Of a stretch of DNA of 64,000 nt, positions 1 through 64,000 are shown piece after piece (position 1 is the first letter of the stretch; every line of letters starts with the position of its first letter). The stretch is from the NCBI RefSeq assembly GCF_008935055.1, contig NZ_CP043030.1, forward strand, positions 24,943-88,942, in the 5' to 3' direction. A program made the translations under genes and the position numbers. The notes beneath the pieces are model-generated. The model was not told the origin of the DNA. It saw nothing but the letters and a program-made list of their open reading frames with translations, and did no database searches. The DNA is from Pseudobutyrivibrio xylanivorans. GTDB lineage: Bacteria; Bacillota; Clostridia; Lachnospirales; Lachnospiraceae.

Positions 1-1
1 A

Positions 2-322
2 CTTACAGATGCAACATCAGAATTAACATCAGGCAATACAAATGCCTACTTTGTATCATGGAAATCAGGTACAATAGAAGCTAGTAGTGAAACTTCTTTT
101 GCAGGTCCTAACAGCTCTAACGATGGTGGAGAAAAGCCAGCATTGGATTCAGAAAATGATAAGCCTGCTATGTCAGGTGACGCTAAAGCCGGTGAGAAGC
201 CAGAAGGTGGTATGAATGCAGGTGGAGATAATTCCATGATGGAAAGTGTAAAATATCACATGGCATCATTTGACTATGCATATAGATGTATATCTGTAAT
301 GGAATGGTTGTTTGAAAACTAG
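2..322 (+). CDS. C-terminal end of an unidentified gene cut by the window edge
   Basis: Frame 2 is open from the window edge to a TAG at 320-322, giving 106 residues of a protein whose start lies outside. The middle (residues about 45-80) is low-complexity and rich in Gly, Lys, Glu and Pro, as in linkers or tails of secreted proteins. The last 25 residues (ending MEWLFEN) look unlike the rest and could be a shifted or eroded tail. I do not recognise the family. The stop overlaps a TTG that could open the next gene's reading frame, but that gene's ATG at 348 has the better ribosome binding site. Confidence 0.5.
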   Translation, partial: LTDATSELTSGNTNAYFVSWKSGTIEASSETSFAGPNSSNDGGEKPALDSENDKPAMSGDAKAGEKPEGGMNAGGDNSMMESVKYHMASFDYAYRCISVMEWLFEN

Positions 323-347
323 CGGGAAAAAAGGATGTATTTGGGTT

Positions 348-941
348 ATGAACAAAAACGAGAGCAGGTACTTTAAATCAGCCGAAAAGATGCATACTGC
401 ACTTATTTCTCTAATAGAGAATAAGGATTTCGAACTGATTACAGTTAAGGAAATATGTGCAGAGGCTGGGGTTAACAGATCGACATTTTATCTTCATTAT
501 GATAATACCAATGATCTTCTTCGAGAAACAATCGAAGCGGCATATAGGGATTTCTTCAGTAGGTTTTCCGCTGATGGACCTAAAAAAATTGATATTGAGG
601 ATAAGAAGAATGAGGAATTGTTTTTAGTGACTCCAAAGTATCTTATGCCGTATCTGGAATTTGTGGAAGATAACCGCAAGCTCTTTTATATAATGTATGA
701 GAAAAACGAGATGATGGGAGCTGAGAAAACATACGAGAAATGGTTTAGAGAGATATTTGGACCAATACTCACAAGGTTTGGAGTATCTGAGACAGAACAA
801 CCATTTATTATGATTTTTTATCTTAAAGGGATTATTGGTGTGGTAAATGAATGGATAGCCAGAGATTGTGCTGAATCAAAAGATGAGATCATTGGCATTA
901 TTCAGAAATGCATTTTGATGCCAATAAAAGAAACTAATTAA
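348..941 (+). CDS. TetR/AcrR family transcriptional regulator
   Basis: A 197-residue protein with an N-terminal TetR helix-turn-helix at residues about 10-60. The recognition part reads ITVKEICAEAGVNRSTFYLHY, shortened here to the hallmark VNRSTFYLHY. The rest is an all-alpha ligand or dimer domain of a type common in Firmicute AcrR-like regulators. The frame opens at a TTG (312), but the ATG at 348 is preferred because AAAGGA lies about 12 bases upstream. TetR proteins normally repress a neighbouring gene. The only candidates are the truncated gene before it and the small membrane gene after it, so the target is unclear. Confidence 0.85.
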   Translation: MNKNESRYFKSAEKMHTALISLIENKDFELITVKEICAEAGVNRSTFYLHYDNTNDLLRETIEAAYRDFFSRFSADGPKKIDIEDKKNEELFLVTPKYLMPYLEFVEDNRKLFYIMYEKNEMMGAEKTYEKWFREIFGPILTRFGVSETEQPFIMIFYLKGIIGVVNEWIARDCAESKDEIIGIIQKCILMPIKETN

Positions 942-958
942 ATACGTAAAATTAATCC

Positions 959-1023
959 AACACTTTTTATGAATCGTGTCGGGACCTTAGGTCCTGAAAC
1001 CAACACTTTTCGTAAAAAGTGTT
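959..1023. terminator. nested inverted repeats, weak terminator candidate
   Basis: AACACTTTT (1002-1010) pairs with AAAAGTGTT (1015-1023). The same AACACTTTTTA arm also occurs at 959, and a small GGACC/GGTCC hairpin (982-994) lies between. There is no clean T-run after the stem, so this could be a regulatory palindrome rather than a terminator. Confidence 0.35.
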
Positions 1024-1106
1024 GTTCTGTTTATGGGAGCACTTTTCTATAATTACCTCAAGCTCAAAGCAGAGAGTTCAAAATCAAAATTGATGGAGGT
1101 AAAACA

Positions 1107-1466
1107 ATGAACAATTTAGACAAGGTATACGCAGAAAGTGTAGCAAAGGATTATATGCCAAAGGAGACAAGTAAAGTAAGACAATTGAAGAAGCTTGATG
1201 AAAAGGCAAAGCTTCCAGCATTGGTGACAGCTATGTCACTGGGAGTAGTTGGAGCATTAATATTTGGTTTAGGAATGTGTCTTTCTATGGGAATACTAGG
1301 AACTGGATTAGTAAGCATGATTTTTGGAGTAATACTTGGGCTTTTAGGCGTTGTAATATGTGGTGTGAATTATCCGCTGTACAAAAAGCTTCTAAAAAAA
1401 GGAAAAGCTATGTACGCCTATGACATTCTTGAACTTGCAAAGGAAATAACAGCAGCTGAGAATTAA
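1107..1466 (+). CDS. small two-helix membrane protein
   Basis: A 119-residue protein with a charged N-terminus, two hydrophobic segments at about residues 38-60 and 65-88 rich in Gly and Leu, and a basic C-terminal tail. A good ribosome binding site (GGAGGT) lies 8 bases before the ATG. It resembles a small membrane family common in Lachnospiraceae that is often labelled dihydropteridine reductase in databases. I see nothing in the sequence that supports an enzymatic role. It stands alone between a TetR gene and a MATE remnant. Confidence 0.7.
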   Translation: MNNLDKVYAESVAKDYMPKETSKVRQLKKLDEKAKLPALVTAMSLGVVGALIFGLGMCLSMGILGTGLVSMIFGVILGLLGVVICGVNYPLYKKLLKKGKAMYAYDILELAKEITAAEN

Positions 1467-1486
1467 GAGCAGTTTTCTTTAGTAGT

Positions 1487-1738
1487 AAGGTAGGAGGAAT
1501 CACAAATGGTGAGATGGCACTTAATGCTGGTCCTCAGTCGCTAGTGATTTCTCTTTTAAGACAGTTTGTTTTAGTAATACCTGTAGCATATGTCTTTTCA
1601 AATATGGTAATTGCTGGGATTGCTTCAAAATCTATTATCTGGTTTACATTTATGATTGCTGAGGTTTTAACAGCCTTGGTTGGATATATTATGCTTAAGA
1701 AAATAATACAGAATAGCCTTAGTTTTAAGGTGATATAA
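1487..1738 (+). pseudogene. C-terminal remnant of a MATE-family efflux transporter
   Basis: The frame is open from about 1487 and encodes some 75 recognisable residues. SLLRQFVLVIPVAYVFS followed by WFTFMIAEVLTALVGYIM matches the last two helices of MATE multidrug exporters. The other ten helices are absent. The apparent start with a Shine-Dalgarno sequence (AGGAGGAAT, then ATG 1506) is in another frame, so this is probably not translated usefully. It is best read as a deletion scar. Confidence 0.65.
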
Positions 1739-1899
1739 TGCACTAATTTCTTTTTGTAATTGATATGCAACAAAATATAGAGATTGCTATTTACCTACTA
1801 AAAGAGTATGCTTTTAGAAAACAGGTGAGAAGGGGGAAAGTACTCTTTGCAGCTAGTGAGGATACTATTAACAAGGAAATGTTAGCGGGGTAAAGGCCT

Positions 1900-2121
1900 A
1901 TGAAATCAATCCTTATTAAAGATACAACACGAGAGGAGCGCGAGGAGATTATAAAAGCATCTCTTGATTGTGGAGGCGGATGCGAAAACTGTTCTTCTTG
2001 TTGGCTTGGTGGCGGTAGTCCGTGGGATATTTATCAGGACTATATAGATGGAAAACGTGAAATTAGTGATATTAATAAGGATTATATGTCTATATACCGT
2101 CAAGATAGGCAAATAAAATAG
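1900..2121 (+). CDS. small Cys-rich protein, paralogue 1
   Basis: A 73-residue soluble protein. The N-terminus has a charged helix (TTREEREEIIKASL). A cluster of four cysteines (C-G-G-G-C-E-N-C-S-S-C) follows, then a conserved tail of the form WDIYQDYIDGKREISDIN. It is clearly related to the next gene. Members of this family are widespread in Clostridia and often carry the misleading name purine biosynthesis protein PurH; I see no PurH domain. The Cys pattern suggests metal or Fe-S binding, which is inference. The ribosome binding site is weak. Confidence 0.7.
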   Translation: MKSILIKDTTREEREEIIKASLDCGGGCENCSSCWLGGGSPWDIYQDYIDGKREISDINKDYMSIYRQDRQIK

Positions 2122-2129
2122 GTATATTT

Positions 2130-2330
2130 ATGAAAGAAGCTCCAGATATTATAAATTCAACTGAACAAGAACGGCGTGATTATATAAAGCAAAGATTTCC
2201 ATGCATTGCAGATTGCGATATGTGTGGGCTTTGCAAAGTTTTTCACGGAAAAGATGCAGAAACAGCTTATGATGATTATATCTCAGGGATTCGGTCATTT
2301 TTAGATGTCTCAGCGGATTACAAAAGATGA
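2130..2330 (+). CDS. small Cys-rich protein, paralogue 2
   Basis: A 66-residue protein starting 8 bases after the previous stop, so probably co-transcribed and translationally coupled. It shares the layout of its neighbour: an acidic-basic helix (TEQERRDYIKQRF), four cysteines (C-x3-C-x2-C-x2-C), then AYDDYISGIRSFLDVS. The two proteins have diverged strongly outside these points, so the duplication is old or they were acquired separately. Function is unknown. The bidirectional terminator at 2378-2421 closes the pair. Confidence 0.7.
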   Translation: MKEAPDIINSTEQERRDYIKQRFPCIADCDMCGLCKVFHGKDAETAYDDYISGIRSFLDVSADYKR

Positions 2331-2377
2331 CTTAGACAATTCATCTTATTATTATCGATAGATGTAAGTTCAAACTC

Positions 2378-2421
2378 AAACAAAAGAGTTCAAATGTAAT
2401 GGCATTTGAACTCTTTTGTTT
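2378..2421. terminator. strong rho-independent terminator hairpin
   Basis: A 19-bp perfect stem (2378-2396 with 2403-2421; core AACAAAAGAGTTCAAATG) and a 6-base loop TAATGG. A-rich and T-rich flanks on both sides make it usable in both directions. It ends the Cys-rich gene pair. Confidence 0.8.
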
Positions 2422-2546
2422 GATAATCTAGTTTAGTCAATTCTATTTCCCCCAGCCCCCCTTTCCCCAGAATCTAAGGCAATTTTGCAGTTTTTTCATA
2501 ATCTTTGGATATACTTACCTAAGATTAACAAGAGGAGGCGAGAGTT

Positions 2547-3074
2547 ATGGAGTTTCAATTCTTATATGCTATACCACGTACAGAGGTGCTAGATACTTTC
2601 TTTCTAACAATCAACAAGATTACAGGATCTTATGGTCAGCTATGGGTGATTATAGCTGTAATTCTTCTTTTATTTAAGAAGACTAGGAAGATTGGTGTGG
2701 CGGTTTTGGTTTCTTATGTCTTGGTGTTTGTATTGGGACAGTTTGGTCTTAAGAATATGGTTTCAAGAATGAGACCTTGCCAGATAGATGAGACTTTTGA
2801 GCTTTTAGTTTCACGTCCATCTAGCTCATCATTTCCATCAACTCATTCAGCCTGGGCATTTGGTGGAGCAACGGCTATATTCTTAGGAAATAAGAAGGGC
2901 GGTATCATTGCTCTGATTTGGGCAGCACTGATAGCCTTCAGCAGAATGTATCTTTTCCTTCATTTTCCAACGGATGTATTAGCAGGTATTGTTTTTGGTG
3001 TACTTATGGGAAAAGTTGCGACTAAACTGGTGGATTTGATTTCAAAGAAGATTGGTGTAGCAAAGGCAGAATAA
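2547..3074 (+). CDS. PAP2-family phosphatase, likely undecaprenyl-diphosphatase type
   Basis: A 175-residue membrane protein with five to six hydrophobic segments and the three lipid-phosphatase signatures in order: K-x-x-VSRMRP (about residues 69-77), PSTHS (about 97-101) and SRMYLFLHFPTD (about 132-143). The catalytic His in PSTHS and the His in the third motif are present. Family members dephosphorylate undecaprenyl pyrophosphate or other lipid phosphates at the membrane surface, and some give bacitracin tolerance. The AGGAGGCGAG ribosome binding site fits the ATG at 2547. It precedes another membrane gene in the same direction. Confidence 0.88.
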   Translation: MEFQFLYAIPRTEVLDTFFLTINKITGSYGQLWVIIAVILLLFKKTRKIGVAVLVSYVLVFVLGQFGLKNMVSRMRPCQIDETFELLVSRPSSSSFPSTHSAWAFGGATAIFLGNKKGGIIALIWAALIAFSRMYLFLHFPTDVLAGIVFGVLMGKVATKLVDLISKKIGVAKAE

Positions 3075-3122
3075 CATTATATATGTTAGGTAGATAAATT
3101 AATCAATTGTTGGGAGGCGGCT

Positions 3123-3698
3123 ATGAATAATGATGAAGTAATGGAAAAATACGGTATTTCAAAGAAACGTGGAATAGGTCTTATGCTTCAAATGTTGCTG
3201 ATGATTGCAGCACTTATTCTTACGATTGTTGGAATTATCAACAACACCAATTTGCATCGCGCCATAATATACATCGGTCAGGCAGTTGCATGCATTCTGA
3301 TAATTGTATTTGGCGTATTTCGGTTTAAAGACAGGGATAGAAAGTTCCTAAGGATTGTTCTAAATTCATATGCTTTGCTCGAAGCCTTAAGAGCAGCATT
3401 GTTAAATACAGATGGCGTTAATCCTTGGGTGGGCGCATTAGCAAAATTTCTCCTTGCGGTTTTAGCTTGCAATTGTGTTTTAGTTGCTGAAAGGATGGAT
3501 AAGGGGTCTAGTGAGAAGATATCTTTAGGTATGGTTATTCTGGAGATAATTCTTTACTTAGTTTTTTTAGTGGGGTTCCCAGGTGTAATGCTTGGTCACC
3601 TTAATCGCTTCTTACCTCTTGTGGGCATACTTATTGCTGGAAGCATAGCCTTATTACAGAAAAGTAAGAATAGTCAGCTTGGAAAGGATGATTTGTAA
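3123..3698 (+). CDS. hypothetical polytopic membrane protein
   Basis: A 191-residue protein with about six hydrophobic helices and short charged loops (RFKDRDRKF, ERMDKGSSEK). GGGAGGCGGCT provides the ribosome binding site. No family is recognised. Its stop codon is in the same frame as the VanX-like remnant that follows directly, so a deletion may have joined the end of this gene to the remnant. The C-terminus (KSKNSQLGKDDL) looks natural, however. Confidence 0.6.
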   Translation: MNNDEVMEKYGISKKRGIGLMLQMLLMIAALILTIVGIINNTNLHRAIIYIGQAVACILIIVFGVFRFKDRDRKFLRIVLNSYALLEALRAALLNTDGVNPWVGALAKFLLAVLACNCVLVAERMDKGSSEKISLGMVILEIILYLVFLVGFPGVMLGHLNRFLPLVGILIAGSIALLQKSKNSQLGKDDL

Positions 3699-3704
3699 GA
3701 GGAC

Positions 3705-3989
3705 AGCCATAGCCGTGGCAGTACTGTTGATGTAACTCTTCTTGATATGCAGACTGGAAAAGAAGTAGATATGGGTGGACCATTTGATTACTTTGGTGAG
3801 ATTTCTCATCCAGATTATAAAGGAATATCTCCTGAACAATATGATAACCGCATGACTCTACAGCAAGTCATGGTGCGAAATGGGTTTGAGCCTATAAATT
3901 GTGAATGGTGGCATTTCACACTAAAAAATGAACCGTATCCTGAAACATACTTTGATTTTCCGGTATCTTCGAGTTATCTGAGAAAATAA
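3705..3989 (+). pseudogene. C-terminal remnant of a VanX-type D-Ala-D-Ala dipeptidase
   Basis: Translation from 3705 gives SHSRGSTVDVTL and, further on, CEWWHFTL. These match the zinc-binding S-x-H-x-x-G-x-x-x-D and the catalytic E-x-x-H of peptidase family M15D (VanX/DdpX). The N-terminal half of a roughly 200-residue enzyme is missing. There is no start codon with a ribosome binding site before the zinc motif; the first ATG (3747) falls after it. It follows the preceding stop without a gap. Read as a decayed gene, not as glycopeptide resistance. Confidence 0.75.
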
Positions 3990-4010
3990 TATTGTCCAAC
4001 AATAAGACTT

Positions 4011-4041
4011 CTTGTGGGCTGCTTAAGGAAAAGCCCACAAG
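4011..4041 (+). terminator. hairpin terminator
   Basis: CTTGTGGGCT (4011-4020) pairs perfectly with AGCCCACAAG (4032-4041) around an 11-base loop. The downstream T content is modest (AACCTTTACC). It lies just after the VanX remnant. Confidence 0.55.
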
Positions 4042-4132
4042 AACCTTTACCCTTCTGTGATATACTTAAATCATGTATTGAGTATTGATTGAAGGGGTAT
4101 AGATAAAAAGCATTTGCTTTGGAGGAGCTGTT

Positions 4133-4489
4133 ATGTTTTTCTGGTGGTTTATGCTAATCAATGGATTGCTTATACCAGGCATTATGATTTTGTTTGGATG
4201 GCTTTTGTGGAAACATGGTCCAAAGGACATTAATTCTTTCTATGGATATAGGACTAAACGTTCTAGGAAAAATGTAGAGTCTTGGCAGTTTGCTCAAGAG
4301 TATTTTGGGCGATTGTGGTTTAAGCTTGGATTGATTTTGTTGCCAGCGTCTGTAATAGCTTATATTCCATTTATACATAGCAGCCAAGATGTACTTGGAA
4401 CAGCAGGACTTATTATTATGGTTGTACAGATGGCTATAATACTTTGGCCAATCATACCTACAGAAATCAATTTGAAAAAGAATTTCTAG
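4133..4489 (+). CDS. SdpI-family membrane protein
   Basis: A 118-residue protein with three hydrophobic segments and the family core INSFYGYRTKRSRKNVESW-(Q)FAQEY between the first two. This is the signature of the SdpI C-terminal domain, named after the Bacillus immunity protein for the SdpC toxin. Single-domain members are common in Clostridia and mostly lack a cognate toxin; none is visible here. The TGGAGGAGC ribosome binding site fits the ATG at 4133. Converges with the AraC gene on the other strand. Confidence 0.8.
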   Translation: MFFWWFMLINGLLIPGIMILFGWLLWKHGPKDINSFYGYRTKRSRKNVESWQFAQEYFGRLWFKLGLILLPASVIAYIPFIHSSQDVLGTAGLIIMVVQMAIILWPIIPTEINLKKNF

Positions 4490-4535
4490 AGGAGAGGTTA
4501 TTTTTATGTTTAAAAACATGGCATATTGCCTATCA

Positions 4536-5732
4536 CTAGGCTTCCTTTCGATATTCCTTAGGTGTCTTTCCAGTCTGTTTTTTGAAAGCAGTTTGAAACC
4601 AGCTTTGTGATGAAAACGATAATATTTCTGAAATTGATGATAGTGATAGATCTGTGAAGCGAAGTAGAGCCTCTGCCTCGTGTATTTTTTCTTTAACAAT
4701 AAAACTCTTTAGTGTCATGCCTGTTTCGGATTTAAATTTTCTGGATAAATGTTCTTCTGATAAATTCACTAATTCAGCAAGTTTCTTGACAGTTATCTGT
4801 TCTCTAAAATGATTTTGAACATATATTATTATAGTTCGAATATCACGACTTGTGTTGCCAGGTATATTAACATCTCTGACCAACCTTGCATAGGCAGCGG
4901 GAATGAACATTCTTGCTGATAATTGAATTAGGGACTCAACATCAGGCGAGGACTCTATCTGGTCACTAAAAGCCCTTCCTAAAGAGTCAGTAGAACGTAA
5001 TGGCACGCCTGCAGATAGAGCTGCACGTTGGCTGAGAGAGTTCAAAACAATGAGTGAATTTTTAGCATATCGTAGACTTAATCTATTCATCGATTCCATA
5101 AATTGCTCTGGAATAACAAGGTTCTCAAGATTTTCAACCATGCCATGAGAAATATAAAATAGAATTCTGTCCTGAATATCTGTGTCAGTGTAGTCATGAT
5201 CGTCAAAAGTAATCTCTGTTGTAATTGCATTAGTAACTTTCTCTAGCGCATTTATCTGAGTTAAGTTTGTTGAGTATTCGCTAATTGTTTTAATATCGTG
5301 TATTTCCACACCCAATAGGGATTCTATTAGAGATAAGGTAGCTTTAAATTGATGTAGGTCAGTCAATTTCATCGAAGCAAGTGTACTCGATATTGCTAAA
5401 GCAATCTCTTTTGAATAGCTGGAGCTTATCTGACCCGTAAAATGTTTCAGGGAAACAGAATTCATCTCGACAGTAGTGGCAGGCCCCAAGACGATTATCT
5501 GCTTATTTGAAAAATCTGGGATAAATCCCAATAGAAGCAGGGAATCTGTGACAAGACAACAAACTTGATTTGTAAAAGAACTAAAGTGTGTCCATTCAGG
5601 AATATCAGATAGTTTAAAAGCGCTATTAAAATTCTTATCAGGGATAAGTTTCTTACTTGTCCCATCTAAATCAAATACTGAGATTGGAACTCCATATATT
5701 TGATAAATCAATTCTAATTGTGAAAATAGCAT
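4536..5732 (-). CDS. AraC-family regulator of the glycoside operon
   Basis: A 398-residue protein. The last 100 residues hold two helix-turn-helix units: ITVKKLAELVNLSEEHLSRKF, cut here to VNLSEEHLSRKF, and LSSISEILSFSSQSWFQTAF with the closing KTPKEYRKEA. The first 280 residues form a sensory region unlike the cupin type; long N-terminal domains of this style often precede glycosidase loci in Lachnospiraceae. The gene is divergent from the GH1 gene at 5916, sharing a 183-bp intergenic region, so it very likely activates that operon in response to a sugar or aglycone. The ligand is unknown. Confidence 0.85.
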   Translation of the reverse strand: MLFSQLELIYQIYGVPISVFDLDGTSKKLIPDKNFNSAFKLSDIPEWTHFSSFTNQVCCLVTDSLLLLGFIPDFSNKQIIVLGPATTVEMNSVSLKHFTGQISSSYSKEIALAISSTLASMKLTDLHQFKATLSLIESLLGVEIHDIKTISEYSTNLTQINALEKVTNAITTEITFDDHDYTDTDIQDRILFYISHGMVENLENLVIPEQFMESMNRLSLRYAKNSLIVLNSLSQRAALSAGVPLRSTDSLGRAFSDQIESSPDVESLIQLSARMFIPAAYARLVRDVNIPGNTSRDIRTIIIYVQNHFREQITVKKLAELVNLSEEHLSRKFKSETGMTLKSFIVKEKIHEAEALLRFTDLSLSSISEILSFSSQSWFQTAFKKQTGKTPKEYRKEA

Positions 5733-5915
5733 TTCATATCAGCCTCCCATTGTAACTTTTTCATAAATTTGCGCAGTAGGAAATTGTGCAAAAAGGGAAA
5801 AATATAGTAAATATCATAAAACTATAATACACATCAAATTAATAAAATACAATATCTGTTCATCCCAATATAATGTGTTCACAACTTAACAGTTAACTAA
5901 GGAGGAAGAAGGAAT
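5733..5915. promoter_or_regulatory. divergent promoter region of the AraC gene and glycoside operon
   Basis: An AT-rich 183-bp region. Two direct near-copies TTGCGCA (5769-5775) and TTGTGCA (5784-5790), 15 bp apart, lie near the AraC gene and are plausible activator half-sites. TTAACAGTTAA just before the GH1 ribosome binding site is palindromic. No promoter box was assigned with confidence. Confidence 0.35.
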
Positions 5916-7220
5916 ATGTTTGAGAAGAGTTTTTTATTGGGGGCTGCCACAGCTGCACATCAGGTAGAAGGAAACAATATTTACAGTGATTATTGGGTTC
6001 AGGAGAATTTGGAGCACAGTATGTTTGATGAACCTTCTGGTTTGGCAGTAGATCATTATCATCATTTTGAAGAGGATATAAAGCTATTAAAGGATGCTGG
6101 ACTGAATGCATATCGATTTTCAGTTGAGTGGGCAAGAATACAGCCAGAGGAGGGCAAATGGGATTCTACAGAAGTAGAGCATTACAAGGATGTCATTAAG
6201 TGCTGTGTAGAAAATGGAGTGGAACCGGTTATCACTCTAATGCACTTTACATCTCCTAAGTGGTTAATTCGTAAAGGCGGATGGGAGAATCCTGAGGTCA
6301 TTGATGATTTTGCTGCATACTGCGGACGAATTGTTTCAGAATTGGGAGAAGGAATTCATTATGTTTGCACCATCAATGAAGCCAATATGCGTTATCAATT
6401 GGCTGGACTGATGAAAAGCATGATGGCTCGCATGAGTGCAAGTCGTTCTCTAGAAGAAAAACAGGCAGAAGAAGATTCGAAGGTTCAGGTTGGTATCAAT
6501 TTGGATCAGAATCGTATGATGCAAGCTGCAATGGAAAGTGCACAGGCATTTGGATTTAAAGACCCAAGAGATGTTGCTGTATTTGTATCACAGTGCTCAG
6601 ATGAAGGAGACCGAATTGTAATGAAAGCACACATGGCTGCGGTAAAAGCAATTCGAGAAGTAAGGCCTGATTTAAAGGTTGGAATTACATTATCATTGCA
6701 TGACTTACAATCACTTGAAGAATCAAATAGTGCAGAATCAATTAAAGCAGTTGAAAGAGTATGGGATGAAGAATTACTTCATTATCTTCCAGCTATTGAA
6801 GGCGATGATTTCCTCGGCGTTCAATGTTATACGAGAAAATGCTTCGATGAGCATGGGGAGGAACGTTTACCTGATGGAGTTAAAACAACCCAGATGGGAT
6901 ATGAAAACTATCCTAAAGCAATTGGAAATGTAGTTCGAAAGGTGGCAAAGTCCTTCAAAGGAGATTTAATTGTTACGGAAAATGGAATTGCAACATCAGA
7001 AGATAAAGAGAGAGTAGAGTACATAAAAACTGCTACTGATGAGATTAAATCATGTATAGATGATGGATTATCAGTTAAAGGGTATTTTTATTGGTCATTA
7101 CTAGACAATTTCGAATGGCAAAAGGGATTCAAGATGACCTTTGGACTTATTGGCGTTGATCGAAATGATATGAGCCGACATCCAAAGGAAAGCCTGAGAT
7201 TTCTTGGAAGTCTACGCTAG
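5916..7220 (+). CDS. glycoside hydrolase family 1 beta-glucosidase
   Basis: A 434-residue cytoplasmic enzyme with a GH1 TIM barrel: N-terminal FLLGAATAAHQVEGNN, acid/base Glu155 in TINEAN, nucleophile Glu355 in IVTENG, and YFYWSLLDNFEW at the end. The acid/base motif is TINEA rather than the usual T(F/L)NEP. This sits within the family's variation but may mark a separate subgroup. The length is typical. AAGGAGGAAGA precedes the ATG. It is the first gene of an operon with a sugar symporter, an isomerase and a rhamnosidase, which suggests a beta-glucoside (or 6-deoxyhexosyl-glucoside) as substrate. No signal peptide, so hydrolysis is intracellular. Confidence 0.92.
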   Translation: MFEKSFLLGAATAAHQVEGNNIYSDYWVQENLEHSMFDEPSGLAVDHYHHFEEDIKLLKDAGLNAYRFSVEWARIQPEEGKWDSTEVEHYKDVIKCCVENGVEPVITLMHFTSPKWLIRKGGWENPEVIDDFAAYCGRIVSELGEGIHYVCTINEANMRYQLAGLMKSMMARMSASRSLEEKQAEEDSKVQVGINLDQNRMMQAAMESAQAFGFKDPRDVAVFVSQCSDEGDRIVMKAHMAAVKAIREVRPDLKVGITLSLHDLQSLEESNSAESIKAVERVWDEELLHYLPAIEGDDFLGVQCYTRKCFDEHGEERLPDGVKTTQMGYENYPKAIGNVVRKVAKSFKGDLIVTENGIATSEDKERVEYIKTATDEIKSCIDDGLSVKGYFYWSLLDNFEWQKGFKMTFGLIGVDRNDMSRHPKESLRFLGSLR

Positions 7221-7249
7221 ATACAAAATGATAGTAAAAAGGAGCAAAA

Positions 7250-8674
7250 ATGGAAAATCAGATTAATTACAGAAAAGCAAAGAACTGGCAAATTGCCTTA
7301 TCACAAATGAATTCTGCAAACGCAATGTGTTTTTATATCTTAATGACTTACGTCAGTTATGTTGGAAATGCTGGGTATGGTATTGCAACTGCGATAATGG
7401 GCACTATTCTTACATTCAGTAGAATACTTGAGGGTGTTCTAAATCCTGTAATTGCAGTATTCGTGGATAAATTTAACACCAGATTTGGAAAGATTCGTAT
7501 ATTCCTTTTTGGCGGATGGCTGATTCAGGCTGCAGCGGTTTTATTGTTATTTATTTGGGGAAGTGGTAAAGGTCATGGAATTATACTTTTCGTAGTAATG
7601 TATGTCATTTATTTATTTGGATACGCCATGAATAATGTTGCAGGCCAAATAATGGGACCGGTAATGACAAATGATCCTGAGCAAAGACCAATGGTAGGGG
7701 TATGGGCAACTGTTTATAGTTACTTTGCGCCAATGATTATGACAATTTTAATCACAATGGTAATTCTTCCAAAGTATCAAAATACATATTCTGTTGAAAT
7801 GCTTAGCACTTCATGCATTGTAACAGTGGCAATCTCTCTTGTGTTCATTATTCTGGCTTGCATAGGTGTATCTGAGACTGATTGTCCAGAAAATTTTGAA
7901 GATGTGGCTGCAACCAATAATGAAAAGGTTTCTTTTAAAGATATGGTTTCGCTTTTAGGCAAGAATAAAGCAATGCAAACCTACGTGATTTCAGCCTCTG
8001 CTGTAAAACTTGCAAATCAGGTTGGTAGTCAATCTATTGTATCAACAATGATGTTTGGAATACTGATCGGAAATATGCAGCTTTCCACATTAATCAGTGT
8101 AATTGCGATGCTTCCTTCAATCGTGTTCGCCATTATTGGAGGAAAGTATGCAGGTAAGCATGGAAGTAGAAAAGCTATTTCACTATGGTCATTTGTAAGT
8201 CTCATTGCAACAGTACTTATGGCTGTATTTTTACTGACAATTAATACGAGAACGATTACAGTTGCAGTACTTCCAACTATTGTATATTTCGTTTTAACTC
8301 TTGCTGTTAATGGAACAAAAATGGGTGTCACAGCAGCTACAACATCAATGAGTGCGGATGTAGTCGATTATGAGAAAGACCGTTCTGGAAAGTTTATTCC
8401 TGCTGTTGTCACAGCTACCTATTCTATGATGGACCGACTTGTATCGTCGTTAGCAACAGTGATTACCATGGGCTGTGTTGCTCTTATTGGTTATGAGACA
8501 ACTATGCCACAGCCAAATGATCCTATGACTAATGGTATTAAGTATCTGACAGTGTTATTGCTTTATGGATTTCCAATAATAGGATGGATTATCTCAATTA
8601 TATGCATGAAAATAAGCCCTCTTTCAAAGGAAAAGATGGCTGAGATTCAGGCAAAAGGCCAGAAGAAACAATAG
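7250..8674 (+). CDS. GPH-family (MFS) glycoside:cation symporter
   Basis: A 474-residue protein with about twelve hydrophobic helices. The pattern is that of the glycoside-pentoside-hexuronide family: cytoplasmic N-terminus, FVDKFNTRFGKIR after the second helix, and SADVVDYEKDRSG before the tenth. It starts 29 bases after the GH1 stop with its own AAGGAG. Family members co-transport oligosaccharides or glycosides with Na+ or H+. Here it probably imports the intact glycoside that the flanking GH1 and GH78 enzymes then cut. Confidence 0.9.
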   Translation: MENQINYRKAKNWQIALSQMNSANAMCFYILMTYVSYVGNAGYGIATAIMGTILTFSRILEGVLNPVIAVFVDKFNTRFGKIRIFLFGGWLIQAAAVLLLFIWGSGKGHGIILFVVMYVIYLFGYAMNNVAGQIMGPVMTNDPEQRPMVGVWATVYSYFAPMIMTILITMVILPKYQNTYSVEMLSTSCIVTVAISLVFIILACIGVSETDCPENFEDVAATNNEKVSFKDMVSLLGKNKAMQTYVISASAVKLANQVGSQSIVSTMMFGILIGNMQLSTLISVIAMLPSIVFAIIGGKYAGKHGSRKAISLWSFVSLIATVLMAVFLLTINTRTITVAVLPTIVYFVLTLAVNGTKMGVTAATTSMSADVVDYEKDRSGKFIPAVVTATYSMMDRLVSSLATVITMGCVALIGYETTMPQPNDPMTNGIKYLTVLLLYGFPIIGWIISIICMKISPLSKEKMAEIQAKGQKKQ

Positions 8675-8692
8675 AGAGTGAGGTAGTAGAGG

Positions 8693-9538
8693 GTGATTCG
8701 AGGAATACAACAGTTTCAGCTTCGAACAGTGATAGGCAATCAAAAAAAGGCACAAGACACATTGGGTAGATTGAGAGCGTCTGGCTATCAGGGGATTGAA
8801 TTATGTTCATACATGATTCACCCCATGCCATTTATCATAAGAGCCTTGACTCGTCTGGCAGGGATGCCTATGGGAAAAAGTGGCAAGCTGAACTGGAAAG
8901 AATTGATAGATGAGTCCGGTCTTAAAGTTATTAGCTTACACTCTGACTTGGGTAGCGTATTGAAAAGAACAGAGGAAGTGGCAAAAGAGGCTCATCTTTA
9001 CGGAACAAAATATGTGGTTATTACAGGCATGCATCACTTTGATTATACCGATGAGAAGGCAGTTTATGACCTGGCAAATAATTTGAATGAAGCAGGAAAA
9101 TTGCTAAAGAACGAAGGACTAAGTCTTTTATATCACAACCACAATTGCGAGTTCAGAAGATTAAAAAGTGGAAAGATGGCCTATGAAGTTTTGATTGAAG
9201 AGACCAATCCGGAATATGTGAATTTTGAATTTGATTCATATTGGGCTGCTGATATTGGAGTGAATCCTGAATACTGGATGGGTAAACTTGGGCAGCGAAT
9301 GAAACTTTGGCATATCAATGATAGAGGCTCAAAACAGACGGGACCACTTTCATCAATCTTAAAAACTGATAGTTGTGAGCTTGGAAAGGGAAGTATGGAT
9401 TTACAAGGATTGCTTGAAATTGCAAAAAAGAATGAAGTAGAAGCGGTTGTTCTTGAAAGCCATAGAAATTGGGAACAGAAGTCACCAATAATTTCTGCTG
9501 AAATTAGTTCTCAGTTTCTAAAAGAGTATGTGAATTAA
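8693..9538 (+). CDS. sugar phosphate isomerase/epimerase (xylose isomerase-like TIM barrel)
   Basis: A 281-residue protein starting with GTG 19 bases after the symporter stop. Typical AP-endonuclease-2-like barrel features are present: LRTVIGNQKKAQDTLGRL, VISLHSDLG, LLYHNHNCEF, NFEFDSYWAADIG and LWHINDRG. Together they supply the Glu, Asp and His metal ligands of the fold. Related enzymes include IolE/IolI-like and 3-dehydro-sugar isomerases. In some gut bacteria such proteins take part in oxidative deglycosylation of plant glycosides, but no oxidoreductase partner is present here. The exact reaction cannot be read from the sequence. Confidence 0.8.
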   Translation: MIRGIQQFQLRTVIGNQKKAQDTLGRLRASGYQGIELCSYMIHPMPFIIRALTRLAGMPMGKSGKLNWKELIDESGLKVISLHSDLGSVLKRTEEVAKEAHLYGTKYVVITGMHHFDYTDEKAVYDLANNLNEAGKLLKNEGLSLLYHNHNCEFRRLKSGKMAYEVLIEETNPEYVNFEFDSYWAADIGVNPEYWMGKLGQRMKLWHINDRGSKQTGPLSSILKTDSCELGKGSMDLQGLLEIAKKNEVEAVVLESHRNWEQKSPIISAEISSQFLKEYVN

Positions 9539-9570
9539 AACACCCAATGAGCGAGAGGTAACAGGAATAG

Positions 9571-12234
9571 ATGAAAGCAATAAATTGTAAAACCGAGTAC
9601 CGGAATAACCCTATAGGAATAGATGCACAGGATTTATATGTTTCATGGCAGTGTCAGGAAGGTATTATGCAGAGCGCATACCAAATAGTTGTAAAAAAGG
9701 GTAGTGAGATAATACTTGATACTGGCAAGGTAGAATCCAAGAAAATGCATGCTATTATTGCACCAGAGCATAGGTCAAGAGATAACATGTCATGGACTAT
9801 CCGTTTATGGGATCAGGACGATTGCTCAGGTGAATGGGCAGATGGAGGCACCTTTGAATATGGCCTGCTTAACAGTGATGACTGGTATGCTAAATGGATT
9901 GAGCCAAGTGAGGAAATTGGGTATCAATTTGATATAGGTACTCCAGATTATATGAACTCTACGGCTTTAAAAGCATGGAACGAGAAAAAGCATAAAAAAA
10001 AGGAAGTGTTTCTTCCTCATAAGCCAGCATCAGTTTTTAGAAAAAAATTCTGCCTGGATTCAATGGAGAAAATAGAGACTGCAAGAGTATATGCCAGTGC
10101 TTGTGGACTCTATGAAATATATATAAATGGGCAAAAAATAACTGATTATGTGCTTACACCAGGAACAGCCAATTATAAATTCGAAATACCATATCAAACA
10201 TATGACATTTCAAACTATGTTAAGACTGGAGAAAATGAAATACATATTATCTTAGGTGATGGTTGGTATCGTAGTACATCAGGTGTAGATGGTGACAGAA
10301 ATTTATTTGGCGAAAAAACGGCAGTAATATGCCAGCTAGAGATTAACGGGAAAGCCATTGTGTCAACTGATAACACATGGCAAGCATCACAAAATGGCCC
10401 TCTTAGACAGAATGATATGCAACATGGCGAGGTATATGATGCCAGAATGGAGGACTTGTCAGATGATGAGATGGCTTGGCATGAAGTGAAGGAAGTACCT
10501 ATTGGGTATGAGCTTTTGAAAGCAATGGATACTGTGCCTATACTAAGAATGGAGAGGTTTGATGCAACAATCATTAAAACTCCAAAAGGAGATACAGTTC
10601 TTGATTTTGGTCAAAACCTAGCGGGACAGATTGAGCTTATAATTCCAAATGGAGCGGCAGGAGAAAAAATACGCCTGATTCATGGTGAGACATTAGACCA
10701 AAATGGAGAGTTTACACAGGAAAACTTTCAAGATAGAAAACGTCATAAAGAAGGTGGAACCTACCAGACTATTGATTATACAATGAAAGCTGGGTATAAC
10801 CATTATCATGCAAACTTTACCATCATGGGATTTCGTTATGTAAAAGTAGAGACAAATGCCGATTTATCAAAAGCAGTATTCTATGCCCATGCGGTGTATT
10901 CTCAGATGATGGATACTCTTTCATTGACTACATCAAATACAGCGCTAAATCAGTTGGTAAAAAATGCAATGTGGAGTCAGAAAGGAAACTTTTGTGATAT
11001 TCCAACAGACTGCCCAACAAGAGAACGTGCTGGTTGGACTGGCGATGCTGGTATATTTGCATATACAGGACTGCGTTTGATGGAATCAGTTCCTGTATTG
11101 AAAAAATGGTTAAGACAGTGTAGGTATACACAGCTTTCTGATGGAAGAGTAATGAACATTGCACCTCCTAACAATAAACCTGGATTTTTTGCCAAGCTAT
11201 TGGCTGGATCCGTTGCGTGGGGAGACGCTATTATAATTGTGCCTTGGGAAATATATCAATTGACCGGGGATAAGCGTGTTCTCAGTGAAAATTATAGCAT
11301 GATGTGCAACTGGTATTCATTTTTGAAGAAAGAGGCGCGTAAGAAAAAGCTTTTTAACAAGTCTCATTCGAAAAAGAATAGAAATTATGTAATCGAAAAG
11401 GGGATGAATTATGGCGAGTGGTGTGAGCCAGGCCGAAGCGCAGCTGAAAGCATGAAGGATGGTAACTATGATGTTGCTAATGCCTATTTTGCATATTCCG
11501 GAATGCTTATGTCAAAGATTGCCAAAATTTTAGATAGACCTGAAGCTGAAGTCAATGAGTTAATTCGCGTGTCTGAGAAAGCCAGACAAGGCTATATTGA
11601 AGTTTATACAGAAAATGGATTGATTACTACAGAACGCCAATGTCAATTAGTACGACCACTGGCTTTTGGGCTTTTACCCGAAGAGGCCGACAAGCTTGCG
11701 GCAAAACAGTTAGCTGTGATGGTAAAAAGAGAAAATGGAAAGCTAAATACAGGATTTCTAACCACACCTGAAATATGCAGGCAGCTGGCGAAAAGAGGAT
11801 ATATAAAAGAGGCATATCAATTGCTATTGAATCCACAAATGCCAGGATGGTTATATGAGGTAAATCAAGGTGCCACAACCCTTTGGGAAAACTGGGATGG
11901 AATTCAGCCGGGAAAGGAACCAAAAGCATCTCTTAATCACTATTCTTATGGAGCTGTTGTAGGCTGGATTATGGATGGTGTATGTGGAATACACTATTGT
12001 GATGGTGAGCTGATAATACAACCTGAAATATATATAGGTGATGATGCAAATGGACTTACTTCTGCAAAAGCAACGTATGATTCACCAGCAGGAAAAATAG
12101 AAATGGGATGGGATTATATTAACGAAAAAGTTCATATTCATCTATTTATTCCTGTAGGACTTGAAGCAAAATTAATCCTTCCAAATGGAACGCAGCAACG
12201 GGTTTTAGCCGGTGAGTATAACTATATGTGCTGA
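9571..12234 (+). CDS. glycoside hydrolase family 78 alpha-L-rhamnosidase
   Basis: An 887-residue cytoplasmic enzyme with the standard Bac_rhamnosid architecture: N-terminal beta domains (about 1-130), a carbohydrate-binding-like domain with YASACGLYEIYINGQKI (about 165-310), a linker beta domain (DFGQNLAGQIEL), then an (alpha/alpha)6 barrel. The catalytic segment is CDIPTDCPTRERAGWTGDA (about 475-494), with the conserved Asp/Glu of RERxGWxGDA. ATTLWENWDG supplies the second acidic residue. It closes the operon. Together with the GH1 enzyme it could take rutinosides or neohesperidosides apart: rhamnose first, glucose second. Confidence 0.93.
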   Translation: MKAINCKTEYRNNPIGIDAQDLYVSWQCQEGIMQSAYQIVVKKGSEIILDTGKVESKKMHAIIAPEHRSRDNMSWTIRLWDQDDCSGEWADGGTFEYGLLNSDDWYAKWIEPSEEIGYQFDIGTPDYMNSTALKAWNEKKHKKKEVFLPHKPASVFRKKFCLDSMEKIETARVYASACGLYEIYINGQKITDYVLTPGTANYKFEIPYQTYDISNYVKTGENEIHIILGDGWYRSTSGVDGDRNLFGEKTAVICQLEINGKAIVSTDNTWQASQNGPLRQNDMQHGEVYDARMEDLSDDEMAWHEVKEVPIGYELLKAMDTVPILRMERFDATIIKTPKGDTVLDFGQNLAGQIELIIPNGAAGEKIRLIHGETLDQNGEFTQENFQDRKRHKEGGTYQTIDYTMKAGYNHYHANFTIMGFRYVKVETNADLSKAVFYAHAVYSQMMDTLSLTTSNTALNQLVKNAMWSQKGNFCDIPTDCPTRERAGWTGDAGIFAYTGLRLMESVPVLKKWLRQCRYTQLSDGRVMNIAPPNNKPGFFAKLLAGSVAWGDAIIIVPWEIYQLTGDKRVLSENYSMMCNWYSFLKKEARKKKLFNKSHSKKNRNYVIEKGMNYGEWCEPGRSAAESMKDGNYDVANAYFAYSGMLMSKIAKILDRPEAEVNELIRVSEKARQGYIEVYTENGLITTERQCQLVRPLAFGLLPEEADKLAAKQLAVMVKRENGKLNTGFLTTPEICRQLAKRGYIKEAYQLLLNPQMPGWLYEVNQGATTLWENWDGIQPGKEPKASLNHYSYGAVVGWIMDGVCGIHYCDGELIIQPEIYIGDDANGLTSAKATYDSPAGKIEMGWDYINEKVHIHLFIPVGLEAKLILPNGTQQRVLAGEYNYMC

Positions 12235-12251
12235 AAAATATGAATTATCAG

Positions 12252-12278
12252 AGGACTCTCTTTTTGGGAGTCCTTTTT
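12252..12278 (+). terminator. rho-independent terminator of the glycoside operon
   Basis: AGGACTC (12252-12258) pairs with GAGTCCT (12268-12274), followed by a run of T residues, 15-20 bases after the GH78 stop codon. Confidence 0.85.
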
Positions 12279-12319
12279 TAGAATATAGATTAGCCCTGGA
12301 ATAGGGGTGTATTATTTTA

Positions 12320-12377
12320 CCATTGTCTAGCAGCTTCGCAGGTCTGCCCCCCTCCACAGACCAGGTGCTTCGCTTAC
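12320..12377. repeat. dispersed hairpin repeat, copy A
   Basis: A 58-bp GC-richer stretch with a GGTCTG/CAGACC stem inside flanking AGCAGCTTCGC and GCTTCGCTTAC. A second, diverged copy is at 47885-47939. The rest of the 12.2-12.5 kb gap holds only the operon terminator and C-rich sequence. Not an insertion sequence by itself: no coding capacity. Confidence 0.5.
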
Positions 12378-12678
12378 TCAGTCTTTCCTTCCCCCGTATC
12401 CCCTTTCCTCAGGAACTAGGAATGAAGTTATTATCTGGGCTTTGGCACTTAAAGGATATGACTTGTTACGGCTAAAAATAAATATATGGCAGTACTTTGA
12501 CAGCAAACTTTTTTGTCTTTCATAGAGTTCTGCCTACTGTGCGTTTGGTAGTGTCAAATTCACTACCCATTTTTAGTTCTAAAACCTTGATTTATCGGGA
12601 GTTCAAAATAAAAAGAGCATTGACCTCCCTTTTTGGTATAATGTCAACGACCAAATCAACATCTCCGAAAAGGACTCA

Positions 12679-14130
12679 ATGCTCATGAACATTATACTTT
12701 ATTTACTTGAAATCATCCACCAACTCTATCAACAGAATTGCTGGCTTATTAACTTCATCTGCAGATATATACCGCTCAAACAGTGGGCTTTCGATGACTC
12801 ACATTCTCCCAAATATCAAAAGTTCAAAGTGGATGAACTTCCTAAGATTGTCTATTATCATCAGGACTGGGACTGGAAGGACCTTAACAACTACTATACT
12901 CAGCGCTATGGCAAACCCGTTAAACCAATCAAAAGACGTTCAGAATGCGATATCCCGGAGGAATGTTCTTGTCCATCATGTCATGCACCACAGCCATATC
13001 TCTACAAGAACAATGGTAAAGCTGGACAGCTCATGTGTAAGATCTGCCAGACTACTTTTACGCCTGAGGACAATCGCTTTGATAAACAGTTATCTTTAAA
13101 ATGTCCTCACTGCCAGCATACTCTTGTACGTATAAAAGACCGTAAGCACTTCGCCATCCATAAGTGTGTTAATCCCAAATGTCCTTACTATCTCAGCAAC
13201 CTTAAAAAAGTCGATAAAGAGGATCTATCCGAAGAGAATGGCAAGTATAAATACAAGCTTCACTACATCTATCGCGAATTCTCGATAGATTTTTTTAAGA
13301 TGGATCTGAACTCTCTTCCAAAGAATGCATCCTCACTTAAATTCAGCAAGCACAACGCCCACATCATGTCCCTGTGCCTTACGTTCCATGTCAATCTCGG
13401 ACTGTCTTTGAGAAAAACAAGACAGGCATTATCTGATTTGTATGGGATATCTATATCTCATCAGCAGGTTGCTAACTACTGTAAGACAGCTGCCATCTGT
13501 ATAAAACCTTTTGTTGACAATTACCCTTATGAGAAAGGCAATGTCTTTGCTGCGGATGAAACGTACATAAAGGTGCGCGGCATCAAAGGTTATGTCTGGC
13601 TTATTCTGAATGCTGCTACCAGAGCCATCATCGGTTATCAGGTATCTGACAACCGTGGCGTAGGTCCATGCATCCTTGCAATGAGAATGGCATTCAAAGG
13701 TATGTCTGAGCTTCCCAAAAATTTCAAGTTTATCGCTGATGGGTATAGTGCGTATCCGCTTGCAGCCCAACAGTTCTTTAGGCAGTTCGGTGACAGATTC
13801 AAGTTTGAGATCACACAGGTCATCGGTCTCCAGAACAACGATGAAGTGTCCAAAGAATACCGCCCTTTTAAACAGATGATTGAGCGTCTTAACCGCACCT
13901 ATAAGGCATCTTATCGAATCACTAATGGGTTTGATAACTACGATGGCGCTAACTATGATCTGACTTTGTGGGTTGCCTACTATAACTTCCTGAGGCCTCA
14001 TAAGTTCAATGACTTCAAACCACCAGTAGTTGATGACATACTATCCAAAGCTGAGAACATGCCTGCCAAGTGGCAGCTCATGATTTACTTTGGTCAGCAA
14101 AAAATCATGGAACTTCAGGCAGCCAGCTGA
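12679..14130 (+). CDS. DDE transposase with N-terminal zinc ribbons (IS copy 1)
   Basis: A 483-residue protein. Residues about 90-180 hold three C-x2-C pairs (CPSC, CKIC, CPHC and CVNPKCPY), which form zinc ribbons. Then comes a helical DNA-binding stretch, SLRKTRQALSDLYGISISHQ, and a DDE catalytic domain starting at FAADETYIKVRG. The second Asp is in FIADGYSAY, and the Glu is near QMIERLNRTYKASYR. The catalytic domain resembles the IS6/IS240 type. Identical at protein level to the copy at 44907, which indicates recent transposition and a probably active enzyme. The ATG at 12679 could be replaced by the one at 12685. Confidence 0.9.
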   Translation: MLMNIILYLLEIIHQLYQQNCWLINFICRYIPLKQWAFDDSHSPKYQKFKVDELPKIVYYHQDWDWKDLNNYYTQRYGKPVKPIKRRSECDIPEECSCPSCHAPQPYLYKNNGKAGQLMCKICQTTFTPEDNRFDKQLSLKCPHCQHTLVRIKDRKHFAIHKCVNPKCPYYLSNLKKVDKEDLSEENGKYKYKLHYIYREFSIDFFKMDLNSLPKNASSLKFSKHNAHIMSLCLTFHVNLGLSLRKTRQALSDLYGISISHQQVANYCKTAAICIKPFVDNYPYEKGNVFAADETYIKVRGIKGYVWLILNAATRAIIGYQVSDNRGVGPCILAMRMAFKGMSELPKNFKFIADGYSAYPLAAQQFFRQFGDRFKFEITQVIGLQNNDEVSKEYRPFKQMIERLNRTYKASYRITNGFDNYDGANYDLTLWVAYYNFLRPHKFNDFKPPVVDDILSKAENMPAKWQLMIYFGQQKIMELQAAS

Positions 14131-14186
14131 TTGTTCTTAGATTCTGAGCCTGAGGTAATAACCCAGCCACCGCTTCAGCGGCTTGC

Positions 14187-14305
14187 CCTTGATGGCACAA
14201 AAAATAACTGCTACACTGCTGAAATCGACGGAGAAAATCTAATTGTTCTTGAGTTCTTCGCCGTCGGTGATTAACCTACAGCAGTTATTTTTTGTGCTGT
14301 CAAGG
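14187..14305 (+). other. long structured hairpin at the 3' end of IS copy 1
   Basis: A 26-base left arm (14187-14212, beginning CCTTGATGGCAC) pairs with a 26-base right arm (14280-14305, ending GTGCTGTCAAGG) with two mismatches. An inner CGACGG/CCGTCG stem lies in the 67-base loop. It sits 57 bases after the transposase stop and is carried unchanged in copy 2. It could terminate or insulate transcription, or encode a structured RNA. Confidence 0.6.
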
Positions 14306-14404
14306 GTGGCGTCAGGTTACCACAACCTACATATCTACATTTTCAAGGTTCAATCTGAGCCTATTTTTTTGACCCAGTTTTTTCATAGATCATTTGACAC
14401 TATC

Positions 14405-15471
14405 GTGCGTTTTTGCAGTTGTACTAGATAAATGTTTTAACTGGTTTCAAAGTCAAGTACCAATTTTTGACAGTTTGGAACTTGTAAAACGAAAAAGTGG
14501 AACTTTTTTCAGCCAGATGAAAAAAAATTAATAAAAATCGGAACGCTAAAAACATATATATGTTAATAAAAAATGGAACTTTGTGAAGACAGGTGCAGTA
14601 AAATCAGGGCCTGGAGTGTTCGATAATATTTACGCTTTATATACAAACATAATATTAATTGTCTGTGAATAAAATCGCCTTATTAGCCAAATCGAATCTT
14701 CTTTGAACAATAAAATAGACTGCAACAAACTAAGCGTGTTTCAATAGGCACGCAAAATAGACTAGATATAGTACCTAGCCCAAAATAGTGGAAGTAGCGA
14801 AGTGCTCTCGGGAATGCGATATACTTGGCAACATTCCATTTAACGTCTTAAAATGGTTGATTTTATTGGTAGTACTTAGAAAAGCTCATTCATCTATCAG
14901 TCAAATTAATAGGGGTGCCGTTATTTACAGCCATTGCGGTACTTGTTAGTTTTCTTGGGGCATGAATTAGTAAGAAAATACTTAGAACAGGAGATGAAAT
15001 CTCAAGCCGTATTGTTCGGATTAAATATTATTGGGTATTGTTAATCGTACTTATAGTTGTACCAATTCTTTTTTATTCTTTAATAGTTTATCTATCTGAT
15101 TATTTTTTTCTTATGATAGCTTGGGGGATGCATTAGGTGTAGCTATCTTGGTTTTGGCAATGGGGTTTTCAATTTTTTTATGATTACCCCATATATTCAG
15201 ACAATCATTGTCCTCATTCTAAGAAAGATAATTCACAAATAGTTTAAAATAATTGATTATAAAACTAAGTGCAAGAATAATTTTTTAATTATCTATAGAA
15301 ACATCAATTTGTAGAAAAAAAGATAAAAAATAGGGATATATTTGTAATTTATTTACATTGTATAAAAATTAATTATATATAAAATATTTGACAAGCAATT
15401 AGGAATTGCCCAAACGAATTAATTTAAATATATTTAGCGCGTTAATTATATACTAGTTTATTTGAGGACAA
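14405..15471. other. long non-coding stretch with a decayed membrane-protein fragment
   Basis: About 1.1 kb without an intact gene. From about 14908 to 15135 the plus strand reads GVPLFTAIAVLVSFLGA, a TGA, then ISKKILRTGDEISSRIVR and hydrophobic sequence up to another stop. This looks like a decayed polytopic membrane protein I cannot name. Near the right end there is a palindrome GCAATTAGGAATTGC (about 15392-15406) directly after TTGACA, a possible operator-promoter for the nitrilase gene. Confidence 0.4.
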
Positions 15472-15507
15472 AGAGGTTTTCACAAATGTGAGAACCTCTT
15501 TTTGTTT
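15472..15507 (+). terminator. terminator hairpin in the 5' leader of the nitrilase gene
   Basis: AGAGGTTTTCACA (15472-15484) pairs with TGTGAGAACCTCT (15487-15499, one G-U), followed by TTTTTGTTT. It ends only about 10 bases before the AAAGGAG of the next gene, so it is either the end of an upstream transcript or an attenuator. Confidence 0.75.
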
Positions 15508-15524
15508 CTAAAAGGAGAATGCCT

Positions 15525-17510
15525 ATGAAAAAGAATATATTTAAGTCATTTGTGGCAACCGTTACAGGTGTTTCGCTTTTTTTACCTTGTCAAACAGTTT
15601 TTGCTGCGCCTATTAAGCAGGAGCCGGTTGTTAGTGTAGTTAACTTTGACCCAGTATATGGAAATAAAGAGCTTAATAAGCAGAAGATGAAAGAAATAAT
15701 TGAAAATGCATATTCAAGCAATACAGATATCATTGTATTTCCAGAGATGGCATTAACAGGTTATGCGTCTAGTGAGGATAGCATGCCAGCATCACTTGCT
15801 GAAACTAAAGATGGTGAAAGTGCTAAGTATTTTTATTCTCTTGCTTCAAAATATGATATGTACATAGTTTATGGAGCACCTGAAGTTGTTGAAGGTGATC
15901 CCGCTCACGCCTACGATTCTGCATTTGTAGTATCTCCTGATGGTTTCGTTGATTCATATCAAAAGCAGATAATTACAGATGAGAAGGGATGGTGTATTCC
16001 TGGAAATCACCCAGTGACTTTTTCAACACCATTTGGAAAAGTTGGTCTTAGTTTAGGAGACGATACTTTTGATTTAATTACACAGGATAGAATGTATTCA
16101 AAAGATGGTTGCTTTATGATAGCAAGTCCTACTGCATTGGAGGCTGAAAAATATACAGATAACTATAAGTATGAGGGATTTGTAAGTAACCCATATTCAG
16201 ATAGATATATATACTTGGGGTGGGATGATTTAAATAGAAACCGTGTTTTAAATGCTAGTTACCTTTCAGGTTTATATATTGCTACAGCTAATTTGATTGG
16301 TAAGGAAGGCGCTAAAGACGAATTATTATTTGCAGGTGGTTCTAATATCACAGGTGAAAATGATCCTGATATAAGCTCTGAAGTATGGTCTATCTGGAAA
16401 ACAACAATTGAACAGGGTGCTGATTACGTAGACTATATTATGCATACATACGCAGGCAGCTTTGACGGTAATGAAACTTTAAATACCTCTGCTATTAATC
16501 CAGAGTTTGCAAGTCATGGTCTTGTTGATATGGACATTTATCAGCCTAATTTATATACTAAATGGTTTAAAGATATAGCTGAAAAGAAGGTTAAGGCACG
16601 CAAAGCAAGAAAGAAAAATGGTCCTGTTGTTGCTGTAGTAAATATGAGTCCAGCGTATGCTAACTGTGACGCTAATTTAAAGACTATGCTCGACTATATG
16701 AAAGAGGCAGCTTCACAGAAGGTAAACATTCTTGTATTCCCAGAAATGTCACTTGGTGATTATGTATCAACTTCAGATCCAGAATCAATTGGCTGGAAGA
16801 CAGTTATTGATACTGCTCAGACAATAGATGGTACTTATGCAAAGACTATTGCTGCAAAAGCAAAAGAATATGGTATGTATGTAATCTATGGAACACCTGA
16901 AGTTAATGCTAACGATCCAATGCATCCATTCAACTCTGCCTTTGTAGCTACTCCAAAAGGCAATACAATGTCATATCAGAAGGTACAGCCAGTTGAAGGA
17001 GATTGGGCAACTAAAGGTATTGAACCATTAATTATAGATACTCCATGGGGCGGTCTTGGTATTGCAATTTGTATGGATGTATACGCATATCCAGAAATGG
17101 CTCAGTACTATGCAGCTGCAGGATGTACAATGTACGCAAACCCTACTGCATCAGGTGGTTATGCAGGAAGTAACTTTATTTACAACACCACATTATCTAC
17201 TATCACAGCAAGAGATGGTCTAGCAGTATTAAGTTCTGACCTTGTAAACACTAGTGGTTATGAGGATAGTAGCTTATATCCTGGTAAATCTACAATTATT
17301 GATCAGAATGGTGTTAGTCCTGTTTATTTATCAGGCGAGTCAATGTTGGAAGAAAAGATGTATGTAGCAAAATTAGATTTAACAGATAATGTTAACTCTA
17401 CAGATAAGTATTTTAACTCAGCTATGATATCAGAATGTATGAGTAAATTGAGTTCTGGAGAAACTATTTATGATGGAAATGGCAGAGTATATGTTGGCAT
17501 TGTAGAATAG
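15525..17510 (+). CDS. secreted tandem carbon-nitrogen hydrolase (nitrilase superfamily), first domain catalytically degenerate
   Basis: A 661-residue protein (ATG at 15525, eight bases after AAAGGAG; the ATG at 15519 is too close). It has a signal peptide, KKNIFKSFVATVTG followed by a hydrophobic stretch and cleavage near VFA-APIKQ. Two nitrilase domains follow. Domain 1 (about 35-340) keeps Glu in FPEMALTGY and Lys in SYQKQ, but where the catalytic Cys belongs it reads GLSLGDD, with Gly. Domain 2 (about 365-660) has the complete triad: FPEMSLGDY, SYQKVQP and GIAICMDVYAYPE (Cys516). Families with this fold cleave C-N bonds of amides, N-carbamoyl compounds or nitriles. Substrate unknown. Export is unusual for the family. 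Confidence 0.88.
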   Translation: MKKNIFKSFVATVTGVSLFLPCQTVFAAPIKQEPVVSVVNFDPVYGNKELNKQKMKEIIENAYSSNTDIIVFPEMALTGYASSEDSMPASLAETKDGESAKYFYSLASKYDMYIVYGAPEVVEGDPAHAYDSAFVVSPDGFVDSYQKQIITDEKGWCIPGNHPVTFSTPFGKVGLSLGDDTFDLITQDRMYSKDGCFMIASPTALEAEKYTDNYKYEGFVSNPYSDRYIYLGWDDLNRNRVLNASYLSGLYIATANLIGKEGAKDELLFAGGSNITGENDPDISSEVWSIWKTTIEQGADYVDYIMHTYAGSFDGNETLNTSAINPEFASHGLVDMDIYQPNLYTKWFKDIAEKKVKARKARKKNGPVVAVVNMSPAYANCDANLKTMLDYMKEAASQKVNILVFPEMSLGDYVSTSDPESIGWKTVIDTAQTIDGTYAKTIAAKAKEYGMYVIYGTPEVNANDPMHPFNSAFVATPKGNTMSYQKVQPVEGDWATKGIEPLIIDTPWGGLGIAICMDVYAYPEMAQYYAAAGCTMYANPTASGGYAGSNFIYNTTLSTITARDGLAVLSSDLVNTSGYEDSSLYPGKSTIIDQNGVSPVYLSGESMLEEKMYVAKLDLTDNVNSTDKYFNSAMISECMSKLSSGETIYDGNGRVYVGIVE

Positions 17511-17542
17511 TCTTTAGAACAGGATAATCATATTTCAAAAAT

Positions 17543-17592
17543 AACCAACGAACTGAAGAATAGCTTATATCCTTCAATTCGTTGGTTTTTAA
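17543..17592 (+). terminator. rho-independent terminator of the nitrilase gene
   Basis: AACCAACGAA plus GAAG pair with CTTC plus TTCGTTGGTT around a loop of about 12 bases, followed by TTTTTAA. It lies 30 bases after the stop. Confidence 0.85.
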
Positions 17593-17940
17593 TTTTATGG
17601 GTTTTAAACTAAAACCGTAATGTTAGTATAGCCTTTAATTTGTGCAATGGTACAGCTGGCGAACTTAACTAGATTAATCTTAGTTTTTTAGTTTCTAGCA
17701 TTGAAATCTTTGAAGTGGTGTTTATTGTCTTAATAAATTTATAGATTTACGAGTAGTGACAGAGTTAACGCAACTTTGTTTATTTTATTAATTGATAAAG
17801 TTATGTCAAAACCCACAATATGGAGTGGCGTGTCCATGTGCGATCACAACATATAGCTAAGCTATCGGAAAAATAGAAATATCTATCGGTTAAATATTAA
17901 TTTTTCCGAGAAGTGCAAGCAAACGCGAAAATATATACAA

Positions 17941-18122
17941 TAAATACGATTACCGCGTAACTTTTTTTAGTAAATGCAAATTTCTTAAACTTAATGCAAG
18001 TTTCTACAGATAAATGCAAATTTATATTACTGTTGCATTTAGTACTGGAAATATTAGGCATAATTTAAGGAGCTAAACCAGCTCCTTATAATATGTTTAT
18101 TTAGTTAGGCAAACTTGAATAT
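17941..18122. repeat. long direct repeat R1
   Basis: About 180 bp that recurs at 20245-20437 with small indels. It contains TAAATACGATTA, CGCGTAACTTTTTT, AAATGCAAATTTCTTAAACT, GTTGCATTTAGT, the hairpin AAGGAGCTAAACCAGCTCCTT (18067-18087, one base longer than the limit of a perfect stem) and a tail TTTAGTTAGGCAAACTTGAAT. The rest of the gap 17.6-17.94 kb shows no gene. The pair of repeats brackets the MarR-GNAT locus. Confidence 0.75.
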
Positions 18123-18182
18123 AGACTGGAATTTTTATCACTGCATATTTATTGGGTTCTGTACATTTGATTATATTAAGCC

Positions 18183-18626
18183 CTATAATACTATTCTCAT
18201 AGATACCGTTCCATTTTCACAGCCTAATTCCTCAAACTCCATACGCTTATATAATTCATAGGCTGTTTTCATTACTTCTGGTTTAGTAGTAAATGTCAGT
18301 TGGCCATACCCAAGCATTCGCGACTTTTCTATCATGGAATTAAGTAGAACTCTTGCATACCCTTTCCCACGATACTCTGGTTTAATAAACAATCGTTTTC
18401 CTTCGCAGGTTGTGACATCTACTTTTTTTATAGCTATACAGCCTACAGGTTTACCATTTTCATAACCAACGAGAATTGCTCCACCCTTGTAAAAATTATT
18501 TAAATCGGCCAATTCTTTATCAAAAGAAACAAAGCATCCCTCGGCACCTTTTATCTGAGAATACTCAATGAATAATGCTTTTGCCACCTCAATATCATTA
18601 CATTCTTTTACATCAAAAGTTCCCAA
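18183..18626 (-). CDS. GNAT-family N-acetyltransferase
   Basis: A 147-residue single-domain acetyltransferase. The acetyl-CoA loop appears as KRLFIKPEYRGKGYARVLLN (about residues 78-97, with R/Q-x-x-G-x-G/A as RGKGYA). It is preceded by VGYENGKPVGCIAIK and followed by YELYKRMEFEELG. The frame starts with TTG at 18626, seven bases after GAAGGAGAT; no in-frame ATG lies nearby. The substrate cannot be predicted. It is transcribed in the same direction as the next acetyltransferase but separated by 191 bp, so it may have its own promoter. Confidence 0.85.
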   Translation of the reverse strand: MGTFDVKECNDIEVAKALFIEYSQIKGAEGCFVSFDKELADLNNFYKGGAILVGYENGKPVGCIAIKKVDVTTCEGKRLFIKPEYRGKGYARVLLNSMIEKSRMLGYGQLTFTTKPEVMKTAYELYKRMEFEELGCENGTVSMRIVL

Positions 18627-18817
18627 TTCTTGTTATCTCCTTCTAATTAATTTTCTGCATAATAACTTCCACTTAATTTAATCTACAAATTTGAATTTTC
18701 ATAAATAGAATTCCCCACTGTCTCTGAAGCTTGATATTTACTTATTTTTTATAGTCCAGTTTCCAACCGGCAAACTGTACAAGCTGCGCATCGGTTCTAT
18801 GATAATATCTCTCGTTC

Positions 18818-19294
18818 TTATGAAGCTCTATACTCCATCAGGGTTGTATTCTGCCATTCTCCAAATCTGTCCTTCGCGATTCTTTCTCTATATCCTATTT
18901 CTCTAAAACCACACTTCTTATGTAATGCTATGCTAGCCCTGTTAATAGAGATTATTGCCGAATATATACTCCAATATCCTGCTTTTTCTGACCCCTTAAT
19001 CAACTCATTTACAAGAGCAGTTCCAACGCCGTGTCCCCTGTACTTTTGATCCACATAAATGCTCATTTCAACGCAGCCCTTATAAACGCATCTGCTTGAT
19101 GTGGGACTGATTGCAACCCAGCCGATTACCTTTCCTTCGTCCTCATAAACAAATCTGCAATCCCTAATATGTCCCTTATCCCATTCTTCGAAACTAGGAC
19201 ACTCTGTATTAAAGGTTGCTGTACCACCTTCCATTCCCTGCTTGTAAATCTCTGATACTCTTTCCCAATCACTATCCATCATCTGTCTAATCAC
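18818..19294 (-). CDS. GNAT-family acetyltransferase, phosphinothricin/arsinothricin-acetyltransferase-like
   Basis: A 158-residue acetyltransferase with features of the PAT/MnaT/ArsN1 group: IRQMMDSDWERVSEIY at the start, FVYEDEGKVIGWVAISP, VEMSIYVDQKYRGHGVGTAL (acetyl-CoA loop RGHGVG), SIYSAIISINRASIALHKK and GFREIGY. Known members acetylate phosphinothricin, arsinothricin, methionine sulfoximine or amino acids. The start overlaps the end of the MarR gene by 8 bases, so the two are translationally coupled. That MarR protein carries Cys clusters, which makes a toxic glutamate-analogue or organoarsenical substrate a reasonable but unproven idea. Confidence 0.83.
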   Translation of the reverse strand: MIRQMMDSDWERVSEIYKQGMEGGTATFNTECPSFEEWDKGHIRDCRFVYEDEGKVIGWVAISPTSSRCVYKGCVEMSIYVDQKYRGHGVGTALVNELIKGSEKAGYWSIYSAIISINRASIALHKKCGFREIGYRERIAKDRFGEWQNTTLMEYRAS

Positions 19295-19730
19295 AACATT
19301 TGTCCTCCACTTTATCGCATGCTTCGTTATATAGTTTTAAAGCCTCAAGAACCTGATCTTGCTTATCCTTCGGGATTCTTGAGAACACATCTTTAAACTT
19401 CTCATACATGTCATTCTCAATCTTATTAAAACGAGCCTCTCCCTCTTTTGTCAGAGTAAGCACAACACATCTACGATCTGTTTTAGAGGGTTCTCGAATG
19501 ACAAAACCTTTTTGTACAAGTTCCTCAACAGCCCTACTTACCGCACTTTTATCAAGTTTCAGTATCCTCGCCAATTCTTTTACGCAAATACCCGGGCTAC
19601 GTCCAATCTCAACTACAAGAAAGCACTGAGAAGTAGTAACTGAGCATTGGCAACAATCCGTAGTGTTCAAATTATCAAGATTACGCTCCAGTTCTCTGGT
19701 ATATTCTCGAAAAACTTTTACTTTATCCAT
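19287..19730 (-). CDS. MarR-family regulator with cysteine clusters
   Basis: A 147-residue winged-helix regulator. The core includes GICVKELARILKLDKSAVSR (recognition helix) and the wing REPSKTDRRCVVLTLTKEG. It carries Cys-Cys-x-Cys near residues 26-29, Cys in TTSQC, and Cys-Cys at the extreme C-terminus (KCCD). MarR proteins with an N-terminal CCQC motif of this type occur in Clostridia near arsenic methyltransferase genes (recollection, not verified), so thiol-based sensing of As(III) or oxidants is plausible. AAAGGAGG precedes the ATG. Likely autoregulates the two-gene operon with the acetyltransferase. Confidence 0.82.
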   Translation of the reverse strand: MDKVKVFREYTRELERNLDNLNTTDCCQCSVTTSQCFLVVEIGRSPGICVKELARILKLDKSAVSRAVEELVQKGFVIREPSKTDRRCVVLTLTKEGEARFNKIENDMYEKFKDVFSRIPKDKQDQVLEALKLYNEACDKVEDKCCD

Positions 19731-20244
19731 AGTCGAACCTCCTTTTAAATATGAATGATAATTGCAATAGTTGTTCTTGTCAACTATTTCTTTATATAAA
19801 TTTAGACTAGTACTATCTGGACGTCCACAGAGGTACTGGTTTATATAACGTTCAATAATTAATTAGGGTGACAAACTTGAATTGACTACCTAATTAAAGC
19901 TTTAATCACCATATTTCCAAAACTTGTTTAATAGAATTATACTTATGCTGTTCTGCATATGTCTTGGAGCGGTTGCAATGATGACTACTGTAACAGCAAT
20001 AAAGGCCCTGAATAATTGGTTTGCAGAACTTAATGCAATATATAGATTCTACCCAGGCATTTAGCATTAAGTTCTGGAAAGCTTGTGTTAAATGCCTTTT
20101 GGGCGTGCCCAAATATTAGAAAACAAGGCTCTTAGATACTATTTTTCTGTTCCTGTCAACTAAAAAAGGCTACCACATTTTTTGCAGTAACCTTTGTAAA
20201 ATCAGGGTATATAGGATTTTTTGCATTTACCTCTGGAAGTGACG
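19731..20244. other. non-coding region upstream of the MarR gene
   Basis: 514 bp with no gene I can support. It contains the promoter side of the MarR operon (TTGAC and palindromic AT-rich sequence near 19770-19800). At 19861-19882 a motif AATTAGGGTGACAAACTTGAA closely resembles the tail of repeats R1 and R2. Short open frames around 19906-20112 on both strands have no ribosome binding site. Confidence 0.35.
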
Positions 20245-20437
20245 ATAAATACGATTACGATTACGACGCGTAACTTTTTTTAGTAAATGCAAATTTCTTA
20301 AACTTAATACAAGTTTCTACAGGTAAAAGCAATACATATAGTACTGTTGCATTTAGTTCTAAAAATTATAGGCATAATTAAAGGAGCTAAACCAGCTCCT
20401 TATAATATTTTTATTTAGTTAAACAAATTTGAATTGG
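20245..20437. repeat. long direct repeat R2
   Basis: Second copy of the 180-bp repeat at 17941-18122, in the same orientation. It has a few extra bases (an additional ACGATT unit) and some substitutions. The hairpin AAGGAGCTAAACCAGCTCCT (20381-20400) and the tail TTTAGTTAAACAAATTTGAAT are conserved. It lies just outside the left end of the mobilizable element. Confidence 0.75.
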
Positions 20438-20494
20438 GAATGAACCATTCCCAAGGGCTTTATAACTCATTACTACTTTTTATTTCATCATCCG

Positions 20495-20605
20495 CAAGCC
20501 CTTGTAAATACTAAATTTGCAGATGTTTTACTTTCCCTTATGATTTCCCTTGTGTTATATCGTCCCATAGTACTTTACAAGTGTTGATAAGGGAAAAAAC
20601 AAGGG
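20495..20605. other. left attachment site and integrase arm-type repeats
   Basis: The core-like CAAGCCCTTGTAAATA is followed by TTTCCCTTATGATTTCCCTT (20532-20551) and, inverted, AAGGGAAAAAACAAGGGAAAG (20583-20603, quoted in part). These are paired 8-bp sites in both orientations. The right end at 27495-27590 carries the matching set. Confidence 0.6.
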
Positions 20606-20816
20606 AAAGATTACACTGTAATACAATATAACACCTAACGGGCTATCGGATTGTTGAAATGTAATACTTTAATAAAACCTGAATTAATGGTTCCATCCGC
20701 AATCTTTATAAAAAAAGACTCTGTATAAATCTTTTTCTCAGCTATATTTATACGTTCCCGATTCTACACCTCGTGTATGCGGAAAAACAAGATCATCAAA
20801 TCTCGATGAACCAATA

Positions 20817-20880
20817 ATTCTACTGTTTATATACATGATTCTACCCATAGTATACATAATTCTACGGACTATTGCTTGCA
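20817..20880. promoter_or_regulatory. three 21-bp-phased direct repeats upstream of the ABC operon
   Basis: ATTCTAC occurs at 20817, 20838 and 20859, exactly 21 bp apart, with a further copy at 20761. The first two units continue as TATACAT. Two-turn phasing of direct repeats is typical of response-regulator binding sites (for example LytTR or BceR/VanR-like). No regulator gene of that kind is in the element, so control would come from elsewhere. The remaining part of the 20.6-20.9 kb gap shows no gene. Confidence 0.5.
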
Positions 20881-20943
20881 TAAATACTTCAAAAAAGGCA
20901 TTATGAAATTAATATATGACTAAAATGAAATTAGGAGTAATAG

Positions 20944-21771
20944 ATGGTTAAGCTTATTAAATCTGAGCTGTTCTTGTTAAGAAAATCTTTTTACAAGCGC
21001 TTCATAATTGCATATATCATATTCTATCTTGCTTATATCGTATACTTTTGGTTATTTGGGCGTATTTTTGCTGAATTAGCTATTGAAAGTGCAAATGGAC
21101 TTGATTTTTTTATTTCTATGCCGCACTATCTGGAGTACGCATGGATATGGCTTCCAATCCTAGCAATACACTTCCTTACTGATAGAAATACAAACAGTTC
21201 ATTTCAAACTCTTATCGCATATAACAGGGCACAAGTATTTTTTTCGAAGGTTATTTCTTACTATCTGTTATGTGTTCCACTCCTTATTATACGTGCTTTT
21301 GTATTTCCGCTAGAATGGGCATTTTTATTCAAGAGAGGAATTGGTATAACCTCCGGAGAATCGCTCCAGACAGTCAGGTACATCAGATTCTTTGGTGTTG
21401 CGGTGAATGAGTTTTCATTACCATTGTCTGAACTTATTTTGAAAGCGATCTTTTATCATGTTTTTTCTTTTACGTTAATGGCCGCTATCATATTCGCGTG
21501 TACAGTGTTTTCGAAAAACAAAATTAAAACCGCGATGTCGTGCGTTGCGTCGACATTTGTTGTTAGAGAAATTATCTGTATAATGGTCACTTCCAATAAT
21601 CAGTCCGCACAAGATAAGAAAACAGGAATGGTATATTACAATGTTTATCCCAAAAATTTTTATCTTATGAATTGGTTGAAGTTAGGAATTCTTGGCGTAT
21701 TGACATTATTGATACTCGTTCTGTTTTTTTATCTAATGTACCATATCTATTCAAGGAAAGATATGAACTGA
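20944..21771 (+). CDS. ABC transporter permease (exporter type)
   Basis: A 275-residue protein with six predicted membrane helices, arranged like ABC-2 permeases of bacteriocin-immunity or bacitracin-type exporters: one pair at the N-terminus (residues 20-40 and 60-90), four in the rest, ending in a basic tail (YSRKDMN). It lies 25 bases before the ATPase gene. First gene of the cargo operon of the mobilizable element. Substrate unknown. Confidence 0.75.
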   Translation: MVKLIKSELFLLRKSFYKRFIIAYIIFYLAYIVYFWLFGRIFAELAIESANGLDFFISMPHYLEYAWIWLPILAIHFLTDRNTNSSFQTLIAYNRAQVFFSKVISYYLLCVPLLIIRAFVFPLEWAFLFKRGIGITSGESLQTVRYIRFFGVAVNEFSLPLSELILKAIFYHVFSFTLMAAIIFACTVFSKNKIKTAMSCVASTFVVREIICIMVTSNNQSAQDKKTGMVYYNVYPKNFYLMNWLKLGILGVLTLLILVLFFYLMYHIYSRKDMN

Positions 21772-21796
21772 TTAAGCGACAAAGGAGACAATAGCG

Positions 21797-22537
21797 ATGT
21801 CTGAACATATCATTATAATTAAAAACCTTATAAAACAGTATGGGAAAGGTTCTAATGGCAAAGAGATCATCAAGGGACTAAATATGCAGCTGGCCAGAGG
21901 CGATATTTTCGGTCTTGTTGGCAGAAACGGAGCAGGAAAGACTACTCTATTAAAATGCATTACCGGAATAGTTCTTCCAAACAGTGGAAGCATAGAACTG
22001 TTTGGAGAAAGCAATCCTAAAAAGTTGCATATCAGTAGAGCAAAGATTGGCGGAATCATTGAGAGGCCACCGATTGATGAGGAATTATCCGCATGGGATA
22101 ACTTGAAACTTTATGCTATACGTATGGGACTAAGTAATGAGCGCATAAGAGAGGTTTTAGAGACTGTAGACCTGACACGTCATGGGGATGCAGCATTAAA
22201 AAAAGAACGAGTAAAAACATTTTCACTAGGAATGAAACAACGCCTAGGGATAGCAATAGCTCTTCTTGGAAAGCCTGAGCTTATGATCCTTGATGAGCCA
22301 TTGAACGGACTTGATCCTGAAGGGATTATGTGGTTTAGAAAGATGGTGCTTGATTTAAATAAGCAGGGTGTGTCCTTTATTATTTCAAGCCATCTGCTTA
22401 GGGAACTTGATGAAGTGGCAACCTGCTATGGAATAATGAGTGGTGGACAGATTATCGGAAATGTAACTGCTGATAAACTTCACAAATCCGGCGAAACCTT
22501 TGAAGATTATTATAAAAGAATTGTTGGAATCAATTGA
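21797..22537 (+). CDS. ABC transporter ATP-binding protein, BcrA/lantibiotic-immunity type
   Basis: A 246-residue ATPase with Walker A GRNGAGKTT (about residues 40-48), signature TFSLGMKQRLGIAIAL (about 140-155), Walker B LMILDEPLNGLDPEG and switch His in IISSHLL. The variant signature FSLGMKQR and the GLDPEG D-loop place it with exporters giving bacitracin, lantibiotic or antimicrobial-peptide tolerance. Both partner permeases flank it, so the complex is probably one ATPase dimer with two different permeases. Confidence 0.88.
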   Translation: MSEHIIIIKNLIKQYGKGSNGKEIIKGLNMQLARGDIFGLVGRNGAGKTTLLKCITGIVLPNSGSIELFGESNPKKLHISRAKIGGIIERPPIDEELSAWDNLKLYAIRMGLSNERIREVLETVDLTRHGDAALKKERVKTFSLGMKQRLGIAIALLGKPELMILDEPLNGLDPEGIMWFRKMVLDLNKQGVSFIISSHLLRELDEVATCYGIMSGGQIIGNVTADKLHKSGETFEDYYKRIVGIN

Positions 22538-22543
22538 TAGCTT

Positions 22544-23176
22544 ATGGAAAGATTGATAAGGGCAAATTTGTACAAGTTAATAAAGCGGCGTGAGACGTAT
22601 TTTTTGCTAATTCTAATATGCGTGGAAAGTGCTGTATCAGCATCAATTCCCAAAAAAGGGTACGCTATGTTTATCGAAAGATGCAATATTCCGATTGCGC
22701 TTGATTTGGCACTGGCATTCCTTGCAGTAATCATATTTGCAGAAAACTATGCAAATGGGACATGGTACGGTGAATTTTTGAATGGCTATTCCAGAAAAAA
22801 CATTATTATTTCAAAGTTAGTCGTCTATGGTATTATTTCTTTATTGGTCGCCTTATTGGCTGTAGGTATCCCATTTAGTATCTCATCATGTATAAATGGT
22901 GGTGGTTATCCAAGCAATTGGCATGCTATTTTGTCTGTCTTTTTCTCAAAATACCTGTTTATCATTTCTGTTATGACTTTGACTGCAATACTCTTAAGAA
23001 AGAGGATAATTACCCTCGCAGTTGGAACAGGAATATGTTTTTTTATAACGAAGATTTCTGAATACTTGCTAGAGCCAATAATTCCTAATATAGTCATCTC
23101 ATTTACTTATATTTTGTTTTCATTTATTTTTATTATGTTATCTATAGGTATTTTTAGCTTTCAAGAAGTGCAATGA
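22544..23176 (+). CDS. ABC transporter permease, second subunit
   Basis: A 210-residue protein with about six hydrophobic helices, starting 6 bases after the ATPase stop. It has the weakly conserved layout of EcsB/ABC-2 immunity permeases: a short basic N-terminus (MERLIRANLYKLIKRRETYF), NGTWYGEFLNGYSRKNIIISK before the third helix (shortened here), and a hydrophobic C-terminus. It completes a three-gene exporter such as those for lantibiotic self-immunity. No bacteriocin precursor is visible nearby. Confidence 0.75.
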   Translation: MERLIRANLYKLIKRRETYFLLILICVESAVSASIPKKGYAMFIERCNIPIALDLALAFLAVIIFAENYANGTWYGEFLNGYSRKNIIISKLVVYGIISLLVALLAVGIPFSISSCINGGGYPSNWHAILSVFFSKYLFIISVMTLTAILLRKRIITLAVGTGICFFITKISEYLLEPIIPNIVISFTYILFSFIFIMLSIGIFSFQEVQ

Positions 23177-23251
23177 TTTATGGACTTTTTTAGAAACGAT
23201 ACAAACACAAGTAGAAACGATTTTCGATAAAGTCCAGGTAACCACGCGGTT

Positions 23252-24517
23252 TTATCGGGATATATCGTTCCTCTTTTGTACCGGTTTTCTTTCCTCATTT
23301 TGCCGTCTTGCTTCTTCCTGCGCTTCGGCAAGTTTTGCCCTAATCGATACCCTTGTCTGTTCCGCATGTCCGGCGATCTTTCTCGCTATATCCTTCGTCT
23401 TTTCTATCACTGATGTCAGTTTCCTCATTACTTTTTTCAAGACCGGAAGTGTCTTTTCGGGATTCGGTATCTCCACAAAGACTTTTCCAGTGCTTGATTT
23501 AACAGGATGCTCCAGTGCTTTTGCGAACCCTGTTATACTGTCATAATCATCTTTATCTGCTCCCAGGTCTGTCAGTCCGTCCTTAAGTTCCTTCATTACC
23601 GGGAGTTCCTTTTTCTCTAATTCTTCAAGCCATTTTTTCGTATCTTCTTCCGCAATCAGCTTTGCTTCCTGTATATTAACGATCTCGCTTTGTACCTGCC
23701 GTACCTGCTCATTCGCATCAATCACGGACTGATTTGCTGCTTCTTTTATCTCTTCTGCATGCTTTGTTGCATCTAGCGCTTCCTCTAAGGCACTCTTTGC
23801 TTTAAGCTCTGCTATGGTACGGTTACCACCAATGGTTGTACCGTTAAGTACCGGGAACAGTCCCTTCTGAGAGTGTTGATCCATGTATTCCTGCAGTACC
23901 CTGTGGAACACATTCATCTCAGTCATATTCATAAGTTCTTTGGCGCAGACCTTAACCCTTGGTTCCTTGTCAGGATGCTTTTCGTTCCACTTTTTATCAT
24001 CTACTATAGGGATGAAGAGAAAGTGCATATGGGGAGTTGTTTCGTCCATATGGACGTATGCCGAGATCACATTCTGTTCCCCGTATCTTTCAGACAGGAA
24101 CTTGTAGGATAGTTCAAAGAACTGTTTTATCTGTTCATCTGTGTATGTTATTTCTTTCAGTTTCGGTGCCGTTTCTGTAGTAACCGTTCCGTCTCTGTGA
24201 TGAACTTCCTTTTCTTCATAGATGATGTTTCCGTTTTCATCCTCCATGGGAGCATGTGTAGGAAGTGTTACACACCAGCTTCCGTAAACAACCACATCCG
24301 CACGGTTCATACATTTCACATTCGGGTCAGAAAGTCTCGCTTCAAGTCGTTCCCTTTGTTCCCCTCCATCGGGACACATATTGTAGTTTAAGTGCGTTCT
24401 TGTTGGATCAATACGCTGATTCCCGAAGGTTATATATTGTCCGTTCTCATCCTTTTTTCTTTCACAATGGGCAAATAATCCGTAATCACCTCTTGTAAAT
24501 TTTTCAAAATTAGCCAT
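23252..24517 (-). CDS. MobV-family relaxase
   Basis: A 421-residue mobilization protein. Motif I includes THLNYNM near residue 45. The metal site HMDETTPHMHF lies near residues 157-167 (H-x-D-E-x-T-P-H-x-H, the MobV/pMV158 signature). After about residue 210 the protein is a long charged coiled coil. The frame opens with GTG at 24526, but the ATG at 24517 has AAAGG eight bases upstream. It would nick the oriT just upstream (about 24551-24584) and transfer one strand using a host conjugation machine. The length is typical. Confidence 0.9.
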   Translation of the reverse strand: MANFEKFTRGDYGLFAHCERKKDENGQYITFGNQRIDPTRTHLNYNMCPDGGEQRERLEARLSDPNVKCMNRADVVVYGSWCVTLPTHAPMEDENGNIIYEEKEVHHRDGTVTTETAPKLKEITYTDEQIKQFFELSYKFLSERYGEQNVISAYVHMDETTPHMHFLFIPIVDDKKWNEKHPDKEPRVKVCAKELMNMTEMNVFHRVLQEYMDQHSQKGLFPVLNGTTIGGNRTIAELKAKSALEEALDATKHAEEIKEAANQSVIDANEQVRQVQSEIVNIQEAKLIAEEDTKKWLEELEKKELPVMKELKDGLTDLGADKDDYDSITGFAKALEHPVKSSTGKVFVEIPNPEKTLPVLKKVMRKLTSVIEKTKDIARKIAGHAEQTRVSIRAKLAEAQEEARRQNEERKPVQKRNDISR

Positions 24518-24550
24518 GGTCACCACCTTTCAGAATCCAAAATCTTTTTT

Positions 24551-24650
24551 GGTATAGGCAAGCTATACCAAAATGAGATTTTGGTAGCTTGCTCAGGGCG
24601 CTGCCCCGAGACCCTGTAGGAGCCAAACATAAGGCGTTTGGCTCAGTTAA
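24551..24650. other. candidate origin of transfer (oriT)
   Basis: Directly upstream of the relaxase gene there are stacked inverted repeats: GGTATAG/CTATACC (24551-24569, 5-base spacer GCAAG), then CCAAAAT/ATTTTGG (24568-24584), then a GC-rich part with GGGCGCTGCCCCGAG and a GAGCCAAAC/GTTTGGCTC stem (about 24619-24645). The position and layout fit oriT sites of MobV elements. The nick site cannot be placed. Confidence 0.6.
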
Positions 24651-24705
24651 AGCCCCGCCGGATGGTGAATAATCTTCGCCTCGGTACATCCTGTACCTTA
24701 CTCGT

Positions 24706-25011
24706 TTATTCATCATGGTCGACATCCCTGTCTCTCGGTACAAGCTGTTCCGAAGAAGATACATCCCTCTTCGATACAGCTTGCACCTTTCCGGCAGTGC
24801 TTTCCCTGCTCGATGCCGCAGTATCGGCAAATTCGTTTGCCATTCTGCTAAAGTACGCATCGAGCTTCTTAAGATCAGGTTCATCTCCGAAATACTTCCT
24901 TACGAGATCGGCAATCTTACGATTGTCCTTCTCTAAGGAACGTTCGTATCGTTCCCTGATCTTATCCAGATCCTTCTTTAGTTCCCTTGTTGATTTTTCT
25001 GCTCTTGGCAT
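24706..25011 (-). CDS. small mobilization-associated coiled-coil protein
   Basis: A 101-residue highly charged protein. Residues 1-45 (KSTRELKKDLDKIRERYERS and onward) form an alpha-helical coiled coil. Then comes FGDEPDLKKLDAYFSRMANE and an unstructured acidic tail. GAGAGGAACAG precedes the ATG. Proteins of this kind sit beside MobV relaxases in many Firmicute mobilizable elements and may be relaxosome accessories. This is inferred from position only. The opposite-strand and overlapping frames here are shadows. Confidence 0.7.
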   Translation of the reverse strand: MPRAEKSTRELKKDLDKIRERYERSLEKDNRKIADLVRKYFGDEPDLKKLDAYFSRMANEFADTAASSRESTAGKVQAVSKRDVSSSEQLVPRDRDVDHDE

Positions 25012-25030
25012 TTTCTGTTCCTCTCTTTCT

Positions 25031-25252
25031 TTAGTAGTTGTACACTGCTTTTACTTCACTCTGATTGCGCAGGTCGTTCCCTTCGTTTAGTTCCATGAAG
25101 GTCTCAATAGTATCCGCCCTGATAAGAAGTTTCCGCCCGACTTTCAGTACCGGAAGCTTCTTCCATTCGATCAGCTTGCGGAGTGTATTTCTCCCGATAC
25201 CGGTACACTCTGCAGCTTCATCGATGGAATATGCCATCTTTGATTCACGCAT
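25031..25252 (-). CDS. xis: excisionase-like helix-turn-helix protein
   Basis: A 73-residue protein with a MerR-type winged helix: YSIDEAAECTGIGRNTLRKL, then EWKKLPVLKVGRKLLI and RADTIETFMEL. This is the standard layout of Tn916-family excisionases and DNA-binding excisionase-family proteins. AAAGGAGG is seven bases before the ATG at 25252. It is divergent from the XRE regulator gene, with a shared operator region, and would direct the integrase towards excision. Confidence 0.8.
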   Translation of the reverse strand: MRESKMAYSIDEAAECTGIGRNTLRKLIEWKKLPVLKVGRKLLIRADTIETFMELNEGNDLRNQSEVKAVYNY

Positions 25253-25505
25253 TTTTCACTCCTCCTTTCCATTTGCATTATGCAATTCTTTCTAAGCAGA
25301 ATATATCGCAGGTTTTAAAATCTGTCAAGCACTCTGCAAATCCATATCGCTTTATCAAATTGCATATTGCATTTCTCTTTGTTATGTGATACAGTACAGA
25401 TGTACCCACCGGAAAGGGATTTTCGGTCAGGAATAATATGATTTTGATAACAGAAAAAAGTAATGATAAGCGGTACACTTACACCGAAAGAGGAGGCGTA
25501 AGCAA
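25253..25505. promoter_or_regulatory. divergent control region of the mobilizable element
   Basis: Contains the perfect palindrome TTGCATTATGCAA (25273-25285) and a related ATTGCATATTGCAT (25359-25372). Both are candidate operators for the XRE protein encoded to the right, which would switch the excisionase-mobilization genes. No other coding potential is seen. Confidence 0.5.
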
Positions 25506-26126
25506 ATGAAAGATAAAGATTTACGCAAGATGATAGGAAGCAGAATCAAGCAGAGACGTACAGAGCTTAACCTTCATCAGAAATACATAGCAGAAAAGAT
25601 GGATGTAAACACATCCACCATTCAAAGATATGAAGCAGGTACTATCGACAACACCAAGAAACTCATCCTTGAGGGACTTGCTGATGCTCTTCACGTATCA
25701 GTGGAATGGCTCAAAGGTGAAACCGATGAGTACGAAACGGACATCACAGATAAGCGTGATCTCCAAATCCGCGATCTTATGGGAAGACTATCTGTAAGCG
25801 ATAAAGAAGAACTGTCAGATGAACAGTTCGCATTCTCAAAAGACCTACTCATATACATACTCTCGGAGTATGAACTGTTCCTTGATTCTTTTAAATTCGG
25901 ATGTACGAATTATAAGAATGATAAACAAAATAAAGATATTGCCAAGGCAATGGGAATTGATTCCGTAAAGGAATACAATGAGATCATGTTCCTTAGAGAA
26001 GTGACTCATTCCATCAATGCCTATAACGATATCGCGGATGTGATAAGACTCTACTCAAAGAGCCCTGAGAAGGCATCGGAAAGACTTGCCAACCTCATGG
26101 CTGACTTTGGTAGCGACGAAGAATAA
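25506..26126 (+). CDS. XRE-family regulator of the mobilizable element
   Basis: A 206-residue protein with an N-terminal lambda-repressor-like domain (residues about 8-65: RIKQRRTELNLHQKYIAEKM, VNTSTIQRYEAG, LADALHVSVEWLKGE). The all-alpha C-terminal half is typical of the repressor-like regulators of Tn916-like and related elements. A strong AGAGGAGGCG lies before the ATG. It is divergent from xis and followed by the integrase. It probably represses excision and transfer; the inducing signal is unknown. Confidence 0.85.
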   Translation: MKDKDLRKMIGSRIKQRRTELNLHQKYIAEKMDVNTSTIQRYEAGTIDNTKKLILEGLADALHVSVEWLKGETDEYETDITDKRDLQIRDLMGRLSVSDKEELSDEQFAFSKDLLIYILSEYELFLDSFKFGCTNYKNDKQNKDIAKAMGIDSVKEYNEIMFLREVTHSINAYNDIADVIRLYSKSPEKASERLANLMADFGSDEE

Positions 26127-26200
26127 ATCACATTCAGATATCTTATAGTAAAAAGCATTTCAACAGTTCCGATTGCCCGTGAATGAAAGGAGCACAGTTT

Positions 26201-27490
26201 ATGGCAAAAGGATCTGTAAGAAAAAAAGGAAAAAAGTGGTACTACCGCTTCTATGTTGAGGATGCAAGCGGAAATCTGGTACAGAAGGAGTTTACCGGTA
26301 CCGAAAGCAAGAGTGAAACGGAAAAGCTCTTAAGACAGGCAATGGAAGACTATGAAGAAAAGAAGTTCATTGCAAAAGCAGAAAACACCACTCTCGGTGA
26401 TTTGCTCGACGTTTGGGCTGAGGAAGACTTAAAGACCGGTTCACTAAGCAACGGCACTGTAGAAAACTATCTCCAGACTATTCAGAGGATCAAAAAGCAT
26501 CCGATCAGTAAGCGGAAGCTCAAAACCATCACATCGGATCACCTGCAAAAGTTCATGGATCTGCTGGTGTTCGGAGGGACCGAAGGCGATTTTACATCAA
26601 ACGGCTTTTCCAAAAACTATATGAGATCATACTCCGCAGTGCTACACGGAGCTTTCCGGTTCGCGGTATTTCCAAAGCAGCTCATAACCTTTAATCCAAT
26701 GGACTATGTGGTAATACACAGTAACGTGACCGATGCAGAACTGTTCGCAGAGGACGATGAATCACAGGAGACTACTAAGCCTCTTACCCCGGAAGAATAT
26801 CAGAAACTAATTGATTTCTTGGGAAAAAGAAGCAAAGATGCCATCCTTCCAGTTCAGATAGCATACTTCACCGGACTCCGCATCGGAGAAGTGGCTGGGC
26901 TTACCTGGCAGGACATCAATCTTGATGAACAGTACCTCACAGTCCGCAGGAGCATCCGTTACAACGGAGCAAGACACACCACCGAGATTGGGCCTACCAA
27001 GCGTGGCAAGGTTCGAATCGTGGATTTCGGAGATACTCTCACTGAAATCTTAAGAAAGGCCAAGAAAGAACAGCACAAAAACAGACTCCGTTACGGCACA
27101 CTGTATCATCACAACTACTACCGCGAAGTCAAAGAAAAGAACCGCATCCACTATGAATTTTACCACTTAAGTGGGGAGGATATGGTTCCTCCCGATTATC
27201 AGGAAATCGACTTCGTATGTAAGCGTGAAGATGGAAGCCTCGAAATACCTGCTACCATCTCAGATGCCTGCAGATCAGCTTCCAAACATGTACCTGAACT
27301 GGAAGGCTTTCACTTCCACATGCTCCGCCACACATACACAACAAATATGCTGACGAACGGAGCCATGCCGAAGGATGTGCAGGAAATGCTCGGTCACTCG
27401 GATGTAAGTACCACAATGAACATATACGCCCACGGTTCAAGAGAATCCAAGAAAAGCAGTGCAAAACTCTTGGATAAAGTAGTCGGATAA
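26201..27490 (+). CDS. int: Tn916-type tyrosine integrase
   Basis: A 429-residue site-specific recombinase. An N-terminal arm-binding AP2-like domain ([20 protein letters not shown]) is followed by a SAM-like core-binding domain (about 70-190) and the catalytic domain. Catalytic residues seen: Arg227 (TGLRIGE), His373 and Arg376 (HMLRH), His in [13 protein letters not shown] and Tyr409. The ATG at 26201 has AAAGGAG at the right distance; the ATG at 26183 is part of that leader. It lies 90 bp inside the proposed right attachment site. Confidence 0.93.
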
Positions 27491-27494
27491 AAAA

Positions 27495-27590
27495 GTTTCC
27501 CTTGTATCTACCTCATAAGGGCAAAAACAAGGGAAAACCGCAATCCGATCACTATATAAAGGCTCACAAGCCTTGTAAATAAGGGAAAGT
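27495..27590. other. right attachment site and integrase arm-type repeats
   Basis: TTTCCCTTGT and, inverted, AAGGGCAAAAACAAGGGAAA (27517-27536, about) lie after the integrase stop, mirroring the left end. Then come the core-like CAAGCCTTGTAAATA (27567-27581) and one more AAGGGAAA. Confidence 0.6.
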
Positions 27591-27693
27591 TAGCAAATCA
27601 GTTAGACAAATTGGAATTTGTTAATCTTACTGCCTTCAATTATACAGAATCCACATCCAGCAAGGAATACACAATTCAAAAGTGATATTTTTC

Positions 27694-27901
27694 TACTCCC
27701 GAGCAGTACTAACTTCATTTTTCTTTCTAGCACTGCCCATTTCTCTTCTCCCGAGCAGTGCTGCATTCATTTTTGCTTCTAGCACTGCCCATCTCTCTTC
27801 TTCCGAGCAGTGCTGCATTCATTTTTGCTTCTAGCACTGCTCATCCCTCTTCTCCAGGGCAGTACTACAAGCATTCTCTTCTCTAGCACTGCCTGCCCCC
27901 A
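27694..27901. repeat. four 52-bp tandem repeats made of palindromes
   Basis: Units begin around 27694, 27746, 27798 and 27850. The GAGCAG landmark recurs at 27701, 27753, 27805 and (as GGGCAG) 27857, exactly 52 bp apart. Each unit contains AGCAGTGCT and AGCACTGCC, near-palindromes alternating every 25 and 27 bp, which can also pair with each other as a stem. Units 2 and 3 are almost identical; units 1 and 4 are diverged. A small hairpin AGCAGCTATC/GATAACTGCT (27920-27943) follows. The 27.6-28.0 kb gap holds no gene. Confidence 0.8.
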
Positions 27902-28002
27902 CAAAACTCTTCATAAAAAAGCAGCTATCTTGCGATAACTGCTATGTAACGTTCAGTATTCAATTAGAAAGAGATCGACAAATTTGAAGTTAATATAGCA
28001 AT

Positions 28003-28339
28003 TTATTTCAGCAGATACTTATCAAATGTCTTATGAGGATCCATGTGAGTATCCTTAAAAAAAAAAGCCCCAAATGATAAACGTAGGAATAGCCATATAA
28101 GGCGATATAATAAAAGAAAGCACCGTACCTATGAGCATTAATGCAGACCAAATCAAACACTGATTTCTTATATCTCTAGAAATAGCTGCTCTGTCATACA
28201 TTTCCTGTTCTTTATCTGTAAAGGAATTAAATCCAGCAACAAATTTAGTTGCCCTTTCTTTGAATAATCCAAACAACAGTCCTACTGTTGCAAATGGTAT
28301 AACCAGTACTCCGCACATCCAAGCTCCTAGATTCATCAT
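28003..28339 (-). pseudogene. DUF3784-like membrane protein frameshifted at a poly-A/T run
   Basis: The frame opening at 28339 gives 94 residues with two to three membrane helices (GAWMCGVLVIPFATVGLLFG; KEQEMYDRAAISRDIRNQ; SALMLIGTVLSFIISPYMA). It stops inside a 10-base T-run on the coding strand (28057-28066 as A on the plus strand). With nine T residues the reading would continue IIWGFFFKDTHMDPHKTFDKYLLK and stop at 28003, which is the natural C-terminus of this small family. So one base too many breaks it: a mutation, a sequencing slip or a phase-variable tract. Confidence 0.7.
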
Positions 28340-28657
28340 ATTCCTCCCTTATAAACTGCGATTGATAATGTCTTTATTTTAGTTGATTAGAGAGCTAAGT
28401 AAAAGTTTTAATTACCATATTTCTCATTTTTGTTTCATATATACATATTAAACAATCTGCATATAGAAAAAGGTTACTGTTTTCAGCAACCTCAGTATAG
28501 TGCTCCTATCAAATAAAATATGTTTCCTACTGAATCGGGTGCAGAAATTCTTAAATCAGTCGTGATGTTTGACATGACTAACTTCCTATGGTAAATTTCT
28601 TTCACATTGTTAGATGAGTCTAACTTTAGATAGATAAGATATGGAGGATTAATTTTA
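28340..28657. other. intergenic region before the iron-uptake operon
   Basis: 318 bp with no gene. AGGTTACTG/CAGCAACCT (28470-28491) forms a small stem. The promoter of the uptake operon must lie in the right part (TTAGATGAGTCTAACTTTAGA is partly palindromic at about 28608-28628). No recognised riboswitch. Confidence 0.35.
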
Positions 28658-29698
28658 ATGAAAAAACCATTACTAGCTTTATTGTTATCTACTTCGATTT
28701 TTGCATCATTTATTGGTTGCGGTTCTACATCACAGAAAGCAGAAACAGCTACTTCTGAGACAACAGCAGAAGCTGATACTCAGTTTCCACTTACTATTAA
28801 ACACGCTTTTGGTGAGACAGTTATTGAAAGTAAGCCTGAACGAATTGTAAACCTTGGATGGGCTAATCAAGATACAACACTTGCACTTGGTGTAGTTCCA
28901 GTTGGTGTGTCTGCAGCAAATTATGGTCTTATGACTGAAAATAAACTTCATCCTTGGACTGATGATGCTTTCAAAAATTTAGGTGAAACTTCTCCAAATG
29001 TTTTCAATGATGAAACTGGTTGGGATTACGAAGCCATTGCTGCCTGTGAACCAGATGTTATTATTGCTTCTTACTCTGGATTCACCGAAGAGGAATATAA
29101 TCTTCTTTCTGAAATCGCTCCTGTTGTTCCTTTCTTGGAAGTTGCATGGAAGACAAACTGGCGTGAACAAACTATTACAAACGCTACTGCAATGGGACTT
29201 AAAGAAGATGGTGAAAAGCTTGTAGAACAGACTGATGCATTGATTGCAGAAAAGCTTGCTGACTACCCTGACCTTGAAGGAAAAACTGCTGGTTACTTCT
29301 GGATATCACAAGATGATATGAGTACATTTTATGCATATCTTCCAAATGACCCACGAGCTTCTTATCTTAATGATTTAGGCTTGGCTACTCCAGAAAGCAT
29401 TCTTTCTTTGGCAGAGACTTCTGATGATTTCTCGGTAACTATTTCACGAGAAAAAACAGATATGTTAAATGACGTAGATATTATGGTTGTGTATGGTGAT
29501 AAAGGACTTTTGGAAGCACTTCAGGCCGACCCACTTATGAGCCAGATTCCTGCTGTAAAAAATGGTGCAGTTGTATTAATTGATTCAACAACAGCCTTGG
29601 CAGCAGCAACAACTCCATCAATTCTCTCTATACCATATGCAGTTGATGATTATCTTAAAGTATTAAATGAGGCAGCACAAAAAATTGAAGCAAAATAA
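28658..29698 (+). CDS. iron-siderophore ABC transporter substrate-binding lipoprotein
   Basis: A 346-residue lipoprotein: signal sequence and lipobox SFIGC with Cys21, a Ser/Thr/Glu-rich linker, then a FecB/BtuF-type binding fold (PERIVNLGWANQDTTLALGV, PDVIIASYSGFTEEEYNLL, AVDDYLKVLNEA). Family members capture ferric siderophores or haem outside the membrane. GGAGG precedes the ATG. Its last 32 bases overlap the permease gene. First gene of a four-gene operon with two FecCD permeases and an ATPase. Confidence 0.9.
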   Translation: MKKPLLALLLSTSIFASFIGCGSTSQKAETATSETTAEADTQFPLTIKHAFGETVIESKPERIVNLGWANQDTTLALGVVPVGVSAANYGLMTENKLHPWTDDAFKNLGETSPNVFNDETGWDYEAIAACEPDVIIASYSGFTEEEYNLLSEIAPVVPFLEVAWKTNWREQTITNATAMGLKEDGEKLVEQTDALIAEKLADYPDLEGKTAGYFWISQDDMSTFYAYLPNDPRASYLNDLGLATPESILSLAETSDDFSVTISREKTDMLNDVDIMVVYGDKGLLEALQADPLMSQIPAVKNGAVVLIDSTTALAAATTPSILSIPYAVDDYLKVLNEAAQKIEAK

Positions 29699-30686
29699 TA
29701 AGATTAAAACAATAACTTTAATAGGAATATTATTACTGTTTATATCAGTTATCTTGTCAATAACCTACGGAGCAAAATCCGTAGGTTTATCTGATGTTAT
29801 AGATGCATTACTTGGCAGAAATCTTGAAGACTACAATGTGAATGTAGTTCAGGCACGACTACCTCGCACACTCTTTGGAATTATAGCTGGTGCGTCTCTT
29901 AGCATTTCTGGTGTATTGATGCAGTCTATTACCAGAAACCCAATAGCTGATCCAAGTATACTCGGGGTTAACACTGGTGCCTCCCTTTTTATAGTATTTG
30001 GAATATCATTTTTTAATATTCAATCCAAGCTATCATATATTGGACTTGCCTTTGTAGGGGCGCTCCTCACTTCCATATTTGTGTATCGTCTGGCAAGTCT
30101 TGGTTATAGTGGGGCCACGCCAATTAAGCTTGCTATTTCTGGGGCAGCTATTAGCACCGCTCTATCCAGTCTTATAAGCATAATTGTTATGCCAGATTCC
30201 AGTGTAATGACATCCTTCAGATTTTGGCAGATAGGCAGTATTGGCGGCACATCTACTGATGACATCTTATTGCTTCTCCCATTCACTGTTTTGGCTATCG
30301 TGGTGAGTTTTCTTCTATCAGACAATCTGGACACAATGCTTCTTTCAGAAGAAACTGCAATAGCTCTAGGACTAAACATTGGTCGTACTAGAATTTTGGC
30401 AGCTCTTTGTGGCGTATTATTATGTGCTTGCACCACAGCACTAGCAGGACCAATTAGCTTTATCGGTCTTATGATTCCTCATCTTATCCGCTCTTCTATT
30501 GGATCCATCCACAAACCACTTATTATTCTAAGTGGAATATATGGTGGTGCTATTCTTATTATCTCAGATGTGCTTGGACGAATCCTTGGCGCTCCAGGTG
30601 AATTGGAGTCTGGAATAATGACAGCACTTATTGGAGCTCCAGTATTTATTTACATTATTAGAAAGGCGAAGCTTCAGAGCTTATGA
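29667..30686 (+). CDS. FecCD-family iron-siderophore ABC permease 1
   Basis: A 339-residue protein with about nine to ten helices and FecCD marks: RLPRTLFGIIAGASLSISGV, QSITRNPIADPSILGVNTGA (both near residues 60-95) and SFIGLMIPHLIRSSIG near residue 270. The ATG at 29667 lies inside the end of the binding-protein gene; a later TTG (29685) is an alternative start. Overlaps the next gene by ATGA, so the two permeases are translated in tandem and likely form a heterodimer. Confidence 0.88.
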   Translation: MRQHKKLKQNNKIKTITLIGILLLFISVILSITYGAKSVGLSDVIDALLGRNLEDYNVNVVQARLPRTLFGIIAGASLSISGVLMQSITRNPIADPSILGVNTGASLFIVFGISFFNIQSKLSYIGLAFVGALLTSIFVYRLASLGYSGATPIKLAISGAAISTALSSLISIIVMPDSSVMTSFRFWQIGSIGGTSTDDILLLLPFTVLAIVVSFLLSDNLDTMLLSEETAIALGLNIGRTRILAALCGVLLCACTTALAGPISFIGLMIPHLIRSSIGSIHKPLIILSGIYGGAILIISDVLGRILGAPGELESGIMTALIGAPVFIYIIRKAKLQSL

Positions 30687-31699
30687 TAAAAAACGAAATC
30701 ATTTTTCACGGAATAAAAAAAAGACAGAAACACTACCATATTGCAATCTTTATAATGTTTGTTATCCTTGCAATACTTGTTTGTCTCAATGTTACAATTG
30801 GCGAGAAAAACTATACTCTTGCCGAAGTAGTAAGCATCATTTTAAATGGTGAAAACAACTATATCATAATGAAGCTTAGGTTACCTCGAACTATAGCAGG
30901 TATTTTTTGCGGAATTGCCTTTGCCATTGCAGGAAACACATTTCAGACCCTTCTTGGCAATCCACTGGCAAGCCCTGATATTATCGGAGTTTCCTCTGGA
31001 TCAACAGTAGCTGCAGTTTTCTGTATTTTATTTTTGAATCTAAACAGAGGGATTGTCTCTATCATCTCCGTTGTTGCCGGATTACTTGCAGCGTTTACAA
31101 TCTACAAGCTATCCTGTAAAAATGGATTTTCTAACAGCAGGCTTATTCTCACAGGTATTGGGGCCCAGGCATTCTTTACAGCCCTTATAAACTGGATGGT
31201 AATGCGAGCTGCAGAATATGATGTTCCAACAGCCATGAGATGGATGGCAGGCAATCTCAACGGAATCACAACAGATACACTACCTCTCCTTGTGATTGTG
31301 GTAATCCTTGCTTTTGCGATAATGATTTATTGTAATCAAAGTATCCGGTCTCTGGAATTAGGCGAACGATATGCCACAATCCTAGGAGTAAATGTTAGTG
31401 TAGTTAGAACACTCCTCATGTTTTGCTCTGTTGTGTTGATTGCATTTGCTACCTCAATCTCTGGTCCAATTGCTTCAATTGCTTTTTTATCTGGACCAAT
31501 TGCGACCCGTATATGTTCAAACAACCAAACCAACTACACGTCCTCAGCATTAATTGGAGCAATTCTTGTAATAGCAGGAGACTTTATTGGACAAAATCTT
31601 CTTCCAACTAGATATCCAGTTGGAATTGTTACTGGACTTCTAGGAGCTCCATACCTTGTATATCTTCTAATCAGACAAAATAAAGGAGGCGTAATTTAG
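30683..31699 (+). CDS. FecCD-family iron-siderophore ABC permease 2
   Basis: A 338-residue permease, paralogous to the preceding one: KLRLPRTIAGIFCGIAFAIA, QTLLGNPLASPDIIGVSSGS and the C-terminal GPIATRICSNN then IAGDFIGQNLLPTRYPVGIV. It starts on ATGA overlapping the previous stop and ends on TAGTG overlapping the ATPase GTG. Pairs with permease 1 to form the channel. Confidence 0.88.
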   Translation: MIKNEIIFHGIKKRQKHYHIAIFIMFVILAILVCLNVTIGEKNYTLAEVVSIILNGENNYIIMKLRLPRTIAGIFCGIAFAIAGNTFQTLLGNPLASPDIIGVSSGSTVAAVFCILFLNLNRGIVSIISVVAGLLAAFTIYKLSCKNGFSNSRLILTGIGAQAFFTALINWMVMRAAEYDVPTAMRWMAGNLNGITTDTLPLLVIVVILAFAIMIYCNQSIRSLELGERYATILGVNVSVVRTLLMFCSVVLIAFATSISGPIASIAFLSGPIATRICSNNQTNYTSSALIGAILVIAGDFIGQNLLPTRYPVGIVTGLLGAPYLVYLLIRQNKGGVI

Positions 31700-32508
31700 T
31701 GAAAGCCCATTCTCTTAAAGCTGAAAATTTGGTTGCCGGATATGGCGACGATATCATATTAAACTCTGTGAATATGAAAATTCCAGAAAATAAAATCAGT
31801 GTCATTCTCGGTTCAAATGGAAGTGGCAAGTCTACTATGCTTAAAACCTTCTGCAGACTTTTGGCTCCAAAATCCGGCTCGATTCTCCTAGACGACAAGT
31901 CTATCAATTGCATTAGAAGCAAGGACATTGCCAAGTCCATAGGATTACTTCCACAGGATTCTATAGCACCAGCTGGAATCTCTGTAGCTGAGCTTGTTGC
32001 CAGAGGACGCTTCCCTTACAGGAAATTTATGGCACCTCTTACAAAAGAAGATTACATCGCAATTGAGGAAGCTATGGAAGCAATGAATATATGTATGCTT
32101 GCAGACAAAAGTGTAGATGAATTATCAGGCGGGCAACGTCAACGTGTCTTTATTGCCCTAGCACTTGCCCAACAGACAGATATCCTGTTTTTAGACGAAC
32201 CTACAACTTACCTAGACATTGCTTACCAAATAGAAATACTTGATCTTTTAAAGGATTTAAACAAAAAGAAAAAGACCACCATTGTGATGGTCTTGCATGA
32301 TATAAATCTTTCCAGCAAATATGCTGATTATATTTTCGCCATGAAAAATGGTCATCTTATCAAAGAAGGCGAACCAGCTGATATTATTACCCCTGAAACT
32401 ATCAGGGAAATCTATGGACTTGAAAGTGTTGTTGTGACAGACCCTGTCTCCAACAGTCCTATGATTATCCCTATAAGCTCTCACGATGAGATTTCTGGAG
32501 TTTCTTAA
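31699..32508 (+). CDS. iron-siderophore ABC transporter ATP-binding protein
   Basis: A 269-residue FepC/FecE-type ATPase: Walker A GSNGSGKST, Q-loop GLLPQDS, signature ELSGGQRQRVFIALALAQQ, Walker B ILFLDEPTTYLDIAYQ and switch His VLHDINL. GTG start overlapping the permease stop, preceded by AAGGAGG. Its end overlaps the convergent AraC gene by 38 bp, so the two transcripts are antisense over the 3' ends. Confidence 0.92.
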   Translation: MKAHSLKAENLVAGYGDDIILNSVNMKIPENKISVILGSNGSGKSTMLKTFCRLLAPKSGSILLDDKSINCIRSKDIAKSIGLLPQDSIAPAGISVAELVARGRFPYRKFMAPLTKEDYIAIEEAMEAMNICMLADKSVDELSGGQRQRVFIALALAQQTDILFLDEPTTYLDIAYQIEILDLLKDLNKKKKTTIVMVLHDINLSSKYADYIFAMKNGHLIKEGEPADIITPETIREIYGLESVVVTDPVSNSPMIIPISSHDEISGVS

Positions 32509-33493
32509 AGGCTCCTGGGGATAAACCACACCATTTTTTAAATGCATTATAGAAAGCAGTTTGGCTATGATAGCCGACTGCTTTTGATATTTCTTCAACG
32601 GTATCCGAATCGTTTAAAATGAGCCATGCCGCTCTACTCATCCTAATATTATTTTGAAAATCCCAAATAGTCTGTTTGTAATAATCTAAAAAACCATACT
32701 TCAGCTTTTGCTCACTTATACCCACTTCCTGCGCCAACATGGGAATAGTTTTAAATTCATATGCCGAAGACATAATTATCTCATGAACCTGATTTATCTT
32801 GCGCAAATCTTCTGAATTAATCTTTATGTCTCTGGCCCCAGCTTTGATAGTGCGCAGGCTTTTATCCCCTTCTGCGCTGAAAAGCTTTCGTGATGGTGGA
32901 CTAAGAAGTAGTTCTACAAGCTCCACAGCCGCTGCCTGGGCTATATGCTCTGTCATAATCCTATTTTGCATATACCCTTCCAGTTTGGACAAAACGGCAG
33001 TAATCTCTGGTATCAAGATTGTATATTTGGTGTTAATTCTAAAAAAATTAAACTCGGAAATGCTCCTGCCAATAGAAGGTAAAAGACTATTCACCAAATA
33101 ATCGTAGTTAATAGAAAATTCTATTCCTTTAAAATGTTGCTTTGCCCTCCATGCACCTATTCCTCTATCCATTTTTTCTAAGGACATAAATGACGATGGA
33201 ATTGACTGAGCTATTATATCCCCATCTTTAACAGAATACGTCACTCCTGCATAAATAATTCCAAAATGCAAAAACTGAGTGTCATACTGATATTCAATAG
33301 AAAAATCATCCTCTATTAAATAGTCACCAATCCCGCATTGGATTGTATCAGGATTTCCATAGCTTACTATCGTTCCCAATGAATCGTTTTTATAGATTGT
33401 AAAGCCATCTTCCTCGTTCACATATTTAATCCTTGCGAGCTTATGAAACAACTTCTGATATTCAGTTGATGAATGTGCGATTTCACTTTTCAT
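32471..33493 (-). CDS. AraC-family regulator, probably of the iron-uptake locus
   Basis: A 340-residue protein with a C-terminal double helix-turn-helix (TIPMLAQEVGISEQKLKYGF and VEEISKAVGYHSQTAFYNAF, then KKWCGLSPGAFKKLQ). The 200-residue N-terminal domain is of the kind seen in PchR/YbtA-like and other ligand-sensing regulators. It sits between the uptake operon and a small lipoprotein gene. Such regulators activate uptake when a ferric siderophore reaches the cytoplasm. Direct repeats near 33552-33570 are candidate binding sites. The target set is inferred. Confidence 0.83.
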   Translation of the reverse strand: MKSEIAHSSTEYQKLFHKLARIKYVNEEDGFTIYKNDSLGTIVSYGNPDTIQCGIGDYLIEDDFSIEYQYDTQFLHFGIIYAGVTYSVKDGDIIAQSIPSSFMSLEKMDRGIGAWRAKQHFKGIEFSINYDYLVNSLLPSIGRSISEFNFFRINTKYTILIPEITAVLSKLEGYMQNRIMTEHIAQAAAVELVELLLSPPSRKLFSAEGDKSLRTIKAGARDIKINSEDLRKINQVHEIIMSSAYEFKTIPMLAQEVGISEQKLKYGFLDYYKQTIWDFQNNIRMSRAAWLILNDSDTVEEISKAVGYHSQTAFYNAFKKWCGLSPGAFKKLQKSHRESL

Positions 33494-33551
33494 GTAAATA
33501 ATTTTACATCAAAACAAATGAACTTAGAATAATTGAATAAATTTTTTATCG

Positions 33552-33570
33552 GTGTGACATTAGTGTGACA
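33552..33570. promoter_or_regulatory. 11-bp-phased direct repeat, candidate AraC-type operator
   Basis: GTGTGACA occurs at 33552-33559 and again at 33563-33570, one helical turn apart, between the divergent AraC gene (start 33493) and the lipoprotein gene (start 33630). Confidence 0.5.
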
Positions 33571-33629
33571 ATCAATCTGCTATCCTGTTTTCAGATAATA
33601 AATAACAGCTTTTTAGCAAAGGAGAAAAA

Positions 33630-34028
33630 ATGAAAAAGGGAATCATGAAAAAGGTATTGGCAACAACTTTCGCAACAGCACTTGTAATTGGAACATTTAG
33701 CGGATGTGGCAAGGAGACAGCAAGCATTGCTGACGATGCAACACCAACAAGCAGTGCAATTGACGCAAAAACTGTTTTTACTAAGGGTGTTTATGTAACT
33801 TATCCAGAAGGTACATTCCCTGGCACAGAGGATGTAAAAGGCTATTGGGTTTCAGTAGGACCAGAAGAGGGCGGCTCAGGCGCATACGTAACAGCAATTG
33901 CCAGAGATTACATGGATGGCGCACTTATTTTTGAATTAGATGGACATAACGGAGGAGATGAAGCAATGGATAATCAGGTTGCAGGAGTTTTTTCAGATAT
34001 GATAAATTCAGTGGAGTTTGCTAACTAA
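33630..34028 (+). CDS. small lipoprotein of unknown function next to the iron-uptake locus
   Basis: A 132-residue protein with a basic start (MKKGIMKKVLATTF), a hydrophobic core and lipobox FSGC (Cys26). Then come a Thr/Ser/Ala linker and a compact domain with GVYVTYPEGTFPGTEDVKGY and FELDGHNGGDEAMDNQ. I do not recognise the domain. AAAGGAGAAA precedes the ATG. It is divergent from the AraC regulator with repeats in between, so it is probably part of the same regulon. It may be an extra surface-bound receptor or a sensor; that is inference. Confidence 0.7.
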   Translation: MKKGIMKKVLATTFATALVIGTFSGCGKETASIADDATPTSSAIDAKTVFTKGVYVTYPEGTFPGTEDVKGYWVSVGPEEGGSGAYVTAIARDYMDGALIFELDGHNGGDEAMDNQVAGVFSDMINSVEFAN

Positions 34029-34055
34029 ACATTTTCATTTTTACTCTTCTTTTTT

Positions 34056-34081
34056 GAGGCATGTCATTTTTGACATGTCTC
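34056..34081. terminator. bidirectional terminator
   Basis: GAGGCATGTCA (34056-34066) pairs with TGACATGTCTC (34071-34081, one mismatch), flanked by T-runs on the right and A/T-rich sequence on the left. It separates the lipoprotein gene from the convergent MerR gene. Confidence 0.75.
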
Positions 34082-34106
34082 ATTTTTTCTATAGGCAATA
34101 TTACAA

Positions 34107-34556
34107 TTAGGCTGTGTGTCCGCTTCCGTTGTCATAAAGCTTTTGAATCTCAGGTGGAAGATTGTCAGGAAGCATGGCTTTGATTCCATCTTCATTTCCA
34201 TCTTTAATAGCAGTTTCATAGTACCAGCATTTGTATTTAAGCATATCTAGAGTTTTTTGAAGTTGCGCAATTTCAGCTTCTACAGCGGCACGCCTTGTTT
34301 CAAAGAGCTTCTTTCTAGCTTCGTAGGTTTCAGCTCCCTTTGTAGTCATTTCCATGAATTGCTTGATTTCTTTAATTTCTAGGCCAGAACATTTTAGACA
34401 TTCGATTATATGTAATGCTGAAATTTCTGCATCTGAAAACTTTCTTATTCCAGACTGGCGCTCCATATTAGGAAAGAAACCTTCCTTATCGTAGTAGCGC
34501 AAAGTTGAAATAGGGATATTAAACATTTCTGAAACTTGGCCAATTGTATACATCAT
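34107..34556 (-). CDS. MerR-family regulator
   Basis: A 149-residue protein. The N-terminal winged helix MYTIGQVSEMFNIPISTLRY with DKEGFFPNMERQSGIRKF is typical of the YyaN/AdhR/NmlR-like branch. It continues with the dimer coiled coil and a short effector end with two Cys (LKYKCWYYE; ECLKCSGLEIKEIK). Divergent from the synthase gene at 34703, with a MerR-type promoter between (34638-34668). Members of this branch respond to electrophiles such as aldehydes, or to nitrosative stress. Confidence 0.88.
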   Translation of the reverse strand: MMYTIGQVSEMFNIPISTLRYYDKEGFFPNMERQSGIRKFSDAEISALHIIECLKCSGLEIKEIKQFMEMTTKGAETYEARKKLFETRRAAVEAEIAQLQKTLDMLKYKCWYYETAIKDGNEDGIKAMLPDNLPPEIQKLYDNGSGHTA

Positions 34557-34637
34557 AAGACCTCCAAAACCTTGTACTAAAAAAATACTTTAATTACGTG
34601 GATTTTAGCATGATATAAATTAATGTGCAAGAAAAGC

Positions 34638-34668
34638 TTGACCTAAAGTTAACTTTAGGTGCTAGTAT
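34638..34668 (+). promoter_or_regulatory. MerR-type promoter with 19-bp spacer and operator palindrome
   Basis: -35 TTGACC (34638-34643) and -10 TAGTAT (34663-34668) are separated by 19 bp. The spacer is covered by the perfect 20-bp palindrome ACCTAAAGTTAACTTTAGGT (34641-34660). The over-long spacer with a centred dyad is the hallmark of promoters that MerR proteins activate by DNA distortion. It drives the synthase gene that follows. Confidence 0.88.
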
Positions 34669-34702
34669 TCATTTCATATCAAATAGAAAGGAAGTAAAAA
34701 CT

Positions 34703-36463
34703 ATGTATGAAATATTAAAAAATATAGATTCACCCGCTGATGTAAAGAAACTGTCAGCTGATGACTTAGAGAATCTAGCAGGAGAAATGCGTGAGGCACT
34801 TTTTAATAGGCTCACAAAGATTGGAGGTCACTTTGGACCAAACTTTGGAATGGTTGAGGCCACAATCGCTCTTCATTACGTATTCGATTCACCAAAGGAC
34901 AAATTTGTATTTGATGTATCTCATCAAAGCTATCCGCATAAGCTTTTGACTGGAAGAAGAAATGGATATATTGATGATGCACGATTTACAGAGGATTCTG
35001 GCTACACTAATCCGGAGGAAAGTGAGCATGATTTCTTTAACATTGGACATACATCCACATCAATTGCACTTGCAGCAGGTCTTGCAAAGGCTAGAGACCT
35101 TAAGAAAGATAAGGAAAACATTATCGCTATTATAGGTGATGGTTCACTTTCAGGCGGTGAGGCAATGGAAGCATTGAATGTTGCCGGTGAGATGAACACA
35201 AACTTCATAATTATCGTTAATGATAATGAGATGGCTATTGCTGAAACTCACGGTGGAATGTATAAAAATCTTGCAGAATTACGTGAATCAAATGGCATGG
35301 CTGAAAACAATATTTTCAAGGCATATGGTTTAGATTACATTTATGAAGAAAATGGAAATGATATCCAGTCTATGATTGCTTTATTTGAAAAGGTAAAGGA
35401 TATCAATCATCCAATCGTACTTCATATTCATACAAAGAAGGGCTTGGGCTATGCACTTGCGGAAGAAAATAAAGAAGCATGGCATTGGACTCTCCCATTT
35501 GATAGAGAAACAGGCAAGCCTACCATTAGCTTTGGAGATGGTGAAAGCTACACAGATATCACCATTAAATACATTATTGATAAGGCCAAAGCTGATAAGG
35601 ACTTTTTAGTTATTACTCCATCTATGCCAGGAGCCATCGGTCTTACACCGGAAGTAAGAGCTGAGCTTGGAGAACAGTATTTAGATGTAGGAATTGCCGA
35701 GGAAGCAGCAGTTGCTATTGCATCTGGAGTTGCAAAGAACGGAGCAAAGCCACTTGTTGTCACAAACATGACATTTATGCAAAGAGCTTATGATCAAATC
35801 TCCCAGGATGTATGTATCAACAACAATCCTGTAACTATGCTCTTAAACTATTCATCATTTGATGGGCTTACAGATGTAACTCACCTAGGAATCTTTGGCT
35901 TGGCAGCATTTACAAATATTCCAAACCTTGTAGTGCTTGCTCCTTCATCTGCAGAAGAATATAGCAATATGCTAGCTTGGTCTGTAGATCAAAATGAGCA
36001 TCCAGTAATGATTCTAGTTCCAGGAAATCAGGTTACACATAGAGCAGCAGACGCAAGCTATTCTACAATTGATAAATATAAAGTAGAGCTTAGCGGAGAG
36101 AAAGTTGCCATTCTTGCCTTAGGAGATTTCTATCAGCGCGGAGAAGCACTTGCTGATACAATCAAATCTGAAATGGGATTCACTCCAACATTAATCAATC
36201 CTAGATTTGCATCTGGCGTTGATAAGGAATTGCTTGAAAAACTCAAATCAAACCATCAGGTTATTGTCACACTTGAAGATGGCATAGTAGAAGGTGGCTT
36301 TGGTCAAAAAATTGCTTCATTCTATGGTTCTTCAGATACGAAGGTTTTAAACTATGGACTCGATAAGGAATTCTACGATAGATATAATCCAGAAGATTTG
36401 ATTAAGAGTGTAGGAATGTCTACAGAACAGATAGTAGAGGATATAAAGAATATAATAAAGTAG
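34703..36463 (+). CDS. 1-deoxy-D-xylulose-5-phosphate synthase-like enzyme
   Basis: A 586-residue thiamine-diphosphate enzyme. Transketolase-like N-terminal part with GGHFGPNFGMVEATIALHY, FDVSHQSYPHKLLTGR (His ligands) and the TPP/Mg motif GDGSLSGGEAMEAL ending in NDNEMAI. The pyrimidine-binding domain carries the catalytic Glu in GIAEEAAVAIASG. The C-terminal domain ends in VEGGFGQKI. The ATG at 34703 is preceded by AAAGGAAG; the frame opens further upstream but runs through the promoter. It is shorter than house-keeping DXS (about 620), and as a MerR target it may be a stress-linked paralogue rather than the main isoprenoid enzyme. Confidence 0.85.
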   Translation: MYEILKNIDSPADVKKLSADDLENLAGEMREALFNRLTKIGGHFGPNFGMVEATIALHYVFDSPKDKFVFDVSHQSYPHKLLTGRRNGYIDDARFTEDSGYTNPEESEHDFFNIGHTSTSIALAAGLAKARDLKKDKENIIAIIGDGSLSGGEAMEALNVAGEMNTNFIIIVNDNEMAIAETHGGMYKNLAELRESNGMAENNIFKAYGLDYIYEENGNDIQSMIALFEKVKDINHPIVLHIHTKKGLGYALAEENKEAWHWTLPFDRETGKPTISFGDGESYTDITIKYIIDKAKADKDFLVITPSMPGAIGLTPEVRAELGEQYLDVGIAEEAAVAIASGVAKNGAKPLVVTNMTFMQRAYDQISQDVCINNNPVTMLLNYSSFDGLTDVTHLGIFGLAAFTNIPNLVVLAPSSAEEYSNMLAWSVDQNEHPVMILVPGNQVTHRAADASYSTIDKYKVELSGEKVAILALGDFYQRGEALADTIKSEMGFTPTLINPRFASGVDKELLEKLKSNHQVIVTLEDGIVEGGFGQKIASFYGSSDTKVLNYGLDKEFYDRYNPEDLIKSVGMSTEQIVEDIKNIIK

Positions 36464-36475
36464 GTTCCGTCATTG

Positions 36476-36503
36476 GCCAGCTATAATCAAGCTTATAGCT
36501 GGC
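36476..36503 (+). terminator. rho-independent terminator of the DXS-like gene
   Basis: GCCAGCTATAA (36476-36486, approximately) pairs with TTATAGCTGGC (36493-36503) and is followed by TTTTAGTTT. Confidence 0.85.
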
Positions 36504-36941
36504 TTTTAGTTTATTTACAGGCGCCACAGCAAAGTTGTTAAATCATTGTATTGTTTATAATAATATGGTTCTTTAATGGGAAAGGACTTCTAGTTTGGGG
36601 TTGGGTTATTGCCGCTACCTTGGAGTTGATTACAGGAGAGACTTTGAAATTTTTTCTGTAAATATGGAACTTCTATGATAATTTAGATTTATGATGGATG
36701 TGGTCAGATTGGTCACATCCTTTTTTAGACTATACAGTTCTGTGTACCGTAAGTCAATAAAAATTTGGATTTTGAATGTGTGATGAAGTATTATCATTAG
36801 CATAAGCAATTGATAACATGGGATTTATGAAGTAAATTTTATTGAAAGATAACGTTCCATCTAAGCTAAATTTTTTCGTCTTTTATGACGATATAACAGA
36901 TAAGAAGAAGTGTGTTATGAATTTGTCAAGGAGGATGGCTT
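36504..36941. other. intergenic region with a second terminator
   Basis: About 440 bp without an intact gene. A short hydrophobic frame near 36565-36660 (WFFNGKGLLVWGWVIAATLE) looks like a fragment of a membrane protein. GGATGTG/CACATCC (36696-36720) followed by TTTTTT is a further terminator. The 36.9 kb side carries AAGGAGGATG for the next frame. Confidence 0.4.
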
Positions 36942-37390
36942 ATGCGTATTCTGACAAATATATCAAAAGCTGAATTGGATCAGCTAGCTAATCAACCTAC
37001 AGCCAAGGCTATGATTGAAAAGGTGAAAACAGAAGGTATATATATTCCAGAAGGAGATTCTCAGGGCGCTGCTGAGTTTATTGCGATGCGTAATCAGCAA
37101 AAACAAGATGCTTCGCTACAGATTTCCGACGAAGGAATGGAAGCTTTAAAGAAGATGAGCGAAGAAAACGAAAAGAAAGTCAAAGAGGGAAATTCTCAAG
37201 AAGAACAGATTAAAGAACAAATTGAAAAATTGAGAAAAGAATTGGCAGAAATAAAAGCTAAACAGGCTGGCTCTGAAAGGCAAAGAAAGCATTAGCGAGT
37301 AAGGCGAATGCTATATCTCAGCAGATTTCTACGTTGAGTATGCAACTGATTCAAGTACAGAAAGCCTCTGGCGATTCAAATACCCTATAA
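36942..37390 (+). pseudogene. coiled-coil protein broken by a one-base frameshift
   Basis: The frame from ATG 36942 (good AAGGAGG) encodes 117 residues: MRILTNISKAELDQLANQPT, then a long charged coiled coil (EEQIKEQIEKLRKELAEIKA). It stops at 37295. The coiled coil clearly continues in the -1 frame from 37277 as KAKKALASKANAISQQISTL up to a TAA at 37388-37390. A GAAAAGG read as GAAAGG (one lost A at 37276-37278) would explain it. The intact protein would be about 149 residues. Function unknown; the next gene belongs to an IS256 element. Confidence 0.6.
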
Positions 37391-37439
37391 GAAAAGGGAA
37401 AGAAACCTATGAGGTGACTTTCTTCTTGTGAGTTATATT

Positions 37440-38830
37440 ATAAGTTAATTGAACAAATTCCAGTTTACACAAATAACCTCTATCCCGTGTGAGATAGAGG
37501 TTTTATTTTTAGTCTGAAAGTCTGCCAGGATACATGATAGAAAGCTCGCCTCGAACCTTACCCCAGTTTCTGATTGGCATTGTCCATTTTTTGGTGGCTT
37601 CGAAAGTCGCCAGATATAAAGCTTTTATCAGAGCTTGCGAGCTTGGGAAAACGCTCCTCTGCTTGTTCAATCTTCGGTAGCATGAATTTAGACTTTCTAT
37701 GGCATTTGTTGTGTAGAATGCAGTTCTAACATCCATAGAGAATTTGAAAATTGGAGTAATGACATCCCAGTTATCATGCCAGCGATTCATAGCATGTGGA
37801 TACAGCGACTCCCATTTCTTGGTCACTTCATCTAAACGCTTGAGAGCTGTCTTTTCATCAGGTGCTGTGTAGATTGTCTTAAGGTCTTTAGCAAAAGCCT
37901 TCATGTCCTTGTTAGCGACATACTTAAGGGTATTTCTGACCATGTGAACAATACAACGCTGATGCTCTGTGTTAGGGAAAGCAGCTTGGATAGCTTCTTT
38001 TAAACCAGCAAGACCATCAGAGCAAAGAATTAGGATATCCTGAACTCCACGGTTCTTAAGGCTGTTCAAAACACCAAGCCAATATTTACTACTTTCATTT
38101 TCGCCAACCTCGATGGAAAGAACTTCCTTCATCCCATCTTCATTGATTCCAAGAACAACATAAGCTGCAAGCTTGCTTACAATTCCATCATTGCGTACTG
38201 AAAAATGGATAGCATCAATGAAAATGATTGGATAAACAGCTGATAAAGGACGATTCTGCCAATCCTCAATCTGTGGCATTAGTTTGTCCGTGATATCAGA
38301 AACTAAGCCTTCGCTGATTTCAAATCCATAGATTGATTCAATCATTTCAGAAATCTGAGTAGTAGTCATTCCCTTGGCATACATAGCAATGACCTGTTCT
38401 TCGATGCCAGAGATGTCTTTCTGTCTTTTCTTCACGATAGCAGGTTCAAATGTGCTGTTTCTATCCTGTGGTACATCTACCTCAAACTCACCATATTTAC
38501 TTCTTACAGTCTTAGACTTTGTACCATTGCGGTAATTAGGTTCTTCATCACGAGCATACTTCTCATAGCCTAGATGCTCATTCATCTCAGATTCGAGCAT
38601 AGATTGAATTGTTCCTGAAAGAAGATCCTTGAGGGCATCCTGAATGTCCTCTGCTGTATGGATATCATACTCGTTAAGTAGTCCTTGGATTACAGCCTTC
38701 TTTCCTTCGGTCATTGGTTTTGCCTTATAAACGTCGCGTCTCTTGTTTGCCATAAAAAATGGGCCTCCTTGATATTTAAAAATTTTATCATAGAAGACCC
38801 ATGTCTTATATTAAATTTACAGAGATTTTT
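37440..38830 (-). mobile_element. IS256-family insertion sequence, approximate ends
   Basis: Defined by a full-length Mutator-type transposase gene. The terminal repeats could not be fixed by eye: GTTTACACAAATAACC (about 37463) and, on the other side, AAATTTACAGAGATT (about 38813) are candidates. A CCTCTATC/GATAGAGG terminator hairpin with a T-rich tail (37477-37509) abuts the 3' end of the transposase gene. Confidence 0.7.
37509..38753 (-). CDS. IS256-family (Mutator-type) transposase
   Basis: A 414-residue transposase of typical length. N-terminal ESEMNEHLGYEKYARDEEPNYRNG, then VPQDRNSTFEPAIVKKRQKD and ISGIEEQVIAMYAKGMTTTQI are family signatures. The first catalytic Asp is in PIIFIDAIHFSVRNDG, the second in LILCSDGLAGLKEAIQAAFP, with C-x2-H as CIVHMVRN. 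The Glu is in TNAIESLNSCYRRL. Intact, so the element may be active. GGAGGCCCATTTT lies before the ATG. Confidence 0.93.
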   Translation of the reverse strand: MANKRRDVYKAKPMTEGKKAVIQGLLNEYDIHTAEDIQDALKDLLSGTIQSMLESEMNEHLGYEKYARDEEPNYRNGTKSKTVRSKYGEFEVDVPQDRNSTFEPAIVKKRQKDISGIEEQVIAMYAKGMTTTQISEMIESIYGFEISEGLVSDITDKLMPQIEDWQNRPLSAVYPIIFIDAIHFSVRNDGIVSKLAAYVVLGINEDGMKEVLSIEVGENESSKYWLGVLNSLKNRGVQDILILCSDGLAGLKEAIQAAFPNTEHQRCIVHMVRNTLKYVANKDMKAFAKDLKTIYTAPDEKTALKRLDEVTKKWESLYPHAMNRWHDNWDVITPIFKFSMDVRTAFYTTNAIESLNSCYRRLNKQRSVFPSSQALIKALYLATFEATKKWTMPIRNWGKVRGELSIMYPGRLSD

Positions 38831-38858
38831 TCAAAGCCTCTTACAGGAATCTATCAAT

Positions 38859-40166
38859 TTATACAAATGCTGCCATGTATAATGGTAGAGTCACTAGTCC
38901 GTTGTCACTCACCCCTACGTTGCCATCAATAAATTTATACGCAAAATTAATATCATCATATTTTTTTAATACTGATTTAATTGAATTTGCGTTTGCTTTT
39001 CCGCCCTTAACTTCTATAGGAATAACCTGACCATCTTTTTGAATAATCACATCCAGTTCCTTTTTTGTGGTTTCATTTTTGTAAAAGTACAGTGTATATC
39101 CTTTTTTATGCAATGCATCTGCTACAGCACATTCATATATTCCACCTTTGGTATTACCTTCAAGTGTATTTTCTACTATGTGTTGCTTAAGCGAAAAATC
39201 CTTCATTGCAACCAGTAACGATAAATCAGTTGTGTAAGCTCTAAAGAAATCATTTCGGGCATAGTCATCCAGATCATATCTTATATCTGTTACAATCCTG
39301 CTTAAATGTACCATATCTGCTCTAAGCAACCAATCGATACTATTATAGTATTTCTGCGCCCTAGCGCCCTTTTCAATCTCTTTATATTGAAACTTATGAT
39401 TTTCTTTATCAAGCAGCTGCTTACCTAACGTGAGATAACACTTTTCTGCTTTTACTTTTTCTTCAGCAGTTGCGTAATGAGCAATATCATATAAATAGCC
39501 TTGAAGAAGACTTCTTTGGATAGTGTCAACTTCTCTATAATCCTTTGTATCCAAATACTTTTGAACTGCTTCAGGCATTCCTCCAGTAGCAATATATTGC
39601 CTATAATAGCTAAACATCTGATCATTAATTGCTTTAGGAACAGGCTGCTTCTTATCAAGGCATGCCTTTAGAGAATCAATCATCTCCTCAGTAATCCCTA
39701 TTCCCCAGAGGAATTCTTCGAAATCCAAACCATACATTCTCTGATAATCAACATAGCCTACTGGATATGATGATGCACGTTTATAATCAATTCCGAGAAG
39801 CGAACCTGATACTATAACATCGTATCTATTATCAACTGCCCAAAACTTTAATGCAGTAATGGCTTCTTCGCATTCCTGAATCTCATCAAGAAATATTAGT
39901 GTTTTACCAGGAATAATCTTTTTTTCTGGGAAACGAAAGCGAAGTGCCATAACCATATTATCAACGGTTAAATCTCCCTCAAATATTGTCTTTGCGGAAG
40001 GCATTTCCTTAAAATTTATTTCAACTACTTCCTCATAATTATCTTCTGCAAATCTCTCAATAATATATGTTTTTCCAGTCTGGCGGGCACCTTGAACAAC
40101 CAGACATTTTTTATCCTTGTGTTCCACCCAATATTTTAGTTGGCCTGTTGCTTTTCTTCTTAGCAT
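38859..40166 (-). CDS. AAA ATPase with DUF4143 (AAA_14 family)
   Basis: A 435-residue protein. Walker A is GARQTGKTYIIERF (about residue 27), Walker B is LIFLDEIQECEEAITALKFW, then sensor VSGSLLGIDY and the DUF4143 region (MYGLDFEEFLWGIG onward). It ends in a nuclease-like fold with DVIIQKDGQVIPIEVKGGK, the D-x(n)-E-V-K pattern of PD-(D/E)XK domains. Start chosen at ATG 40166 because AGGGGTG is seven bases upstream; the ATG at 40175 overlaps it. This family is abundant in anaerobes, and its role is unknown. Phased repeats lie directly upstream. Confidence 0.88.
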   Translation of the reverse strand: MLRRKATGQLKYWVEHKDKKCLVVQGARQTGKTYIIERFAEDNYEEVVEINFKEMPSAKTIFEGDLTVDNMVMALRFRFPEKKIIPGKTLIFLDEIQECEEAITALKFWAVDNRYDVIVSGSLLGIDYKRASSYPVGYVDYQRMYGLDFEEFLWGIGITEEMIDSLKACLDKKQPVPKAINDQMFSYYRQYIATGGMPEAVQKYLDTKDYREVDTIQRSLLQGYLYDIAHYATAEEKVKAEKCYLTLGKQLLDKENHKFQYKEIEKGARAQKYYNSIDWLLRADMVHLSRIVTDIRYDLDDYARNDFFRAYTTDLSLLVAMKDFSLKQHIVENTLEGNTKGGIYECAVADALHKKGYTLYFYKNETTKKELDVIIQKDGQVIPIEVKGGKANANSIKSVLKKYDDINFAYKFIDGNVGVSDNGLVTLPLYMAAFV

Positions 40167-40180
40167 AAAATGCACCCCTT

Positions 40181-40260
40181 ATCAACATTTTAGAACAATA
40201 TAATTGTGCTTAAATCAACATTTTAGAAAGTTAAAATGTATATTTCATCAACATTTTGGT
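40181..40260. promoter_or_regulatory. three direct repeats at exact 33-bp pitch upstream of the ATPase gene
   Basis: ATCAACATTTTAGAA starts at 40181 and 40214, and ATCAACATTTTGGTA at 40247: 33 bp (three helical turns) apart. They begin about 15 bp before the ATPase start codon, so a bound protein would block its promoter or leader. The spacers between copies differ. Confidence 0.65.
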
Positions 40261-40454
40261 ATATTATATCATTTGTTACGCTAAAAATCCACCAGCCTCA
40301 CATAAAATTGAATTCTTTAAAAAATAACATTTATCGTGTTGATTTAACCCAATTGATGGCTAGATTTTGGTCGGATCTTAATGACCTTACTGACAATCCA
40401 TTATCATATGATGATGTTATTACTACTATGACTACTCAAAAGGAAACAATTACA

Positions 40455-40730
40455 CTAATCCATACCTATGGTGAAAAAATAGAATAACAGAAAAGAAGCT
40501 GGAACATGATTTATGTAGCCAGCTTCCTTTAGCCATGTTTTTGTCATCATTCTGGCTCCACGCTGATTGCAGAAATCAAATGCTATTACACCACCTGAAA
40601 ATTGTTTTGCCATCTTTTGTAATATAGCTTTCACATTCTCAGTCTTGAAATAATAGAAAACCCCTGACGCAAAAAATACTGCGCCTTCGGAACCATCTAT
40701 TAGATTCATCCACGAATCATCATTTCCCAT
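40455..40730 (-). pseudogene. internal fragment of a SAM-dependent methyltransferase (LCM family)
   Basis: The frame reads NLIDGSEGAVFFASGVFYYF, then VKAILQKMAKQFSGGVIAFD and CNQRGARMMTKTWLKEAGY. This is the middle of class I methyltransferases of the leucine carboxyl methyltransferase/polyketide O-methyltransferase group. The SAM-binding N-terminus and the C-terminus are missing, and the last residues are random. A relic. Confidence 0.65.
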
Positions 40731-40819
40731 GCAAGATTATATTGTCTTTGCGCTACTTCTAGCGCTCCAAAGATACCTACTGTACTCTCCATAGAAGCCC
40801 TAATATTTCTTACTGTTAT

Positions 40820-41299
40820 CTAGCCAAACAAAAGCCATGATAATAAAGCTGCTAACGCTGGATATAATATGACAGTAAGTACAATCTTCTTAATCCAAGT
40901 TTCTTTATGAATGTACGGCATTAGATCTTCTGTACCTGGGATGAGCCATGCTTTTGTGTGACCAACCCAGTACCAGTCAATAAAACATCTATCGAAGATG
41001 CCACAAACCATATACATGATTAATAGTTGAATGAAACCGTCTGCAAAGGCATTAGTATGGTTAATATAAATCATCATCAATGGAGCTACTATCACCAATG
41101 CTGCCATTAATACAATTGCTGACCATAGCAGATTCCTTTTTATTTGTTTTTCAGTGATTAGCCCCATTTCTGTCACGCGTTCTTGAACCGGTTTTTCATA
41201 GTAATGAACACCGCCAACCGGACCATTTTGAATGTTAATAACGCAGACCATTAGCAATGCAAAACAAAGTACAATACCTTCAATAATTGATAGAAACAT
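40820..41299 (-). CDS. hypothetical membrane protein with four helices
   Basis: A 159-residue protein with hydrophobic segments at about residues 5-22, 55-78, 88-105 and 137-157. The soluble loop carries VHYYEKPVQERVTEMGLITE and a conserved-looking stretch CFIDWYWVGHTKAWLIPGTE. GGAGAGGAGAT precedes the ATG. It is similar to uncharacterised Lachnospiraceae membrane proteins I remember, without a known role. Confidence 0.65.
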   Translation of the reverse strand: MFLSIIEGIVLCFALLMVCVINIQNGPVGGVHYYEKPVQERVTEMGLITEKQIKRNLLWSAIVLMAALVIVAPLMMIYINHTNAFADGFIQLLIMYMVCGIFDRCFIDWYWVGHTKAWLIPGTEDLMPYIHKETWIKKIVLTVILYPALAALLSWLLFG

Positions 41300-41362
41300 A
41301 ATCTCCTCTCCTAGAAAAAAAATGAAATTATTGATTTCTTATTGTTCTTACATTATGATTCA

Positions 41363-41530
41363 TTAAGTGCCTTCCAAGTAGACCTCAACCCAACTATGAA
41401 AAACATTCTTTGGAGCTCTTTTATAGACAAAACCAGTCATAGCACCTTTTGTAACTTTTTGTCTATGGTAAATCCATGAACTCGACAAGGAATCGTGTTT
41501 CTCTCAAGTACTGTTCCATTATGTCCTCCA
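41363..41530 (-). pseudogene. remnant of a transglutaminase-like protein
   Basis: In one frame the minus strand reads GTVLERNTIPCRVHGFTIDK. After a one-base shift it continues KGAMTGFVYKRAPKNVFHSW and VEVYLEGT, then TAA at 41363. This matches the His-containing core (HSWVEVYLEG) of transglutaminase-like proteins. Both ends are missing. No start codon or ribosome binding site. Confidence 0.6.
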
Positions 41531-41548
41531 CAGATTGATAATCATGAT

Positions 41549-42052
41549 TTATCTAGTTAGTTTCTTTTCAAATCGAAAGAACAAATCTTTACCATCATCT
41601 CCTTCAGGAGCATTTGGATCAATGTGCTTTGGATTGTAAAACTCTACTGCTGAAAAACCGCATCTGTTGATATAAAAATGCAGATTCCTAGTATCAAAAT
41701 ATGGAGTGCAGGTTTCCCAAAGTATAACGTCTGGATGTTTTGATTCTATAGCATTCCAAATCTGCTGGCCAACTCCCTTACTTTGGATGCCGCTTTTCAC
41801 ATACAAGAAATCTAAGTGTCCATGAGTTCCATTAATAACAACAATGGCTCCACCTACAAGCTTTCCATCAACAATTGCCTTATATGCGATGGAACCCTTA
41901 GTATTCAAAGATTTATCAATATGTGACTCTGGTAGTATTTCCTCTTCCAGGTTTTCTTCCCATTCTGCAGCCCCTAGTTGAAATGCTTCCTGCATATCAT
42001 GTTTAAATACAGGAAAATCTGCCTCGTCTAATAGTAATAGTTGAAAACTCAT
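41549..42052 (-). CDS. GNAT-family N-acetyltransferase
   Basis: A 167-residue acetyltransferase with VGGAIVVINGTHGHLDFLYV and the acetyl-CoA loop KSGIQSKGVGQQIWNAIE. FYINRCGFSAVEFYNP at the end is typical of the C-terminal strand. The ATG at 42052 (AGAAGGAAA upstream) is preferred over the ATG at 42079. It starts 30 bases after the stop of the upstream membrane gene, so it may be co-transcribed with it. Confidence 0.82.
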   Translation of the reverse strand: MSFQLLLLDEADFPVFKHDMQEAFQLGAAEWEENLEEEILPESHIDKSLNTKGSIAYKAIVDGKLVGGAIVVINGTHGHLDFLYVKSGIQSKGVGQQIWNAIESKHPDVILWETCTPYFDTRNLHFYINRCGFSAVEFYNPKHIDPNAPEGDDGKDLFFRFEKKLTR

Positions 42053-42081
42053 GTGTATTTCCTTCTTCTCTAAATTCAAAT

Positions 42082-42468
42082 TTAATCAGCTCTTCGTTTT
42101 TCGATTTGATTTTTAACGAGTTTTATTAAAGACCCAAAAATCATTCCAACCAATGCCGCAACAAAAGAAAACGCACCCATTTGCCAATAATCCCAAATTT
42201 TAAAGTCTTTAGACATTATTGCCACAAGAACAATTCCAGGACAAGCACAAGCAATAACTATTAGCCATTTAAAAACAGAAGTCAGTCTATAGCCATACCA
42301 TAAGGATAAAATAAAAGAACATATTGGTAGCGCTAATACAAAACCAATATAAGCTACAACTATTCCTGCACCTGTGTCTTGGGGTGCATAAGTTAGAAAA
42401 GCAATACAAAAAAATATAACTAAAGCAAGCATTATCACTAAAGGCCAGTGATTTTTTAAAAAGTTCAT
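42082..42468 (-). CDS. small hypothetical membrane protein
   Basis: A 128-residue protein with four hydrophobic segments and a basic C-terminus (LVKNQIEKRRAD). Its ATG shares bases with the stop of the HNH gene (42468), which indicates coupled translation. No family recognised. It lies in a run of small genes (DUF4186, HNH, this, GNAT) all on the minus strand. Confidence 0.6.
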   Translation of the reverse strand: MNFLKNHWPLVIMLALVIFFCIAFLTYAPQDTGAGIVVAYIGFVLALPICSFILSLWYGYRLTSVFKWLIVIACACPGIVLVAIMSKDFKIWDYWQMGAFSFVAALVGMIFGSLIKLVKNQIEKRRAD

Positions 42469-42740
42469 TATAAAAGACTCCTTTGATATTCTTCTATTTG
42501 TTTTCTAGTTTCAGGCGTAAGATAATGCATATCAATTATCCTAGAGCCTTTTCTTTTATTACAAGTCTTACATAGTGGGACGAGATTTCTAAAATCATCG
42601 GTGCCACCGTGATATTTAGGAAGAAAGTGATCTATGGTTTGTTTGTTCTTAGGAATTTTTTTGCCACATATGGCGCAAATTCCATCGGTTTTCTTCCAAA
42701 CCTCAGTCTTTAGATTCCTCTTCTTCTCTCTTCTCCCCAT
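42468..42740 (-). CDS. HNH endonuclease domain protein
   Basis: A 90-residue HNH protein: CAICGKKIPKNKQTIDHFLP (first Cys pair and catalytic DH), GGTDDFRNLVPLCKTCNKRKG (N and the second Cys pair, shown shortened in meaning). A basic N-terminus (MGRREKKRNLK) may contact DNA. Overlaps the end of the DUF4186 gene by 38 bp. Stand-alone small HNH proteins can be nicking enzymes or domesticated nucleases. The role here is unknown. Confidence 0.82.
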   Translation of the reverse strand: MGRREKKRNLKTEVWKKTDGICAICGKKIPKNKQTIDHFLPKYHGGTDDFRNLVPLCKTCNKRKGSRIIDMHYLTPETRKQIEEYQRSLL

Positions 42741-43104
42741 TAGACTCTAATTCCTTCTCAATCCAGGTCATGATTACATCTACAAGATAATCCTGTTGAT
42801 TTTGGCTTAGTTCTCTGCCTGGCTTAATCTTATGCCATTTACGGATACATTCTCTGCAGCAAGTAGCCGTTGCATGTTGGGCTATAAATACAGGATGTCC
42901 TTTAGTTGGAGTTTGTTTTCCATCATTTGGAATTACTGCAGGAGCTTCACGCTTTGCTATGAAGTCTTTTGCATGCTCTTTGATGGTATCTAACCCTCTT
43001 TCATTTATGTAATCAATATCTTTTTGTTTTAGTTTGAAGCTAGTCCTAAATTTAGAATGACCCAGCCGTTCAAACAGCTGGGCGTACCACTCTTCTTTAT
43101 TCAT
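42703..43104 (-). CDS. DUF4186 domain protein
   Basis: A 133-residue protein. Central features are FERLGHSKFRTSFKLKQKDI, then HPVFIAQHATATCCRECIRK with W-H-K-I after it. These are the marks of DUF4186, a family with a conserved His/Cys-Cys site that probably binds metal. The acidic tail (GEKREEEESKD) overlaps the HNH gene. The linkage suggests the two work together, possibly on nucleic acid; this is inference. Confidence 0.8.
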   Translation of the reverse strand: MNKEEWYAQLFERLGHSKFRTSFKLKQKDIDYINERGLDTIKEHAKDFIAKREAPAVIPNDGKQTPTKGHPVFIAQHATATCCRECIRKWHKIKPGRELSQNQQDYLVDVIMTWIEKELESNGEKREEEESKD

Positions 43105-43106
43105 AA

Positions 43107-43283
43107 TTATAGTTCAAATTCTACGTGAGTTGTATTATCTACAAATGGTATGACTACACTTTGAACCCCAGGGATTTGACCGTTAAGCTCCTCAAGTCTG
43201 GTCTTCATGTTCTCCTTAATAGTGCCAAGATTTGGGCCAAAACACTTATCTTGTAAGGTCCAAATAATGATGTGTTTTACCAT
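43107..43283 (-). CDS. short Dabb-like (stress-responsive alpha/beta barrel) protein, truncated
   Basis: A 58-residue frame: MVKHIIIWTLQDKCFGPNLG, KENMKTRLEELNGQIPGVQS, then VVIPFVDNTTHVEFEL and stop. The start and the IPG turn match the Dabb domain, which is usually about 97 residues. The second half is missing or replaced. AAAGGAAGAG lies 13 bases before the ATG. It ends two bases before the DUF4186 start. Possibly still translated. Confidence 0.6.
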   Translation of the reverse strand: MVKHIIIWTLQDKCFGPNLGTIKENMKTRLEELNGQIPGVQSVVIPFVDNTTHVEFEL

Positions 43284-43405
43284 TTTGATATTACTCTCTT
43301 CCTTTAATTCTCTAATGGATTTAGTTTAGCACTTCTTAACAATACTTGGAAGCTTGCTGTATAATGTCACTATATAATTGTTGACGTAAATGGGAGGAGT
43401 TAGGA

Positions 43406-43492
43406 ATGGCTAGATATGTGGTATTCGATGTCGAAACACCAAATAGATACAACAATCGGATGAGTCCTTGCGACCATCAGTTATTCCCATGA
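43406..43492 (+). pseudogene. N-terminal stub of a DnaQ-like 3'-5' exonuclease
   Basis: ATG with TGGGAGGAGTTAGGA upstream begins MARYVVFDVETPNRYNNRMS and stops eight codons later. VFDVETP is the ExoI motif (D-x-E) of DEDD exonucleases. The rest of the gene is gone. The intact promoter and ribosome binding site suggest a recent deletion. Confidence 0.65.
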
Positions 43493-43558
43493 TAAAAAAC
43501 ATAACTTATTCTTCCTTTAATAAATCTTTTCTATTTTTTTCTTGAAGAACATATAAGA

Positions 43559-43999
43559 TTAGCTCTCCCTTTCCATTTTTACGTGAGGGATTCCATCTTC
43601 CATAAATACGTCAGATACAACTTTAAAACCTTCCTTAGCATAGTAGCCTATAGCATACTCCTGCGCTTCAAGATAAATCTTCTTTGCATTTAGTTTTTCA
43701 ACTGCTACTTCAACACCTTTATGAAGTAGCTTGCCACCAAGACCCTTGCCATGCTCTAGAGTTACTACTCTTCCTATCTGAGCTATACCTTCTTTTTCAT
43801 CTTTCCAAAAGACTCTAAGACAGGCTGCTACTCTATTATTTTCATTCCAACAGAAAACATGAAAAGCATCCTGATCTCTATCATCTAAATCTGGATAAAT
43901 GCATTCCTGTTCTGTGACAAAAATTTCGAATCTTGTTTTCAAAATCTCGTAAAGTTCTGTGGTTGAAAGTTCGTTGAAGTGTTTAACTATTAATTCCAT
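43559..43999 (-). CDS. ElaA-like GNAT acetyltransferase
   Basis: A 146-residue protein of the ElaA branch: FNELSTTELYEILKTRFEIF, VTEQECIYPDLDDRDQDAFH, then IGRVVTLEHGKGLGGKLLHK (acetyl-CoA loop) and YAIGYYAKEGFKVVSDVFME, ending DGIPHVKMER. All family landmarks are present, so it is likely functional. The natural substrate of ElaA proteins is not known. The start is ATG at 43999 after AAAGGGAAAAAT. Confidence 0.88.
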   Translation of the reverse strand: MELIVKHFNELSTTELYEILKTRFEIFVTEQECIYPDLDDRDQDAFHVFCWNENNRVAACLRVFWKDEKEGIAQIGRVVTLEHGKGLGGKLLHKGVEVAVEKLNAKKIYLEAQEYAIGYYAKEGFKVVSDVFMEDGIPHVKMERES

Positions 44000-44045
44000 T
44001 ATTTTTCCCTTTAGTTTAGCGGTTTTATTATCTGAAAGGATATTT

Positions 44046-44459
44046 TTATATAACCATTACAAGTGTGCCAGCTCCTATAAGAGCACAACCAATAATGGAT
44101 TTTACAGTAAAATCCTCATGTAAAAATATAAAAGCCAATACTATAGTTATAACTACGCTTAGCTTGTCAATTGGAACAACTTTAGAAGCTTCTCCCATCT
44201 GCAGGGCTTTGTAATAACATAACCAGGATGCACCCGTGGCAAGACCTGATAGTATCAAAAATATCCAACTCTTCTTACTGATTGAAAAGATACCTGTCTG
44301 GGTGTTGGTTATGAACACCATAGCCCAAGCCATAGCAACTACTACAACAGTTCTTAATGCTGTAGCCAAATTTGAATTAACCCCTTCAATTCCTATCTTT
44401 GCAAGGATAGATGTTAGTGCTGCAAACACTGCTGAAAGTAACGCAAATACGAACCACAT
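44046..44459 (-). CDS. half-size EamA-family transporter
   Basis: A 137-residue protein with five hydrophobic segments and a single EamA repeat: MWFVFALLSAVFAALTSILA, LATALRTVVVVAMAWAMVFI, GLATGASWLCYYKALQMGEA, KVVPIDKLSVVITIVLAFIF and IIGCALIGAGTLVMV. Two copies would be needed to form a full transporter, so it probably dimerises as small multidrug-resistance-like proteins do. Substrate unknown. Confidence 0.85.
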   Translation of the reverse strand: MWFVFALLSAVFAALTSILAKIGIEGVNSNLATALRTVVVVAMAWAMVFITNTQTGIFSISKKSWIFLILSGLATGASWLCYYKALQMGEASKVVPIDKLSVVITIVLAFIFLHEDFTVKSIIGCALIGAGTLVMVI

Positions 44460-44478
44460 ACTATACCCCCTCTACTAT

Positions 44479-44658
44479 TTAAGAGCAGTTAATGCTCATG
44501 CTTGTAGAATTACCTGCTGGCACTTCATTGTCTTTATGGTTGTTGTAAATCTCAGCTATTTCTTCCTTTGAAAAGTCTGGAAAACAAGCGTAGAGGGTTT
44601 CTAGTTCCATTCCTGTGCTTACAAAGTTTTCTACTGTCATTTGGTCTTTTTTATTCAT
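44479..44658 (-). CDS. small hypothetical protein
   Basis: A 59-residue protein from ATG 44658 (AGAGGAGATATAGAG upstream), preferred over the upstream ATG at 44682, which lies inside the end of the next gene. It is acidic and helical: MTVENFVSTGMELETLYACF, PDFSKEEIAEIYNNHKDNE. Not recognised. Confidence 0.5.
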   Translation of the reverse strand: MNKKDQMTVENFVSTGMELETLYACFPDFSKEEIAEIYNNHKDNEVPAGNSTSMSINCS

Positions 44659-44906
44659 CTCTATATCTCCTCTACCACTCAATTTCTTCAGGAAAATCTA
44701 AATCAGGGTCATGTACTTCGTGAATAGAGCAACCATATGCTTCAAAATCATAATAATCCCCCTGTACATTTATCGGTAGTGTCAAATTCACTACCCATTT
44801 TTAGTTCTAAAACCTTGATTTATCGGGAGTTCAAAATAAAAAGAGCATTGACCTCCCTTTTTGGTATAATGTCAACGACCAAATCAACATCTCCGAAAAG
44901 GACTCA

Positions 44907-46358
44907 ATGCTCATGAACATTATACTTTATTTACTTGAAATCATCCACCAACTCTATCAACAGAATTGCTGGCTTATTAACTTCATCTGCAGATATATAC
45001 CGCTCAAACAGTGGGCTTTCGATGACTCACATTCTCCCAAATATCAAAAGTTCAAAGTGGATGAACTTCCTAAGATTGTCTATTATCATCAGGACTGGGA
45101 CTGGAAGGACCTTAACAACTACTATACTCAGCGCTATGGCAAACCCGTTAAACCAATCAAAAGACGTTCAGAATGCGATATCCCGGAGGAATGTTCTTGT
45201 CCATCATGTCATGCACCACAGCCATATCTCTACAAGAACAATGGTAAAGCTGGACAGCTCATGTGTAAGATCTGCCAGACTACTTTTACGCCTGAGGACA
45301 ATCGCTTTGATAAACAGTTATCTTTAAAATGTCCTCACTGCCAGCATACTCTTGTACGTATAAAAGACCGTAAGCACTTCGCCATCCATAAGTGTGTTAA
45401 TCCCAAATGTCCTTACTATCTCAGCAACCTTAAAAAAGTCGATAAAGAGGATCTATCCGAAGAGAATGGCAAGTATAAATACAAGCTTCACTACATCTAT
45501 CGCGAATTCTCGATAGATTTTTTTAAGATGGATCTGAACTCTCTTCCAAAGAATGCATCCTCACTTAAATTCAGCAAGCACAACGCCCACATCATGTCCC
45601 TGTGCCTTACGTTCCATGTCAATCTCGGACTGTCTTTGAGAAAAACAAGACAGGCATTATCTGATTTGTATGGGATATCTATATCTCATCAGCAGGTTGC
45701 TAACTACTGTAAGACAGCTGCCATCTGTATAAAACCTTTTGTTGACAATTACCCTTATGAGAAAGGCAATGTCTTTGCTGCGGATGAAACGTACATAAAG
45801 GTGCGCGGCATCAAAGGTTATGTCTGGCTTATTCTGAATGCTGCTACCAGAGCCATCATCGGTTATCAGGTATCTGACAACCGTGGCGTAGGTCCATGCA
45901 TCCTTGCAATGAGAATGGCATTCAAAGGTATGTCTGAGCTTCCCAAAAATTTCAAGTTTATCGCTGATGGGTATAGTGCGTATCCGCTTGCAGCCCAACA
46001 GTTCTTTAGGCAGTTCGGTGACAGATTCAAGTTTGAGATCACACAGGTCATCGGTCTCCAGAACAACGATGAAGTGTCCAAAGAATACCGCCCTTTTAAA
46101 CAGATGATTGAGCGTCTTAACCGCACCTATAAGGCATCTTATCGAATCACTAATGGGTTTGATAACTACGATGGCGCTAACTATGATCTGACTTTGTGGG
46201 TTGCCTACTATAACTTCCTGAGGCCTCATAAGTTCAATGACTTCAAACCACCAGTAGTTGATGACATACTATCCAAAGCTGAGAACATGCCTGCCAAGTG
46301 GCAGCTCATGATTTACTTTGGTCAGCAAAAAATCATGGAACTTCAGGCAGCCAGCTGA
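44907..46358 (+). CDS. DDE transposase with N-terminal zinc ribbons (IS copy 2)
   Basis: 483 residues, identical to the protein encoded at 12679-14130: four Cys pairs in the N-terminal third, a helix-turn-helix-like SLRKTRQALSDLYG, catalytic Asp in AADETYIKVRG and FIADGYSAY, and Glu in QMIERLNRTYK. No disruption, so both copies could supply transposase. Confidence 0.9.
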   Translation: MLMNIILYLLEIIHQLYQQNCWLINFICRYIPLKQWAFDDSHSPKYQKFKVDELPKIVYYHQDWDWKDLNNYYTQRYGKPVKPIKRRSECDIPEECSCPSCHAPQPYLYKNNGKAGQLMCKICQTTFTPEDNRFDKQLSLKCPHCQHTLVRIKDRKHFAIHKCVNPKCPYYLSNLKKVDKEDLSEENGKYKYKLHYIYREFSIDFFKMDLNSLPKNASSLKFSKHNAHIMSLCLTFHVNLGLSLRKTRQALSDLYGISISHQQVANYCKTAAICIKPFVDNYPYEKGNVFAADETYIKVRGIKGYVWLILNAATRAIIGYQVSDNRGVGPCILAMRMAFKGMSELPKNFKFIADGYSAYPLAAQQFFRQFGDRFKFEITQVIGLQNNDEVSKEYRPFKQMIERLNRTYKASYRITNGFDNYDGANYDLTLWVAYYNFLRPHKFNDFKPPVVDDILSKAENMPAKWQLMIYFGQQKIMELQAAS

Positions 46359-46414
46359 TTGTTCTTAGATTCTGAGCCTGAGGTAATAACCCAGCCACCG
46401 CTTCAGCGGCTTGC

Positions 46415-46533
46415 CCTTGATGGCACAAAAAATAACTGCTACACTGCTGAAATCGACGGAGAAAATCTAATTGTTCTTGAGTTCTTCGCCGTCGGTGATT
46501 AACCTACAGCAGTTATTTTTTGTGCTGTCAAGG
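46415..46533 (+). other. long structured hairpin at the 3' end of IS copy 2
   Basis: Same 26-bp imperfect inverted repeat as at 14187-14305 (arms CCTTGATGGCAC... and ...GTGCTGTCAAGG), with the inner CGACGG/CCGTCG stem. Confidence 0.6.
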
Positions 46534-46675
46534 GTGGCGTCAGGTTACCACAACCTACATATCTACATTTTCAAGGTTCAATCTGAGCCTATTTTTTTGA
46601 CCCAGTTTTTTCATAGATCATTTGACACTATCCATTTATCCCCACTAGATGCTCAGTTGGCTGCATTGTAATCAT

Positions 46676-47013
46676 TATCTTATCTCCCAATTTTTCGTAA
46701 ATAGTTATTATAATTCTAACAGTTTTAGTTGGCATAAGATAGAAAAACAGCCCAGAGCCTAAAACAGATTTCTGAGCTGCTTTCCATAAATAATATGAGG
46801 CCTCAAAAATCTATCTAATTTTCCCTCTTTCCGAGAATAGTTTTTTATGGAATTACAAGTTTTGTCCAAATCTCATATTTTTATCGACTTTTGGACCTTT
46901 AGATAAAAATAGTCCCAGGGAGAGGTAAAGAGCCCTGGAGCTTTTGGTATTAGAAAATATTAACTTATAAACAAAGAAAGGTACGTCCTGCTGACTTTTT
47001 ATAGGACAGCTGA
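46676..47013. other. intergenic region
   Basis: About 340 bp, AT-rich, with no gene I can support. GGACCTTTAGATAAAAATAG and CCCTGGAGCTTTTGG are unstructured. The small repeats CAGGGAGAG/AGCCCTGG are too short to call. Confidence 0.3.
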
Positions 47014-47113
47014 CTAGGCAACATATTCGTAGTATTCATCTTCTGTAGCAAAGAGCTCGTATTCACCGTCAACTAATCCCATATAACCTTCTGAAACAAC
47101 GTATCCTTTCATA
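47014..47113 (-). pseudogene. frameshifted conserved microprotein (GYMG...LFATEDEY type)
   Basis: ATG at 47111-47113 with GGAGGTATTTTT upstream reads MKGYG and then loses frame. One base fewer (a CC at 47100-47101 read as C) restores MKGYVVSEGYMGLVDGEYEL and FATEDEYYEYVA, ending at TAG 47014-47016. Proteins of about 32 residues with this GYMG-x(4-6)-Y-x-LFAT-E-x-E-Y pattern are familiar in Lachnospiraceae (recollection). Too short for standard gene finding. Confidence 0.6.
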
Positions 47114-47195
47114 AAAATACCTCCATAAGCTCCCATACATCAACTTTAACTGTGTATAGGATAACCTATGGGGGTGTCCATATTTAAAGACTTCT

Positions 47196-47555
47196 TTAAG
47201 ATGCGTTCTTCTTATAGTATCCGTGCTGTTCTGCTTCAAGATTTACAAGCTCTTTAGCTCTTACTAGAAGCAAGTGGCGATTGTCTTCACTGAGGGAATC
47301 GAAGTACTCATTTAATTTCTTCCTCTGGACATCCTTATCTCTTCCAGCATATCCAAAGCCTAGAAGTTCTTCCTTGCGGCAGTGAAGGGCAACGCAAAGA
47401 CCTTCAATAATCTCAGGTGTTGGCATTGTGCGTCCAGATTCCCATGTGGATACTGTTACGTAAGAAACACCAAACATCTTACCAAGCTGAGCTTGGGTAA
47501 GACCTGCATTATTACGATAGAATTTTATGTTGTTACCGATACTCTTCTTATTCAT
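47196..47555 (-). CDS. XRE-family helix-turn-helix regulator
   Basis: A 119-residue protein. Residues 5-60 form the DNA-binding domain: NIKFYRNNAGLTQAQLGKMF, GVSYVTVSTWESGRTMPTPE, IEGLCVALHCRKEELLGFG. The C-terminal half is a short helical tail (KLNEYFDSLSEDNRHLLLVR). It follows a 78-residue gene by 15 bases on the same strand, in the layout of a two-gene regulator pair. A palindrome upstream (47826-47842) is the likely operator. Confidence 0.85.
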   Translation of the reverse strand: MNKKSIGNNIKFYRNNAGLTQAQLGKMFGVSYVTVSTWESGRTMPTPEIIEGLCVALHCRKEELLGFGYAGRDKDVQRKKLNEYFDSLSEDNRHLLLVRAKELVNLEAEQHGYYKKNAS

Positions 47556-47570
47556 ATCTATAATCTCCTA

Positions 47571-47807
47571 TTAGAGCATGCTGCATCTAGAAAGAATTTC
47601 TTCCTTTGATGGCACGTCTAATCCCTCTGTAAGCTTTTCCACTTTTGACTTGAATTGGTTCAGGGAAATGTTATTGGTTTCATACTCCTTAAGCAGAGTA
47701 TTCTTCTTAGATAGCTTATACTCTACTTCTTCGGATGAGAGCATTCCCCAAGTATCTAATTGCAGTAATTTCAAATCGAAATCCTTACAAATTCTTTTGA
47801 ACTCCAT
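47571..47807 (-). CDS. small protein encoded with the XRE regulator
   Basis: A 78-residue, charged, helical protein: FKRICKDFDLKLLQLDTWGM, SSEEVEYKLSKKNTLLKEYE, KSKVEKLTEGLDVPSKEEIL. No recognised domain. It is the first gene of the pair, with GGGGGACGAGATT before the ATG. It could be a toxin or a partner of the XRE protein, but nothing in the sequence proves a toxin-antitoxin pair. Confidence 0.55.
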   Translation of the reverse strand: MEFKRICKDFDLKLLQLDTWGMLSSEEVEYKLSKKNTLLKEYETNNISLNQFKSKVEKLTEGLDVPSKEEILSRCSML

Positions 47808-47825
47808 AATCTCGTCCCCCTTTAT

Positions 47826-47842
47826 AGTGTGTATTATACACT
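47826..47842. promoter_or_regulatory. operator palindrome over the -10 of the XRE pair
   Basis: AGTGTGTATTATACACT (17 bp, one mismatch) contains TATAAT on the minus strand, 20-35 bp before the first start codon. It fits autorepression by the XRE protein. Confidence 0.6.
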
Positions 47843-47884
47843 TTCGGAGGTAGAGTTCAATGGTGGGGACTTAAGGTTATGGTA

Positions 47885-47939
47885 CCATTCCCAGCAGCTG
47901 CGCAGTTCTGCCCTCTCCCAGACCAAGCGCTTCGCTTAC
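47885..47939. repeat. dispersed hairpin repeat, copy B
   Basis: Diverged copy of 12320-12377: CCAGCAGCTGCGCAGTTCTG, CCCTCTCCCAGACCAAGCGC, TTCGCTTAC. About 80% alike by eye. The rest of the 47.8-48.0 kb interval shows nothing else. Confidence 0.5.
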
Positions 47940-48044
47940 AAGGATTGATTATAATCGACGTGACGAAGCAATAATGTCGAAAAGATGAGCCATTATATCT
48001 ATGCATCTTTTGGTTATACCTGTTTAATTACAATCTGAATTTGT

Positions 48045-48986
48045 TTATTTCATCTTTTTCCAACAGTATTCCTTTAGGAAATCACTAATTTCACTTATGT
48101 CTGCACTTTCATAGAAAGCAACCAGTTTCTTTTTAAACTCTGGGACATAATTTTCCGGGATGACAATTAAGCCCAAGCCATGACTTATCATATAGTGATT
48201 AGCAAATATTACTGAAGCTCGCTTATTTCCATCCACAAATATCTGAGTTCTCATGCAATACATACATAATTCAATAGCAATATCTAACGGATTCATACCA
48301 CTTTTAAGGATATCATTTATTCTTTCAATTACCTGTGATTCTATTGGTAATGGCGGTACATATTTAGTTCCACCACTAGAAACTGGTACTCCTCTAATTC
48401 TTCCACCATCATGGAAAAATCCTTCATTTACAAGTTTCGCTATATGACACAATAAATAGTAATTACTATCAGCCTGAATCACGTCATTATCAAGAATAAA
48501 TTCCCACGCATGCTTTAAATTAAGAATTTTTTGTACATCGTCAGCTGTCATACCATTAACTGTACCATTCTCAATAATCTCTTCCGTCTGCGGAAATGTT
48601 GTGGCAACACCTTCCAATACCGCCTGATCATATATGTTGAACTTCATTTTTGCTCGTGCAAAATCAAGATTTGAAATCACTTCATGTGAAAGTTCATTCT
48701 GTGTATACCCATTTGCCGCTAGTTCTTTATCAACTCTTCGAATCAGCTTCTTGAGCTCTCTAGCTTCTTTTGTATTGCGAAGCAATAACTGATACAAAGC
48801 ATCTGAATAAATATCTACATATGTGGAAGTTAATTTTCCATTTACTCTTTTTCGAATATACAGATATTTTCCACTGCTGTTTTCCTTCACTTCAGGCGAG
48901 CCATCGTAAGGAATCAAATTCAATCGTGCCTGGTAATCAGCTCGTTCCTGCAACAACTTTTGGATTACATTAAAATTACTCTCCAT
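48045..48986 (-). CDS. Fic/Doc-family protein with altered active-site motif
   Basis: A 313-residue protein. The N-terminal half (residues 1-110) is helical and charged. A Fic domain follows, with an inhibitory-helix-like region and the core CMRTQIFVDGNKRASVIFAN (about 250-269). The canonical motif H-x-F-x-(D/E)-G-N-(G/K)-R is present except that the catalytic His is Gln. A Gln at this place is seen in a Firmicute subgroup I recall. Without the His, AMP transfer of the usual kind is doubtful. AAAGGAG precedes the ATG, and the leader carries four mutually complementary segments. Confidence 0.83.
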   Translation of the reverse strand: MESNFNVIQKLLQERADYQARLNLIPYDGSPEVKENSSGKYLYIRKRVNGKLTSTYVDIYSDALYQLLLRNTKEARELKKLIRRVDKELAANGYTQNELSHEVISNLDFARAKMKFNIYDQAVLEGVATTFPQTEEIIENGTVNGMTADDVQKILNLKHAWEFILDNDVIQADSNYYLLCHIAKLVNEGFFHDGGRIRGVPVSSGGTKYVPPLPIESQVIERINDILKSGMNPLDIAIELCMYCMRTQIFVDGNKRASVIFANHYMISHGLGLIVIPENYVPEFKKKLVAFYESADISEISDFLKEYCWKKMK

Positions 48987-48997
48987 TTAAAAATCTC

Positions 48998-49103
48998 CTT
49001 TAGGGAACTTTATATATCAAAATAGTAACAAAAAGTTCCCTAAAGCACAACATGTTTTAGGGAACTTTTTTGATTCTGATATGGTTATAAAGTTCCCTAT
49101 AGT
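48998..49103 (-). promoter_or_regulatory. four-segment leader with alternative hairpins before the fic-like gene
   Basis: Read on the minus strand, segments A (about 49102-49088, AGGGAACTTTAT), B (about 49071-49054, AAAAAGTTCCCTAAA), C (about 49045-49030, CTTTAGGGAACTTTTT) and D (about 49015-48999, AAAGTTCCCTAAAG) alternate in complementarity. A pairs with B, B with C (15 bp) and C with D (14 bp). D runs into the AAAGGAG ribosome binding site. This is the arrangement of an attenuator or translational switch. As DNA the four copies could also be operator sites. Confidence 0.6.
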
Positions 49104-49319
49104 TAATTCTACAATCCTTAATAAAACATATTATAGAAAAATGGTCACAGAACTGTTTTTCAAAAATATGTCCTTGGTATAGCATCTGGAATATAACCTC
49201 AACACATGTTTTAAAATTCTCCATCAACAATACAGTCCTTATAATAAGGACAGATCATGCAGCACTGACCACATGACCTTTTAGCTATCCTCTTTTTCTT
49301 TTGTAACCGTTAAGAAAAT

Positions 49320-49346
49320 GGCTGCAAAGATTACTCCTTGCAGCCT
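49320..49346 (-). terminator. hairpin after the CPBP protease region
   Basis: GGCTGCAA (49320-49327) pairs with TTGCAGCC (49338-49345). On the minus strand A/T-rich sequence follows. A second stem, GCGGGT/ACCCGC (about 49359-49382), is next to it. With 49104-49319 this interval shows no gene. Confidence 0.5.
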
Positions 49347-49392
49347 TAAATATTTTAGCGGGTAAGCTTAGCTTGAACCCGCAGTGTCGAGT

Positions 49393-49434
49393 TTAGGCCT
49401 CCACATTGTGGAGGAAATTTGAGGAATTGATCAT
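49393..49434 (-). CDS. possible 13-residue peptide downstream of the CPBP protease
   Basis: A perfect AAAGGAGG stands 9 bases before ATG 49434, which opens MINSSNFLHNVEA and stop. It lies 33 bases after the protease stop on the same strand. Its last codons overlap the palindrome CCTCCACATTGTGGAGG. It could be a leader peptide, a signalling peptide or chance. Confidence 0.3.
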   Translation of the reverse strand: MINSSNFLHNVEA

Positions 49435-49467
49435 CGGCAATGTCCTCCTTTCCTATTCTCGATTCAA

Positions 49468-50211
49468 TTATAGCTTTTTATCACTAATGTAAGCAATTCT
49501 TATTGCCATGATTATAATCAATAATTTGCTCACATAGCCTAGATAATCAACCCCTCCAATTGCTAACGGCGATAATACATTTATTAAAGAATGAGTCATC
49601 ACACATAGCCATAGATTCTTTGTTTTTACATAAAGTGCTGAAAGTATAAAGCTGTTTGTTAATAACCCAATAAGAAAAGGCACTACACTTACATCAGCAA
49701 TTGTTCCTTCTATATAAAAGTATAAGAAATGCCATATACTCCATGACACAAAAGTTATTAGCGTTGAATAAATGTAATTAAGCTTCTCTTGTAATGCTGG
49801 CTGATAGAAATATCTCCACCCAATCTCTTCAAGTCCACCAAATGCTATGTGTTTTACAAACATCATTAATGGAATATACCAAGAATTAATTATAAATTCA
49901 CCGCCTAATATCACTGGTAGAAAATCTATAAAGAGGAACAATAGAACTAACAGATAATCCTTATAGCTTTGCTTGAATTTGAAAAAATCAGCCACGATTG
50001 TTTTAAAAGTTATTTTTCTATATTTTAAAGAAACTATTATTCCCCATAAAGCTGATGATATGCCGCCTATAACAATAGCTATCATGCCTAATGGAGAAAT
50101 ATAGTCTATGGTAAACCCGATATTCCTAAGCAGGTACACAACTAGACATACAAATGCAATCTGGCCTATAGCTCCTGCGATATATATGGATATAGCTTTA
50201 GTTCTTTTCAT
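49468..50211 (-). CDS. CPBP-family (CAAX protease/Abi) intramembrane metalloprotease
   Basis: A 247-residue protein with about seven to eight hydrophobic helices and the catalytic set of this family: EEIGWRYFYQPAL (Glu-Glu and Arg, about residues 133-145), FVSWSIWHFLYFY (His, about 160-172) and THSLINVLSP near the end. Bacterial members work on membrane-embedded or signal-peptide-derived peptides and often sit beside bacteriocin or peptide genes. A very short peptide frame lies just downstream. Confidence 0.88.
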   Translation of the reverse strand: MKRTKAISIYIAGAIGQIAFVCLVVYLLRNIGFTIDYISPLGMIAIVIGGISSALWGIIVSLKYRKITFKTIVADFFKFKQSYKDYLLVLLFLFIDFLPVILGGEFIINSWYIPLMMFVKHIAFGGLEEIGWRYFYQPALQEKLNYIYSTLITFVSWSIWHFLYFYIEGTIADVSVVPFLIGLLTNSFILSALYVKTKNLWLCVMTHSLINVLSPLAIGGVDYLGYVSKLLIIIMAIRIAYISDKKL

Positions 50212-50274
50212 AAGTCGCCCCTTCGTAAGTTATAATTCAGAAGTAAGGAATTATTTACATATATTTTTTATCTA

Positions 50275-50371
50275 CTAAATTTCAAGCACCATACACTCAT
50301 CAGATGCTTTGAATCCCAGCTTTTTATACAGTAATCTACCTTCGTCCGTAGCATCTAGACTTATTTCGGTA
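50275..50371 (-). pseudogene. C-terminal remnant of a GNAT acetyltransferase
   Basis: The minus strand reads TEISLDATDEGRLLYKKLGF and KASDECMVLEI before TAG 50275-50277. This is the typical last strand-helix-strand of GNAT enzymes (LDAT...G..LY.KLGF). The acetyl-CoA site is gone. Confidence 0.65.
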
Positions 50372-50431
50372 ACATGTTTTTCTCATTATAAGTATTTAGA
50401 GTAAGAATTGAAACAGTTCTTTATAGTAAAA

Positions 50432-50469
50432 AAGACCTTTCAAGATTCCATAGTCTCTTGAAAGGCCTT
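50432..50469 (-). terminator. terminator of the TetR-controlled redox operon
   Basis: AAGACCTTTCAAGA pairs with TCTTGAAAGGCCTT (one G-T) around a 10-base loop. On the minus strand a TTTTTT run follows. It lies about 40 bases beyond the stop of the cupin gene. Confidence 0.85.
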
Positions 50470-50510
50470 TACTTTTTAGTTACTTTTGTCTTTCTGTAAA
50501 TTCATGCCAG

Positions 50511-51278
50511 TTACTGGATTTTAAGATAATCCTCTTCTGCCACCGACTCACACCACTCATTACTTGTCTCCTCGCCTTCTATCTCAATGGCAAGATGTGA
50601 GAACCATGAGTCAGCAGCTGCACCATGCCAATGCTTTACATTTGCAGGAATATTAACTACGTCTCCAGGGTGAAGTTCTCTGGCTTCCTTCCCCTCTTCC
50701 TGGTAAAATCCTCTGCCTCCTACACAGATAAGCATCTGACCTCCGCCACTCTTTGCATGATGTATGTGCCAATGATTTCTACATCCAGGCTCAAAAGTTA
50801 CATTGAAAATAGGAATCTGCTCTGTAGAAACTGGTGCAAGATAGCTCTGTCCATCAAAGTACTGAGCATAAGCATCATTGGGATTTCCAATAGGAAAGAA
50901 TATAGTATTCTGATAACGATCTTTATCGGTAATCTCAGCGACAGGCTCATTATATACTTCTTTTGCCAGGCTAAATACCGCCCACGCCTTTGGCCATCCC
51001 GCATAGAAAGCCACATGTGTGATAATAGCAGCCATCTCCTTTTGTGATACACCATGATTTTTTGCATTCATAATGTGATATTTGAGACTGCTGTCAGTGA
51101 TTCCCTGAGACACTAATGCCACAACTGTAATAATACTGCGTGCCTTAACATCAATATCCTGATTATTCCAGTCCTCTCCAAATAAAACGTCATCATTAAA
51201 ATGCGCAAAGTCTGGGGCGAATTCTCCAAGCTGTTCTCTTCCTGCTGTCTGTACTATCTTTTCTCTCATGTTCCTCAC
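50511..51278 (-). CDS. carboxymuconolactone decarboxylase-cupin fusion protein
   Basis: A 255-residue protein. Residues 1-110 match the CMD/AhpD-like helical domain (FGEDWNNQDIDVKARSIITV, ALVSQGITDSSLKYHIMNAK, ITHVAFYAGWPKAWAVF). Residues 130-255 are a cupin with the metal site NHWHIHHAKSGGGQMLICVG and HPGDVVNIPANVKHWHG. The CMD part lacks a C-x-x-C, so it is not a peroxidase of the AhpD type. Such fusions are frequent in Firmicute clusters with flavodoxin and aldo/keto reductase genes. It is the last intact gene of the operon. Confidence 0.88.
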   Translation of the reverse strand: MRNMREKIVQTAGREQLGEFAPDFAHFNDDVLFGEDWNNQDIDVKARSIITVVALVSQGITDSSLKYHIMNAKNHGVSQKEMAAIITHVAFYAGWPKAWAVFSLAKEVYNEPVAEITDKDRYQNTIFFPIGNPNDAYAQYFDGQSYLAPVSTEQIPIFNVTFEPGCRNHWHIHHAKSGGGQMLICVGGRGFYQEEGKEARELHPGDVVNIPANVKHWHGAAADSWFSHLAIEIEGEETSNEWCESVAEEDYLKIQ

Positions 51279-51284
51279 TCCTTC

Positions 51285-51449
51285 TAATCAAGCTCTAATC
51301 CTGATATCCAATTTTTTATCTCATCTTCTGTGGCACTTCCACTAAATCTGTTTCCAGATAGCCAATGAAAATGGTAGAATAATCCTTCTCAATATCCACC
51401 TGAATATCTTCATATTCAGGTCTTACATCTGGGTCATTTGGCACCTCTC
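51285..51449 (-). pseudogene. remnant of a flavodoxin-like gene with internal deletion
   Basis: Directly after the monooxygenase stop, one frame reads KIREVPNDPDVRPEYEDIQV and DIEKDYSTIFIGYL. This resembles the middle of a flavodoxin (RPE...D-Y-D-x-IFIGYP). The next frame ends with GNRFSGSATEDEIKNWISGL and ELD, like a flavodoxin C-terminus. The part between, with the FMN contacts of the 90s loop, is missing. So a flavodoxin gene of the operon has been lost. Confidence 0.5.
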
Positions 51450-51782
51450 TTATTTTCTTATAAAATCAGCGTCCTTGTTTGGCATGCTTTTATCAGATAC
51501 GTATCTTTCCACCGTCATATGAAGATCATATTTTTCCCGAAGGTCCATTATTGTTTGCATCATAGGTGAAGCATGATGGACATCAATAGACTCCTGATTT
51601 TCCCAACTATCTATCAAAAGGATTGTCTCAGGGTCATCGAATGACTGATAATACTCATACCTGAGATTTCCTGCCTCATTTCGTATTTTTTCAACAGTTC
51701 CGCTTTTTGTCATTTCCTCTGCAAATCTTTTTGCAGCACCATCTGTTCCTTTATAACGTAAATTGACTGTAATGCTCATCAT
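51450..51782 (-). CDS. antibiotic biosynthesis monooxygenase (ABM) domain protein, quinol monooxygenase-like
   Basis: A 110-residue ferredoxin-like fold: MMSITVNLRYKGTDGAAKRF, GNLRYEYYQSFDDPETILLI, DSWENQESIDVHHASPMMQT. The conserved pattern Y-E-Y-x(7)-D-x(3)-ILLID-W-x(n)-H identifies the ABM/YgiN family, whose members oxidise quinols or act as small anabolic oxygenases without cofactors. It starts 10 bases after the flavin reductase gene ends, in the same operon. Confidence 0.87.
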   Translation of the reverse strand: MMSITVNLRYKGTDGAAKRFAEEMTKSGTVEKIRNEAGNLRYEYYQSFDDPETILLIDSWENQESIDVHHASPMMQTIMDLREKYDLHMTVERYVSDKSMPNKDADFIRK

Positions 51783-51792
51783 AAACCTCCAA

Positions 51793-52335
51793 TCACAGAT
51801 TCATCTTTGCACAGTTACCAACTTTTTCACCTGTTACAAAATATTCATAAGTAGGGAACTCAAAGAGCACAGGCTTAAATACGTGATAATTAATCTTACC
51901 TGCCTCGTTTAAGACAGATTCATCTGCGTAAGTAGCAAGAATCTTTCCGATGAAATTATCAAAATTCTCAAGTTCGTAGTTATAATCCATCTCACACTCA
52001 ATGGATACCTTTGCATCGTCAATAAGTGGGGCACCATTTTCTCCAACGGTATATTTAAATGCATCCGACTTATCTTCCTTATTTCCTGAGATGACTCCCA
52101 TTCTGTCAGCTTCCTTAAGCCAAGATTCGTCTACCACATTTACTGAAAACATTTTGTTCTCACGGATACCCTTATTTGTGTAGTGTGCCTGAACCATGGA
52201 AACCATAAGGTGACTATGTGCCACTGTTCCAGCATGTGCTACAAGTGTCCAATTAGGTTTGCCATCAACCATTGCTCCTACAACGATTACAGGTGATGGA
52301 TATAATGCAAGTGTTGCTCCAATATTCTTCTTCAT
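51793..52335 (-). CDS. flavin reductase-like FMN-binding protein
   Basis: A 180-residue protein of the flavin reductase-like split-barrel family: KNIGATLALYPSPVIVVGAM, NWTLVAHAGTVAHSHLMVSM, QAHYTNKGIRENKMFSVNVV, then IGKILATYADESVL. It binds FMN and uses NAD(P)H. The ATG at 52335 follows AGAAGGAATTAAA; the frame also opens at a TTG (52356). Starts immediately after the TetR gene. Confidence 0.87.
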   Translation of the reverse strand: MKKNIGATLALYPSPVIVVGAMVDGKPNWTLVAHAGTVAHSHLMVSMVQAHYTNKGIRENKMFSVNVVDESWLKEADRMGVISGNKEDKSDAFKYTVGENGAPLIDDAKVSIECEMDYNYELENFDNFIGKILATYADESVLNEAGKINYHVFKPVLFEFPTYEYFVTGEKVGNCAKMNL

Positions 52336-52356
52336 TTTAATTCCTTCTTTCTTCAA

Positions 52357-52971
52357 TCATAAGATCAGCTTTAAAAACTGATAAGTCATTTCATAAATTG
52401 TCGTATCCATATGAGAGAGCTTTACCTCATCCATTGCAGATATCTGTTTATCTGTAGGATATGAGTATGGATAGATTCCATACATATATGGGAAGAATGC
52501 ATATCGTATCTGCTCGCTCTTTTGATTGGACATCTTAAGGTGTTTTTTTAAGCATTCATCAAAAAGTTCTATCGAATTCTTGAAAGTTCTCTTGTAGTCA
52601 ACAAGAAGCTCTTGCCTGCTGTTTTCCTCTATCTCATACAGATTCATGGCAGAAATTTTCAGAAGTGTCTTACGTTCTTCCATAGATGTTGCTAATGCTT
52701 CCGCCAAGGAATCTTTATCCATATCAGAGTTTCTTCCGATAATGTTTTTAAGATCTTCATTCCACTTCATATATTCACGGGTCAAAAGTCCTAAAAAGAT
52801 TTCTTCCTTAGTCTGGAAATAATTGTATATGGAAGGTCTGGAAAAGCTGGTCTCAGTACTGATTATTTTAATGTTAATGCTTTGAAAACCCATTGTTTCA
52901 TAAAGCTTTTCGCAAGCATCCATTATTTCCTCTCTTCTTTTATCAATTGTCTCTTTAAGCTCTACTGCCAT
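52357..52971 (-). CDS. TetR-family regulator of the redox cluster
   Basis: A 204-residue regulator: RREEIMDACEKLYETMGFQS, INIKIISTETSFSRPSIYNY (helix-turn-helix), FQTKEEIFLGLLTREYMKWN, followed by a helical ligand domain ending YEMTYQFLKLIL. It is the first gene of its operon, divided from the upstream aldo/keto reductase by 79 bp holding the operator TTGACACACAGTCAA. Two more copies lie before the reductase gene. It probably represses both transcripts. Confidence 0.88.
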   Translation of the reverse strand: MAVELKETIDKRREEIMDACEKLYETMGFQSINIKIISTETSFSRPSIYNYFQTKEEIFLGLLTREYMKWNEDLKNIIGRNSDMDKDSLAEALATSMEERKTLLKISAMNLYEIEENSRQELLVDYKRTFKNSIELFDECLKKHLKMSNQKSEQIRYAFFPYMYGIYPYSYPTDKQISAMDEVKLSHMDTTIYEMTYQFLKLIL

Positions 52972-53020
52972 AATCTATCTCCTTATATCTGTGTAACAAT
53001 ACTCTTATAATAACGTCGAG

Positions 53021-53035
53021 TTGACACACAGTCAA
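53021..53035. promoter_or_regulatory. TetR operator site 1
   Basis: TTGACACACAGTCAA, an imperfect 15-bp palindrome about 50 bp before the TetR start codon. Same design as sites 2 and 3 (54009-54023 and 54049-54063). Confidence 0.7.
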
Positions 53036-53050
53036 TCAAATGGCAAAAAA

Positions 53051-53989
53051 TTATTCCATCTTTTTTTCCCACATGCGGATAAGATTAAGCTCTAGACTAT
53101 CTGCTGTATTCTCAAGCATTGCTATTTCATCCTGTGTCAATTCAACATTACATGCTTTCACAGCATCCTCAACATGATTAACCTTTGTTACTCCAATAAT
53201 AGGCAATGCACCTTTTGCAATTGCCCATGCCACAGGAATCTGTGCTGGTGCTACATCATGTTTATCTGCTACTTCCATAAGCTTTGCATTCATAATCTCA
53301 AGTTTATCAAGTACAGGATTATAAGTCTCTGCCCTTCCCGAGCCCGCAGGCATCGGATGCTTAGTATCATATTTTCCTGAAAGAGCTCCCTGTTCAAGAA
53401 CCATGTATGCCCAGAACTGAATGCCATTCTCTTTGCAATAATCAACGATACCAGAATCCTCTGATGATCTGTTTAATAAACTGTAGTGATTCTGTACTGC
53501 ACCAAGTCTAAGACCATGCTCTTTTAAGATTCTGTCAGCTTCCTTTATCTCAGCAAGATTATGATTTGAAACACCTATTACAGGAACGTTATCTTTACCC
53601 TCAAAGTGCTTTGCTACTTCTGTAATCCACTTTGGTGCATCTAAAGGATTATGCACCCAGTATATATCCATACTGTCAATGCCCAGCATCTTATATTCAA
53701 TATCCAGCATATCCTCAACTGGTGTTATGGAAGAATAATCCATACACTGAGGGGTTAATTTGTCTGATATGATATATGAATCTCTTGGAAGACCTTTTAG
53801 AAAGCTTCCCAAAGTCTTTTCCGATGTTCCCATACCATATACATATGCTGTATCCCAGAGATTAAGTCCATTATTCATAGCAGCATCAAATATAGGTTTA
53901 AGAGAATCAGCTGTTAAGCTTCCGCCAAATGTTCCATCATTGCCCCATGCCCATGCACCAAGTGCAATCTTAGGTAATGCTTTTGTCAT
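53051..53989 (-). CDS. aldo/keto reductase
   Basis: A 312-residue (beta/alpha)8 oxidoreductase. LGAWAWGNDGTFGGSL at the start, then NLWDTAYVYGMGTSEKTLGS (catalytic Asp and Tyr), YIISDKLTP (Lys), DSMDIYWVHNPLDAPKW (His), VIGVSNHNLAEI and VAWAIAKGALPIIGVTKVNH (NADPH binding). It belongs to the AKR11/12-like group. Its promoter carries two TetR operator copies, so it is co-regulated with the neighbouring operon. Substrates in such clusters are typically reactive aldehydes or quinones; not provable here. Confidence 0.9.
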   Translation of the reverse strand: MTKALPKIALGAWAWGNDGTFGGSLTADSLKPIFDAAMNNGLNLWDTAYVYGMGTSEKTLGSFLKGLPRDSYIISDKLTPQCMDYSSITPVEDMLDIEYKMLGIDSMDIYWVHNPLDAPKWITEVAKHFEGKDNVPVIGVSNHNLAEIKEADRILKEHGLRLGAVQNHYSLLNRSSEDSGIVDYCKENGIQFWAYMVLEQGALSGKYDTKHPMPAGSGRAETYNPVLDKLEIMNAKLMEVADKHDVAPAQIPVAWAIAKGALPIIGVTKVNHVEDAVKACNVELTQDEIAMLENTADSLELNLIRMWEKKME

Positions 53990-54008
53990 TTTTATGTACT
54001 CCTTTCTG

Positions 54009-54063
54009 TTGACGTCGTGTCAATTGTTGATTGCATCATATCACCTTCTTGACACTGTGTCAA
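54009..54063. promoter_or_regulatory. TetR operator sites 2 and 3 in the aldo/keto reductase promoter
   Basis: TTGACGTCGTGTCAA (54009-54023) and the near-perfect palindrome TTGACACTGTGTCAA (54049-54063), 40 bp apart. Both match site 1 in the TetR promoter. Confidence 0.75.
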
Positions 54064-54084
54064 CTGATTTTTAATAAAAAAAAT

Positions 54085-54116
54085 AAAACATATTCGCTTG
54101 AGCAAAAATATGTTTT
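54085..54116. terminator. terminator-like hairpin
   Basis: AAAACATATT (54085-54094) pairs with AATATGTTTT (54107-54116) around a 12-base loop; A/T-rich flanks on both sides. A perfect TGTTATCGG/CCGATAACA stem (about 54203-54223) lies nearer the EAL gene end. Confidence 0.6.
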
Positions 54117-54239
54117 AAACTAAAACGGCCCATCAAGAGCTTTCGCGGCATAAATCCATTGGTTTATTCCACGGTCTCTTGACAGGCCTAGACCTCCTGC
54201 TTGTTATCGGGTGCCGATAACAGGGGCTGTTGGATTGGA

Positions 54240-55493
54240 TTATTGGCTAGCCTTTGGATTTTGGCTATACCCAAATCTTACATTTCCTACATACGTATCA
54301 TCACTAAAGTCTACATAGTGAATAAAGGAAACCATAAATATATCATTACTATCTGGATGATGCATAAAGTAATCTTCAAAGGCTACCTTATGATATTCTC
54401 CTTCTTCAGTACGTTGACCTACTATTCTTACAACTGACTTTTCGCCTCTATTATATGCTTCAAGAAGGTTTTCTCTTGTAAATGCTTTATCTAAGATATC
54501 CATATCCTCTTCTTTACACATACTTCTTGCAAAGTTATAGCCTTCTGTATAGCTTCCTGTTTCAGGAAGAAGTGTATTCATGAGGGTTTCTCTTTTCAAC
54601 ACATGGTAACTATCTCTTGTCAGGTTTGTAAGGATTACCATATGGAACTTACTATAGACTGCATCTATAAGTGCTCTTACCTGACCGAAAGCTGTCTGAG
54701 ATGCAAATGGATCAAAGAAGTCTACATCTACAGGAGCTTCATTAGTACACATGTCGAAAAACTCATCATGTGGTACAGGCTTTGAAAACAGGTATCCCTG
54801 GATATAATCACAATCGCAGGTATTTATAAAATCAAGTTGCTCTTTTGTTTCTACACCTTCTACCACTGTTGTAAGACGAAGGCGGTGTGCCATATAGAAA
54901 ACGGATTCAAGTGTGATTCTTCCTTTTTCTGACTGGCAGTTATCCTCCAAGAAGGATTTATCTATCTTTAGTACTTTTGCAGGAACATCTTTTACAAATG
55001 AAAGGGACGACATACCTGAGCCGAAGTCATCAATGGATACTGTATATCCTGCTGCTTCTACTCTTTGAACCCAGGCGATAACATCTTCTTTTTCAGCTAC
55101 TACATCAGATTCTGTAATTTCTACCCCAAGCAAGCTCTTATCAATATTATACGCTTCTACTAGCTTATCAAGCTTATCTACAAAGTGTTCATCCTTAGCG
55201 TGTTCTCTTCCGAAATTTACGCTTATCTTTATAGCTTTATCGCCAAGCTCTTTGATTGTTTTACAAGCTTCTTCTGTTATATACCAATCTACTATACTTA
55301 CCTGGCCTTTTGACTCAAGTTCTGGGATGAACTCTACTGGTGGTACTATGGTGCCATCTGGCTTTACCCAGCGAACCAGTGCTTCGGCTCCGCCGATTAC
55401 ACCTTTTCTTGGATTATACTGTGGCTGATAATATGCCTGCAGCTCATTATTTTCCATGGCTGCAACTATTTCGTTAATTAATTTTCCTTTCAT
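54240..55493 (-). CDS. EAL-domain cyclic-di-GMP phosphodiesterase
   Basis: A 417-residue cytoplasmic protein. EAL domain at about 1-245 with all catalytic marks: GGAEALVRW (EAL), ISVNFGREH, GVEITESDVV, SIDDFGSGMSSLSFV, VLKIDKSFL, TVVEGVETKEQLDF and IQGYLFSKPVP. The C-terminal 150 residues (LTNLTRDSYHVLKRETLMNT onward) resemble the sensor-like segment that often precedes GGDEF domains in Lachnospiraceae, but here no GGDEF follows. It should lower c-di-GMP. Starts with GAGGAAAAAATG. Confidence 0.9.
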   Translation of the reverse strand: MKGKLINEIVAAMENNELQAYYQPQYNPRKGVIGGAEALVRWVKPDGTIVPPVEFIPELESKGQVSIVDWYITEEACKTIKELGDKAIKISVNFGREHAKDEHFVDKLDKLVEAYNIDKSLLGVEITESDVVAEKEDVIAWVQRVEAAGYTVSIDDFGSGMSSLSFVKDVPAKVLKIDKSFLEDNCQSEKGRITLESVFYMAHRLRLTTVVEGVETKEQLDFINTCDCDYIQGYLFSKPVPHDEFFDMCTNEAPVDVDFFDPFASQTAFGQVRALIDAVYSKFHMVILTNLTRDSYHVLKRETLMNTLLPETGSYTEGYNFARSMCKEEDMDILDKAFTRENLLEAYNRGEKSVVRIVGQRTEEGEYHKVAFEDYFMHHPDSNDIFMVSFIHYVDFSDDTYVGNVRFGYSQNPKASQ

Positions 55494-55796
55494 TTTTTCC
55501 TCAAATGTTATATAAAACGCATAAAAACCAATATCAGATTATACTGTCACGATTTGGTTTTGTCAACAAATTGTTGTTACAACTCAACTAATTGTTACTA
55601 CTTTAATATCTCGATACTTCCAACGATTGGAACTGGCTTTTCTTCTTCTCTTGACGCTCTAAATTCTTTTATTTATTTTTTTGAGGAGCTTTGATGAGTT
55701 TTAACGGTTATAACTATTTTAACTATATTAACTATTAGAACTACGCATTAATATATTTATATAGTATTTCCATAATTTGCGTGTATAATATGTGCC
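55494..55796. other. AT-rich intergenic region with phased AACTAT repeats
   Basis: 303 bp. AACTAT occurs at about 55712, 55721 and 55731, near 10-bp phasing, followed by AGAACTA. A -10-like TATAAT (55784-55789) lies 7 bases before the next ATG. No gene seen. Confidence 0.35.
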
Positions 55797-56030
55797 ATGG
55801 GAAATAATATTTCAGCTAACAAGGAATCTAATATGGGAGCCTTAAATCCGAAAGTCTCTAAGATTATGGATATCCAGACTTTTTAGGAGGGTGTAAGAAA
55901 AGGGCTTTATTCTGATTCTAAGGGTACTGCATACCTTATCTTGAATGGAACAATGTTCAATACCTATAACGTCTACATTGATCGTCGCAGAATCACTAAG
56001 GCTGGTTCCATTATCAGCTTTGTCTCATAG
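55797..56030 (+). pseudogene. 77-residue frame with one internal amber codon
   Basis: From ATG 55797 the frame reads MGNNISANKESNMGALNPKV, SKIMDIQTF, then TAG (55884-55886). It continues open as EGVRKGLYSDSKGTAYLILN, GTMFNTYNVYIDRRRITKAG and SIISFVS to TAG 56028-56030. Codon use and composition stay coherent across the stop. TTG-to-TAG (Leu) by one base would explain it. No Shine-Dalgarno sequence is present; TATAAT is so close that a leaderless transcript is possible. Family unknown. Confidence 0.5.
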
Positions 56031-56048
56031 ATATTTCCTCTTTTCGAA

Positions 56049-56843
56049 TTATTCTGTTGGCTTGATTAATAAATTTTCCGCTATGGTAGATTTTTTCGAA
56101 TATTTAAGCGTAATATAGCCAATAATACTAAACACTACTGCACCAACTAGATTTACCATTAGATCTTTCATAGTATCGATTATACCGATATCTAAATAAC
56201 CACCAGCAATATAGTAAGTATCCCCTTGAGATGTCTTTACAACCGTCTCCGAAATATCTCTTATAACAACTGGTATACCACTATTATTAGGGTCCAGTGT
56301 TACAGAACCGATAGTCTGGACAATATAATCCTTTTGCATATCAAGATAGAATAATTGATCCATACTAAATTCGAAGAACTCCCACAAAACACCTATCGTC
56401 ATAGAAAAACAAAATGCTACAAGAGTTAAATAGAATGGCGATAAGTTAAAATTCTTACTTCCACGATTTAATAGATATATAAGAGAAAAACCAATAGCAG
56501 CGCACAGAAAACCATTCATGGTATGTAGCATTGTATCCCATCCAGGAATGAGTACGTAATAATGATTCACCTCTCCTAATATCTCAGCTGCATATATAAA
56601 TCCAAATATAATAGCTTGAAACACTGCTGGAAACTCGATTTTCATCTTCTTTTGCAATAGTGCAGGCAACAAGAAAAGAAGCAATGATAAAATACATATC
56701 ATCGCACTTTCAAAATTTCTTGTAAAAATGCATCTGATTAATGTCAGTATCACTAAGCCTCTGAGAATAAGATAAAAAATAAATGTCCTCTTATTTTTCT
56801 TATAGCTGTCTTCTAAAGAATTTTTATAGTCAAATATCTTCAT
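56049..56843 (-). CDS. polytopic membrane protein, DUF2238/YjdF-like
   Basis: A 264-residue protein with seven to eight helices. It has GEVNHYYVLIPGWDTMLHTM, NGFLCAAIGFSLIYLLNRG, MTIGVLWEFFEFSMDQLFYL and IGIIDTMKDLMVNLVGAVVF, the conserved charged positions of this family (D-x-x-LH, WE-x-x-E, D-T-x-x-D). Function of the family is not established. Own promoter likely; convergent with the amber-containing frame. Confidence 0.75.
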   Translation of the reverse strand: MKIFDYKNSLEDSYKKNKRTFIFYLILRGLVILTLIRCIFTRNFESAMICILSLLLFLLPALLQKKMKIEFPAVFQAIIFGFIYAAEILGEVNHYYVLIPGWDTMLHTMNGFLCAAIGFSLIYLLNRGSKNFNLSPFYLTLVAFCFSMTIGVLWEFFEFSMDQLFYLDMQKDYIVQTIGSVTLDPNNSGIPVVIRDISETVVKTSQGDTYYIAGGYLDIGIIDTMKDLMVNLVGAVVFSIIGYITLKYSKKSTIAENLLIKPTE

Positions 56844-56996
56844 TATTACTAGTAGCTCCTCCTACTTTTGCAAGATTTCTATTTCAAGGTAATTAATCAT
56901 CGATTGCTATCCTATTTTTCTGTGATTGATTATAGCTAATCTTAAGACATGAAAAAAGCCCTCTGCTGAATGCAAAAGGCCTTGTAATAACTATAT

Positions 56997-57380
56997 TTAC
57001 TTAATACCGTTTTCTTTACAGAGCGCTTCAAACTTCTCTGGATCACGCTTCTTTAATAAATCAATACGCATCACTGTACCAAGCTCTTTAAGTATCTTTT
57101 CATGTGGATAATCGGTCAATTCAAAGATTCGTTCTCTTTCATGTTCTGTAGCCCCTTCAAATCCTTCAACTACCCAAAAGAACAACGCTATGTTCCCACA
57201 AAGCACATTACAGATTTTTTCTACGTCACCTGTATCTACATCGTAGGAATATTCAACCAAAAACTTTTCTATTGATTCATCACTAACACCTGATTGAGCT
57301 TTTACATCATCAACAGTTAGGCCTTTTAGTTTATAGAAGAAATCTATCGCGTCCTTTACTGCTTGTTGTTTCTCTGTCAT
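56997..57380 (-). CDS. hypothetical protein with a possible helix-turn-helix
   Basis: A 127-residue acidic protein: VKDAIDFFYKLKGLTVDDVK, AQSGVSDESIEKFLVEYSYD, VDTGDVEKICNVLCGNIALF. The first 65 residues resemble an XRE-type fold, but the recognition helix is atypical. GGAGGAATTTATTT precedes the ATG. It is the last gene before the partition-origin region and could be unrelated to it. Confidence 0.55.
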   Translation of the reverse strand: MTEKQQAVKDAIDFFYKLKGLTVDDVKAQSGVSDESIEKFLVEYSYDVDTGDVEKICNVLCGNIALFFWVVEGFEGATEHERERIFELTDYPHEKILKELGTVMRIDLLKKRDPEKFEALCKENGIK

Positions 57381-58311
57381 AAATAAATTCCTCCATATTT
57401 TATTGCTAGAAATAGAGTATAGCCATAAAGTACGGAGGGTTCAAGGAACAAAGTATTAAATTTATCTTAAGTATTTAGCGCAACATCCAAAGCACAGTAC
57501 CCTAGTAGTATTTAAAAAAGCATAGAATTATTCTTAAAACTATAGACCACATTATTGTGTGGGAATTTTTTTATGAGATTTATGATAGATTATAGTATAA
57601 TTATATCTGTGATGGGGATTTGTTTGTGTTTTTACGTTTACTCTATCATCTAGCTGCTGGTTATAGCTTGTAAGCTTCAAATTATGCTCTATTTCTTCAT
57701 GTATTGCTTTAAACGAATATTTTACCGTTAATACATATATTAGGCTTTTTTTTCGAATTTGACCATGTGTAGTTAAAATAGTTCTTTTAGATATTTATGT
57801 TATAAGAGTTATTAATATTCTTTTAGTTCTAAATCTTATTCTAGTTAATATATTTCTTTTTATTCCAATAGTTGTTATCGTTAATTATGTTCTAACATAT
57901 ATCTCTTGCATTTTAGTTCTATTAGATATAATTTATACTTCTTGTATTTGTAATATCTCTTAGCTTTCATGTGCTTGTATTCTTTATAATATTTATTTTC
58001 TATACTTTACTTGTAATATTTAGAATATCTCATAGCTTTCTTTTATTTAGTGCAAATAGAATACTTGTTGAAATTAAATTGCTTATAATATATAATGCTA
58101 ATGTAATAACTATTTTGCTTTAGAGATTTAAATGATATTAAAGAATAGATTTCTTTGAGGTGTTTTAGTTCTAACAGTGAAATCTGTTAAATGAGATATT
58201 TTTGAGAAATTAGTTCTTTCATATATATATTGTATTTAAAGTAAATAGAATGCATTAGAGAATTAAGAGACATCAAATATTTAAATGACATCATGTATAG
58301 GAGAGAAATAA
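57381..58311. other. AT-rich repeat region upstream of parA, candidate centromere (parS)
   Basis: 930 bp without a gene and very AT-rich. TTAGTTCTAA recurs at 57823-57832 and 58165-58174, with TTAGTTCTAT at 57913-57922, TTAGTTCTTT at 58210-58219 and ATAGTTCTTT at about 57778. AATATCTCTTAGCTTTC (57952) and AATATCTCATAGCTTTC (58024) form a 72-bp-spaced pair. Repeats just before parA are typical of partition sites that double as the par operon operator. Confidence 0.55.
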
Positions 58312-59100
58312 ATGAAAACAATTGCAATATGTATAGGTAAAGGTGGTCAATGGAAAACTAGCCTTACAGTCAACATGGCATACCTTCTCAAGGAAAAAGG
58401 ATTAAAAGTTTTAGTAATCGATTGTGATACACAGGGAAACGCTTCTTTAACATTCAAGGCTGACATGAATGATGCAACTTTATATGATTGCTGGGTAGAA
58501 GAGCGTAGACCTATGAATCCAATGGATTGCGTACAGCATACAGAGCTTGGTGATATCATCGTAGCAGATTCGCTCTTATCCGACTTAAATACCCTTATCA
58601 TGAATCCAGACCATAATTTGGACTATACATCACTAAAAACAAAGGTATTCGACAAATTAGAGGGTTATGATTACGTTTTAATGGATTGCCCACCTGATCT
58701 TACAGGCTGCATTAACAAATCAGTTCTTGCATCAGTAGACGAAGCTCTTATTCCTCTTGTAGGAGATGCATACTCAATCCAGGGATTAGCAAACCAGTAC
58801 AAGCTTATCCAGTCACTTTCATCAGGTGAGCACCCAATGAACCCTAATTTAAAGGTAAATGGCTTTGTTGTAACAAACTTCACCACCAACAGAAACGTTA
58901 AAAAGAACCATTATGAGAACGCAGTAGCAATTGCCAACAAAATGGGAACAAAGGTATATAAACAGTACATTAGAGCTTGTAAAGACGGTGAAATGGCAAT
59001 TGATAACAGAGAAGCAGTAGTAAAATCAAAGCCATGGTGCAACAGCTCAGTAGATTATAAAGCATTCATCGAAGAATTCTTAGAAAGTGAGGGCAAATAA
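58312..59100 (+). CDS. parA: ParA-family partition ATPase with substituted P-loop
   Basis: A 262-residue protein without an N-terminal DNA-binding extension, so of the small (type Ib-like) class. The deviant Walker A is IGKGGQWKTSLTVNMAYLL: signature Lys10 and P-loop Lys15 are present, but the Gly before Lys15 is Trp14 (TGG, 58351-58353). The rest is normal: VLVIDCDTQGNASLTF (A-prime), YDYVLMDCPPDLTG (Walker B) and ALIPLVGDAYSIQGLANQYK. AGGAGAGAAATA precedes the ATG. Overlaps the next gene by one base. It would move or space replicon copies with its partner protein. Confidence 0.9.
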   Translation: MKTIAICIGKGGQWKTSLTVNMAYLLKEKGLKVLVIDCDTQGNASLTFKADMNDATLYDCWVEERRPMNPMDCVQHTELGDIIVADSLLSDLNTLIMNPDHNLDYTSLKTKVFDKLEGYDYVLMDCPPDLTGCINKSVLASVDEALIPLVGDAYSIQGLANQYKLIQSLSSGEHPMNPNLKVNGFVVTNFTTNRNVKKNHYENAVAIANKMGTKVYKQYIRACKDGEMAIDNREAVVKSKPWCNSSVDYKAFIEEFLESEGK

Positions 59101-59726
59101 TGGCACGTTCAGCAAGTGGAGATGGATTCTCAGTAAAACCAAAGAATACAAACACATTAGATTTATTTGATGATTTAATGGCTACAACACCTGCTCCAGC
59201 GGAGCCAAAAGTTGAGCCTAAAGTAGAACCTAAAAAGGTAGAAAACCCTAAGAAAGAGCCTGTAAAGAAAGAGGAAAAGAAGGTCGAAGCTCCTGCCCCA
59301 AAGAAGGAAAGTGCTCCTAAGGAGAAAAAAGAGGAGCCTAAGGTAGAAAAACCAAAAACTCCTTCAAAGCCTGTAAAATCAACAGTTGAATCTCGTTACA
59401 ACGAGCCTAGAAAGTCAATTACTATCTCTGTTCTTGAAGATGAAGACATGTTTTTACGTTTCCATGCAGCAAGAAATGGTATTTCAAGACAAGACTTACT
59501 GGAAAAGATCTTCACTGAAGAAATTGATAAGTTAAATGCTGGTGATTTACCAACACTTGAAGAAATCAAGCCATACATGAAGCAATTAAAAGAACCAACA
59601 AGATTTACAGCAATGCTTCAGGCAGATTTAATTGATGATATAAAGAAAGCTGCTAGCTTAGCTGGCTTAAGGCCGACAAGCTTTATGGCTTACGCAATTC
59701 ACAAAGCACAATTAAATGTAAAATAG
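59100..59726 (+). CDS. ParB-like partner protein with Lys-Glu-Pro-rich linker
   Basis: A 208-residue protein whose ATG shares an A with the parA stop (TAATG). Residues about 1-30 contain a short segment TNTLDLFDDLMA that could contact ParA. Residues about 30-100 are low-complexity K/E/P/V/A (PKVEPKVEPKKVENPKKEP). Residues about 100-208 contain RKSITISVLEDEDMFLRFHA and a second RFTAMLQADLIDDIKKAASL, two ribbon-helix-helix-like units. No ParB/Srx nuclease domain is seen. Likely the centromere-binding protein; the family assignment is inferred from position and fold. Confidence 0.75.
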   Translation: MARSASGDGFSVKPKNTNTLDLFDDLMATTPAPAEPKVEPKVEPKKVENPKKEPVKKEEKKVEAPAPKKESAPKEKKEEPKVEKPKTPSKPVKSTVESRYNEPRKSITISVLEDEDMFLRFHAARNGISRQDLLEKIFTEEIDKLNAGDLPTLEEIKPYMKQLKEPTRFTAMLQADLIDDIKKAASLAGLRPTSFMAYAIHKAQLNVK

Positions 59727-59735
59727 ATTTATCAA

Positions 59736-59771
59736 GGGGGCTTAACCATAACGAGTTAAGTCCTTTTTTTG
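59736..59771 (+). terminator. terminator of the par operon
   Basis: GGGCTTAAC pairs with GTTAAGTCC (one G-T) around CATAACGA, followed by TTTTTTT. Confidence 0.85.
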
Positions 59772-59878
59772 TGCATCCCCCTAGGGGAATAAAATGAAAA
59801 GGTAAAAGCATAGAAAGGTATATATGTATAGGGAACGTCTTATAAACGTTGATTTTATGGGATTTGTCGAGATTAACT

Positions 59879-60434
59879 ATGAAAAACCGCACACTAAAAA
59901 ATGATAAACCACCCACTTTTCCATGATAAAAGGCACACTGAAAAATGAAATGTAGCACACCAAACGATGAAATCCCACACTCTAACTATGATAAGTTGCA
60001 CACCGAGAAAATAAATAACGAAAAATCAAGCTTTCTGGGACCCGAAAAAAAGAGAATGGTATCGTAATTCAACATGAATTATGACAGATTGCACACCAAA
60101 ATGGGCTTAATTATGAAGAAAGGAATAGTTTTTCATAATACAGTGTGTAAGTTGTCATAGAAAGTGTGTACTACTTAACTGATAATGTTTTTATTTGTTT
60201 GAGAATAAACTGACAAATAATCACTATAAAATACTAAAAATGATAAGTCGCACACCGGTAAAAATAGAAAAATGAAAAAGTGTGCAAGATATCATAATAT
60301 GGTGTGTGATTTATCATAATAGGCCTAAAATAAGGATTTATAGCCATCTATTCTTATCATTTTTGCGATTTTCTTTGATTTAGTGCAGTGTGCGCAGCGT
60401 CATAGAAACTTCTAACTATGACAAGTCACACACT
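59879..60434. other. oriV: iteron array: origin of replication of the replicon
   Basis: Consensus ATGATAAGTYGCACACC (17 bp). Six direct copies start at 59879, 59901, 59923, 59945, 59967 (two bases short) and 59988, pitch 22, 22, 22, 22 and 21 bp. Further direct copies start at 60081, 60240 and 60418. Inverted copies lie at 60142-60158, 60279-60295, 60301-60317 and 60387-60403, with a half-site at about 60163. Between them are A/T-rich stretches suited to melting. The initiator gene starts 86 bp beyond the last copy. This is a textbook iteron layout. Confidence 0.9.
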
Positions 60435-60519
60435 ACGATGAAAAGTAAATTAATTTATCATTTTTCTTGTTATTATGAAAACAAATGGATATAATCATAG
60501 TTAATAAGGAGAGTGTGTC

Positions 60520-61914
60520 ATGAAGGGACCAACCTATTTTAATGAGAATGAGATCACCATCTCTGAGACAAATAGGTATAAGTTGACTTCAAATGGCTAT
60601 GACGGCCAGATGGAACTTACACCTAGCGGAGATGTTATTGATCCAGCCGAATTGAATGCTCCAAAACCTATGGTAATAAATGAAGATGGTTCAGCTGCTG
60701 TAGATTCGTCCTTAGCGGAAGTGCCTCCCAAAATAGGAAGTAACGACTTTTTACAGTTGATAGCATCAAAGCCAGAGGAGGCAGTTAACTATATCTGTTC
60801 ATTACAGAGTAATAACAGTCCTGCGAAACGTGGTGGCGTAAATATTACATATAGGCCAGAGATTCTTTTCCTTAGATCTAGACAAAACTATACATTATAT
60901 GAAAACAACATTATGGATATCCTTTTAGCAGAGATGTCATCAAAGCCAGACAACAGGGTCTATGAGATTCCGGTTAAGGAATTAGATGAAAGACTTGGAT
61001 ATTCAAAAGGAAGTAAGCAGGGATACAAGGTATTCAAAAAAGCTTTACCTCTTCTTAAAGAAAAGGTAATTATGGAGTTCAACCTTCCTGTTGCGGATGG
61101 TATGCATACATTTAGATTCCCTTGGTATTTAGCTCTTGATGAGTTTATTCCAAAGGAAGGTGAAGCTGGAGAGAATAAATTCACATTCCAACCATCACCA
61201 TTCTTCGAAGCTTTTGCTAAAGCGTCAGGAATTCTTCACGGTGCTTACTATAGTACACAGCTTTTATCCCAGATTTCAGCCGAGTATAGCCGTAATGTAT
61301 TCTACTTACTTGAGACATATAAGAAGTACAGAGCTTATCCAGGCGGTCCAATTGGAGAAGTAGAATTTGCTCTTGATGAATTGAAGTTCTACCTTGGTAT
61401 GCCAGTATCTTATAAGGCTGGTGATATTAAGAGAGTTCTTGAAAGAGCAAGGCGTGATCTAGAGGGAATTGAAAATATTGATGTTTCGTTTACCTGTAGT
61501 GAGCACAAGCAAGGAGTAAAGAGTGTTGGGTACTTAGTCCATATTTCAGACATCTATGCTAGAGAAAAGGGTAGAGAGATTGCTGAGAAGGCAGTTGTGG
61601 ATATAGAAGATAAGCACAAGGACCTTTATGTCTTGCTTACAGACTTCGGATTGAACGAAGAAGAGGCAAAATCTATTATTGAAACTTATATCAACTACAA
61701 TAGAACCCTTATGGATGTTATGAAATCGATAACAAGTATCAATAGTATGAAGAATCCTCGTTCAAAGTATTCATTGCTTAAGACAAAACTTGTTACTGGA
61801 GAGTTTGAATACAATGCTCCAGAAAAAAATGAAAAACCTAAGAATGGATTCCATAATTTCCAACAGAGAGATTATGATATGGATGACTTAGAAAAAAAAT
61901 TATTAGGACAGTAA
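60520..61914 (+). CDS. Rep_3-type plasmid replication initiator
   Basis: A 464-residue initiator. Residues about 100-340 hold the paired winged helices of Rep_3/RepB-like proteins: VNITYRPEILFLRSRQNYTL, NIMDILLAEMSSKPDNRVYE, LDERLGYSKGSKQGYKVFKK, then ISAEYSRNVFYLLETYKKYR and LDELKFYLGMPVSYKAGDIK. A 100-residue N-terminal extension and a charged C-terminus make it longer than small-plasmid RepE/RepA proteins. AAGGAGAGTGTGTC precedes the ATG; GTGTGTCAT there resembles an inverted iteron part, so autoregulation is likely. Confidence 0.88.
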   Translation: MKGPTYFNENEITISETNRYKLTSNGYDGQMELTPSGDVIDPAELNAPKPMVINEDGSAAVDSSLAEVPPKIGSNDFLQLIASKPEEAVNYICSLQSNNSPAKRGGVNITYRPEILFLRSRQNYTLYENNIMDILLAEMSSKPDNRVYEIPVKELDERLGYSKGSKQGYKVFKKALPLLKEKVIMEFNLPVADGMHTFRFPWYLALDEFIPKEGEAGENKFTFQPSPFFEAFAKASGILHGAYYSTQLLSQISAEYSRNVFYLLETYKKYRAYPGGPIGEVEFALDELKFYLGMPVSYKAGDIKRVLERARRDLEGIENIDVSFTCSEHKQGVKSVGYLVHISDIYAREKGREIAEKAVVDIEDKHKDLYVLLTDFGLNEEEAKSIIETYINYNRTLMDVMKSITSINSMKNPRSKYSLLKTKLVTGEFEYNAPEKNEKPKNGFHNFQQRDYDMDDLEKKLLGQ

Positions 61915-61928
61915 TCCTAGATTTTATA

Positions 61929-61960
61929 AGGCTTCAGCCGCTGGCTGAGGTCTTTTTTTT
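61929..61960 (+). terminator. terminator of the rep gene
   Basis: GGCTTCAGCC pairs with GGCTGAGGTC (with G-U pairs) around GCT, followed by TTTTTTTT, about 15 bases after the rep stop. Confidence 0.88.
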
Positions 61961-61994
61961 ATGAATTTTTGTTCAAAAGTCCAAAAATGGGACA

Positions 61995-62418
61995 TTGGCT
62001 TTAATGGAGGCGCAAGAGAGAAAGGATAAAAATATATTAAATGAATTTAAATTTTTAGGTCGTCTTGCAGATGATCCATCAGTTGCAGAGAAGTACACAA
62101 GATTTCCTCTTGCTGTAAAGCAGGATAAGAGAAATGTGCCAAATGAAAATACAGACACACTGTTACATGACCTTATCTCTGTAAGCAATAACAGTATTCT
62201 TTCAGTTGGTTACCAGCCACTGGATTCAATGATAGGTTATTCAGCGGCTACAAGAGATATAAAAGGGAAACTTTTATATCTTTCATGAGGTTAAGCATAA
62301 TGAAAAACGCTCAGGTATCATTAGTCATGAGAAGTTCTTGCATATGATTGATACCATCAATAATTCCATTGCAAATACCATATATCTTACATTGGGACTC
62401 ATATCTACAGATGTTTAA
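61995..62418 (+). pseudogene. unidentified gene broken by a frameshift
   Basis: The first frame (61995-62288) reads EAQERKDKNILNEFKFLGRL, NENTDTLLHDLISVSNNSIL, then GYSAATRDIKGKLLYL. Near the AAAAGGGAAA tract (62261-62270) the coding sense moves to the next frame, KGNFYIFHEVKHNEKRSGII, HEKFLHMIDTINNSIANTIY, TLGLISTDV, stop 62416-62418. The composition is gene-like across the break. Family not recognised; no clear Shine-Dalgarno sequence before the ATG. Confidence 0.45.
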
Positions 62419-62690
62419 TCAAGGATGTAATGTGGCGCCATATAGCAAGATAGGCTATTATTTTTGGTGGGAAAGAAGCCAGAAATCCTGAATTTTCTTG
62501 TGGTTGGCGATTTTTTGAAGGTGAAGCCTCAGCTGATTTTAAAATAGCAAAAATTCTATCAAAATTTGCCACGGCATAATCAAGTAAGTATTAGCAAAGT
62601 GGCGAAATATCTGTGAAAAAGCTGTTTCAAAGTTGTGAAATTGTGGTTGAGTTTGCTAGAGTAAAATTTTTATCGGAAAATTAAACAAAT
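62419..62690. other. intergenic region between the broken gene and the ISLre2 element
   Basis: About 270 bp with no gene I can support. The outer end of the ISLre2 element should lie here, but the terminal repeat cannot be recognised because the right end is outside the window. Confidence 0.3.
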
Positions 62691-62762
62691 AAAAAGAACA
62701 TCCTTCTTTGTGATAAGATATTGGTTTGCGAAACAATACTAACAAGGGAGGATGTTCTTTTT
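62691..62762 (+). promoter_or_regulatory. inverted repeat that can hide the transposase ribosome binding site
   Basis: AAAAAGAACATCCTTCTTTG (62691-62710) is complementary to CAAGGGAGGATGTTCTTTTT (62743-62762) over 20 bases; the only two non-Watson-Crick positions are G-U in RNA. The right arm contains GGGAGG and ends at the ATG (62763). Transcripts entering from outside would fold and block translation. Confidence 0.75.
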
Positions 62763-64000
62763 ATGGAAGAAATTATAAAGTATTTCGCAGATGTTTTCAT
62801 CACAAATTTATATGATGCTAAGAGTGATTTTTATAAGAATCCACAATCGTTAGCTGAACTGGTCATTGCAACTAAGAAGGAAACAGATGAGTTAGGACGA
62901 TTGTTCATTCAGTCTGTGCTGCAGGAAATGGATACACTTTTAAAGGAATTACCTAAGAGAAAACGCTTATGGAATGTAGAACATAAGGCAGATGCCAGAC
63001 AGGTTCTTACAACACTTGGAAGAGTTACTTTTACAAGAACACTTTACGTTTCAAAGAACTCAAATTCAGATGAGAAGGAAGAATTATGCTACCTGTTAGA
63101 TAAGTTGATTGGTCTGGGCGATAATCAGCAGATGACAGAAGACGTTATGGCGAACATTTATAGTGAAGCTGTTCAGACTTCATATCGGAAGGCTGGAGAG
63201 GTAGCATCTATTCCTGAAGGAGTTACTAAAACAACTGTAAAAAATTTGCTTCACAAGACAAAATTCCCCAAAGAATTTCCAGATTCCTGAAATAAAAAAG
63301 GAAGTGGATTATTTATACATAGACGCAGACGAGGATCACTATCATCTTCAGTTTAAAGAACAACGTGGTGATTTAGAATACCACGATTACGGTAGAAAGC
63401 TAAATGGTGCTATTAATAAGATTATCTACGTATTTGAAGGAATAGAGCCTGAAGCACCGAGAAGTAAACGAAATAGACTTGTTGGAACACACTATTTTTG
63501 TCGTGGAGATGAACAGGACAATAAAGAGTTATGGAAGGAAGTTTTTGATTATGTAGAGGCAACATATGATGTAGAAAAAAATAAAGAAAATATATATAAA
63601 TGCTGACGGAGGAGCATGGATAAAAAACTGGATATAGAGGTTTAGCCAATGTAACATTTTGTATTAGATGAATTTCATATATCAGAGCATGTTTCTAGAA
63701 TAATTTCACACATGAAGGATTCTAAAGATGATGTAAGGATTGAAATATATAAAACGATAAGAAGCAAAACAAATGCTGATTTTCTAAAACTGGTTGATAG
63801 AATAAAAGAATACACTTCTTCAGAAAATATACTTGCAAAAATATCGGCTTCAGCTGATTACATAAGTTCAAATTGGATGGCAGCTAAATATCGCTTAAGA
63901 AAGCATGAAGGAGTGTTGGCCTGTTCGGCAGAAGGGCATGTATATCATGTGTTATCCTAGTAGAATGAGTACGCAAGCGATGGGCTGGAGTAAACATGGA
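62763..64000 (+). pseudogene. ISLre2-family (UPF0236) transposase, decayed, cut by the window edge
   Basis: The first part (62763-63290) is intact: MEEIIKYFADVFITNLYDAK, KRLWNVEHKADARQVLTTLG, TLYVSKNSNSDEKEELCYLL. The reading frame then shifts near 63270. It resumes as FQIPEIKKEVDYLYIDADED (catalytic Asp region) and HYHLQFKEQRGDLEYH, to about 63595 (KENIY). It shifts again around INADGGAWIK, and runs as VLDEFHISEHVSRIISHMKD and SSNWMAAKYRLRKHEGVLAC. One more shift precedes MSTQAMGWSKHG at the edge. At least three frame breaks: inactive. Confidence 0.85.

Follow-up and report, generated by a model that had tools for sequence, protein, structure and literature searches.

Iterons and inverted half-site pairs at a probable Rep_3 replication origin of the Pseudobutyrivibrio xylanivorans replicon PxyII

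In the present work, we have analysed a stretch of 64,000 nucleotides of Pseudobutyrivibrio xylanivorans MA3014 ("the window"). It covers bases 24943-88942 of a contig of 88,942 bp, one of three contigs in a genome that totals 3,584,491 bases. The region at 59.8-60.5 kb is probably the theta origin and the copy-control region of this 89-kb replicon, served by the Rep_3 initiator that is encoded downstream: the iterons would start replication, inverted pairs of iteron half-sites, which we refer to as "dyads", would restrain it, and the tail of the initiator would recruit the primosome. The new element is a second class of sites that, as read from the sequence, consists of inverted iteron half-sites at a fixed gap (ATGA-N16-TCAT), in four copies, two of which lie at the rep promoter. 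Our reading draws on the sites, their spacing and conservation, the modelled fold of Rep, the common tail and the GC skew; from these we infer monomer and dimer occupancy, repression, unwinding, helicase recruitment and copy control.

The gene order at the locus is parA, a second par gene, the repeats and rep, with the following coding features:

58312..59100, plus strand: parA, partition ATPase (262 aa; AAA_31, E 2.6e-31)
59100..59726, plus strand: second gene of the par operon (208 aa), probable centromere-binding protein
60520..61914, plus strand: rep, initiator of the Rep_3 family (464 aa); C-terminal extension, DnaD-type tail

The role given to the second par protein follows from its position after parA, since the protein has no match in Pfam or NCBIfam. 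Rep scores above the Pfam cut-off for Rep3_N and has both the WH1 domain and a second winged helix; the Pfam WH2 model, not reported for the PxyII Rep, is precomputed for its near copies. The predicted fold matches RepE and Pi over residues 113-347, and RctB is also among the fold matches. Two further observations concern the flanks: upstream of parA, 57381-58311 is AT-rich and non-coding with loosely repeated words, none above chance by one motif over the window, and is a possible candidate centromere; right of rep, at 62721-63960, there are three successive reading frames, the first short, like the ISLre2 (UPF0236) transposase, which by the look of it are a broken insertion element.

Relatives of Rep have been found at E 1e-10 in 15 of the 29 genomes of the genus. 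Only one genome besides MA3014 carries a close Rep (86% identical, on a MAG contig; L007, of which L013 is a duplicate), the others being 26-32% identical, and the chromosome contig of MA3014 carries three far copies, two of them identical. Of 397 genomes sampled from the family, 6 have a relative, two of these belonging to Pseudobutyrivibrio, and searches of the genera around G200 and G104 show distant Reps in one of six and in four of 13 genomes, respectively. As translated DNA, Rep matches nothing in the collections of plasmids and phages at E 1e-5 and nothing among viral contigs; among the genome contigs there are one near (L007) and one far relative (L008), and a protein search has returned six relatives (98, 86, 78, 54, 51 and 29% identical), which come as proteins and not with their DNA context. 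The comparison of origins drops L003 (the same as L002), L013, L027 (spacing as in L008), L005, L006 and the loci outside the genus; an upstream scan of the last (L031-L034) gives a pitch of about 31-35 bp in L032 and L033, and little in L031 and L034.

An initial annotation of this DNA had proposed an iteron origin beside the rep gene, in which six phased direct copies of a 17-bp motif are followed by three direct and four inverted copies. This arrangement has been confirmed: phased direct iterons lie next to rep, with the par genes adjoining, and a weight matrix, built from 11 copies and thus fitted to the sites that it scores, finds 13 sites at 59879-60434, nine direct and four inverted:

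59879..60004, plus strand: six direct iterons (59879, 59901, 59923, 59945, 59967, 59988) at a pitch of 22, 22, 22, 22 and 21 bp, by weight matrix; same phase in L007, where the third copy is weak
60081..60097, plus strand: direct iteron 7 (23.3 bits); 16/17 bases as in L007
60142..60158, minus strand: inverted iteron 1 (22.4 bits); L007 counterpart 25.9 bits
60240..60256, plus strand: direct iteron 8 (26.5 bits); counterpart in L007
60279..60295, minus strand: inverted iteron 2 (22.4 bits); no full counterpart in L007, where mainly a half-site is kept
60301..60317, minus strand: inverted iteron 3 (23.7 bits); L007 counterpart 20.5 bits
60387..60403, minus strand: inverted iteron 4 (17.8 bits); not conserved in L007 (7/17 bases)
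60418..60434, plus strand: direct iteron 9 (24.4 bits); 16/17 bases as in L007

Twelve of the 13 sites score at least 16.0 bits, a value that no other site reaches (the best elsewhere on the 88,942-bp replicon has 15.9), so the motif is not spread randomly over the replicon. The remaining iteron, at 59967, scores 13.0 bits, no higher than the best chance sites and not distinguishable from them by score, and has been accepted because of its phase and its weak counterpart in L007 (11.4 bits). A figure that is independent of the fitted matrix comes from the earlier consensus at up to three mismatches: seven matches occur in the window, all at 59945-60434, where 0.35 are expected (0 of 100 shuffles). 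Genome-wide there are 18 matches, seven at the array, 11 on the chromosome contig and none on the plasmid, while the backward control gives 12 for the whole genome; the chromosome contig thus has no excess of motif sites. For ten of the 13 iterons, L007 has counterparts of at least 11 bits, which are displaced by no less than 1 and no more than 3 bases across 540 bp; among the four inverted iterons, only those at 60142 and 60301 have full counterparts.

In far relatives the motif differs and the plan is alike: a block at a pitch of about 21-22 bp is located far upstream, followed by scattered copies, mostly direct, down to about -100 of rep. The genus relatives hold 8 to 18 iteron-like matches by one scan, a count that is inflated by the four mismatches allowed. 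In one far-related Rep_3 origin (L017), iterons in both orientations occur within repeated modules. The suggestion that the number and mixed orientation of the iterons fit a low-copy megaplasmid or chromid holds in that the 88.9-kb replicon has been published as a chromid, but the number is not special, given the counts in relatives, and the mixed orientation recurs in L017.

The dyads were first noticed in the alignment with L007, where TTATGA and TCATAA face each other at a constant distance. A scan with the half-site TATGAWA, one mismatch being allowed per half, finds four pairs with a gap of 12 in PxyII and four in L007, at -408/-405, -249/-248, -83/-82 and -46/-45 from the rep start:

60112..60137, no strand: dyad 1, inverted half-iterons with a gap of 12 between TATGAWA half-sites; same place in L007
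60271..60296, no strand: dyad 2, overlapping inverted iteron 2; same place in L007
60437..60462, no strand: dyad 3, just upstream of the rep promoter; same place in L007
60474..60499, no strand: dyad 4, candidate operator that covers the spacer and -10 of the rep promoter; half-sites 14/14 bases as in L007

Seven such pairs occur over the whole replicon, and since between 1 and 8 pairs are found at the other gaps from 6 to 19, the count is not special; the clustering is, with four of the seven within 0.4 kb here. In the first two dyads, ATGA begins 32 bp after a direct iteron, in PxyII and L007 alike. The half-sites have retained 51/56 bases in L007, compared with 162/221 for the iterons and 217/399 for the rest, and random sets of 7-mers are as conserved in 1 of 5000 draws, a footprint that is not independent of how the dyads were noticed.

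A test of 14 other Rep_3 origins from the genus has shown pairs one base shorter than those of PxyII in 13, both close to rep and at a greater distance from it, the half-site being the start of the local iteron. Over 14 other loci (a sum that omits L026 and L028) there are 47 pairs at gap 11 and 18 at the next non-trivial gap, 32, which is one iteron pitch longer; the 31 pairs at gap -5 are the half-site overlapping itself. This count is not blind, because the half-sites were set by eye after dyads had been seen in some loci; a count of exact inverted 5-mers is free of any motif, and in 15 other loci it gives 34 pairs at gap 11 against 9.4 in dinucleotide shuffles (0/200), with a centre class of 86, larger than every null value at any gap (56). 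The motif-free count omits L020, L025, L026 and L028 as presumed near copies, of which a 14-mer check confirms L026 and L028 only. For PxyII and L007 alone it peaks at gap 16 (the same pairs, read with a shorter word), with 7 against 1.3 (0/200), and the centre class of 15 is not beyond the largest shuffle value of 17. A dyad within 110 bp of rep, together with another further up, occurs in 15 of the 16 loci with a set half-site, to which L024, L025 and L029 do not belong. In 11 of the 16, no other gap is as common as the fixed one; L015 shows a tie, a commoner gap exists in each of L016, L020 and L021, and L017 has no fixed-gap pair by the chosen half-site.

These counts bear on whether PxyII has an ordinary iteron origin, in which titration and handcuffing set the copy number and the half-site pairs, except for one promoter operator, are worn-down inverted iterons or chance. 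Such an origin is canonical for Rep_3 plasmids, and it would accommodate the overlap of dyad 2 with an inverted iteron, the five of 16 loci in which the fixed gap is not the strict top and the modest dyad signal of PxyII by itself. We nevertheless regard it as rather unlikely, because a single fixed gap reappears in lineages that differ in sequence and have almost only direct iterons, and because the half-sites are better conserved than the iterons, a comparison that is tied to the way the dyads were discovered.

The two dyads nearest to rep flank and cover a predicted promoter:

60467..60495, plus strand: predicted rep promoter, TTGTTA-N17-TATAAT; 12/12 hexamer bases as in L007

A promoter scan has given no excess of promoter-like sites (4 found, 4.8 expected), and the near dyad of the relatives begins between -37 and -84 of rep. 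Judging by sequence, dyads 3 and 4 would be the inverted half-iterons that characterise the rep promoter of Rep_3 systems. It had been proposed that inverted iterons near rep are used for autorepression and handcuffing: inverted elements are indeed located at the rep promoter, but they are the half-iteron pairs at 60437-60462 and 60474-60499, with their fixed gap, and not full inverted iterons.

The protein that reads the half-site is indicated by covariation. Among 14 far relatives with a set half-site, residue 302 of Rep is D with GACA (10/10), E with GGCA (2/2) and M with AACA (2/2), and the PxyII Rep has D at this position and the half-site ATGAWA; residue 302 falls in the predicted helix 300-315. 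The half-sites had been fixed before the residues were compared, and column 302 was picked by eye. The covariation events are few: the M rows are sisters and the E rows are not resolved, so E and M may stand for one or two events each. Covariation of the half-site with a residue of the predicted recognition helix points to Rep as its reader. It also bears on the possibility that the repeats serve as a centromere for the upstream-encoded partition protein, and not as Rep sites, for which the par genes directly upstream and an uncharacterised second par protein could be cited; with half-site pairs on the rep promoter and a half-site that tracks residue 302 in the comparison with Rep, we judge this highly improbable.

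The position of the origin has been examined through the cumulative GC skew of the closed replicon, which has its minimum at window position 57394 and its maximum at 18180; the inversion thus lies near the array, as had been anticipated, and not elsewhere. The arm right of the minimum is positive in 89% of 47 one-kb bins, the left arm is negative in 19 of 19, and over 21 kb on the far side both signs occur (57% negative). The long reading frames share this division: they run forward over 28.8 of 34.7 kb in the right arm, reverse over 10.9 of 13.7 kb in the left arm and forward over 10.5 of 15.4 kb in the far stretch. Skew and gene orientation fit two forks leaving 57-61 kb, with the minimum 2.5 kb left of the iterons, a point against our main reading. 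Forks might instead start nearby, e.g. in the AT-rich, non-coding 57.4-58.3 kb, the array being an incompatibility or regulatory locus: the minimum at 57394 and the character of 57381-58311 would suit this, but the forward genes parA, par2 and rep alone shift the skew right of 58.3 kb, and an AT tract with phased iterons recurs in relatives, so we hold it to be improbable. For the preferred placement of the origin at the array, two elements that precede the iterons are of interest:

59775..59790, no strand: short palindrome CCCCTAGGGG before the AT tract; CCCCTGGGG version in L007
59818..59831, no strand: GTATATATGTATAG tract, candidate unwinding element; 13/14 bases as in L007

By eye, 20 of 21 loci have a tract of GTATA or GTATAG words ahead of the iterons; it is weakest in L025 and missing in L029. 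The earlier remark that no clear DnaA box is present has held, none having been found within one mismatch in the 1000 bp upstream of rep. At this threshold boxes are absent from 17 of the 21 loci, PxyII included; L008, L022 and L028 have one-mismatch boxes and L020 has two perfect ones. Four perfect boxes occur at the dnaA locus of MA3014, meaning that the consensus is used at that site. A DnaA-assisted iteron origin of the F type, which has DnaA boxes in the origin, has been considered and rejected, given that these 1000 bp contain no box within one mismatch.

The C-terminal end of Rep, FHNFQQRDYDMDDLEKKLLGQ, offers a different connection with the host. Of the six matches that a search of the genome with Rep gives, four are full-length Reps, one is a partial Rep-like stretch (L005) and one is the end of a DnaD-type protein, where residues 431-463 of Rep match the end of a 378-aa host protein (E 3.3e-4). 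This protein has two DnaB_2 stretches (DnaD type), ends in FHNFSQRDYDFNELEKRILGN and is followed by a gene of the AAA+ helicase-loader type. Its relatives occur in 58 of 60 family genomes; of the 30 loci returned, 15 fit a strict tail pattern, the remaining 15 were judged by eye to have a looser one, and in all 30 a Walker A motif lies in a frame at most 1.5 kb downstream. Three residues of the tail (F, F and R) do not vary among 20 aligned Reps; the Reps of the G104 and G200 genera are without the tail, and L059 and L060 have looser forms. The extension itself has no Pfam match (DnaB_2) and no DnaD among its fold matches, the tail alone being in common. In Bacillus subtilis, the published accounts state that the DnaB tail contacts the AAA+ domain of DnaI (PMC13326638) and that the DnaD tail binds DnaB and single-stranded DNA (PMC10201434, PMC13326638). 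By analogy with these contacts, and since it is common to the DnaD-like protein, the Rep tail is probably a primosome dock. Whether it meets the loader directly is a narrower matter: the tail may instead bind single-stranded DNA or enter at the DnaD/DnaB step, which differs from our main reading in one step only and which we rate as a serious possibility at somewhat under even chances. The behaviour of the B. subtilis DnaD tail favours such an entry, while the contact of the DnaB tail with DnaI and the adjoining Walker A frame in 30/30 loci speak for the loader, neither being decisive.

Taken together, these elements suggest the following scheme. At low Rep, the phased direct iterons would be filled by monomers and the preceding AT tract would open, while the scattered iterons would titrate and pair Rep. 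The four dyads would be a second, restraining class of sites, probably bound by Rep dimers: with more Rep, the two promoter dyads would repress rep, the two internal dyads would probably tie firing to the Rep level, and dyads and scattered iterons would take up or bridge Rep. The tail would bring the primosome or helicase loader, so that the origin could do without DnaA boxes. This would be the logic of the F plasmid with dyads added inside the origin, and would work like the 29/39-mers of Vibrio. We propose tentatively, as a conjecture that may well fail, that Pseudobutyrivibrio has a distinct design of Rep_3 origin, in which a half-site means "go" when direct (iterons) and "stop" when inverted at a fixed gap, with several stops woven into the origin and a host primosome tail that loads the helicase without DnaA.

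The G+C content of a chromid is usually within about 1 point of that of its chromosome. That of PxyII is 36.9%, against 39.7% for the chromosome (PMC7523725), i.e. 2.8 points lower; no tRNA genes were found on PxyII (contig C3), and the close Rep type occurs in 2 of 29 genomes of the genus, which is relevant to the core genes expected of chromids. The genome paper lists a chromosome of 3,412,851 bp, the chromid PxyII of 88,942 bp and the plasmid pNP95 of 82,698 bp (PMC7523725); its chromid label for the 88.9-kb replicon looks doubtful on these grounds.

The other two contigs have yielded observations of their own. On plasmid C2 (82,698 bp; L012, L041-L044), the skew drops steadily along the full length and has no turn, and the Rep search has given no match, so C2 probably replicates in another way. 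On the chromosome contig C1 (region C1:1-133477; L045-L050, L038, L039), bases 1-43275 are repeated at 90204-133477 (99.998% identical), with a G+C content below that of the DNA that follows, and a skew turn of their own; each copy contains a Rep_3 gene, and at 64806 there is a second dnaA-like gene. The start of C1 would seem to be a plasmid of ~90.2 kb, of which about 1.5 copies are joined to the chromosome, either by the assembly or in the cell itself. At C1:135001-137500 there are 2,500 consecutive N, which may be an assembly gap or a withheld stretch.

The secondary replicons of rumen Butyrivibrio and Pseudobutyrivibrio have so far been described by gene content, and a full-text search, whose coverage leaves out most subscription papers, has yielded no paper in which Butyrivibrio and iteron both occur. 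With a set of related origins whose Rep sites have diverged and can be read, copy control, incompatibility and vector building become testable in this group, and the common tail suggests a direct route by which a plasmid initiator could take over helicase loading without DnaA.

Among known systems, F is the nearest in logic: RepE dimers are described as binding two inverted repeats before repE, and the same source argues that RepE monomers repress too (PMC13028717). PxyII resembles F ori2/RepE in the modelled Rep fold, the direct iterons upstream of rep, the inverted repeats at the rep promoter (PMC13028717) and a candidate AT-rich element, and differs from it in having more iterons, in mixed orientation, dyads inside the origin too, no DnaA box found and a longer Rep with a DnaD-type tail. 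In Vibrio ori2, the 29/39-mers of RctB are reported to repress and inhibit (PMC6090056), and Vibrio cholerae ori2 shares with PxyII six phased direct iterons and a second site class with one copy on the initiator promoter (PMC6090056), RctB being among the fold matches of Rep. The RctB 39-mers differ from the RctB iterons, whereas the dyads are iteron halves, and PxyII has no DnaA box in its origin and no excess of motif sites on the MA3014 chromosome contig; membership in this type has been rejected on two counts, the dyads being iteron halves and the matches on the chromosome contig (11), where a licensing site would be expected, being at control level (12 for the whole genome). The chromid pINBov266 of Butyrivibrio fibrisolvens is alike by its published description, in that repA and parB lie at the GC skew switch; its paper names no iterons (PMC6249431). 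Finally, the RepA_N initiators (pSK41 Rep) are a case of a Firmicute plasmid initiator that has been likened to DnaD (PMC5703833); they form another initiator family, whereas in PxyII the link with DnaD is a C-terminal tail on a Rep_3 protein.
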